Below, in pieces: positions 1-26,014 of a DNA stretch of 26,014 bases. This DNA comes from a virus. Below the pieces are notes generated by a model. The model saw nothing but the letters and a program-made list of their open reading frames with translations. It did no database searches and was not told the origin of the DNA. Numbering within the stretch: the first letter of the stretch is position 1; each line of letters starts with the position of its first letter. The stretch covers positions 1-26,014 of the IMG/VR virus record IMGVR_UViG_3300003886_000046. One strand, written 5' to 3'. The position numbers and the translations under genes were made by a program.

Positions 1-1684
1 AAATGCTGTTTGGATCTGAAATCGGGATAACATCGACCCTGTCGTCAAAGTCCTTGCTCAGAATATATAAATCTTTACCTGGAACTGAGTATGGATAATC
101 ATCTGGTAGATATTCACCATTCAGTTCAGCGAGTAAGTTAAATTCATGCGCTGTTGAGTGATGCAGTCTTTTATGAATTGCAGATGAGACCTTTGACCCC
201 TGTTCGATCAGTGCAAGGGTAGTTCCTACAGGGCCATTGTTACTTGCTTCACCAACCATTGCCTCTGTGGTAGAAGCAAACCGCCTCCCAAGGTCATCAA
301 GCATCCCCAACAGTTCAAACATAGTCTTGCTTGGTTCGTCATAGGGAAGTGCAAAGAAAGCTGATTTAAGATCATCTGCTGTCGTATCAACCTCGCGCCA
401 TTCGCCCATTCCTATAGGACTATCCCCACCGGTTATCCTTGCATCTCTCGTTTTATACCCGCCCTTCGTATTGGCAAATCCGGCTGCATCAAGCAGTGAT
501 CGTAAGGCACCTGTAGCAGATTCTGCAAGACCACCAATAGCGTGAGTAAGCCCATAACCATAGAAACCAAGGCCTGGTAAGAACCTATAGTGCGTATAGT
601 AAACACGACGGCTCTTTTTCCTGTCGTGCTGTTTCCAGTTCCTTCTTATTGCCAGAACGTCCTCATTATCGTAGTCGATCGTAACAACAAATGGCAATGA
701 TATTCCTGTGACTTCTCCATCCTCTGTAATGTCTTCAAACCCAGGTAAATCTAAATTACAATAGCATTCATATCGGGTACTTAAATGATCTCCTTCATAC
801 TGTACAAATTCCTTCCCCTGTGTATCGTCGATCTCCTCTTCTACAATTGTTTTTTCGTTATTTGAATAGTCCGTTGTTCTTATCGGGACATCGCGATAGA
901 TACCTGCTGCCATTTTCTTCAGTGTCTCATTGGCAGACTCATCAAATTTTTCTGTGTATCTAACGGCTGTTTTAAGGCTTGTTGCAGCATATGGGACTAT
1001 CATCACACTTGACTCAACAAACCTTGATACAACCATATCCTCCATTGGGTTATAGAATGTCTTCTTAAAACATGACCCGGACAACGGAAGACGAAATAAC
1101 ATTTTATCCTCATCCTCGAACGCATCAGGCATCTGCTTTCCATACTGGTAGTTCATATAATTCTTTACACGCAGCGCCTGTTGCTCTTTCTCATCATCAA
1201 TCTTGCCAACAATAATCGTATTTACAGGACCATCACTCGGCCATATTTCTGCAATTGCGCGCGCCTGGAACTGAGTACATGCCTCAATCAATAATGGATG
1301 GGTTACTTTTGACGCCCCCTTAAAACTCCCGCCACCAATTGTTTTATCAGAAAGACCAAGCAATCTTATCCCCCTGACTTCCTTTGCCATCCAGTCTTTT
1401 CTTGAATTAAGGTCGTTATCTACCCACTCCTTTATGTCATTTGCCAGCCTGTTAATGTATGAATTATCGATTCTTTCAACATGGTCTGCTAAATTAGCAT
1501 TATGATCATCAGGGTTCTGAGATGAGTAAATCTCATTCTCATAAACAGAATATTCGTCATATTCCTCAGCCGTTAGTAATTCCTTGCCACCTTCCTTGAC
1601 AATTGAAATAATACCCTTGATATCAGGGGGTTCTTTTTGGTCGACAGCCCCTTCAATAGAACGCTCTACTATTTTATCTCTCAT
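1..1684 (-). CDS. Portal protein (C-terminus beyond the left edge)
   Basis: Forms the dodecameric portal through which DNA enters the capsid and where the tail attaches. The visible 561 codons run from ATG at 1684, which has GGAG about 7 nt upstream, to the window edge with no stop. Seen: an acidic N-terminus, a conserved block around residues 123-136 (GASKVTHPLLIEAC), a middle rich in Y/R/D, and near residue 484 the block GPVGTTLALIEQ followed by a long helix (SKVSSAIHKRLHHS), a combination I know from P22/N4-type podovirus portals. It follows TerL on the same strand with a 49-nt gap, the normal terminase-portal order. Portal assignment is firm; the exact subfamily is less sure. Confidence 0.85.
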   Translation of the reverse strand, partial: MRDKIVERSIEGAVDQKEPPDIKGIISIVKEGGKELLTAEEYDEYSVYENEIYSSQNPDDHNANLADHVERIDNSYINRLANDIKEWVDNDLNSRKDWMAKEVRGIRLLGLSDKTIGGGSFKGASKVTHPLLIEACTQFQARAIAEIWPSDGPVNTIIVGKIDDEKEQQALRVKNYMNYQYGKQMPDAFEDEDKMLFRLPLSGSCFKKTFYNPMEDMVVSRFVESSVMIVPYAATSLKTAVRYTEKFDESANETLKKMAAGIYRDVPIRTTDYSNNEKTIVEEEIDDTQGKEFVQYEGDHLSTRYECYCNLDLPGFEDITEDGEVTGISLPFVVTIDYDNEDVLAIRRNWKQHDRKKSRRVYYTHYRFLPGLGFYGYGLTHAIGGLAESATGALRSLLDAAGFANTKGGYKTRDARITGGDSPIGMGEWREVDTTADDLKSAFFALPYDEPSKTMFELLGMLDDLGRRFASTTEAMVGEASNNGPVGTTLALIEQGSKVSSAIHKRLHHSTAHEFNLLAELNGEYLPDDYPYSVPGKDLYILSKDFDDRVDVIPISDPNSI

Positions 1685-1733
1685 CCTGGAACTCCATAAA
1701 ACTCAAAATTGTAAAAATATTTTTTCATGACCA

Positions 1734-3338
1734 TTACCCGTACATCCCCTCAGTTTCTTCGTGATAATCCTCATCATGAACCTCAGCCATTCTATTGCTT
1801 AAATCATCATCATCAGGGTGTGATACCCACAACCCCTTTTTCAAATATAAAACCGCCTGTGTTACGGTATCTGTTACATCAGAACTCTCAGGAGGCCCTG
1901 CCGGGAATAAACCAACCAATCTAACTAACTCTCTTGCCCACTTCCTCGGAGGAACATAGACAACACCACCCGCCATTACAGCGGTAGCCGTATTAGCCCT
2001 CGATACCTTATCTCTATCAGGGCGATAAGTCCTCAACCTGACTCGCCTACGACCAGATCCAGCTCGCTTTAAATCCTGCACCAAACTTGAGCCACTTGCC
2101 TTTTTCTCAATCAAATGACAATCAGGCTCATAATGTTCAGTCATAAACATGGCCTTAGCCCTTAAATCAGGATAACTCACCCTACCATACCACATTGATA
2201 AAACCATCATACAATGTCGCTGCTTCTGTTCATGCCAGAATATACCCCATACAGTCGCAGCACTGTATGACGCACTCTTCACATCACGATCAGTAAATGC
2301 CGTGTCCCATGATACGAATACATGCTCACGAATAGGCAACGGCGTGTCTTCTGGCCACCATGTCCAATACTCATCCTTAATTATTCCTCCACCTAAAGGA
2401 ACAGGGCGCTGGTTTAACTGACCAGCCGTACCGTAATCCCCTAAATCCTCCTTCAACCCCTTAACGACACTCTCGGGGAAGCGTTCGGGGAACATCAATT
2501 CTCCATTTTTTCGATTATCGGAAATTGGTAGGGAGGCATATAATAAGGTTCCAATGTCTCTCTGTGGATCGTAGCCCCCCACCCCCTCTGACTCCATGGC
2601 AATTTTAAAATGTACCCAGTTTTGCTCCGTCTTGGCCAGCAGGTGCCCTGTTAAATCATTAGTCCTGGTACGCTGCATGATTACAATGATGCCGTCTTTT
2701 GTCAGATCGTTGAGTCTTGAGCTTACAGCTTGATCGTATGTATCATTGACTGTAGCTATCTCTGCGTCACTGAATGCCTTTTTAGTATCGATCGGATCAT
2801 CTATCAGTAGATCAGTGCCACGCTTACCTGAGATATTACCGCCGAAGCCGATCGCCATCCGGAATCCTTTGTTTGTGTTCTCGAAGTTAGATTTCTCTTT
2901 TTGATCCACGCTTAACTGCACGTGCGGCCATCTCGCTTGATACCACTCTGATTTGACTATGTCTCTCATTCGGCGGCTGTCACGAGTACCGAGTCCGATT
3001 TCGTTGGTTAGATTGATAAACCTGCGACTATCGTCCCACGTCCAGACCCATGCCGGCATGAATACTGCCACCATCATGCTTTTTAGTGATCCAGGGGGGA
3101 CGTTGAGTATCAACCGATTAATAGTACGCAGCGCATATGCTTCGATATAAGCTGCCATGGCGTCGAGGTGCCAGTTCCATATCAATTCTGTTTGCGGTTC
3201 GTTTACATGCCACGCGTCTTTACAAAACTGCGCGAAACTACCTGGCTGTGATAGCTCTTTGGCGTTTATCGCCAACATTAAAGCACGAAACTGCTTTTCT
3301 GACCTGATTCGATCCCTTTTTAGTTTACGACCGGCCAC
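1734..3338 (-). CDS. terL: Terminase large subunit (ATPase and nuclease)
   Basis: DNA-packaging motor that translocates and cuts concatemeric DNA at the portal. ATPase half: Walker A variant PPGSLKS near residue 81, Walker B LLIDD near 178, coupling motif IMQRTR near 220. RNase H-like nuclease half: acidic residues in VFVSWDTAF (near 341), the E of HLIEKKASG (near 410) and the D of SSDVTDTV near the C-terminus. This is the Terminase_6 plus Terminase_6C layout at full length. I chose the GTG at 3338 because AGCAGG lies 6 nt upstream; the frame stays open to a TTG at 3371 with no ribosome site. The gene overlaps the preceding RHH gene by 14 nt, suggesting coupling. Confidence 0.95.
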   Translation of the reverse strand: MAGRKLKRDRIRSEKQFRALMLAINAKELSQPGSFAQFCKDAWHVNEPQTELIWNWHLDAMAAYIEAYALRTINRLILNVPPGSLKSMMVAVFMPAWVWTWDDSRRFINLTNEIGLGTRDSRRMRDIVKSEWYQARWPHVQLSVDQKEKSNFENTNKGFRMAIGFGGNISGKRGTDLLIDDPIDTKKAFSDAEIATVNDTYDQAVSSRLNDLTKDGIIVIMQRTRTNDLTGHLLAKTEQNWVHFKIAMESEGVGGYDPQRDIGTLLYASLPISDNRKNGELMFPERFPESVVKGLKEDLGDYGTAGQLNQRPVPLGGGIIKDEYWTWWPEDTPLPIREHVFVSWDTAFTDRDVKSASYSAATVWGIFWHEQKQRHCMMVLSMWYGRVSYPDLRAKAMFMTEHYEPDCHLIEKKASGSSLVQDLKRAGSGRRRVRLRTYRPDRDKVSRANTATAVMAGGVVYVPPRKWARELVRLVGLFPAGPPESSDVTDTVTQAVLYLKKGLWVSHPDDDDLSNRMAEVHDEDYHEETEGMYG

Positions 3339-3798
3339 AACAAACCTGCTTTTTATGCCATAGTAGGACAAGGGGGTGGTGATTTAAATGGCGTGACGGG
3401 CTGTATAAGCGGCGTGTTTTACCAGATGAACGGTAAATCAGGGGTATTGTGGGAATTATCAGCATAATATATTCTCGGGTTTGGTCACACTCTTCCGGGT
3501 GCTCGATTGCATATCGTCTGGCTTTTTCCTGTGCTTCGGCTTCTTTTTTTATTCTGAGGAATTTCTGTTGTTTTGTCTCTGTGATTTCTTCCTGTGCTGC
3601 AGAAAGCTTAACCGGCCCATGCCCATCAGACTTTATCATTTCTTCCAGTCCATCGAATCTCATGTGCATCTGCTCCAAAAGATTCCCTTCTTCGTCGTCT
3701 AGCAGTTCAGTAATTAACTGGTTGACTGGGATCTCATGCCTTTTTGATAGCTCAATCAGTCTGGAATGCAAGCTATCACTTACTTTTATAGTCTTCAT
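3325..3798 (-). CDS. Ribbon-helix-helix-like protein between TerS and TerL
   Basis: 157 residues. The N-terminal 35 (MKTIKVSDSLHSRLIEL...PVNQLITELL) fit a ribbon-helix-helix DNA-binding fold: a short strand, then two helices with a polar turn. Residues 60-110 are charged and probably helical (QEEITETKQQKFLRIKKEAEAQ). The last 40 residues are basic and less protein-like and include LNHHPL, also found in the protein at 6650-6820. Start ATG has GAGG 6 nt upstream. The 94-nt leader holds six GGGGTACC-type repeats, a plausible self-operator or pac element. The position between terminase subunits suggests a packaging-linked DNA-binding role; that is inference. Confidence 0.75.
   Translation of the reverse strand: MKTIKVSDSLHSRLIELSKRHEIPVNQLITELLDDEEGNLLEQMHMRFDGLEEMIKSDGHGPVKLSAAQEEITETKQQKFLRIKKEAEAQEKARRYAIEHPEECDQTREYIMLIIPTIPLIYRSSGKTRRLYSPSRHLNHHPLVLLWHKKQVCCGRS
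3370..3389. repeat. 20-bp direct repeat, copy 1
   Basis: Begins AAGGGGGTGG; identical over 20 bp to 6677-6696, with partial similarity for about 9 further bases on the left. Both copies are read in the same frame on the minus strand as LNHHPL. Signals recombination or shared ancestry between the two gene ends. Confidence 0.85.
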
Positions 3799-3807
3799 GT
3801 CGTCCTC

Positions 3808-3890
3808 GGGGTACTGATGGGGTACCGATTGTACAAAACAGGGGTACCAGGGGTACCATTTGTCTGAAAATAGGGGTGCTTGGGGTACCA
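3808..3890. repeat. Array of six GGGGTACC-type repeats in the TerS-RHH gap
   Basis: GGGGTAC(C) starts at 3808, 3819, 3841, 3850 and 3882, with a variant GGGGTGCT at 3873. The last four form two 18-bp units (3841-3858 and 3873-3890) spaced 32 bp apart. The GGTACC core is palindromic. The array fills nearly the whole intergenic gap just upstream of the RHH gene on the minus strand. Candidate operator for that protein or part of a packaging initiation (pac) site. Confidence 0.8.
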
Positions 3891-3891
3891 G

Positions 3892-4470
3892 CTAGTCAAC
3901 ATCTGAGTCCATCTCTATCTTTTTCCTCTGCTGGCCCTTTAGTTGCACGTAATCAGCAGCCATCTGCCTAAGATCCTGTAAACTCCGCTCACCGTAAGCA
4001 ATATTGTCAACCTCAAGCTTGATAACCTCGCCATATTTCTTTGGCATTGCCTTTGCCATCAACCACTTACGAGTATCTACTCTGAGCTTGCTGCGCTGCA
4101 CATGCTCACCCATAAACTTATATCCACCAGTCTCCTCACCGTTTTTTGATTTGTCCTCCATGTAATCATTAGTAGAATCATCAACGATATCAAGGATTTC
4201 CTCGGCTAAATAGTCAGCCATTGTCGTGCGCACACGTGCATAGTTGGCCGCGAAATCATCATCTTTTTTTAACCACCCAACTACTAATTCCCTTTTCGGT
4301 GTCCCTTCGAAACTCAATAACATGCCTCTGAGAGAATAGCTTGAGTATTCGAGCGTGTTACATATCCATTCCTTTACCTGGGCTCTGTTTCTGTCTATTC
4401 CCTCTATGCGCCATGTTTTACTGCTGTTATAAGCACGTACTTGTTTTTTTTCTGTTTGTTCGTCTGGCAT
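3892..4470 (-). CDS. terS: Terminase small subunit, Sf6-like
   Basis: DNA-recognition subunit of the packaging terminase. Seen: an N-terminal helical region where a small-subunit DNA-binding domain would sit (EGTPKRELVVGWLKKDDDF), then FAANYARVRTTMADYLAEEI and, near the C-terminal side, RSKLRVDTRKWLMAKAMPKK followed by YGE, the signature of the Sf6/terminase_5 small-subunit family. About 192 residues, normal for the family. ATG at 4470 starts 2 nt after the preceding stop, implying translational coupling; an in-frame GTG at 4497 gives nine more residues but neither has a strong ribosome site. Encoded before TerL but separated from it by the RHH gene, which is unusual. Confidence 0.9.
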   Translation of the reverse strand: MPDEQTEKKQVRAYNSSKTWRIEGIDRNRAQVKEWICNTLEYSSYSLRGMLLSFEGTPKRELVVGWLKKDDDFAANYARVRTTMADYLAEEILDIVDDSTNDYMEDKSKNGEETGGYKFMGEHVQRSKLRVDTRKWLMAKAMPKKYGEVIKLEVDNIAYGERSLQDLRQMAADYVQLKGQQRKKIEMDSDVD

Positions 4471-4472
4471 GA

Positions 4473-4742
4473 TTAACTGTCTAGTGTTTTGTTGCACTCA
4501 GCGTGTATTCGGTCGGCGCCGGCAAGGATACTGTCATATGCTGTCATTATCTTACTGTATGCGTCATGCTGGCAATCTGACAAGCGTTTTCCTGTGTCGA
4601 CCGGTATGTTGTTTTTATAGTGGCTTGCTAACAATAGTGTAGCGGCGTCGATAAATGCTAATTGACAGCTTATTCTCTCGAGCGTCTCCCTGATTCTCAA
4701 TAGAGTTTTGTCATGCACGTGGTTTTCAGCTTTTGCTGTCAT
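4473..4742 (-). CDS. Small helical protein upstream of TerS
   Basis: 89 residues, not recognised. The sequence is almost all predicted helix (RIRETLERISCQLAFIDAAT, then KIMTAYDSILAGADRIHAEC) with no membrane segment, and three cysteines. It ends 2 nt before the TerS ATG and begins 10 nt after the stop of the 100-residue gene, so it belongs to the packaging operon. A small structural or packaging accessory protein is possible, but nothing in the sequence proves it. Confidence 0.7.
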   Translation of the reverse strand: MTAKAENHVHDKTLLRIRETLERISCQLAFIDAATLLLASHYKNNIPVDTGKRLSDCQHDAYSKIMTAYDSILAGADRIHAECNKTLDS

Positions 4743-4752
4743 AAATACATTA

Positions 4753-5055
4753 CTAAGTCAGCTGTTGTTTAGCAATGTCGATTTCTTTATCCTGCGCCAG
4801 TCCAAACCCATTAATTTCGCCCAGATCGTAGCGATTATCTAATTTGTGGCAGCGTTCTACATACCATCTTTCTTGGGTAGAGAACATCTGGAGAAATGAT
4901 GATGCCTGTCCGTTTCTACTCATCCGCTCTTCCCCGAGGAATTCTGCAACCTCACTTTCGCTTTTGTTGATTATATCTAGCTGCGAAATTATCAAATCAG
5001 GGTCTATCAACAACCCCCTGTTATCTCTATATTCATATTTAAGATTTTGTTTCAC
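4753..5055 (-). CDS. Hypothetical protein, packaging operon
   Basis: 100 residues, not recognised. Acidic and basic residues are mixed, no transmembrane segment, no cysteine cluster. The centre (QASSFLQMFSTQERWYVERC) looks amphipathic. A purine-rich AGGAGG sits about 9 nt before the ATG. Same strand and spacing as its neighbours, so probably one transcript with terS. Confidence 0.7.
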   Translation of the reverse strand: MKQNLKYEYRDNRGLLIDPDLIISQLDIINKSESEVAEFLGEERMSRNGQASSFLQMFSTQERWYVERCHKLDNRYDLGEINGFGLAQDKEIDIAKQQLT

Positions 5056-5080
5056 TTTTAAACCTCCTAATTTTCACGGT

Positions 5081-5272
5081 CTAGCGCCGCCCTTTCTGTT
5101 TTAATGATTTGGCCCGATAATTTGAGTCACAACACAGCTCATACTCATCAAGTTTACAATAATCTATCTCATCGAGAGAAAGGTCGCCCTCAAGATATGC
5201 GCCACCATTCGCCCAATCTAATGTCCAGATATCAATTTCTGTATGTGGTTTGAAATTAACATTAACACTCAT
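5081..5272 (-). CDS. Small acidic protein
   Basis: 63 residues, not recognised. Acidic centre (GDLSLDEIDYCKLDEYELCC) and basic tail (KSLKQKGRR). The start ATG overlaps the stop of the 225-residue gene by 4 nt (ATGA), the usual coupling mark of this operon, which supports it as a real gene. Confidence 0.7.
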   Translation of the reverse strand: MSVNVNFKPHTEIDIWTLDWANGGAYLEGDLSLDEIDYCKLDEYELCCDSNYRAKSLKQKGRR

Positions 5273-5946
5273 ACAATCAAAACCTCTTCACCTGTGGGAT
5301 CTCGCCGCATAATGTCCGCACCCTCTTCTTTTATCCCGATATCATCCCACTGCTCATGAGTAAGATCAGGGACTGTCGTCAATCTGCATCGGCACTGATG
5401 ATAAATATACTCGTCTCCATTGTAAACAGGCTCTAGCGATGGTCGTACACGATATATTATGATATCTGATTGCGCCCTTATCTTATTCAGCGCCGCCTCC
5501 ATTTCTAATATGCACACATCAGGACTCTTTCCCCTGTAGACTATAGTTTTATATATGTTTACATCCCTTTCGCCGCATAGATCCATCGGAAACATAGATA
5601 ATGTCGGCCCGTCTATTTCAATTGTTTTATGTTCGCGGTTTGGTGTTTCGAGACCTCTATAATCAGTCCCAGCACGTTGAATAATCTTATCAATACGTCC
5701 GTCTCCCATGCGGGACTCGTGAGCAAAATCGACGCTATCAAGTATATTAATTTTTGAGAACAGTTTATTTGCTAGGGTTTCTGGTACCCTAGTGTACCCC
5801 GTCCCTTCTGTTGGTTCTGACTTTCCCCACCGCTTGTCTGATTCAGCTAAAATTGATCGCACACACATAAGCACTGATTCTGCTGCTTGCAGCCAGTCTT
5901 CCGCGTATTCTCTTGACTCCATTACTTTTTTACTAAAATTTCTCAT
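5269..5946 (-). CDS. Hypothetical protein, 225 residues
   Basis: Not recognised. Soluble, no signal peptide. An N-terminal helix (KKVMESREYAEDWLQAAESV) precedes a mixed alpha/beta region; a late segment (DEYIYHQCRCRLTTVPD) has paired cysteines. The end GIKEEGADIMRRDPTGEEVL resembles tails of small phage virion proteins, but I cannot name a family. ATG at 5946 has GGAG 8 nt upstream. The coding sequence contains GGTACCC and GTACCCC near 5787-5806, close to the packaging repeats but possibly by chance. Confidence 0.75.
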   Translation of the reverse strand: MRNFSKKVMESREYAEDWLQAAESVLMCVRSILAESDKRWGKSEPTEGTGYTRVPETLANKLFSKINILDSVDFAHESRMGDGRIDKIIQRAGTDYRGLETPNREHKTIEIDGPTLSMFPMDLCGERDVNIYKTIVYRGKSPDVCILEMEAALNKIRAQSDIIIYRVRPSLEPVYNGDEYIYHQCRCRLTTVPDLTHEQWDDIGIKEEGADIMRRDPTGEEVLIV

Positions 5947-5995
5947 TGTCTAGACTCCAAATTGTTTAGCTCTGGTAAATGCAACTACTGATATA

Positions 5996-6502
5996 TCACC
6001 CAAGTATTTTTTGTGCAAATGTCTGGCCTACCTTAGTGCCTGTGCAATTATCAGTATGATATGGCTCAAATCTTAATCTTGTGCTCATTATTGATTTTGG
6101 GCAGCTTCCATTGCTTGATAGTGCTGGTTTTTTGCGCCAGTATAGTGTTTGATCACCGGATCCTATTATGTTCCTGAATGTTATCCACAAATATTTTACA
6201 AATACGCTTTCGACTGGATCATCTGACAGATTGTCAGATCCGATTACATAAGTGATGAAGGGCTTCCCGACCTGCGCCGGTATATATGCTGTGTCATATT
6301 CTCCGCCTGGTTTTGTATATTTCTCCATACACAGTATAAGCGCCCGCGTATTTTTCGGGTTTTCCTGGAAAAGTGATGTCAGTTTTTTTGATCTTAGCAG
6401 TTCTGCACTGACTTTATCTCTGTGCTTTTCGGTTTCTTTAGCGAGAGCGGCCGGAGCAACAGCCCCAAGACCTAACAGCTCGATGAATGCGCGTCTTTTC
6501 AC
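5996..6502 (-). CDS. Exported protein with Tat-like signal peptide
   Basis: 168 residues, function not recognised. The N-terminus MKRRAFIELLGLGAVAPAAL has the twin arginines, F at the right distance and a short mildly hydrophobic stretch ending in A-L-A, as in Tat signal peptides; cleavage would fall near residue 21. The mature part is soluble with a mixed composition and no membrane anchor. Start is GTG at 6502, with AGCAGG upstream and a 4-nt overlap (GTGA) with the preceding stop. A folded periplasmic or envelope protein made from the late operon is inferred; a virion protein with a fortuitous N-terminus is the alternative. Confidence 0.7.
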   Translation of the reverse strand: MKRRAFIELLGLGAVAPAALAKETEKHRDKVSAELLRSKKLTSLFQENPKNTRALILCMEKYTKPGGEYDTAYIPAQVGKPFITYVIGSDNLSDDPVESVFVKYLWITFRNIIGSGDQTLYWRKKPALSSNGSCPKSIMSTRLRFEPYHTDNCTGTKVGQTFAQKILG

Positions 6503-6642
6503 TTTTTCCTGCTCATGTGTTTAAACATTTTTACTTGCCTTTCACGTCTTAATGCCATGGCTTTTGTTTTGTATGGCCCGCCGAGATTCTTCCCTGTAGA
6601 TTTAGCTTTTAGATAATACCCATCTCTTTTTTTAGTAATCAT
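6499..6642 (-). CDS. Small basic phage protein (GGPYKTKA motif)
   Basis: 47 residues, highly basic. It starts MITKKRDGYYLKAKSTGKN and then has GGPYKTKAMALRRERQV, a pattern common in short phage proteins of unknown role found near structural genes. AGGTGAGG lies 6 nt before the ATG at 6642, and the stop overlaps the GTG of the next gene by 4 nt. Confident as a gene; function unknown. Confidence 0.8.
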   Translation of the reverse strand: MITKKRDGYYLKAKSTGKNLGGPYKTKAMALRRERQVKMFKHMSRKK

Positions 6643-6649
6643 TATAGCC

Positions 6650-6820
6650 TCACCTGGCTTTTGCTGGTAGTTGGGTAAGGGGGTGGTGATTTAAATCGCT
6701 TAGGATTGCCCTGAGAGAGTCTAAGGCATAGAAAATCCCATCTCTAGTGATTGGCAGTGTGGATATGACTGTGCGTGAGGCAGTCGCGTAGATATTATTC
6801 AGATTTTGTGTCTTCATCAT
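6650..6820 (-). CDS. Small protein, first gene of the leftward operon
   Basis: 56 residues, not recognised. Starts with two ATG codons (6820, 6817) and a weak ribosome site; its stop lies inside the ribosome site of the next gene. Near the C-terminus it has DLNHHPL, encoded by a 20-bp stretch identical to one in the RHH gene at 3325-3798 and in the same reading frame. It sits just downstream of an extended -10 promoter. Confidence 0.65.
   Translation of the reverse strand: MMKTQNLNNIYATASRTVISTLPITRDGIFYALDSLRAILSDLNHHPLTQLPAKAR
6677..6696. repeat. 20-bp direct repeat, copy 2
   Basis: Identical to 3370-3389. Lies inside the C-terminal coding part of the 56-residue gene at 6650-6820. Confidence 0.85.
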
Positions 6821-6857
6821 GATTCTAAACCGTGTTTATTTATCATGTACTTTTGTC

Positions 6858-6887
6858 ATTATAGCATAGACAACCACGCATCGGTAA
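6858..6887 (-). promoter_or_regulatory. Extended -10 promoter for the leftward operon
   Basis: On the minus strand: TGCTATAAT, a consensus -10 (6858-6863) with the TGn extension, 18 nt downstream of a weak -35 TTACCG (6882-6887). It would start transcription near 6851, about 30 nt before the first leftward gene. Confidence 0.65.
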
Positions 6888-6933
6888 TTTTACACCACTT
6901 GTCATAGAAAACATACCACTCGTCCGATACACA

Positions 6934-6962
6934 TTGATATGTCATACCTTTGGCGTTATTAT
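6934..6962 (+). promoter_or_regulatory. Sigma70 promoter for the rightward accessory operon
   Basis: TTGATA (6934-6939), 17-nt spacer, TATTAT (6957-6962): each hexamer matches 5 of 6 consensus bases. Predicted start near 6969, 33 nt before the first rightward ATG. TGTCATA occurs twice nearby (about 6899 and 6940) and could be an operator half-site. Confidence 0.7.
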
Positions 6963-7001
6963 TAGTTATAGGCAATTGATGTTAACCGATAGGAAAAGAA
7001 A

Positions 7002-7160
7002 ATGACTAACAGCGAAAATGGCGAGATTACATATTTAACTATTGATGAGGTGAAAAAGCTTTGTGAACATGAGGGAGTCGATGCGAAGTATTTTTTGCAA
7101 GATGTTGATGTTACTGAACCAATACCGGCGAAGCGCCTGGCATACTGGTTAGGTTATTAA
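7002..7160 (+). CDS. Small acidic protein, first rightward gene
   Basis: 52 residues, too short for many gene callers. Sequence MTNSENGEITYLTIDEVKKL..., acidic with a C-terminal LAYWLGY. AGGAAAAG precedes the ATG. The stop lies in TTAACCAAAGAGG, a leader repeated before the next two genes. Function unknown; the strong promoter and repeated ribosome-site cassette support it. Confidence 0.7.
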   Translation: MTNSENGEITYLTIDEVKKLCEHEGVDAKYFLQDVDVTEPIPAKRLAYWLGY

Positions 7161-7178
7161 CCAAAGAGGGCAAGTAAA

Positions 7179-7334
7179 ATGAACAAAGAGATCGAAAAAC
7201 TAGCGTGGGACTATACCGACGACGAGGATCAGTGGGTAGAGCTTGTATCACAGGCGCGTGAAATACAAAAACGTACCGGCATCTCGGCGGATGCGGCGGT
7301 GGATCTGGCGACTGATTATATCAATTGTGATTAA
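7179..7334 (+). CDS. Small acidic helical protein
   Basis: 51 residues (MNKEIEKLAWDYTDDEDQWV...), acidic, predicted helical. AAAGAGG lies 10-16 nt upstream in the repeated leader ACCAAAGAGGGCAA. Not recognised. Could be a small inhibitor or adaptor like its neighbours; nothing specific can be read. Confidence 0.7.
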   Translation: MNKEIEKLAWDYTDDEDQWVELVSQAREIQKRTGISADAAVDLATDYINCD

Positions 7335-7351
7335 CCAAAGAGGACAAAAAA

Positions 7352-7528
7352 ATGACTAAAGCAATGAAGTTTATTTTAGATAATACAGATGCTAACTACA
7401 TAATGACTACACTTGACAAGGCGGGGATTGAATCAGAGCAGGACTTCGGGGAAGGAAGTACCACATGGCATTTCTGTGATAACTCAGAAATTGTTGTGTG
7501 TGGCAATGAAATCACCCTGCGCGGGTGA
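7352..7528 (+). CDS. Small protein
   Basis: 58 residues, third of a run of genes sharing the ACCAAAGAGG leader. Sequence has a compact alpha/beta look (MKFILDNTDANYIMTTL... then STTWHFCDNSEIVVCGNEI) with two cysteines. Not recognised. Confidence 0.7.
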   Translation: MTKAMKFILDNTDANYIMTTLDKAGIESEQDFGEGSTTWHFCDNSEIVVCGNEITLRG

Positions 7529-7541
7529 AACAAGGTGAGCA

Positions 7542-8060
7542 ATGGAAGCGCTTATCAACAAAGAGGGCATTGAGATGATCACCAAAACAGAAAAAGGCAC
7601 GCTCCGGATCAATGGTATATTTACCACTTCAGAGCTTGCTACAGTGCTAAAAGATAATGCTGAAGACTACTTTGTCAGAGAAGGCCAGCCGCTAACATCG
7701 CCTGAACACGTTAGAGACTATCTGAAAGCCATTCTATCACATCATGAAAGTGAGGTTTTCGGTATTATCTTTATGGATAACCGTCATAGAGTGCAATCTT
7801 TCGAGATTCTATTCTACGGCACCATAGATGGTGCAAGCGTTCACCCGCGTGAAGTTGTTAAGCGCGCACTGGCAAACAATTCAGCAGCCGTTATCTTAAC
7901 ACATAATCACCCATCAGGGGTCGGCGAGCCGTCTCAAGCAGATATTGCATTGACCCGTAGGCTTAAAGATGCGCTGGGCCTGATCGATGTAAGAATCATT
8001 GACCATTTCATTGTCGGTGAAGGTGAGCCAGTATCCATGAGCGAAAGAGGGCTTTTATAG
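7542..8060 (+). CDS. RadC-like JAB/MPN-domain protein
   Basis: About 160-172 residues. The JAB/MPN metalloprotease fold is shown by the zinc motif HNHPSG at about residues 121-126 with a following D in [10 protein letters not shown], and the upstream catalytic-type E in [12 protein letters not shown]. This is the RadC C-terminal family (the N-terminal helix-hairpin-helix part is absent), common in phages and mobile elements; its real substrate is unsettled and the name RadC does not prove DNA repair. ATG at 7542 has AAGGTGAG nearby; ATG at 7575, preceded by AAAGAGGG as in the genes before it, is an equally good start. Confidence 0.9.
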
Positions 8061-8069
8061 TTAAACGCA

Positions 8070-8165
8070 ATGAAAACACTAATCAACAATGTTGGAATAA
8101 TCACCCTGGCCCTGATGTTTGCATCTATCGTGCTGTCAGTGCTGAGTGTGGTTATCTGGCATTAA
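8070..8165 (+). CDS. Single-pass membrane peptide
   Basis: 31 residues: a short polar N-terminus then one long hydrophobic helix (ITLALMFASIVLSVLSVVIW). No clear ribosome site; it begins 9 nt after the RadC-like stop, so coupling is needed. Could be a small membrane effector; equally it might be fortuitous. Confidence 0.4.
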   Translation: MKTLINNVGIITLALMFASIVLSVLSVVIWH

Positions 8166-8180
8166 ATTGGAGTAAATGAA

Positions 8181-8381
8181 ATGCAACGTGGAACCAAAGA
8201 ATTTTACGAAGTACAAAAAGGCTTTGAAAAAGGGGTAAAAGATTGTTTTTTTGGCTATATGTCTAGCGATTTTACCAAAGACGACTTTAATTCTTCGACT
8301 TTTTACGCTAACGGCGAAGTAAACGCCGCTTTCTGGTTTTATATGGCCGGTTACGCTGCGGCTAAATGTGAGTACCAATAG
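8181..8381 (+). CDS. Small aromatic-rich protein
   Basis: 66 residues, not recognised. Rich in F, Y and K; the end FWFYMAGYAAAK is hydrophobic but short. GGAGTAAATGAA precedes the ATG and almost the same cassette (GGAGTAAATGAC) precedes the next gene, which supports both starts. Confidence 0.7.
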   Translation: MQRGTKEFYEVQKGFEKGVKDCFFGYMSSDFTKDDFNSSTFYANGEVNAAFWFYMAGYAAAKCEYQ

Positions 8382-8392
8382 GAGTAAATGAC

Positions 8393-8890
8393 ATGAAAAC
8401 TTTACCGGAAACAAATATACACTGGCTACTAAACCAGATTGATGAAACTGCGCCAGTAACGTGCAAGACGTGTGTATATGCTTGCACGCATGAAAAATGT
8501 GACCAGTGTCTAACCAATAACGACCACGGCGGCTATGACTATGCTAACTGGGTGCCGGGTAATGCGGTTATGCGCCTCTATGAACACCAGAGAGACGGTA
8601 AGTCAGTCGTAGTCATAGGGGGACAAGGCGAAGCTGATTTCTATGCCACAGATACACCTCAGAAGGTAATAACACATTTACGAAGGGTATCAGCAGCGTG
8701 CGGGTATCTGACTGGGTGCCTTATCGGCAAGCCAAACGGCATTCAAACTCTGGCTATCTCAACCCATGAAGGTGAGTTTTTAATCACCTGGGATAACTGC
8801 ATTTTAATCGACATTAAACAGAAGACAGACATCGGTTACATACCATCGTGGCCTGATGCTGACACCTTAGAGGCTCTCAGCAATCAATAA
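8393..8890 (+). CDS. Cysteine-cluster protein, 165 residues
   Basis: Residues 24-40 hold CKTCVYACTHEKCDQCL: C-x2-C-x3-C-x4-C-x2-C, a likely zinc site. The rest is a mixed alpha/beta domain (YEHQRDGKSVVVIGGQGEAD) with no recognisable catalytic motif. GGAG lies 8 nt before the ATG. Not assignable to a family from sequence alone. It is the second largest protein of the rightward operon. Confidence 0.75.
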   Translation: MKTLPETNIHWLLNQIDETAPVTCKTCVYACTHEKCDQCLTNNDHGGYDYANWVPGNAVMRLYEHQRDGKSVVVIGGQGEADFYATDTPQKVITHLRRVSAACGYLTGCLIGKPNGIQTLAISTHEGEFLITWDNCILIDIKQKTDIGYIPSWPDADTLEALSNQ

Positions 8891-8939
8891 TCATTATACC
8901 ACGCCCCGCTATGAGCGGCATAACTGATAGGTGAATATT

Positions 8940-9110
8940 ATGACATTTAATAGATATACAATAGCCTGTAAATATATAGAAAACAGCACAACAATAACAG
9001 CGAAAAGCAGCAAACAAGCGTGGGCTAAATTCTGCACTCTATACTTTGATGAATTTAAACCGTGCCGCAAAGACTATACCGTTACGGGTCTGTTGCGCTA
9101 TGAAAAATAA
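8940..9110 (+). CDS. Small basic protein
   Basis: 56 residues (MTFNRYTIACKYIENSTTIT...CRKDYTVTGLLRYEK), basic, predicted strands then a helix; the shape resembles small phage proteins that reformat environmental or host signals, but no family is recognised. ATAGGTGA precedes the ATG. Its last codons overlap the next gene's ATG in another frame. Confidence 0.6.
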   Translation: MTFNRYTIACKYIENSTTITAKSSKQAWAKFCTLYFDEFKPCRKDYTVTGLLRYEK

Positions 9111-9429
9111 AATCACAATTTACTGCAATAAACCAATCCAGGCCTTGCTTAAAAACAATCTTGGCTCGTCGTCCGGAAGGCTCAATCAAGCAATTGGCCG
9201 GTACCTACTGATATGTGATTATAGCGGGTTTTCTGTTACTGATACAGAAAAACGGCTATTGAAACTGGCATATCGTGATGTCAGCAAAGTTAAAGGATCT
9301 GATATCTTAGATATTGAGTCCCGGGTACTTGCTGTTGATAACTCTGCTGTTGGCCGTGCGCTGCTCTATAAGATCGATCGTGCAACACTGGCTGACTTTA
9401 TCTCTGTCCTTGATGATCTCGGGCTGTGA
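9100..9429 (+). CDS. Hypothetical protein, overlapping start
   Basis: 109 residues from ATG 9100, which overlaps the preceding gene by 11 nt; the frame is open to 9046 but those codons overlap the 56-residue gene. The N-terminal part (MKNKITIYCNKPIQALLKNN then SSSGRLNQAIGRYL) looks like a ribbon-helix-helix type arrangement; the rest is helical. No strong family match. Possibly a DNA-binding regulator, low certainty. Confidence 0.65.
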   Translation: MKNKITIYCNKPIQALLKNNLGSSSGRLNQAIGRYLLICDYSGFSVTDTEKRLLKLAYRDVSKVKGSDILDIESRVLAVDNSAVGRALLYKIDRATLADFISVLDDLGL

Positions 9430-9503
9430 AAAAAGGTCCCGGCTCAGGTAAAATGAAGGAGGAGCCTGGCCGGGTTAAGGATAAAATGGAGTTTGAACTG
9501 TGA
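9426..9503 (+). CDS. Possible 25-residue basic peptide
   Basis: GTG overlapping the previous stop (GTGA). Sequence MKKGPGSGKMKEEPGRVKDK plus five residues. No ribosome site beyond coupling. Listed because the overlap pattern matches the operon; could be fortuitous. The remaining gap to 9584 holds another very short open frame from ATG 9530 but nothing convincing. Confidence 0.3.
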   Translation: MKKGPGSGKMKEEPGRVKDKMEFEL

Positions 9504-9583
9504 GTATAGCATAGGTTTACAGAACATGAAAAAGCAACCACAACATAATTTATTAAAGCTAGTACAACTAGAGGAAAGTTTCG

Positions 9584-9895
9584 ATGGATATATTTGAAAG
9601 TATAAATAAACTAGCAGAAGCAAGGCGTACAGAGAGAGCAGAAGGCAAAAAGAAGTGCCTATGGCTGTCGTTCTGTGACCCTAGCTTACCCAAAGGTAGC
9701 CAGTTTTTAGGCGTAATCGTAACAAGGTCTTTCGGTTTTGCTACAGCGATTGATGAATTACACGGATTGGGAATCAACCCAGGCGGTGGAGTTAAGTGTA
9801 TCGAGCTTCAAGGGCAGGATGAAGATGATATAGATCTGGGAGACTATGACAAGCTAATGAGTAGAGAATACTTGTCTAAAGCAGGCTATATATAA
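9584..9895 (+). CDS. Hypothetical protein, last rightward gene
   Basis: 103 residues, not recognised. A basic helical N-terminus (INKLAEARRTERAEGKKKC) precedes a likely globular part (LGVIVTRSFGFATAIDELHG) and an acidic stretch (GQDEDDIDLGDYDK). AGAGGAAAG sits 6-14 nt upstream. Faces the leftward early operon; no U-tract terminator is visible in the 43-nt convergent gap. Confidence 0.7.
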   Translation: MDIFESINKLAEARRTERAEGKKKCLWLSFCDPSLPKGSQFLGVIVTRSFGFATAIDELHGLGINPGGGVKCIELQGQDEDDIDLGDYDKLMSREYLSKAGYI

Positions 9896-9938
9896 AACAA
9901 ACGCAGCTAACAGCATAGGCTTGCCGGTTATGCGTCGA

Positions 9939-10136
9939 TCATTTCATGTACTGATGATATATATGGTTTCTGTTCTGACAGCTAGTTACACGCTTCACGA
10001 ACCAGATAAACTTTCTACCTCCTGTTCTGCCACATAGCTTTTCAATCCTGTTTATTCTCTTGGCGTTCATTGCAAATGGCAGGGATTCTCTGGCCAACTC
10101 CATTGTTTGCTGATTGCAGGGGTATATTCCTTTCAT
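9939..10136 (-). CDS. Small basic protein, end of the leftward early operon
   Basis: 65 residues, basic with four cysteines (MKGIYPCNQQTMELARESLP, then INRIEKLCGRTGGRKFIWFV). Starts 7 nt after the stop of the RHH gene at 10144. No good ribosome site, so coupled translation is assumed. Not recognised. Confidence 0.55.
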   Translation of the reverse strand: MKGIYPCNQQTMELARESLPFAMNAKRINRIEKLCGRTGGRKFIWFVKRVTSCQNRNHIYHQYMK

Positions 10137-10143
10137 TCAAGAA

Positions 10144-10326
10144 TCACAGGTCGTTATCTGTCTTTGTAGTTTTCTTCTCTGCCAGTTTAAAATGGCTGAT
10201 CAGCGCCTCCTCGATAATCCGGCTCTGTGATCCATTCATGATTTTTAATATCTTTGTCAGCCAAAGGGGCAGTTTAATCGTGATAGCCTTGCGCTTCTCG
10301 CTGGCTTTTAATGTTGGGCGGCTCAT
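10144..10326 (-). CDS. Ribbon-helix-helix regulator (CopG-like)
   Basis: 60 residues. RKAITIKLPLWLTKILKIMN followed by SQSRIIEEALISHF has the strand-helix-turn-helix pattern of RHH repressors. Start overlaps the previous stop by 4 nt (ATGA). Likely a small DNA-binding regulator; operator not identified. Confidence 0.75.
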   Translation of the reverse strand: MSRPTLKASEKRKAITIKLPLWLTKILKIMNGSQSRIIEEALISHFKLAEKKTTKTDNDL

Positions 10327-10805
10327 TCGTTTTCTGCCCTCTTTAGGTGTTCAATGGCTACATATATTCTGTCCATTATGTACCCTATACGGTGACCTGA
10401 AGTTCTTTCAATCTCTTCTGTTGCTTTCTCAAGCTCTTCGATTGCTTTCTCAATATCTGTCAGTGGTTTTTTTTCTTTCTCGACTGGGGCTATGTTGTCC
10501 CATGAATCAGCGTGGCTAAACCCCTCATCAATGACCCAGTATCTATCGTTAAACTCTGCAAGAAATATACCTTTACATTCCATTTCATGTCGCGGAGCAT
10601 CCCACCGATAAACCTCTTCGCCCACCGCTGGATTGAACTCATCTTTCAGCTCAATAACTCTTCGGTATTCGCAAGTATCGCTAACATCCTGTGAGTGAGA
10701 AAGCGTACCCCAAATACCTGCTTTATAACGGGTTTGAACCTTCTCTCCTGAACATAATGCCGATTTAGCCTGTTCTATGGTCAAATCTTCATATTCTACT
10801 TTCAT
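10323..10805 (-). CDS. Hypothetical protein with C-terminal coiled coil
   Basis: 160 residues. N-terminal half is globular and resembles phage proteins describing a task like LTIEQAKSALCSGEKVQTRY; residues 112-138 are a charged heptad-like helix (LTDIEKAIEELEKATEEIER). No catalytic motif seen. Part of the tightly packed early operon. Confidence 0.7.
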   Translation of the reverse strand: MKVEYEDLTIEQAKSALCSGEKVQTRYKAGIWGTLSHSQDVSDTCEYRRVIELKDEFNPAVGEEVYRWDAPRHEMECKGIFLAEFNDRYWVIDEGFSHADSWDNIAPVEKEKKPLTDIEKAIEELEKATEEIERTSGHRIGYIMDRIYVAIEHLKRAENE

Positions 10806-10828
10806 GTCTTTACCACTTCTTAATTAAG

Positions 10829-11134
10829 TTAGGAAATATTTATTCCGCCAAAAAGACCGAACTCACTTAAAACGGTTAATTCCAGCCTTTTTATTTCACT
10901 GTCCAATACTTTCTTTTGCTCTGATAGATCAAGTCCTTGCTTGAAAGGGTCTTTTATTACCAGAAAAGTAAAATCTTCTCCGATACGCCCATCACCCGTG
11001 AGAATTGCCTCAACCTCTTCATTTGTGTTTCGATCAAGCCAATACGCAAGAACATCATCTATTTTCTCTTCCCTTTCCTCAGTAACACCGACTTGATACC
11101 CAATTCCGTATTCTGCATCATATTCTGAACTCAT
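10829..11134 (-). CDS. Acidic hypothetical protein
   Basis: 101 residues, strongly acidic (MSSEYDAEYGIGYQVGVTEE...), with a helical C-terminus (LDSEIKRLELTVLSEFGLFG). GGAGGG lies 8 nt upstream of the ATG. Acidic small phage proteins often bind host proteins or mimic DNA; that is only a possibility here. Confidence 0.7.
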   Translation of the reverse strand: MSSEYDAEYGIGYQVGVTEEREEKIDDVLAYWLDRNTNEEVEAILTGDGRIGEDFTFLVIKDPFKQGLDLSEQKKVLDSEIKRLELTVLSEFGLFGGINIS

Positions 11135-11147
11135 TTTTAACCCTCCG

Positions 11148-11240
11148 CTAATCTATGTTGTAAACCCAGTATTCACTAGTCATTTTTTCAGGATACTCAG
11201 TATCTGTTTTTATGTCCCTTTTCTTTGCAGCTCCAGACAT
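11148..11240 (-). CDS. Possible 30-residue overlapping gene
   Basis: ATG at 11240 in another frame inside the end of the 72-residue gene; sequence MSGAAKKRDIKTDTEYPEKM then TSEYWVYNID. AAAAG precedes the ATG. It fills the otherwise empty 75-nt gap and ends at the ribosome site of the next gene, which argues mildly for it. Confidence 0.4.
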   Translation of the reverse strand: MSGAAKKRDIKTDTEYPEKMTSEYWVYNID

Positions 11241-11428
11241 TCTTTTGGCCTTTTGACAAATAACTCAGTCAGGATTGTTTCCCCTTTTTTAGATTCCAGG
11301 TGGAACCCAATGTCGCAAAAAACCTCACCGTTAGGAGCCACGCCTAACTGCCTACATTTACCGTCCCTATCAGAACAATATAGCCCAACAGGTACACTAA
11401 TTGGGATCAATACTTGTATATAGTTCAT
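11210..11428 (-). CDS. Hypothetical protein
   Basis: 72 residues. Hydrophobic N-terminus (YIQVLIPISVPVGLYC) then CSDRDGKCRQLG and ESKKGETI; looks like a short beta-rich domain with three cysteines. First gene after the promoter at 11463-11491. Not recognised. Confidence 0.65.
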   Translation of the reverse strand: MNYIQVLIPISVPVGLYCSDRDGKCRQLGVAPNGEVFCDIGFHLESKKGETILTELFVKRPKECLELQRKGT

Positions 11429-11462
11429 GGCTTGCCTTTTATACCCACGTTAGATTAATTAG

Positions 11463-11491
11463 AGACTAGCTCAATTAACTATTAAAGTCAA
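11463..11491 (-). promoter_or_regulatory. Internal leftward promoter
   Basis: On the minus strand TTGACT (11486-11491), 17-nt spacer, TAGTCT (11463-11468); the -35 matches 5 of 6, the -10 only 3 of 6. It lies in the only ~100-bp gap of this operon, about 35 nt before the 72-residue gene, in an AT-rich stretch. Confidence 0.55.
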
Positions 11492-11528
11492 TACTTTTAT
11501 GTTGTTTAGTGTGCTACGCACAAATAAA

Positions 11529-12107
11529 CTACGGATAATTGCGCTTATTCAACATTCGCGCTTTTTTATTAAAGACACGCTTTAATCTTTTGAGATATTC
11601 AATGTCGTATCTAACTATCTTATTCTGAGATTCAAGCCATTCAACCATCTTTTTTCCATACCTTGCTACTAACCTAATTCTGTATTCAAGGATATTTCCG
11701 CTTTTCGAGGTATTACATTGCTGGCAACTTGCAAATACGTTCTTTGTGTTAAATCTTAGTGCTGAACATGCACCAATACTGCGGTAGTGTGACGCGTGGC
11801 GCTGGTGGGCACCATTATCAGGCTTATCACACGAAATACAGTTCAGACCCCTATCGCGCGCCCTAATATAGGTATTAAATGCTGTCTGGGCGTCCCTGAG
11901 CCAGTCGGAACGTGTTTTTGCTGCCGCTCTCCTGCGCACGGTCTCGGCCCTGAATTCCTTCTTTTCCTTATTCTTCCGCTTTGACTGGGCCAACTCAAGG
12001 GCGCATTTGAAATTATTGCACGTCGCCTGGATAGTGTTGTATTTTGGTCTATACTTTTTTTTACAAACTTTGCAAGTTCTTCGCTTACTAAGCTTAGTTG
12101 TTTTCAT
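11529..12107 (-). CDS. ninG: NinG/Rap recombination endonuclease
   Basis: Lambda NinG (Rap) is a structure-specific endonuclease acting on recombination junctions. Seen: N-terminal cysteines CKVC (12-16) and C-N-N-F-K-C (30-35), a basic helical linker, CISC near 90, then ASHYRSIGACSALRFNTKNV and CQQCNTSKSG, the family signature with HNH-like H and C ligands. 192 residues, close to the lambda protein. It overlaps the HslV-like gene by 14 nt. Together with ninB upstream it marks a lambda-like nin region. Confidence 0.93.
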   Translation of the reverse strand: MKTTKLSKRRTCKVCKKKYRPKYNTIQATCNNFKCALELAQSKRKNKEKKEFRAETVRRRAAAKTRSDWLRDAQTAFNTYIRARDRGLNCISCDKPDNGAHQRHASHYRSIGACSALRFNTKNVFASCQQCNTSKSGNILEYRIRLVARYGKKMVEWLESQNKIVRYDIEYLKRLKRVFNKKARMLNKRNYP

Positions 12108-12513
12108 CGCTCAATGTAAGTGTGATTACCTCGCCACCCGTACCAGTATCAAGCTGTGCAGCTATCTCTACGGCCTCTTTAGCTGTTTTGCCTGCCAGCA
12201 TCGCACCCATTGCAAACTGTGCGCCAGATCCTATCGCGCAGGGGATTTTTAACTCAAACCGCACCAGCTTTTCTTCCATTTTATATGCTGCCCCATCCTC
12301 GACAATTAGCACAGATAGCGCATTTATTTCTGGTTTTTTGTCTCCAGCGACTAAGTACCAGTCGTGGAATGCTGCAACGTCTTCGCTGTTTCCGGCGCAA
12401 CCAACTAAGACTGGTCCAAGCTTAAACATTTTACCCCGCCCATAATATTTGTAATCACCGGAATACTGGCTATCACCGGCCAAAGTCTTACCGTCGTATG
12501 CTATTGTTGTCAT
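12094..12513 (-). CDS. HslV/proteasome-like Ntn hydrolase
   Basis: 139 residues. After Met removal the N-terminus would be Thr-Thr-Ile (MTTIAYDGKTLAGDSQ), aligning with HslV TTI...AGDGQ: candidate nucleophile Thr, the Asp of AGDS, a Lys in GRGKMFK, then LVGCAGNSED (HslV GFAGGTAD) and AIGSGAQFAMGAMLAG (HslV AIGSGGNYAL). This is a short proteasome-beta fold protein of the kind seen in phages. Whether it is an active peptidase, and whether it uses a host ATPase, is unknown. The start directly follows the previous stop, so coupled. Confidence 0.85.
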   Translation of the reverse strand: MTTIAYDGKTLAGDSQYSGDYKYYGRGKMFKLGPVLVGCAGNSEDVAAFHDWYLVAGDKKPEINALSVLIVEDGAAYKMEEKLVRFELKIPCAIGSGAQFAMGAMLAGKTAKEAVEIAAQLDTGTGGEVITLTLSDENN

Positions 12514-12696
12514 TTATTTTTTGCTCCACATGTAGGCATCTGGTAACGACCTCTCGAACTCTGCCGCTGCTCTGGCGCTCCTTGATGCAATCCCCGTTTT
12601 AGTCAATTTTGCTATTTGGTCAAGCACCAGTAGTAATCTATTAATTTTCTCGTCTCTCTCGAGTATCCTGCTAACCAACAATGCTTTTACTGCCAT
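12514..12696 (-). CDS. Small helical protein
   Basis: 60 residues, mostly helical (LERDEKINRLLLVLDQIAKL then ASRSARAAAEFERSL). GGGGGAAT precedes the ATG. Sits between ninB and the HslV-like gene; function unknown. Confidence 0.7.
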   Translation of the reverse strand: MAVKALLVSRILERDEKINRLLLVLDQIAKLTKTGIASRSARAAAEFERSLPDAYMWSKK

Positions 12697-12725
12697 TTTA
12701 TTCCCCCGTTAGTTGTTTTCATCGC

Positions 12726-13193
12726 TTAACGCGCCATTGCTTTTACGTAGTTAGGATCGGCTGGTAGCTGCAATCCTTTAGACTGGCAGAACTTTTCGAT
12801 GTCACCCAGGTACTTCGCAAATTGTGAAACGGTGGCCCAGGTTGTCGAGATTGTATCCAGCGCCCTGTCGATCATCAGTTTAGTCCCGTCCTCTTTGATT
12901 AGATCGTAAAGCCTTACCCATTCCATCTGCCGTGCATTTTCCTGTGATGCAAGATAGATTCTCAGCATATAGGTTTTTTTAAACCTTTCGTGGAGCTCAG
13001 TTTCTGTGTACCCGGTCTGCCGTGATAGTTCAGGTAGCCACCCGGCCCACATTAATGCGTTTTGAGCCTGTTTGCGTACGTCTGTGGCATTGTGGAAAGT
13101 TACTTGTACGCTACCATCCTGTCTCATGTGTGACAGTGCGGTGAGAGCCAGCGGATAGGTTTTCTCGGTGATTATGAAAGTTTGTGCCCTCAT
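12726..13193 (-). CDS. ninB: NinB recombination protein
   Basis: Lambda NinB (Orf) is a recombination mediator that binds single-stranded DNA and SSB. Seen: the N-terminal strand MRAQTFIITEKTYP, the signature RKQAQNALMWAGWLPELSRQ, then HERFKKTYMLRIYL, and the C-terminal IEKFCQSKGLQLP. 155 residues, normal length. The ATG overlaps the HNH stop by 4 nt. Confidence 0.92.
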   Translation of the reverse strand: MRAQTFIITEKTYPLALTALSHMRQDGSVQVTFHNATDVRKQAQNALMWAGWLPELSRQTGYTETELHERFKKTYMLRIYLASQENARQMEWVRLYDLIKEDGTKLMIDRALDTISTTWATVSQFAKYLGDIEKFCQSKGLQLPADPNYVKAMAR

Positions 13194-13531
13194 CTCCGCA
13201 GCCTAAAATATGTCGACGAATCAAATAAATTTCCTTGACCACTTGTAGCGTCTTTATTGCGCTGTCTGTTTGTTTGATGAATTACTCGATCATGGTTTAG
13301 ATGACATCGCTGACAAAGAGCGGCAAGGTTTAACAAACTGGCGTTTTCTGGATTGTGGTCATACACATGAGCGGTTGTTAAAACCACCCTGCTCCCTGTT
13401 ATTGGGTGGGGCTGATAGTTCTCTGCCCCACACCATTCACATTTGTTTTTAGCGCGGTAGAACCTCACGAACCGACTCCTTAGTTTCCAGTCTGCCGGGT
13501 ATCTGTTCTTGTTTTCTGGTCTTATTGGCAT
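13190..13531 (-). CDS. HNH endonuclease
   Basis: 113 residues. CEWCG (32-36), then TTAHVYDHNPENASLLNLAA and LCQRCHLNHD: the HNH beta-beta-alpha-metal core with structural zinc cysteines. Such small HNH proteins act near packaging or in nin regions; specificity cannot be read. The gene starts 50 nt from the left boundary of the cassette array, so it may originally have followed the gene now interrupted at 16416. Confidence 0.9.
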   Translation of the reverse strand: MPIRPENKNRYPADWKLRSRFVRFYRAKNKCEWCGAENYQPHPITGSRVVLTTAHVYDHNPENASLLNLAALCQRCHLNHDRVIHQTNRQRNKDATSGQGNLFDSSTYFRLRR

Positions 13532-13588
13532 TTCATTATTGCTGGGTTATCCTGTTCTGGAATTTCTTGCCATGTTTGGCGTTAGCTG

Positions 13589-13849
13589 TCAGTTGCCAAC
13601 ATCGTATTCAGTGTCTGCAAATTCAGCAGATTGCTTGTCAGTCATAAACGCTTGTCCAAACTCGCGTAATCTTTCTGCTGCCTGCGACAAAACTAAATCA
13701 GCATCATGATCTAATTCTGCTGGTACACGCATTGTAAATTCACGATTTATAGCGCCTTTCCCTTTTGTAACCGCATCTGAAAGTGCATCAAGCCTGCTTG
13801 CCAATATGCTATCTGGCACTCTATCGCCATGTTTATATTTATTGCTCAC
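13589..13849 (-). CDS. Cassette 1 gene, hypothetical
   Basis: 86 residues from GTG 13849, chosen because AGGAG lies 8 nt upstream; the frame is open further but without a ribosome site. Sequence MSNKYKHGDRVPDSILASRL, then TMRVPAELDHDADLVLSQAA and ERLREFGQ: soluble, mostly helical, of a type common in phages. The stop lies 1 nt from the TTAGCTG cassette start. Function unknown. Confidence 0.75.
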   Translation of the reverse strand: MSNKYKHGDRVPDSILASRLDALSDAVTKGKGAINREFTMRVPAELDHDADLVLSQAAERLREFGQAFMTDKQSAEFADTEYDVGN

Positions 13850-13873
13850 GTTAAAATCTCCTATATTAAATTC

Positions 13874-13930
13874 AGCTAACAAGTGCATAAAGCGGATGCA
13901 AAACCCGCACCGATTATGCTGGCGTTATAT
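13874..13930 (+). repeat. attC site 1
   Basis: R'' AGCTAAC (13874-13880) followed by AAG; L'' GCATAAAGCGG pairs imperfectly with L' CCGATTATGC; R' GTTATAT (13924-13930), whose last six bases belong to cassette 2. 57 bp. Confidence 0.85.
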
Positions 13931-14185
13931 TCCTTTCTTGATATGTCTAATAAGGTTTTTCACTCCGAATCCACGCTTTCCATTTCTGCTTATCCACCTT
14001 CCCGTTCCTGGCCAAAAATCAATGTAACACTCAAATCCTTCAACGATTAAGTGCGCTCCCATATTTTTAGATTTAAATGGTATTTCTTCATTCACTAACC
14101 AATCTGAACTTTTTTCACGGTTATTGGCTCTGCGCTTTTGACCTTCTTTTTTCATTTCATTATATAAATCACCCATGTCGCCCAT
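13925..14185 (-). CDS. Cassette 2 gene, basic hypothetical
   Basis: 86 residues: a basic helical N-terminus (YNEMKKEGQKRRANNREKSS), then a compact domain with FECYIDFWPGTGRWISRNGK, resembling small phage proteins that read GxGKW-like patterns. GGAGGATAGT precedes the ATG. The TAA stop is formed by the cassette core itself (ATATAAC). Function unknown. Confidence 0.75.
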   Translation of the reverse strand: MGDMGDLYNEMKKEGQKRRANNREKSSDWLVNEEIPFKSKNMGAHLIVEGFECYIDFWPGTGRWISRNGKRGFGVKNLIRHIKKGI

Positions 14186-14207
14186 ACTATCCTCCTAAAT
14201 TAACGTA

Positions 14208-14279
14208 ATATAACAAGTCATTTAACATTGACCGCCAATACGCTGCGCTCGTTCCTACCGCTTACTTTTATCGTTATAT
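14208..14279 (+). repeat. attC site 2
   Basis: R'' ATATAAC (14208-14214) followed by AAG; R' GTTATAT (14273-14279). The inner part has the motif ACGCTGCGCTCGTTC, frequent in environmental attC loops. L-box pairing is weak. 72 bp. Confidence 0.7.
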
Positions 14280-14280
14280 T

Positions 14281-14455
14281 TCAAAGGAAATCTTCAACGA
14301 TTTGCGCATTTTCAAATAACCTATAATACCTAGCTTCTGCCAATGCCTGTTTTGCCTGCGTCATATTGTCAAACTCATAAGCATCAAATACAAGTATATT
14401 TGTAAAAAATAAAAGATAACAATGCCACAACCAGTACTATACTACATTTGTTCAT
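14281..14455 (-). pseudogene. Cassette 3 gene: secreted small protein with a frameshift
   Basis: ATG 14455 with GAGGTGAT upstream starts a signal peptide (MNKCSIVLVVALLSFIF), which stops after 23 codons. A +1 shift in the run of six T joins it to an open frame TNILVFDAYEFDNMTQAKQA then LAEARYYRLFENAQIVEDFL, ending at 14281 beside the cassette core. With one T fewer the product is a 57-residue exported protein. Real mutation, sequencing error or programmed shift cannot be separated here. Confidence 0.6.
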
Positions 14456-14483
14456 TCTATCACCTCAATTATTCTGCACTTAT

Positions 14484-14519
14484 ATTAAACTGTAGATTCT
14501 GTCTATATGGCTGTTATGT
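14484..14519 (+). repeat. Degenerate attC site 3
   Basis: Core GTTATGT (14513-14519) is clear and is matched by the R'' of cassette 4, but the R'' of cassette 3 is not: the best candidate is ATTAAAC (14484-14490), enclosing a small TAGA/TCTA stem. Only 36 bp, so cassette 3 has probably lost most of its attC and may be immobile. Confidence 0.4.
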
Positions 14520-14777
14520 GTTTAATGTTCTCGTCTTGTCGTTGCTTGTAAAAAACATCCTGTCCTTAAAAGCGCCTAAAGATTCAGAGCCGTTAAAAAA
14601 ATCATTCATCATCAGGTTAATATCGTCAGCATAAGATGGTGGCAATGTGTCATGCAATAAAGTACTCAGCGCAGCAAGTGCAACCTCCAAGTTATGTATG
14701 CGTTGCTCACACATAACAAGCGCATCCACCGGACTTGCTGATTCAGCACTTGATTCTATTTCTGTGGTTCCGCTCAT
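14514..14777 (-). CDS. Cassette 4 gene, overlapping its attC
   Basis: 87 residues from ATG 14777, with GGAG 11 nt upstream. Acidic N-terminus (MSGTTEIESSAESASPVDAL) then a helical core (CEQRIHNLEVALAALSTLL) and NDFFNGSESLGAFKDR. The TAA stop is the cassette core (ACATAAC). The first ~22 codons lie inside the 129-bp attC, so part of the protein is encoded by the recombination site; ATG at MCEQRI would avoid this. Function unknown. Confidence 0.7.
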   Translation of the reverse strand: MSGTTEIESSAESASPVDALVMCEQRIHNLEVALAALSTLLHDTLPPSYADDINLMMNDFFNGSESLGAFKDRMFFTSNDKTRTLNT

Positions 14778-14839
14778 GTTAATTATTTCTCCAAGTTTTG
14801 TGGTATAAATCCGTAAGCCCGTGATGCTGGTCGTTAGGC
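14711..14839 (+). repeat. attC site 4 (long)
   Basis: R'' ACATAAC (14711-14717) followed by AAG; L'' GCATCCAC pairs with L' GTGATGC leaving one extra C in L'', the canonical extrahelical base; R' GTTAGGC (14833-14839). 129 bp, VCR-like in length. Confidence 0.8.
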
Positions 14840-14977
14840 GGCAGTACCAAGCCACACAAAAGACCGGCCAAAAATAGTAATGCTGGCAACCATCAGCCCG
14901 CCAATCTGGTCTTCTTCCACTTCTAATGCAAATAGCTTAGTTGTTCTGTTTCTCTGTATTTTAAACCGTTTCATCAT
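14834..14977 (-). CDS. Cassette 5, second gene
   Basis: 47 residues (MMKRFKIQRNRTTKLFALEV, then GLMVASITIFGRSFVWLGTA). AGGGG lies 5 nt before the ATG at 14977; overlaps the other cassette-5 gene by 17 nt. The TAA stop is the cassette core (GCCTAAC). The mid-section is hydrophobic but short for a membrane helix. Not recognised. Confidence 0.65.
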   Translation of the reverse strand: MMKRFKIQRNRTTKLFALEVEEDQIGGLMVASITIFGRSFVWLGTAA

Positions 14978-15152
14978 CTAACCCCTGGTCTTGTATCATT
15001 TGGTCTTTCCAGTCTCTTGTCTGGTATCTCTTGTAAAATGCGACATCTTTCTCTAGCTCCTTTATAACCGCATCCTTTCCAGCCAGTTCAATTTTGAGCG
15101 CCTTATTTTCTTCCTTTAATTGCATTATCCTTAAATCATGGTCTGTAAACAT
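14961..15152 (-). CDS. Cassette 5, first gene: coiled-coil protein
   Basis: 63 residues, one long charged helix (RIMQLKEENKALKIELAGKD then AVIKELEKDVAFYKRYQTRD) typical of a coiled coil, as in many small phage proteins. GGGAG from the end of attC 5 serves as its ribosome site, 9 nt before the ATG. Cassette 5 is thus a two-gene cassette. Confidence 0.7.
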   Translation of the reverse strand: MFTDHDLRIMQLKEENKALKIELAGKDAVIKELEKDVAFYKRYQTRDWKDQMIQDQGLDDETV

Positions 15153-15165
15153 CTCATAATCTCCC

Positions 15166-15232
15166 GCCTAACAAGGCAATTTAACGCGGACGGCGCAAAA
15201 GACGCTCCTTCCGGTTAATTGCGACGTTAGGC
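15166..15232 (+). repeat. attC site 5
   Basis: R'' GCCTAAC (15166-15172), AAGG; L'' CAATTTAAC pairs with L' GTTAATTG with one extra T in L''; R' GTTAGGC (15226-15232). 67 bp, textbook form. Confidence 0.92.
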
Positions 15233-15517
15233 GCTTAACCTCAGAGCATCTATTGCGTTAATCGCCGCAATCTTGTCAGACTCAGGGGAAGGCGTACTTC
15301 GCAATACGGCCTCCATTGCATCAAGTTCTTCTGTCGATTCAGCACCAATCAAACCGACTAGTGCTGAGCGCAATTTAGCTATTTTTTGCTCGGCTGCCCG
15401 CATAGGGTGCTTTTCGCAAATCTTTATGTGCTCCGTTAAAAGCTCATGTTTTGCTGTTGGTGTACCATCTGGATATTCATGGCCACAATAAACACAAGTC
15501 ACTACATTATCTGTCAT
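15227..15517 (-). CDS. Cassette 6 gene, C2H2-like zinc-finger phage protein
   Basis: 96 residues. CVYCGHEYPDG...KHELLTEHIKICEKHP gives C-x2-C and two H/C ligands, a C2H2-type zinc finger of a kind I know from many phage small proteins; the C-terminal half is helical (EQKIAKLRSALVGLIGAEST). AGGAG lies 8 nt before the ATG. The TAA stop is the cassette core. Function unknown, possibly nucleic-acid or protein binding. Confidence 0.8.
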   Translation of the reverse strand: MTDNVVTCVYCGHEYPDGTPTAKHELLTEHIKICEKHPMRAAEQKIAKLRSALVGLIGAESTEELDAMEAVLRSTPSPESDKIAAINAIDALRLSA

Positions 15518-15531
15518 CGGTAATCTCCTGC

Positions 15532-15603
15532 GCCTAACAAGGCGCTCCAGTTGACGCTCAATACGCTGCGCTTCTTTCGCGCAACTGAGCTAAGTCGTTA
15601 GGC
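15532..15603 (+). repeat. attC site 6
   Basis: R'' GCCTAAC (15532-15538), AAGGCGC; L'' CTCCAGTTG pairs with L' CAACTGAG with one extra C in L''; loop contains ACGCTGCGCTTC; R' GTTAGGC (15597-15603). 72 bp. Confidence 0.93.
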
Positions 15604-15957
15604 ATCATGCTCACTAGCATATTCTTTTGCCAGCTCCCGCATATCCTCTCTGGGTGCAACGCAGTATCCTAATTCTTCTAATGAGAAAAAAATATCACCG
15701 CACGATTCGCACATCCAATCTGATGAGATAGGCATTTCTCCATCCTCGCCGTAAATATTAACTTCTATATCATTTTCAGGAACTTTAATCCTGTTATGTT
15801 CAACTGCCAACGAACCAACATCCATCAGCTTTTTACAAGAGCAGCATCTTTTACGGCGTTTAAATGGTAGTGGTTTATAATCATCAACTTTACCATTCCA
15901 GTACCAGTCACCCGGATCTGGATACCAGTCTGAATCACATCCGCATGTCAACCCCAT
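15598..15957 (-). CDS. Cassette 7 gene, zinc-ribbon phage protein
   Basis: 119 residues. N-terminus MGLTCGCDSDWYPDPGDWYW is a well-known start of phage proteins of unknown role; RRKRCCSCKKLMDVG and later DWMCESCGDIFF supply two C-x2-C pairs for a zinc ribbon. The C-terminus is acidic/helical. GGAGG lies 9 nt upstream of the ATG. The TAA stop is the cassette core. Confidence 0.82.
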   Translation of the reverse strand: MGLTCGCDSDWYPDPGDWYWNGKVDDYKPLPFKRRKRCCSCKKLMDVGSLAVEHNRIKVPENDIEVNIYGEDGEMPISSDWMCESCGDIFFSLEELGYCVAPREDMRELAKEYASEHDA

Positions 15958-15984
15958 CTCAAGCCTCCTAGTTTTGTATTGGCT

Positions 15985-16040
15985 GCCTAACCAGTAAATC
16001 CATCGGACGTAAAACCGCGCCGCTGATTATGGCGTTAGCT
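15985..16040 (+). repeat. attC site 7
   Basis: R'' GCCTAAC (15985-15991) followed by CAG instead of AAG; L'' TAAATC pairs with L' GATTA with one extra A; R' GTTAGCT (16034-16040). 56 bp. Confidence 0.82.
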
Positions 16041-16337
16041 ATCAATGCTCAGCTTCTTAAATGCAATTTTTCGCATATCACTTAAATGATTTTCTGTAGC
16101 GCGTAATGAACCAGCACTGCCAGCGCCCTCGGTCGGTCGCAACCCTGCGTTCCACAGATCATCCATTAAAGATTGCGCTGCATCCATATCAATTCGCATT
16201 GTTGGCTCAGCTACAGCCCCTTTCTTAATAGGGTCTAATATAATATTTGTGCCATAGCTATTGCCCTGACGAACAAGTAACTCAACACCATGATGCCAAG
16301 GCGCAGAAACAGCTCTTAATTCAATTTTTTCTTTCAT
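16035..16337 (-). CDS. Cassette 8 gene, conserved phage protein
   Basis: 100 residues. MKEKIELRAVSAPWHHGVEL, then MDDLWNAGLRPTEGAGSAGS and RATENHLSDMRKI, a conserved small phage protein found in many siphovirus and podovirus early regions; role unknown. AGGATAACG precedes the ATG. The stop TAG touches the core AGCTAAC. Its phage-type sequence shows that the cassettes carry phage genes, not typical integron resistance or toxin genes. Confidence 0.82.
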   Translation of the reverse strand: MKEKIELRAVSAPWHHGVELLVRQGNSYGTNIILDPIKKGAVAEPTMRIDMDAAQSLMDDLWNAGLRPTEGAGSAGSLRATENHLSDMRKIAFKKLSIDS

Positions 16338-16355
16338 ATCGTTATCCTATAAAAT

Positions 16356-16421
16356 AGCTAACAAATGCACAAAGCGGATACTACCGAAAATCGCATCCCT
16401 CAAAACTGCATGTCGTTATCG
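16356..16421 (+). repeat. attC site 8, right end of the array
   Basis: R'' AGCTAAC (16356-16362), AAATGCA; L'' ATGCA pairs with L' TGCAT; R' GTTATCG (16415-16421). The TTATCG bases do not match any other R'' in the array, so they belong to the phage flank. 66 bp, overlapping the 3' end of the next gene. Confidence 0.8.
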
Positions 16422-16638
16422 GCCAGTCGGCATTTATCATGCTTCTGAAAAGCTGGCTATTTTTCCTCGGCTTTGCCTGCGGCTGGCGTTTATCTTGAGC
16501 GTCATACTCAAGCCTCAATCGCTCTGCCTCTTTCTGATCACTGCCTCGATATATAACTTTTTTGCCCGGCGTTTTAGCGAACCAGGCGTTGTGCGACACA
16601 GAAAAATGGACGCCGTCTATGTTTGATGTGAGTTTCAT
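16381..16638 (-). CDS. Phage gene whose 3' end was replaced by attC sequence
   Basis: 85 residues from ATG 16638, with ACAGG upstream. Sequence MKLTSNIDGVHFSVSHNAWF, KVIYRGSDQKEAERLRLEYD: a small DNA-binding-like protein with a WF/AW pattern; a basic tail follows. Codons up to ...ADWPI lie outside the array; the last residues TTCSFEGCDFR are encoded by attC 8. Joining across the array (16416 to 13581) gives WPIT then PNMARNSRTG and a stop, a plausible ancestral end just before the HNH gene. Function unknown. Confidence 0.7.
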   Translation of the reverse strand: MKLTSNIDGVHFSVSHNAWFAKTPGKKVIYRGSDQKEAERLRLEYDAQDKRQPQAKPRKNSQLFRSMINADWPITTCSFEGCDFR

Positions 16639-16660
16639 TTTAGAACCTGTATGTATATAG

Positions 16661-16924
16661 TTATAAACTCTCAAACACATGAAATATCAGTGTGGCATTA
16701 GCCATTTGATAAGTGCCAATATATTTTCTTGTCGTGTCCGGCAGTACGTGACCAGTGCCATGTATCGCTATTTGTCTGGCCTCAGTAAGCTGCTCTGTGT
16801 CAATTCTCGCCCATAAACAAGGCTCACCATTTTGTATCTGCACAGTAAGTATCTCAGCACCAACTGGCATTTGCACTTCCTGCTTGTCAATTGTTTGTAA
16901 ATTAAATTTCCAGATACTAATCAT
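16661..16924 (-). CDS. Conserved phage protein (DUF7352-like)
   Basis: 87 residues: MISIWKFNLQTIDKQEVQMP, VGAEILTVQIQNGEPCLWAR, then IHGTGHVLP and YIGTYQ...LIFHVFE. This strand-rich pattern recurs in small phage and bacterial proteins (DUF7352, from memory). Role unknown. Confidence 0.75.
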   Translation of the reverse strand: MISIWKFNLQTIDKQEVQMPVGAEILTVQIQNGEPCLWARIDTEQLTEARQIAIHGTGHVLPDTTRKYIGTYQMANATLIFHVFESL

Positions 16925-16970
16925 TTCGGTTTCCTCTTCCTGTTATATTCATTTAACCATACTCCTTCAA

Positions 16971-17717
16971 CTATAACCCGCATCCAAATGGAGACCCGCA
17001 TCCAACATCAAACAGATCATCCTGATCTGGATTATACTTTCCGTGTCCATATTTTGCCCATTCAACCACCTGTCTAATCCCTTTTGCGCCGTTGTGGCGT
17101 TTTGGCCTGAACATTGTCTTTTTCACCTCTGCTTCAAGTGCTTCAACCTTTGCAATATCTTTAACTGATAATATCTTAAAATCACCTGAACTCGCATTAA
17201 CACAAGGCGAACATTCAAGGCTTCTGTGTGGCAAAACGCCAAACGGCGTCCTGCTTATCAATTCATCCCTGTCTTCGTCTGTATAATTGAATAATGGGTG
17301 GACTAAAAGCCTGCATCCGTGATAGTCAGATATTGTCACTGGCTGGGTATTCTTCCTCTCTTTGCTTTCAACTCTGCGTTTTCCAACCATCACAACAGCA
17401 TCACAATCAGGGTCAATATCATCTATCCAATTCAGAAACGGTATTCCCTTCAATAGCCCTGAACACCACTGAAACCGCTGGTTTGGAAACCCTTTTTTGT
17501 CTATCATTAACTGCTTAAACTTAATTTCAGGGCGAATAGTGAGAACTTCAAAGCCTAATGACGTTGCGTATTCTTCACAGTCGTTTACACGTTTAGTCCA
17601 CGTCTCAGCCGCCCACCCAGTTTCGATGTATACGCAGGTAGCATCTATATCATTTTCATAGCACCATCGAATCATAGCAATTGAATCATTACCATAGCTA
17701 GTTGACACTACATTCAT
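16971..17717 (-). CDS. PAPS reductase-family PP-loop protein
   Basis: 248 residues. PP-loop STSYGNDSIAMI (5-16), a variant of SGGxDS, binds adenylyl-type nucleotides; VGKRRVESKERKN near 111-123 and RFQWCSGLLKG near 81-91 fit the CysH/PAPS reductase-like fold. ECSPCVN (169-174) and a C-terminal GCGSPFGCG add cysteine pairs that could bind a cluster or metal. In phages such proteins are linked to sulfur metabolism or DNA modification; true sulfate reduction is doubtful. The start overlaps the previous stop by 4 nt. Confidence 0.88.
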   Translation of the reverse strand: MNVVSTSYGNDSIAMIRWCYENDIDATCVYIETGWAAETWTKRVNDCEEYATSLGFEVLTIRPEIKFKQLMIDKKGFPNQRFQWCSGLLKGIPFLNWIDDIDPDCDAVVMVGKRRVESKERKNTQPVTISDYHGCRLLVHPLFNYTDEDRDELISRTPFGVLPHRSLECSPCVNASSGDFKILSVKDIAKVEALEAEVKKTMFRPKRHNGAKGIRQVVEWAKYGHGKYNPDQDDLFDVGCGSPFGCGL

Positions 17718-18109
17718 TTAACCATGCTCCTCGCCAGTTCTTCGTTCCCCGTACCCTTAAAATAATCAGTGTACGCCTCATGTGTTCTCGGCATTTCAGC
17801 CAGATAACTCCCGATATCCTTGTTCTGGAAATTAGCTGCACGTAAATGTGTCTTGATATGATATAGCTTAAATCCGTATTTGTTCGCCAGTCCCTTGTAG
17901 TATTCTATCTCGTCAAGCGGTATAGAGGCGATTTCAAGGCAGTTGCCACAGATCTCTTCACTACCATATCGTTTCAGGTATTTGCTTCGTGTCATGGCGG
18001 AACAGCGGTTGCAGCGTATCATCTCTTCGCGCTTGCTTACCTTATTCGGCGAATACCCGCATGCGCAAATCTTGCCTCTGAATGTGCTATTACAATCTGG
18101 GCAGCGCAT
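17714..18109 (-). CDS. Double zinc-ribbon protein
   Basis: 131 residues. MRCPDCNSTFRGKICACGYS gives C-x2-C...C-x-C; IRCNRCSAMTR and CGNC give a second zinc site near 32-57. The C-terminal part is helical. Directly upstream of the PAPS-like gene with a 4-nt overlap, so the two may work together; phage gene with zinc ribbons otherwise not assignable. Confidence 0.78.
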   Translation of the reverse strand: MRCPDCNSTFRGKICACGYSPNKVSKREEMIRCNRCSAMTRSKYLKRYGSEEICGNCLEIASIPLDEIEYYKGLANKYGFKLYHIKTHLRAANFQNKDIGSYLAEMPRTHEAYTDYFKGTGNEELARSMVK

Positions 18110-18124
18110 TATAAATATCCTGTT

Positions 18125-18376
18125 TCACTTTGGCAGATCCGGCAGCGGCATCCAATGAGTAACATCATCACTTGTAAATTGGAGGTTGTAGCCATAGTCC
18201 CACATTATCCTTGTGTTACCGATAAACCAATCGTCACCGTCACCAACTCTTCCTCCAACGCATATCTCCTCTGATTCAACGTTGGTTCCTTCATCAAATT
18301 TCTGATAGATAATCAAAAGCAGTACACTTCTGTTTATTTCCGGCAACCGGTCATCTGTACTTATCCACTCACTCAT
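18125..18376 (-). CDS. DUF551 protein, copy 1
   Basis: 83 residues from ATG 18376 (MSEWISTDDRLPE), chosen because AAAGGGCAG lies upstream; ends VTHWMPLPDLP, the DUF551 signature in many phages. Role unknown. A second DUF551 protein lies at 18574-18789. Confidence 0.85.
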   Translation of the reverse strand: MSEWISTDDRLPEINRSVLLLIIYQKFDEGTNVESEEICVGGRVGDGDDWFIGNTRIMWDYGYNLQFTSDDVTHWMPLPDLPK

Positions 18377-18584
18377 TATTCTGCCCTTTATTGGCCTGCT
18401 TTCTCTCATATATTATCCTTTTTTTATAGCCAAGTGCAGAGGCAACTGAATCGATCATGTTCCTTTTTTTATTGATTATCTTGCTAACATTCCCTGCATT
18501 TAAATTGTGCTTCCTGCAAAACACCCTAAGCCCGTTCTTACACTCTACCTCTAGCTTGCTTATTAAATCTTCCTCATCCATCAC
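18369..18584 (-). CDS. Helix-turn-helix protein
   Basis: 71 residues. GLRVFCRKHNLNAGNVSKII followed by NKKRNMIDSVASALGYKK fits a small helix-turn-helix DNA-binding domain, as in phage Cro-like and transcription-modulating proteins. AGGAG precedes GTG 18584 / ATG 18581. It overlaps both DUF551 genes by 8-11 nt. Confidence 0.75.
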   Translation of the reverse strand: MMDEEDLISKLEVECKNGLRVFCRKHNLNAGNVSKIINKKRNMIDSVASALGYKKRIIYERKQANKGQNNE

Positions 18585-18789
18585 AGCAATTCTCCTGAAT
18601 AGTTATTGGCAGATCCTGGAGCGGCATCCAGTGAGTTGGCAACGGAAACATAGCAGGCAACCCAGGCGCATCTATTCTCCACCCTGAGTTGGCCCCGCCG
18701 TAATATCCAACAAACTGAGATTCAGGCCTATATAGCAGCATATGCGAACCATCTTTTGGCGCTGTATCTATTGGTTTCCACTCACTCAT
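18574..18789 (-). CDS. DUF551 protein, copy 2
   Basis: 71 residues: MSEWKPIDTAPKDGSHMLLY, ending PTHWMPLQDLP, as in DUF551. Only the two ends resemble copy 1, so this is an old paralogue or separate acquisition. The ATG overlaps the previous stop by 4 nt. Confidence 0.82.
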   Translation of the reverse strand: MSEWKPIDTAPKDGSHMLLYRPESQFVGYYGGANSGWRIDAPGLPAMFPLPTHWMPLQDLPITIQENCCDG

Positions 18790-19031
18790 TGCCCTTCTCC
18801 TTTATTTGCTTGTTTATACTTTTTGTACGCTGCATCAAGCTGCCTGTCTGCATATCCAATCGCTTGGCCGAAAGAACCATCTGTAGCTTCGCGAACCTCT
18901 TTCAGTTGCCGCTCTATTAAAGATGAACTACCGAACGGAAATGCAGTCGCATTCATCAGGACTTCCCACTGCTCTCCTTCAGTTAGACCTGGATAATATT
19001 TCTGTAGTGCCAATACACATTTATTGCACAT
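18786..19031 (-). CDS. Hypothetical phage protein
   Basis: 81 residues. MCNKCVLALQKYYPGLTEGE has a C-x2-C; the rest is helical (ERQLKEVREATDGSFGQAIG then YADRQLDAAYKKYKQ). Overlaps the P-like gene by 11 nt. Not recognised beyond being phage-typical. Confidence 0.7.
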   Translation of the reverse strand: MCNKCVLALQKYYPGLTEGEQWEVLMNATAFPFGSSSLIERQLKEVREATDGSFGQAIGYADRQLDAAYKKYKQANKGEGQ

Positions 19032-19500
19032 TCTTTATTGCCTCAAGTGACTGAATGTAGCAATCGTCATACATTCCTCTTATCCTGGTTTCGATAACCC
19101 GTTGCGGCTGGTGGCCTATATCCCAAGTTCCGATTGACTTTCTTATTTCGTAACTAACAGGGTCTGTGCATTTATCTGATATTACCCTGTTTATAACTTG
19201 ATTTACGTCAGGCAGATCAAGCGCACTCCTGATAAATTCAGGGACATTCGGATTCCAGTCAGATATTCTTATGCCCTTCTCTAATCCATGTTCAATTTGT
19301 TCGTCAGTAAGGAACCAGCAATATTTCGCCCACACACCCTGCGCAGACTCAAGTTCTTCTTTTGTGCCAAACGCTGACATAAATCTCTTACCGTAGATTG
19401 ATCTAAGTGTCCAGAATATTGTCGCTACCTGCCGTTTACTTAAACGCTTCTCTTGCCTGCTCTTGGAGACACCTTTCTGCTTCAGTTTGTCTATTTCCAT
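19021..19500 (-). CDS. Replication protein P-like helicase loader
   Basis: 159 residues. FWTLRSIYGKRFMSAFGTKE, WFLTDEQIEHGLEKGIRISD and WNPNVPEFIRSAL match the lambda P family pattern (loader that brings host DnaB to the phage origin). Placed immediately after the O-like gene, as in lambdoid phages, with a 65-nt overlap that implies coupling or a later true start. Confidence 0.8.
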   Translation of the reverse strand: MEIDKLKQKGVSKSRQEKRLSKRQVATIFWTLRSIYGKRFMSAFGTKEELESAQGVWAKYCWFLTDEQIEHGLEKGIRISDWNPNVPEFIRSALDLPDVNQVINRVISDKCTDPVSYEIRKSIGTWDIGHQPQRVIETRIRGMYDDCYIQSLEAIKNVQ

Positions 19501-19900
19501 TACCGTTTGACCTCATTTTTATTACAAGTTGATCGTATTGTTTCCTGAGTTTCGCAGGGCTAAGAATATTTGCCTGCCAGAAACTATCATCATTCGCCCA
19601 TGCAAAGACACTTCTAATTTCATCCGTACCCCTGTCATCAAGCTGGCGCATTTTCCTGATATCACTGGCCCACGTTTTAAGATTTGGTTCTTTTGATTTG
19701 CTGTTTAATCGTTTGACACCAGAATAAATCAGTTTTGCAGTAGTCATATCGTCGTCAGAGTATTTTTTTCCTGTCTTCTCGTTGAGAAAGGATAGGATCT
19801 GTCTTGCAGGATCGCCGCCAATGAGAATAAGCTGCTTGTCTATGCCAGCTATTTGTATTTGTAGCTGATGTCTTTTTGCTGTTAGCTCTTCGTATGTCAT
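19436..19900 (-). CDS. O-like replication protein (C-terminal type)
   Basis: 154 residues. N-terminal coiled coil (TAKRHQLQIQIAGIDKQLIL), then ILSFLNEKTGKKYSDDDMTT, and WANDDSFWQANILSPAKLRK, a C-terminal signature of phage replication initiators. The winged-helix origin-binding part of typical O proteins is missing, so it may act with another factor or be a reduced initiator. No iteron-like origin is visible within it. Confidence 0.7.
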   Translation of the reverse strand: MTYEELTAKRHQLQIQIAGIDKQLILIGGDPARQILSFLNEKTGKKYSDDDMTTAKLIYSGVKRLNSKSKEPNLKTWASDIRKMRQLDDRGTDEIRSVFAWANDDSFWQANILSPAKLRKQYDQLVIKMRSNGNGNRQTEAERCLQEQAREAFK

Positions 19901-19909
19901 GTTTTACCC

Positions 19910-20431
19910 TTAGTTTGCAGGAATAGATAAATGCGCTATATACACCCCAAGATCTCTTAGTGTTTGCACTTGGATCATGTGGTTGTACGTGTAATAAGAC
20001 TTTCCGTTCCTGATGGTTGGCTCATTATTCTTTATTGGTTCACCCCAGTTTTCAGCGTTATTCTTTACAACACAAAGCAGGTTTGGCATTTGCATTACCA
20101 ATGCGATAGTGTCTTTTGTATGCTTAAAACACTTATCCCAATAATAGTACAGCCAAAAGGCTTCCGTTTCCTTGTGCGCCCAACCCTTAACTATTGCTCC
20201 ATCTTCATATTCGTGGTGATGCTCAAGGCACACATCATATTTATAATATGTCCGCCTCTGTTTTACTTGCACGCCTATAGCTCCACACCAGAAATCTACC
20301 CCTTTGTAATAATCCTCTTCAAAATTAGCCAGCCTTATCTTGTATTCACGAGGGGGAAACTTCTGAAATATGATGTCCCTGATAGGGCTTATCTCGGCTT
20401 GCGCTACATCTTTGTCATAATTATAAACCAC
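19910..20431 (-). CDS. Possible PD-(D/E)xK-type nuclease
   Basis: About 173 residues. YYKGVDFWCGAIGVQVKQRR carries the D...QVK arrangement of PD-(D/E)xK enzymes such as resolvases and small phage nucleases, followed by helix YDVCLEHHHEYEDGAIVKGW and AFWLYYYWDK. GTG at 20431 (GGGGG upstream) is preferred; an ATG at 20485 would overlap the methyltransferase by 65 nt. Assignment rests on one motif. Confidence 0.55.
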   Translation of the reverse strand: MVYNYDKDVAQAEISPIRDIIFQKFPPREYKIRLANFEEDYYKGVDFWCGAIGVQVKQRRTYYKYDVCLEHHHEYEDGAIVKGWAHKETEAFWLYYYWDKCFKHTKDTIALVMQMPNLLCVVKNNAENWGEPIKNNEPTIRNGKSYYTYNHMIQVQTLRDLGVYIAHLSIPAN

Positions 20432-21398
20432 TTTGATTCCCCCATGCGTTCCACCCTGGCTGTGAGTTACGGCAAAACAGTTCAATCTTAGAGCGATCTG
20501 GGTACATTGAATTAAGCATTTCTATTACTTCAACAGGTTTTGCGCTGTGCTCACCTCGCTTAAAGGAAAACACTGATGGCTTCCTGTCTGACGGGGACGG
20601 GGTTGGCAGTTTCCCTTTTGCAGCAACTAATAACAATTCATGCTGCTGCCTAAAATAATATCCCATGCCTATTTTTTTCTTATCCCATATAGCGCAAGTT
20701 CTGTATATAAACCCCCAGTCTTCAATAACTCTCATTGATTCGGCAAGTTTCGGGCTGGTTGCCCACAAGTAAAGTACGCTATCGTCTGCGGCTAAATCGC
20801 TCACAGGCAAATCACATATATCATCTAACTCCATTGTCGGATATTGATTCTCGACCGCTCTGCTGGTGGTTTTTACGTGTTCGTACCTCCATGGAGGATC
20901 TGCATAAATGACTTGATATTTCCCTTCAGGCAAGGCCGTAGAAAACTCATTTATCTCCGCACACTTAGAAGCGATTGCCAGCTTTCTAACAGTGTTGCTT
21001 GTTAATTCTTTCTGGCTATTGTGGTGTTCTGAGACTATGGTCTCGAACTCTAACTCCGGTATTGAAGCTGTAGCCTGTGCGCGACTAGACATTGATTTAG
21101 AGATGCCCATGTCTGCAAGGGTTAGTGGATCGGTGTCACCCTGCGACCTGTCCTCATATTGGTTGCTGCCGGACGGCTTTGCCATCAACCCGGCTTCTTT
21201 CTGAGCCTTTAGCATTTCACCAAGCCTACGTTCCGCACGTATTCTTATTTCTGAAGCCCTATTTAACATCTCAAAATCCTTAGCCTGCCTCGCATAAACT
21301 CTCATGGCTTCGGATTTATCCATAATCTGCTTAACTTCATCTACATTAGAAGCCTCGATTATTGCTTTTCTGGCCATGTCATATTTAACTAGTTCCAT
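20421..21398 (-). CDS. MT-A70 family N6-adenine methyltransferase
   Basis: 325 residues from ATG 21398, AAGGA upstream. N-terminal helical ParB-like region (RAERRLGEMLKAQKEAG), then the MT-A70 catalytic domain: QVIYADPPWRY with the DPPW motif at about 167-170, LYLWATSPKL, and FSFKRGEHSAKPVEVIEMLN for SAM-fold completion; ends ELFCRNSQPGWNAWGN. It would methylate adenine, probably to protect phage DNA from restriction or control replication. Located with O/P-like genes in the early operon. Confidence 0.92.
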   Translation of the reverse strand: MELVKYDMARKAIIEASNVDEVKQIMDKSEAMRVYARQAKDFEMLNRASEIRIRAERRLGEMLKAQKEAGLMAKPSGSNQYEDRSQGDTDPLTLADMGISKSMSSRAQATASIPELEFETIVSEHHNSQKELTSNTVRKLAIASKCAEINEFSTALPEGKYQVIYADPPWRYEHVKTTSRAVENQYPTMELDDICDLPVSDLAADDSVLYLWATSPKLAESMRVIEDWGFIYRTCAIWDKKKIGMGYYFRQQHELLLVAAKGKLPTPSPSDRKPSVFSFKRGEHSAKPVEVIEMLNSMYPDRSKIELFCRNSQPGWNAWGNQSGL

Positions 21399-21509
21399 AC
21401 TTTGTTCCTTCAGTTCAGATTGTTGAAGTTTCAGGCACACAAGCCTTTAGTAAACAAATACTATTAGCCTGTGCCTTGTTCCTTTCAGACGAGTTGCGTC
21501 GATTCAGGC

Positions 21510-21881
21510 TCATATTCGGTTACCTTCGATATGAGTAATCAGATTAAGCCTGTGGTATGGCTCTTGCGGGTTCTGATTGCCAGTAGCACAAGCACCCTGT
21601 GTAGTTTGCCGTTTCCCAAGTACTACACTTGATTCACGACATGCCTTAGCGGTATTTATGTCTGCCACATATCGTGGTTTTGTTGTGCTACTGGGAAAAA
21701 CATGCCCTGTCGGTGTCATGTTGCCTAAAAAATAGGCAAATGTTGCACAAAAAATAGGCAACTGCTTGACACAAAGGACATATGGAAGGATAATTGCTTG
21801 CATATGTCTGGTTAGCACCGACAAAGTTACACCATTAAGCCGATCAGCGCAACATTTGCCTGGTTGGCTTTTTGCTGTCAT
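21510..21881 (-). CDS. Short protein overlapped by antisense RNA and operators
   Basis: 123 residues if started at ATG 21881 (MTAKSQPGK), a start shared with the next upstream gene by duplication of an 18-bp leader. The first part is encoded opposite the predicted small RNA and the repeats at 21721-21761; ATG at 21719 (MTPTGHVFP) would start after them. The C-terminal part (KPRYVADINTAKACRESSVV then YHRLNLITHIEGN) resembles short regulatory-region proteins of prophages. Real gene uncertain. Confidence 0.5.
   Translation of the reverse strand: MTAKSQPGKCCADRLNGVTLSVLTRHMQAIILPYVLCVKQLPIFCATFAYFLGNMTPTGHVFPSSTTKPRYVADINTAKACRESSVVLGKRQTTQGACATGNQNPQEPYHRLNLITHIEGNRI
21721..21761. promoter_or_regulatory. 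Tandem operator
   Basis: Perfect dyad TTGCCTA-N5-TAGGCAA at 21721-21739 and a partial copy TTGCACA-N5-TAGGCAA at 21743-21761, repeat period 22 bp (two helical turns). It ends 4 nt before the -35 of the plus-strand promoter, a typical repressor position. Confidence 0.75.
21766..21794 (+). promoter_or_regulatory. Strong plus-strand sigma70 promoter
   Basis: TTGACA (21766-21771), 17-nt spacer, GATAAT (21789-21794): consensus -35 and 5 of 6 in the -10. Predicted start near 21801. It points against the surrounding minus-strand operon. Confidence 0.8.
21801..21873 (+). ncRNA. Predicted ~73-nt antisense RNA, OOP-like position
   Basis: Bounded by the promoter at 21766-21794 and a Rho-independent terminator at 21837-21873; no open frame of note inside. 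It is antisense to the 5' end of the 123-residue minus-strand frame and lies upstream of the methyltransferase and O/P-like genes. Lambda OOP RNA (77 nt, antisense near cII, just upstream of O) has the same placement and size; homology is not claimed. Confidence 0.65.
21837..21873 (+). terminator. Rho-independent terminator of the antisense RNA
   Basis: Stem AAGCCGATCAG (21837-21847) pairs with CTGGTTGGCTT (21860-21870) with two G-U pairs; inner GCAA/TTGC stem on a three-base loop; followed by a T tract (21869-21873). Confidence 0.75.
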
Positions 21882-22189
21882 GTGCGCGGCTCTCCGTTGT
21901 TATCGAAGCCAGATATATGTTCAAACCCATGCGTTGCTGCATACGATAAAAAATGGTTGCTGCGGTAAAGTTGCTTATCGAAATATGTCCCAATCATGAT
22001 ATAGTAACAATCTTTAAACCACAGATAGTGCTCTTCGCCACGAATATAGTATGTTCTCTCTTGTTGCAAGTTATTTGCATTCAGAAAGTCGATGTACTGC
22101 CTATAGTTCCCTGCAAACACCAGAAGTCTTTTTTTAAGTCTAGTATTTTTTGCTAAAATCAATCCACCCTTTTGGCTTTTTGCTGTCAT
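21878..22189 (-). CDS. Hypothetical phage protein
   Basis: 103 residues from ATG 22189 (AGGAAA upstream); open further to GTG 22231. Basic start (MTAKSQKGGLILAKNTRLKK) then LLVFAGNYRQYIDFLNANNL and RGEEHYLWFKDCYYIMIGTY, a compact alpha/beta pattern as in small phage nucleotide- or DNA-related proteins; no family recognised. Its first six residues and 18 bp of DNA are repeated at the start of the next gene downstream. Confidence 0.7.
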   Translation of the reverse strand: MTAKSQKGGLILAKNTRLKKRLLVFAGNYRQYIDFLNANNLQQERTYYIRGEEHYLWFKDCYYIMIGTYFDKQLYRSNHFLSYAATHGFEHISGFDNNGEPRT

Positions 22190-22273
22190 TTGTTCATTTC
22201 CTGTATTTCTTCTTGTGTATACGTCCGACACTTTTTTATTTTCAAATAAGCCGCATTCAGTGACTTCTGTCAG

Positions 22274-22444
22274 TTAGGTAAGCATTTTAAGAAGCAGCTC
22301 TCTGTAGACGAGTATTTCTCTACACAACTCTGCATTGGTTTTGAGGCCTTTCCCAATATCATGTTTTAGATCCGCCATTTCTTCCTCAAGCTCGCAGGTA
22401 GGGCACTGTCGTTTTAGCTGGCCGTGTTTACATTCGTTGGTCAT
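22274..22444 (-). CDS. Small zinc-binding/coiled-coil protein
   Basis: 56 residues. MTNECKHGQLKRQCPTCELE gives C/H ligands; the rest is a helix with ADLKHDIGKGLKTNAELCRE, nearly identical to a block in the protein at 25087-25380, including a DNA stretch of about 31 identical bases. A shortened paralogue or recombinant of that gene. Confidence 0.7.
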   Translation of the reverse strand: MTNECKHGQLKRQCPTCELEEEMADLKHDIGKGLKTNAELCREILVYRELLLKMLT

Positions 22445-22471
22445 TTCACCATACCCTGTATGTTGCTCATA

Positions 22472-22693
22472 TCAATCCCTTAAACTATCTGTTTGCTGAT
22501 TACGCAGCTGCAAATACTCAATCAATCCTGATGCCTCAGCTGCGACACTATTAATTTGTATAGTACAATAACCCTCCCGTCCCTGGTCGTCTTCGCCATA
22601 TATCTCATAATCATTTGATTCAATCTGGTAGGGTTCTGCTGCTGCAAGCTCTGCTAGTTTCCACTTGATCGTTGCAATTTCATCTTCAGTCAT
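22472..22693 (-). CDS. Hypothetical acidic protein
   Basis: 73 residues, acidic (MTEDEIATIKWKLAELAAAE, then YEIYGEDDQGREGYCTIQIN), helix-strand mix. Preceded by the recurring ribosome-site cassette AGGAGATTGATATG. Not recognised. Confidence 0.7.
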   Translation of the reverse strand: MTEDEIATIKWKLAELAAAEPYQIESNDYEIYGEDDQGREGYCTIQINSVAAEASGLIEYLQLRNQQTDSLRD

Positions 22694-22694
22694 A

Positions 22695-22862
22695 TCAATC
22701 TCCTGCGTCTATACTAATTCTCAGCATGAATTCCTCGTCCTCGGTTATGCTCCCGTACTCTCTAATCGCCTCTATTATCTCAAGTTCTACCAAAGTTAGC
22801 GCGCCAGCGATTAATTTCACGCCCTTAATAATATCAAGCCTTTGCTCGCTGGTTATGTCCAT
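22695..22862 (-). CDS. Small acidic protein
   Basis: 55 residues (MDITSEQRLDIIKGVKLIAG, then ALTLVELEIIEAIREYGSIT). Its TGA stop lies inside the AGGAGATTGATATG cassette of the next gene. AGGAGATTAAT precedes its own ATG. Not recognised. Confidence 0.65.
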   Translation of the reverse strand: MDITSEQRLDIIKGVKLIAGALTLVELEIIEAIREYGSITEDEEFMLRISIDAGD

Positions 22863-22886
22863 ATTAATCTCCTGCTAAAAAATAGC

Positions 22887-22975
22887 GGGTTAGGGTAGAA
22901 TCGAACTACCTTTTTAATCCAAATCGGTTCGTATATAGCCAGTGCTATAGTAGCTTTATACTTACCTACTAACCC
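22887..22975 (-). tRNA. tRNA-like element 1 (type II length, non-standard anticodon arm)
   Basis: 89 nt. Perfect 7-bp acceptor GGGTTAG/CTAACCC; perfect T-arm GGTAG-TTCGATT-CTACC; D-stem GGTA/TACT possible with one G-U; discriminator G; no encoded CCA. Length suits tRNA-Ser/Leu-type, but no 5-bp stem with a 7-nt loop exists: the best is TATAG-CACTGG-CTATA with a 6-nt loop. So an unusual or decayed tRNA, anticodon not assignable. A 12-codon reading frame with a good ribosome site runs into its 5' end. Confidence 0.5.
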
Positions 22976-23020
22976 ATGTGTTTTCTAAATACAACATATC
23001 AATCTCCTGATAAGCGGTCG

Positions 23021-23206
23021 TTAGATGCCCAATTGTTCTTCCATTCTCTTTCTGACAGCCGTTAGCAAACGCTCAATATCCTGACAATTATATTTTCCAA
23101 CGTGCTTTGATAAGACAGCGTCATCGCCAGTTAGCAACGGGTCACACCAATTTATTGGTATGCAGTGCATCAAATTTGTTGCTATTTCCCTCTCGCCTTT
23201 AGTCAT
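23021..23206 (-). CDS. Hypothetical protein
   Basis: 61 residues from ATG 23206, preceded by AAAGGAGATTGAT. Sequence MTKGEREIATNLMHCIPINW, then LTGDDAVLSKHVGKYNCQDI: looks like a small soluble protein with two cysteines. The TAA stop lies in CATCTAACG, similar to a cassette core but without a partner. Not recognised. Confidence 0.7.
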   Translation of the reverse strand: MTKGEREIATNLMHCIPINWCDPLLTGDDAVLSKHVGKYNCQDIERLLTAVRKRMEEQLGI

Positions 23207-23207
23207 A

Positions 23208-23396
23208 TCAATCTCCTTTGCTTGCAATAAACAAAATAAGCTCAGCGTCTTTATCCTGCCCAGCACCAAGTAATTTCCCGCTGGCCCAGCTTATCAATCC
23301 GCGCAGTCTTTTTATCTCAGCATCTACCTCATATTTTGGGTAAAATAATCCGCTCTCTTCTGTTAATCCAGCACCACCGAAATATCTTGATTTCAT
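23208..23396 (-). CDS. Duplicated module, gene B copy 1
   Basis: 62 residues. MKSRYFGGAGLTEESGLFYP, then VDAEIKRLRGLISWASGKLL; about 80 percent identical to 24600-24797 over the first 50 residues, with divergent ends. Amphipathic helix content suggests protein binding. 4-nt overlap with the previous gene; the stop is part of the next gene's ribosome-site cassette. Function unknown. Confidence 0.75.
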   Translation of the reverse strand: MKSRYFGGAGLTEESGLFYPKYEVDAEIKRLRGLISWASGKLLGAGQDKDAELILFIASKGD

Positions 23397-23647
23397 TTCA
23401 CCAGCTCCCTTGCATGTTTGACTAATGCTGTTAAATGCTTTTGTGCGCCATTATGCTGCTCGAAAATAGATAAGCCCTTAATTATGTCAACAATGTCAGC
23501 AAAATCACCTATCAGCTTGTCTCTGGCGGCCAGGGTTTCCTTGTGATCTTTGTATAAAACGTAATTTCCAGCAGTTTTATGCTCCTGCATTGAGCCACAG
23601 CACGATACGCCATACTTAATGCACGATAAATTATAGCGTTTAATCAT
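23393..23647 (-). CDS. Duplicated module, gene A copy 1
   Basis: 84 residues. MIKRYNLSCIKYGVSCCGSM followed by QEH... is identical at its start to 24794-25090; the middle diverges and the end KHARELVK matches a motif shared by three proteins here. Cysteine-rich N-terminus (C9, C16, C17) may bind metal. Function unknown. Confidence 0.75.
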   Translation of the reverse strand: MIKRYNLSCIKYGVSCCGSMQEHKTAGNYVLYKDHKETLAARDKLIGDFADIVDIIKGLSIFEQHNGAQKHLTALVKHARELVK

Positions 23648-23673
23648 TTCTCCACCTCATTGCGTATGTCATA

Positions 23674-23907
23674 TTACCCCCTAACAGCATGATTCCAGTA
23701 ATGTATAGCTAAATTCATGCAGGCATCGCTATCAAGATCATTATATTCTGTTCTAAACTCCAGGTTCCATTCGCCACAACAATCGCCAGAAACATAAGCA
23801 TACTTACACGTATTACTTGGATATACCCATAAAGCACTAGGCGTTTGTCCGCACGGGCACAGTTGTAGACTATCGCTGCTCAATTGAGTTGATTTTTCGT
23901 CTGTCAT
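23674..23907 (-). CDS. Lar-like zinc protein
   Basis: 77 residues. LCPCGQTPSALWVYPS, then VSGDCCGEWNLEF and AIHYWNHAVRG: the layout of Lar/restriction-alleviation-like phage proteins (N-terminal C-x-C, central C-C, terminal W-N). Role in counter-restriction is known for some members; here inference. Related in style to the protein at 25377-25619. Confidence 0.65.
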   Translation of the reverse strand: MTDEKSTQLSSDSLQLCPCGQTPSALWVYPSNTCKYAYVSGDCCGEWNLEFRTEYNDLDSDACMNLAIHYWNHAVRG

Positions 23908-23913
23908 ATCAGC

Positions 23914-24090
23914 TCACAATACTTGCAATTCTGCTTCTTCATGGTTTAATTTTGTCTGAATATACTCAGAATCGAAATTAATACCATCTACTAAACGCGC
24001 TATTATTTGGCCTGCATGATTACGCACTATGCCATTTTCTTGAATTATTACATTGTGGATAATCTTTGTTTTACATTCATCACCACTCAT
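23914..24090 (-). CDS. Small hypothetical protein
   Basis: 58 residues (MSGDECKTKIIHNVIIQENG, then DSEYIQTKLNHEEAELQVL). AAAGGAGATTGAT precedes the ATG; the stop is 6 nt before the next gene. Strand-rich N-terminal half. Not recognised. Confidence 0.65.
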   Translation of the reverse strand: MSGDECKTKIIHNVIIQENGIVRNHAGQIIARLVDGINFDSEYIQTKLNHEEAELQVL

Positions 24091-24113
24091 ATCAATCTCC
24101 TTTAACCTTGATC

Positions 24114-24326
24114 ATTACATTTACAGAAGCACCCCGCGGCCTTAATTCAACGGCTATTAGTGTTTTACTTTCATGGGGGGCTACCCCATTTATACTTAGC
24201 ACTATGTTACCGCTTCATTGCACCACGGGACGGGCCGGAGGCGGGAGTCGAACCCGCGCATTCCAAAACCAGCCCACTCTCGTCAGAGCTGCGTCTATCT
24301 TCCGCCAGTGCTTCTGTAAATATAAT
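24114..24326. repeat. Inverted repeat around tRNA-like element 2
   Basis: Arms of 19 bp with one mismatch: 24114-24132 (ATTACATTTACAGAAGCAC) and the reverse complement at 24308-24326. They enclose a 175-bp stretch with no long reading frame, holding the tRNA-like element 2. A 33-bp imperfect direct repeat (24088-24120 and 24337-24369) flanks the same segment. Could be a small transposed element or a duplication scar. Confidence 0.7.
24234..24305 (-). tRNA. tRNA-like element 2 (probably decayed)
   Basis: 72 nt. Textbook T-arm GCGGG-TTCGACT-CCCGC; acceptor GCGGAAG/CTCCGGC pairs at 5 of 7; no acceptable 5-bp anticodon stem with 7-nt loop (CTCT/AGAG and CAGC/GCTG are the only nearby pairings). 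Likely a tRNA pseudogene or tRNA mimic. A 14-residue frame with a good ribosome site runs into its 5' end, exactly as at element 1. Confidence 0.35.
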
Positions 24327-24360
24327 CTGCATATGTCATATCAATCTCCTGCTACCTTGA

Positions 24361-24603
24361 TCATTGCATGCCCTCAACAAAGTCTTTTGCATCCCTTAAA
24401 GACTTTCCAGTTTCACTCCTACAAAGCCGTATAGCATCAAGCTTTCTCCCCTCCTTAACCAAGCACCACGCCTGATATTCCCAGTTATCAACGCTTGCAG
24501 CATCAAAAACAGCCTTTGGGTGCTTTTTTGCGATCTCAATTACAATACTTTTCCAGTCCTGTTCTTTGCTACATATCTCTAACGCTTTCGCATAATAATT
24601 CAT
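24361..24603 (-). CDS. Protein with bL12-like C-terminal motif
   Basis: 80 residues. The end KLDAIRLCRSETGKSLRDAK then DFVEGM resembles the ribosomal bL12 C-terminal motif (KxxIKxVRxxTGLGLKEAKDLVE), which in bL12 recruits translation factors. The N-terminal half (KALEICSKEQDWKSIVIEIA) is helical. Possibly interacts with translation factors; alternatively a generic helical phage protein. Confidence 0.6.
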   Translation of the reverse strand: MNYYAKALEICSKEQDWKSIVIEIAKKHPKAVFDAASVDNWEYQAWCLVKEGRKLDAIRLCRSETGKSLRDAKDFVEGMQ

Positions 24604-24797
24604 TTTCTTGCATCCCCTAAAGTAAGTTTATCAAGCAGTGTCTCAGCGTCTCTATCCTGCCCAGCATCAAGTAATTTACCGCTGGCCCAGCTTATCAATC
24701 CGCGCAGTCTTTTTATCTCAGCATCTACCTCAGATTTCGGGTAAAATAATCTGCTCTCTTCTGTTAATCCAGCGCCACCGAAATATCTTGCTTTCAT
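24600..24797 (-). CDS. Duplicated module, gene B copy 2
   Basis: 65 residues, MKARYFGGAGLTEESRLFYP..., paralogue of 23208-23396; most differences are at the C-terminus. Overlaps both neighbours by 4 nt. Confidence 0.75.
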   Translation of the reverse strand: MKARYFGGAGLTEESRLFYPKSEVDAEIKRLRGLISWASGKLLDAGQDRDAETLLDKLTLGDARK

Positions 24798-25090
24798 TTC
24801 TCCATCTCTCTGGCTTGTTTGATTATCCTTTCATACGAAAGTGGAAAAGATAATGCGTTGTAGGCTTCAAGTAATGTAGCCATCTCACCTATCAGCTTGT
24901 CTCTGGTTGCTAAATCCTTTGCTTGACTGTTTACTGTTTTAGAAAGTTTAAGCTGATATTTTAATGAACCGTCCAAGGCTTTCAGGTGGTCTTCATATAG
25001 AACATAGCGTCCACCAGTCGCGTGTTCCTGCATTGAGCCGCAACACGATACGCCATACTTAATGCACGATAAATTATAGCGTTTAATCAT
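24794..25090 (-). CDS. Duplicated module, gene A copy 2
   Basis: 98 residues, the longer paralogue of 23393-23647: same cysteine-rich start (MIKRYNLSCIKYGVSCCGSM), an additional helical insertion (KYQLKLSKTVNSQAKDLATR), then RDKLIGEMATLLE and the shared end KQAREMEK. Confidence 0.75.
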   Translation of the reverse strand: MIKRYNLSCIKYGVSCCGSMQEHATGGRYVLYEDHLKALDGSLKYQLKLSKTVNSQAKDLATRDKLIGEMATLLEAYNALSFPLSYERIIKQAREMEK

Positions 25091-25380
25091 TTCACCACCT
25101 CTCTGGCTTGTTCGATTAGTTCATTAACAACTTTAGCCAGCGGATAATTGTGTGTTATCTGAGTGAGGCTGAAATAAAACCGTTCAAGCATGTCGGTCGT
25201 TTCACAGATCATCTTGTCTTTGATGGCTAATTCTCTACACAACTCTGCATTGGTTTTGAGGCTTTTCCCGATGTCATGTTTGAGATCAGCTACCTCTTTC
25301 TCAATCTCATGCCTCCTTGCGCTATATTTATTTCTTGTTATCGCGCAATACTCGCAACCAAAAGCATTTACCTCTTTCAT
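25087..25380 (-). CDS. Coiled-coil protein with C-x2-C
   Basis: 97 residues. GCEYC near the start, then a long charged helix (RRHEIEKEVADLKHDIGKSL) and an end EQAREVVK like the gene A proteins. Shares ADLKHDIGK(S/G)LKTNAELCRE with 22274-22444. The 4-nt overlaps continue. Confidence 0.72.
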   Translation of the reverse strand: MKEVNAFGCEYCAITRNKYSARRHEIEKEVADLKHDIGKSLKTNAELCRELAIKDKMICETTDMLERFYFSLTQITHNYPLAKVVNELIEQAREVVK

Positions 25381-25619
25381 TTCTCCACCTCATTGGCTCT
25401 ATGATTCCATTGCCCTTTTAGTTTTGCAATGCCCCGCTCATTATTTGTAACTGTCATGCAGCAATCTGCACACGTTATTGTTGTTATGCCGTCAGTGTAT
25501 AGTTTTACCTCGCCACCGCAGAATGGGCAGCCTAAAAAGTCATTTAACGCCGCCGCCTTTTCTACAATAGGGTCACATTTACACAACTCCCAGTACATTC
25601 CACACTTATCACAATACAT
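25377..25619 (-). CDS. Lar-like restriction alleviation family protein
   Basis: 80 residues. YCDKCGMYWELCKC, then LGCPFCGGEVKLYTDGITTI, TCADCC and a terminal WNHRANEVEK. CPFCGG...W-N is the Lar family signature, proteins that modulate type I restriction. The extra N-terminal C-x2-C...C-x-C makes it a double zinc ribbon. Confidence 0.75.
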   Translation of the reverse strand: MYCDKCGMYWELCKCDPIVEKAAALNDFLGCPFCGGEVKLYTDGITTITCADCCMTVTNNERGIAKLKGQWNHRANEVEK

Positions 25620-25645
25620 ATCCGTTCCCAGGTTAATTCAAACCA

Positions 25646-25849
25646 TTAAATTCTTTTACCATTAATCCCAGCCAAATAAGACTTCCCGCCACAGTCGTAA
25701 AAAGCAAGTAGCTTGCTGGGCTTCTTAGTTCCATCCGGCATAACTTCATCACCGTATGTAATGATGTGACGCTCTCCGCATTTATCGCATAGTATGAAAT
25801 CACCGAGCGGTTCCTTCTCGTCCAGTTCATCATTTCCGATTACAAGCAT
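25646..25849 (-). CDS. Conserved small zinc-binding phage protein
   Basis: 67 residues. LGDFILCDKCGERHIITYGD, then LLAFYDCGGKSYLAGINGK: a phage-typical protein with C-x2-C and a further C. GAGGATAAATAA precedes the ATG, directly after the upstream stop. The overlapping 25633-25833 frame is a shadow. Role unknown. Confidence 0.8.
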   Translation of the reverse strand: MLVIGNDELDEKEPLGDFILCDKCGERHIITYGDEVMPDGTKKPSKLLAFYDCGGKSYLAGINGKRI

Positions 25850-26014
25850 TTATTTATCCTCAAACTTAACCGGCGCCGGCTGTAGGTCGTGCCAGTGTTC
25901 TTCAATATAGATATCGACTGCCCTTTCGACAAAATCTGATTGTGATAACCCAGATAGGCGGCAGGCAGATCGTAGATTTTTCAACCACTTAATTCTTACC
26001 CTGATATTTAAACG
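25850..26014 (-). CDS. Ribbon-helix-helix-like protein (N-terminus beyond the right edge)
   Basis: 54 visible residues, open at the right edge. RLNIRVRIKWLKNLRSACRL then SGLSQSDFVERAVDIYIEEH has strand-helix-turn-helix RHH character; tail WHDLQPAPVKFEDK. A possible early-operon regulator. Its stop is followed without a gap by the next ATG. Confidence 0.65.
   Translation of the reverse strand, partial: RLNIRVRIKWLKNLRSACRLSGLSQSDFVERAVDIYIEEHWHDLQPAPVKFEDK

Follow-up and report, generated by a model that had tools for sequence, protein, structure and literature searches.

Integron gene cassettes in a tailed-phage early operon that run antiparallel to their attC sites

An ordinary integron cassette consists of a gene followed at its 3' end by an attC site that reads in the same direction. 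Integron theory assumes this order of gene and attC, by which recombination of the bottom strand at attI aligns the cassette genes with the promoter Pc. The two arms of an attC site are unequal, with extrahelical bases on the R''-side arm, and the bases that open a cassette after the G^TT cut (TTRRRY) form the complement of the R'' of the same cassette. Reversed toxin-antitoxin cassettes are a familiar exception in bacterial arrays. Cassette arrays in phages are already known: CALINs, in which at least two attC sites lie close together without a nearby integron integrase, have been described in the virulent phages TJE1, P12002L and PH101 (Qi 2023, PMC9892861). The same paper reports that five of six phage attC sites tested recombine with IntI1, and it calls the PH101 cassettes typical, with no remark on their polarity in the parts consulted. 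IntI1 can also use secondary targets of which only a GTT or GNT triplet is left (PMC10127599), and cassette insertion into genomes at attG sites has been described (Loot et al. 2024, as cited in PMC12901181). Leading- or lagging-strand position affects attC folding, and location on the lagging-strand template raises cassette recombination (PMC11023631, PMC8946536).

The window, by which we mean the whole stretch of 26,014 nt that was analysed, is one contig (C5) of a 60%-complete bacterial bin, and its gene content is that of a tailed phage. Its genes include terminase, portal, O-like and P-like replication genes, NinB, NinG, a DNA methyltransferase and an HNH endonuclease. An array without integrase fills positions 13582-16415, and phage-gene profile matches identify its surroundings as a nin-like early operon. 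As in a CALIN, five attC matches lie within 2.2 kb (E 3e-16 to 0.002) and profile searches of C5 found no integron integrase nearby. No tyrosine recombinase was found on C5, the PF00589 and TIGR02249 matches all being on other contigs of the bin. With no intI found on the contig, the array is not a complete integron with intI, attI and Pc; neither attI nor Pc, which had no reliable model in this analysis, was recognised in the window. Another contig of the bin (C85) carries, in tandem, two genes for IntI-like recombinases that score above the TIGR02249 cut-off (L067 1170-2126 and 2744-3757, plus strand). By eye, TTLRNS stands in place of their HxxR box and a catalytic tyrosine seems to be missing, so these recombinases may be inactive or repurposed. 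Elsewhere in the window a two-gene block is duplicated on the minus strand (23208-23647 and 24600-25090), with MKSRYFGGAGLTEES.../MKARYFGGAGLTEES... and MIKRYNLSCIKYGVSCCGSMQEH... each occurring twice. There is also a very short, sub-threshold tmRNA match at 24240-24273 on the minus strand (18.5 bits, where the gathering score is 47), which could be chance or possibly a 3' end fragment marking an attachment site.

The array holds seven or eight integron gene cassettes. Their attC sites were scored with a covariance model built from 30 bacterial attC sites; this larger bacterial set was used because RNAalifold on nine attC sites, eight of them from plasmids, gave the outer stem only. The cassettes and sites are as follows.

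13582-13924: cassette 1, gene 13589-13849 on the minus strand with a GTG start and AGGAG, antiparallel to attC1
13874-13930, plus strand: attC1, 20.5 bits with covariance model R1, E 0.002; two extrahelical bases on the R'' side
13925-14273: cassette 2, gene 13925-14185 on the minus strand, a phage early gene of the phrog_27571 type whose stop TAA opens the cassette
14208-14279, plus strand: attC2, 22.7 bits with covariance model R1, E 7e-4
14274-14833: cassette 3, gene 14514-14777 on the minus strand, ending 240 nt from the cassette edge
14795-14839, plus strand: decayed attC, R'' without AAC, recognised by eye and missed by the covariance model
14834-15226: cassette 5, gene 14961-15152 on the minus strand; complementarity to R'' 9 nt
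15166-15232, plus strand: attC5, 42.0 bits on plus and 14.2 on minus; extrahelical bases 2 against 0
15227-15597: cassette 6, gene 15227-15517 on the minus strand, whose end coincides with the first cassette base
15532-15603, plus strand: attC6, 75.3 bits and E 3e-16 on plus, 17.2 bits on minus
15598-16034: cassette 7, gene 15598-15957 on the minus strand, whose end coincides with the first cassette base
15985-16040, plus strand: attC7, 28.5 bits, E 3e-5; orientation from the covariance model alone
16035-16415: cassette 8, gene 16035-16337 on the minus strand, whose end coincides with the first cassette base
16356-16421, plus strand: attC8, weak, below covariance-model detection; its R' core GTTATCG is that of the interrupted gene

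RYYYAAC...GTTRRRY cores, paired inner arms and extrahelical bases on the R'' side are found in attC1, attC2, attC5 and attC6, and partly in attC7 and attC8. A search of Rfam gave no usable attC match. Cassette 3 is possibly two fused cassettes. The relatives of the cassette 2 gene are ordinary early-region genes in the phages Pm86, PS-1 and D478, where they sit near Bet/exonuclease, NinB/NinG or methyltransferase genes (in Pasteurella, Pseudomonas and Vibrio phages), and thus at least some of the cassettes carry phage-type genes. The cassette 8 gene has a relative in Burkholderia phage CSP3. As for a defence function of the cassette genes, the single weak PADLOC match (E 0.006) was given no credit.

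The most striking property of the array is that its genes run antiparallel to their attC sites, which the first-pass annotation had missed. All cassette genes are minus-strand genes, co-directional with the surrounding phage genes. The covariance model detects five attC sites, all of them on the plus strand (75.3, 42.0, 28.5, 22.7 and 20.5 bits), whereas the reverse reading reaches 17 bits at best, and attC1, attC2, attC5 and attC6 show extrahelical bases in the proportion 2 to 0 when read on plus. For attC8 the arm bulges leave the orientation ambiguous. Each of the five detected sites has minus-strand genes on both sides, most of them with strong Shine-Dalgarno sites, so that at none of the five are gene and attC co-directional as in a canonical cassette. 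Furthermore, in four of the seven cassette genes the stop is a TAA that the core supplies within the first three bases of the cassette, and these genes finish exactly on its first base.

The inverted arrangement is also found in other viral contigs, among them L004, L073, L079, L082 and L101. In the published virulent phage PH101 four attC sites lie on plus and the genes are annotated on minus in the deposited gene calls. Parallel phage arrays do exist, as in TJE1, L282 and L253. We compared viral and bacterial contigs in two surveys. The first assigned the attC strand by the extrahelical-base method and applied an identical attC pattern (P1) to both sets, giving 5:1 antiparallel to parallel for viral against 3:56 for bacterial contigs (p = 4e-5); with two further viral patterns the viral count became 11:3 against the same 3:56 (p = 3e-8). 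In the second survey viral attC sites were found by the covariance model together with a fourth viral pattern and the sites on bacterial genome contigs by pattern only, and one ORF rule served both sets. The viral loci were 21 antiparallel, 13 parallel and 10 ambiguous in orientation, and the bacterial loci 7, 87 and 22, respectively; with kinship among loci ignored, 21:13 against 7:87 gives a Fisher p of 7e-10. Viral loci with at least two sites were antiparallel in 12 cases and parallel in 5. Elsewhere in the host bin most attC sites are parallel to their genes (C181, C39 and C63:5999), and one site beside a likely toxin-antitoxin pair is mixed. On C63 (L427 302-646) a gene that resembles a member of a toxin-antitoxin pair lies antiparallel to an adjoining attC.

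Several antiparallel loci carry phage-type genes, namely RtcB ligases, DNA methyltransferases and a portal protein gene (L080). RtcB RNA ligase genes adjoin inverted attC sites in two phage contigs (L145 10820-12131 and L232 4071-5272), and DNA methyltransferase genes are found in inverted cassettes at L149 1094-1757 and, by sequence resemblance only, at L182 702-1488. In L004 the neighbour of a cassette with an HNH gene is a second inverted cassette. Searches with single attC sites against isolated phages by blastn gave no usable match. Three phage contigs, which probably have Bacteroidetes hosts, show long-armed TAAC...GTTA hairpins between co-directional small genes (L018 4793-5981, L020 4973-5105 and L036 4741-8585). 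These hairpins look like cassette sites but lack extrahelical bases, and some of the small genes (MNDNLTTNAS...) recur.

The second result concerns the place of insertion, for which the following features of the flanks are needed.

12726-13193, minus strand: NinB/Orf-like recombination mediator of the left-flank phage operon (phrog_72, E 1e-15)
13190-13531, minus strand: HNH endonuclease gene on the left array flank (phrog_1571, E 1e-23; 42 relatives in IMG/VR)
13546-13581, minus strand: sequence for the predicted lost tail PNMARNSRTG if 13581 is joined to 16416; codon signal uninformative
13581-13582, plus strand: left insertion junction G^TT, with GTTAGCTG at 13581, 8 nt complementary to the R'' of attC1
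16381-16638, minus strand: interrupted phage gene, 16416-16638 original and 16381-16415 read out of attC8
16661-16924, minus strand: DUF7352 gene, the next phage gene on the right flank (PF24043, E 3e-24; phrog_3848)

The cassettes that start at 13581, 14833, 15226, 15597 and 16034 are complementary to their own R'' over 8, 9, 9, 8 and 9 nt, and each of these five starts pairs best with its own R''. By eye, the start of cassette 2 at 13924, GTTATATT, is likewise complementary to AATATAAC of attC2. Because cassette starts are complementary to their own R'', the left edge 13581^13582 is intact and cassette 1 begins at 13582. On the right, GTTATCG at 16415, which serves as R' of the last attC, matches the R'' of that attC and the other cores only as far as GTTA, which means that GTTATCG belongs to the flanking target DNA. 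This end of the array falls within a phage gene, at a GTT short of a full GTTRRRY core, and at both 13581^13582 and 16415^16416 the G^TT lies outside attI and attC, as expected of a secondary site. The flanks join exactly at G^TT, the cut that integrase chemistry predicts, and the joined site reads TTTGGCG^TTATCGG. The first-pass annotation had proposed that cassettes entered at a secondary GTT site near the 3' end of this gene, which agrees with the G^TT edges and the flank-supplied core. From sequence, the target before insertion is predicted to read ...TTTGGCG^TTATCGGCC... on plus, and the empty-site junction would read CATGTTTGGCG joined to TTATCGGCCAG.

The open reading frame at 16381-16638 encodes 85 aa, of which the last residues, TCSFEGCDFR, are encoded within attC8 (16356-16421). 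The phage-derived part stops at 16416, which bears out the earlier proposal that the codons after ...ADWPI come from attC8. Joining 16416 to 13581 gives a reading frame that ends ...ADWPITPNMARNSRTG* and is also 85 aa long. It had been claimed that deleting the array restores the frame with a stop 14 nt before the HNH start codon; the join is indeed open, with the distance corrected to 15 nt. From the junction, however, a stop codon is reached in all three frames within -15 to +10 nt of the HNH ATG (13531), and since every frame stops there the restored frame carries no weight and was rejected as evidence for the join. The gene body (16418-16638, 73 codons) has an in-frame coding signal of 0.213 bits per codon, and the 10-codon tail has 0.108, no better than the other frames. 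The reconstructed end ...PNMARNSRTG therefore stays a prediction. Homologues of the interrupted gene were found neither in INPHARED, nor in 299 genomes of the host's order, nor in GTDB genome contigs. Its sole IMG/VR match (L002) was rejected as a chance match inside a terminase. An empty-site search through the NinB-like and PAPS-reductase flanks in IMG/VR returned nothing, and none of the 42 loci with HNH relatives there shares the flanks of the array.

We consider it likely that integron cassettes were inserted at an attG-like GTT site in the 3' part of this small gene of the nin-like early operon. The principal objection to the left boundary is that the left flank might not be the other half of the gene: the HNH gene would be what is left of a further cassette whose attC was lost, or else a deletion of phage DNA would have followed the insertion, and the in-frame join would be a coincidence. 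On the unrelated phage contig L004 (5161-6370) the HNH homologue is itself a cassette gene in the inverted arrangement, adjoining its own attC on the opposite strand. This makes the HNH flank less secure, and a history of the left flank more complex than a simple gene half is possible. The 50 nt before 13581 also end in TTTGGCG, which resembles the last bases of several attC sites, and a stop near HNH occurs in all frames. Against this, the HNH stop overlaps the start of the NinB-like gene by 4 bp (ATGA, 13190-13193), with no cassette edge after it, and no attC was found between 13532 and 13581, where there is no AAC core and no covariance-model match at E up to 10. The overlap and this lack of an attC place the HNH gene in the phage operon here, and the start of cassette 1 is complete. 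On balance we regard this alternative as unlikely, while giving it some weight. Less probable still is that the array was acquired as a whole through homologous or illegitimate recombination with a different phage or a chromosome, as in ordinary phage mosaicism, rather than by integrase insertion. Such an origin was proposed for phage CALIN boundaries by Qi et al. 2023 (PMC9892861), and it suits a contig on which no integrase was detected, but illegitimate exchange would rarely leave both edges exactly at G^TT, the first cassette intact and the last attC completed by the flank.

Other objections concern the sites and their polarity. That the orientation bias is an artefact of calling attC sites and ORFs, or of bacterial contigs among the viral ones, seems to us quite improbable. 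It is true that the ORF calls were made within this analysis, that some site orientations are ambiguous, that partly different patterns defined viral and bacterial sites and that IMG/VR holds some cellular contigs. Yet the P1 pattern alone separates the two sets, the survey based on the covariance model agrees with it, the polarity in PH101 comes from deposited gene calls, and contamination with bacterial arrays would shift the viral set towards parallel. It is very improbable that the hairpins are an attC-like phage element, such as terminators or HNH homing targets, instead of integron sites. They do occur between phage genes and beside HNH genes in several phages, but attC6 reaches 75 bits under a model of bacterial attC sites, the cores, extrahelical bases and complementarity at the cassette edges are conserved, and the IntI1 assay of others cited above recombined most of the phage sites it included.

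The inverted polarity of phage cassettes is a stronger result than the insertion boundary. Its recurrence in viruses and its rarity in bacteria suggest that inverted cassettes form a pool which phages maintain for themselves. For the array in the window, the integrase would have been supplied in trans by the host, and the array may have been built by recombination of an attC with the secondary site and then of attC with attC. Read-through of the phage operon, and not an integron promoter, would account for expression of the cassettes. In this position inverted cassettes could be expressed within the phage operon and would be antisense behind a bacterial Pc. If the genes are co-directional with replication, inversion may also place the recombinogenic attC bottom strand on the lagging-strand template and allow more exchange. 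These two effects may be why the inverted arrangement is retained, and they might keep the phage and bacterial cassette pools partly apart. The full proposal, in which phages maintain a systematically inverted pool that is expressible in phage operons, silent behind Pc, placed on the lagging-strand template and exchanged rapidly with the help of host integrase, is tentative and in our judgement falls somewhat short of an even chance. The opposite polarity implies that many phage arrays were not simply captured from bacterial integrons and expressed unchanged. Such a polarity argues for cassettes being formed or selected within phages, and for a barrier between two gene pools that is set by orientation. 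The locus is also a case in which the insertion edges of a cassette array can be read in a phage gene.

A prior report of inverted polarity in phage cassettes was not found in the open literature, most subscription journals being outside this coverage, and a systematic inversion of genes against attC sites in phage cassettes appears undescribed so far. Compared with known systems, the array shares with the phage CALINs of Qi 2023 the lack of an integrase, the same structural kind of attC and a content of mostly small genes of unknown function, sometimes with DNA methyltransferases. It differs from what is described there in that both insertion edges can be read. TJE1 is parallel, whereas PH101 is antiparallel like the window. 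With known insertions at secondary or attG sites, as described in PMC10127599 and, for attG, as cited in PMC12901181, the array has in common a GTT-triplet target that is neither attI nor attC. Unlike those insertions, the present one affects a phage gene and comprises a multi-cassette array. Integrons of the sedentary chromosomal and the mobile class 1 kinds show the same attC structure, one gene per cassette and a stop codon that often lies in the core site. In contrast to these integrons, the window has no IntI found and no attI or Pc recognised, and its genes run against attC.

Follow-up and report, generated by a model that had tools for sequence, protein, structure and literature searches.

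To our knowledge, few phage systems, namely lambda OOP and P1, have an antisense RNA at their replication genes. In plasmids of the IncFII group and their relatives, CopA-CopT control, by which an antisense RNA sets the copy number of the replicon, combines a strong promoter, a short antisense RNA with two hairpins, a long bulged terminator stem, and a short ORF that precedes the replication genes. Lambda OOP (pO-oop-tO) is a short RNA, transcribed from a promoter of its own to a Rho-independent terminator and antisense to the mRNA running toward O and P; loss of its target mRNA depends on RNase III. Its overlap with the 3' end of cII is 52 bases long, and a LexA site lies in its promoter region (PMC5869508). 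In phage P1, the antisense promoter PaskilA (formerly P53as) faces the 5' part of kilA, which precedes repL on one transcript (AF234172 annotation). P1 C4 and P4 CI are phage antisense RNAs that act on a small ORF in an early operon. In extrachromosomal mycobacterial prophages, a phage-borne non-coding RNA is tied to replication and has been proposed as its initiator (PMC7157519).

We analyzed a locus in a 26,014-nt stretch of viral DNA (the window), which is contig C5 of a 60%-complete MAG and whose relatives point to a gammaproteobacterial origin. Like lambda OOP, its predicted RNA is short, has its own promoter and Rho-independent terminator, and is antisense to an mRNA leading to O-like and P-like genes, a likeness seen here in sequence only. 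A first, sequence-only reading had assigned it the place that OOP holds in lambda. This was not borne out, as OOP lies over the 3' end of cII while the RNA described here covers the 5' end of a 123-codon ORF. Neither ORF at the element has a cII-like match in Pfam, PHROG or NCBIfam, and no LexA site with three or fewer mismatches occurs from 16848 to 22545. The closest arrangement appears to be the P1 antisense RNA over kilA, a likeness of position taken from the AF234172 annotation. However, the annotation of the stretch viewed shows neither a dyad nor a DnaA-box array next to PaskilA, and the kilA-repL genes differ. In RNA shape, CopA control seems closer than OOP, since the strong promoter, the two-hairpin shape, the long bulged terminator stem, and the place over a short ORF upstream of replication genes are shared. 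The RNA nevertheless matches no Rfam family, C4 and CopA included, lies more than 1 kb from the replication genes, and does not belong to a RepA replicon. It resembles C4 and CI in its relation to a small early ORF, but in the AF234172 annotation C4 and its target icd-ant mRNA share a strand, whereas our RNA is on the strand opposite its target, and the window has no Ash-family match. An Ash/Icd-like leader, hinted at by the ORF tail TGNQNPQEPYHR, was considered and rejected: its own genome gave no Pfam PF10554 match (control genomes also gave none, though class members were recovered this way), and the two class members recovered lack the motif. Unlike the mycobacterial RNA-based origins, the window encodes replication proteins and the RNA is antisense.

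A predicted antisense RNA inside a replication operon

The RNA gene and the minus-strand genes around it are listed here.

21766..21794, plus strand: sigma-70-type promoter TTGACA-17-GATAAT of the predicted antisense RNA, read from sequence; hexamers and spacing are the same in the relative L063 (L063:109-81, minus strand)
21801..21875 (or 21876), plus strand: predicted antisense RNA of ~70-76 nt with two hairpins, from folding and inference
21837..21875, plus strand: Rho-independent terminator AAGCCGATCAG-c-GCAA-CAT-TTGC-CTGGTTGGCTT, then a T-run
21878..22189, minus strand: preceding ORF, whose first 18 nt are those of the 123-codon ORF
21510..21881, minus strand: 123-codon ORF over the element, with an ATGA-coupled start and a weak coding signal
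20421..21398, minus strand: MT-A70 DNA methyltransferase, the next gene downstream, outside the conserved unit
19436..19900, minus strand: O-like/DnaD-like replication protein, C-terminal domain only
19021..19500, minus strand: P-like helicase loader

The promoter is the sole match of at least 11/12 in the 26-kb window, where dinucleotide shuffles expect 0.65. It had been described as perfect; the TTGACA-17 element is real, but the -10 is GATAAT and the match is 11/12. We infer a start at 21801, 7 nt past the -10. The terminator proposed downstream is indeed present. Its 11-bp stem, with two G-U pairs, and an inner 4-bp stem span 21837-21870 directly before the T-run, about 75 nt past the promoter, and it is the only plus-strand terminator of such strength in the window. 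A 76-nt RNA folds at -27.1 kcal/mol (z -4.4), with 0 of 200 shuffles as stable. The first reading had missed that 13 nt of the dyad region, in front of the promoter, recur in inverted form at the terminator loop (21734-21746/21849-21861).

The dyads, promoter, and RNA all lie within the 123-codon ORF. Its codon score is -0.07, against a mean of -0.21 (sd 0.13) for wrong frames and +0.08 to +0.36 for most genes. Over the element only, the score falls to -0.15 to -0.21, like noncoding DNA, and the GC skew there differs from that of the surrounding genes. The ORF is probably a translated leader or regulatory ORF. The same 18 nt, ATGACAGCAAAAAGCCAA (MTAKSQ), open both successive minus ORFs (21864-21881 and 22172-22189; 0.06 matches expected), and the second copy of TTGGCTTTTTGCTGTCAT, at 22172, had also escaped the first reading. 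Pairing of the RNA in trans with the duplicated start at 22189 was tried and rejected, with an unexceptional energy (rank 42 of 257). Farther along the minus strand, two pairs of closely similar small ORFs (23208-23647 and 24600-25090) reflect local duplication.

After the 123-codon ORF come the methyltransferase, an unknown gene, the O-like/DnaD-like gene, and the P-like gene. Minus-strand ORFs continue as far as the contig's right end, and the interval from 21398 to 22447 has no minus promoter of at least 9/12. Consequently, the element appears to be internal to a long operon and not at its 5' end. The proposal of an RNA antisense to an operon leading to replication genes thus stands, given the O-like and P-like genes, but the "leader and 5' end" that it was thought to face is an ATGA-coupled internal ORF.

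The unit shared with a related phage

Scanning with the O-like protein led to L063 (IMGVR_UViG_3300003886_000091; IMG/VR, 11.5 kb), several blocks of which match the window at 86-93%. Its positions 1-111 align to window 21874-21764 (minus strand) at 83% over 111 nt; this contig breaks off at the terminator, which leaves the upstream side outside the comparison. The promoter hexamers and their 17-bp spacing are identical (0.05 expected there by chance), as are AAGTTACACCATTAAGCCGATCAGCGCAA and the right arm of the terminator, with two bases of the terminator loop changed. Changes are concentrated between promoter and terminator and in an inverted repeat at the -10. The L063 RNA is predicted to adopt the same two-hairpin fold (z -4.5). 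By codon position of the ORF, whose frame is open in both phages, the 30 differences over the element divide 9/11/10. This spread indicates that the unit is kept as RNA or DNA and not as protein.

The retained promoter, spacing, terminator stem, and fold support the earlier proposal of a self-contained, terminated antisense RNA gene, as a prediction. A spurious or relic promoter and terminator with no regulatory role would hardly show the same hexamers, spacing, and terminator stem in L063, where the surroundings have changed. Both organism and virus are uncultured, which leaves some room for such an explanation; we consider it very improbable.

The proposed link to the methyltransferase fared worse. 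L063 lacks the methyltransferase; there, 1.05 kb with small ORFs separates the element from the O-like gene downstream. Therefore, the methyltransferase is not part of the unit. None of the methyltransferase relatives has an upstream antisense promoter-terminator pair. What the two phages share is a predicted antisense-RNA gene, conserved in association with the replication operon and not with the methyltransferase. The O-like proteins themselves (window 19436-19900 and L063:1159-1491) are 96% identical over their first 47 residues and differ in their C-terminal parts, which is a domain swap within the replication protein.

We found no third member of the RNA gene in ~1,970 genome slots (some genomes repeated), INPHARED, PLSDB, or IMG/VR. 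RNA-model matches in other genomes were weak, came with no convincing terminator and promoter, and were judged to be chance.

The array before the promoter and the repeat over the -10

Four further features frame the promoter.

21721..21739, plus strand: dyad 1, TTGCCTA-AAAAA-TAGGCAA, in the first 22-bp head-to-tail unit (21718-21739)
21743..21761, plus strand: dyad 2, TTGCACA-AAAAA-TAGGCAA, imperfect, in the second 22-bp unit (21740-21761)
21777..21808, either strand: inverted repeat GACATATGGAAG / CTTGCATATGTC centered on the -10, a DNA operator or an mRNA hairpin
21707..21717, minus strand: 11-mer motif GACACCGACAG, exact in L063, with predicted mRNA pairing to CTTTGTCGGTG

The 22-bp units, ATGTTGCCTAAAAAATAGGCAA and ATGTTGCACAAAAAATAGGCAA, form a head-to-tail tandem repeat with 20/22 positions identical. 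Two TTGCCTA-N5-TAGGCAA dyads had been claimed. Dyad 1 is a perfect 7-5-7 dyad of this sequence, but dyad 2 carries two mismatches and reads TTGCACA-N5-TAGGCAA. The dyads stop 4 bp before the -35, with centers at -71 and -49 from the inferred start. At their place beyond the -35, L063 carries four predicted DnaA boxes (L063:125-198), three of them TTATCCACA and one TTATTCACA, where 0.8 would be expected by chance over the whole 6.3-kb locus. The same 11-mer, GACACCGACAG, comes after the array in both phages. In other genomes of the class, L063 has matches of 22-38 nt, and most of these coincide with its DnaA-box stretch, as do weak matches in T5-like phages.

In the sequence-only reading, the dyads were repressor operators and the RNA was OOP-like; it would then be a switch acting on the lysis-lysogeny decision. 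Palindromic tandem sites beside a promoter would suit such a switch, as would the OOP-like length and terminator of the RNA. However, sites at -71 and -49 leave the promoter uncovered, and in L063 they are replaced by DnaA boxes. No other good copy of the dyad exists in the window, and the host genome holds only isolated, inexact ones. The RNA overlaps the wrong end of an ORF for an OOP, the promoter has no LexA site, and the 26 kb yielded no identifiable repressor or integrase gene. We regard this explanation as improbable. Positions upstream of the -35 are better suited to an activator or a replication-initiator array, and the dyads may be initiator or activator sites instead of repressor operators.

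The motif TTGCCTA-N5-TAGGCAA-N3-TTG was found in 20 other viral contigs, many of them one phage, in unrelated surroundings. Two of them (L041:10600-10660 and L054:6170-6230) carry tandem TTGCCTA-N5-TAGGCAA-like sites with a 22-bp period, again in unrelated surroundings. As a guess, the dyads could be bound by the product of a 71-aa XRE-looking ORF (18369-18584), which is missing in L063 and for which a single-sequence model gives two helices only. The 455-bp stretch that holds this ORF (18161-18616; XRE-like by eye) is absent in L063 and is flanked by two similar MSEW...HWMPL ORFs; possibly, it was gained or lost via recombination between them.

Replication initiation offers another way to read the array. 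The 22-bp dyads would be iterons, the DnaA boxes of L063 would mark the same origin, and the plus-strand RNA would be mainly an origin-activating or priming transcript. The lambda origin has four iterons, 18-bp hyphenated inverted repeats joined by adenines (PMC6022878), which the two 22-bp inverted-repeat units call to mind, as a resemblance only. The units are in phase and have A-rich centers, the four DnaA boxes sit at exactly the same place and resemble DnaA-box arrays elsewhere, and an O-like protein is encoded in the operon. However, there are only two repeats, GC skew does not switch, and AT content is only 64%. Matches of the O-like protein to the PHROG O-like profiles are confined to their C-terminal part and so do not identify an iteron binder. 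In addition, a 75-nt terminated RNA complementary to the start of an ORF would be superfluous for an origin. Thus, an origin as the main role is possible, though we lean against it.

The inverted repeat over the -10, also missed in the first reading, has 12-bp arms with one mismatch (21777-21788/21797-21808; 2/500 shuffles). Centered at -8.5, it covers the -10 and the start. The arms are GACATATG/CATATGTC in the window and GACAAAGAG/CTCTTTGTC in L063, different in letters but an inverted repeat in both. In an ungapped test, a one-base bulge makes the L063 repeat unexceptional (41/500 shuffles), whereas folding shows it to be exceptional (1/200). Its position and its retention with a different sequence would fit a regulator's operator located here and not at the dyads, with the changed arms in L063 reflecting a different repressor specificity. 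However, in both phages the minus mRNA would form a hairpin from this palindrome, and a change of sequence with pairing kept is what would be expected of an RNA hairpin. We consider the operator explanation doubtful, yet worth keeping in view.

In folding of the target mRNA, the segments were more stable than 300/300 shuffles in both phages (z -4.6 and -4.8). In the window, GACACCGACAG is predicted to pair with CTTTGTCGGTG (~21824-21834, minus strand), the antisense of the 5' hairpin of the RNA; in a longer L063 fragment, its pairing is similar but weaker. Since the folds beat all shuffles in both phages, the target mRNA may contain a long-range switch, as modeled from two sequences. Downstream of the element, at 21577-21697, a 15-nt, 93% inverted repeat (TTGCCAGTAGCACAA / TTGTGCTACTGGGAA) closes another structured stretch of the minus mRNA.

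A candidate brake on phage replication

We propose, with a probability of roughly 0.6, that the locus is a cis-encoded antisense RNA gene that would restrain the phage replication operon. In support are the promoter, the terminator, the two-hairpin fold, the conservation of the unit in two phages, the array swap, and the lack of protein constraint. Because the RNA gene is kept while L063 has DnaA boxes in place of the dyads, the RNA is probably a brake on phage DNA replication and not a copy of lambda OOP.

In the proposed mechanism, the promoter at 21766-21794 (plus strand) would yield an RNA of ~70-75 nt that ends at its own terminator. Its target would be the minus-strand mRNA that continues to the replication genes. 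Over its full length, the RNA would be complementary to the 123-codon ORF at about codons 3-27, with its 3' end ~5 nt short of the start codon. Pairing would thus fall within the footprint of an initiating ribosome and could block translation of the ORF, create an RNase III target, or both. Refolding or polarity would then lower the expression of downstream genes, as an untranslated ORF would leave ~300 nt of mRNA open to polarity ahead of the methyltransferase and replication genes. The tandem array (two 22-bp dyads here, four DnaA boxes in L063) would bind a replication initiator or regulator and couple the output of the RNA, a local origin, or both to replication, through DnaA in L063 and another protein in the window. 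From the sequence, we infer the transcription, the pairing, and the lowered expression of replication genes, and likewise the identity of the array's ligand.

Several observations weigh against an antisense brake. The minus strand has no attenuator-like terminator from the RNA to the methyltransferase. Other ORFs and a distance of more than 1 kb separate the RNA from the replication genes (the O-like gene is more than 1.6 kb away), and the mRNA's own promoter is beyond view. Only two phages are known to carry the unit.

A more speculative extension, which we think rather unlikely, is that the locus is a replication-control cassette with an exchangeable initiator module. The same RNA gene would be wired to DnaA in one phage and, via iteron-like dyads, to another protein in the other. 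If so, the antisense brake would be set by the very protein that starts replication.

The analysis corrects the reading of the dyads as repressor operators. It also provides a compact case, in an uncultured gammaproteobacterial phage, in which the predicted RNA gene is kept while the adjoining array is replaced by DnaA boxes, and which would make the coupling of an antisense RNA to a replication initiator testable.
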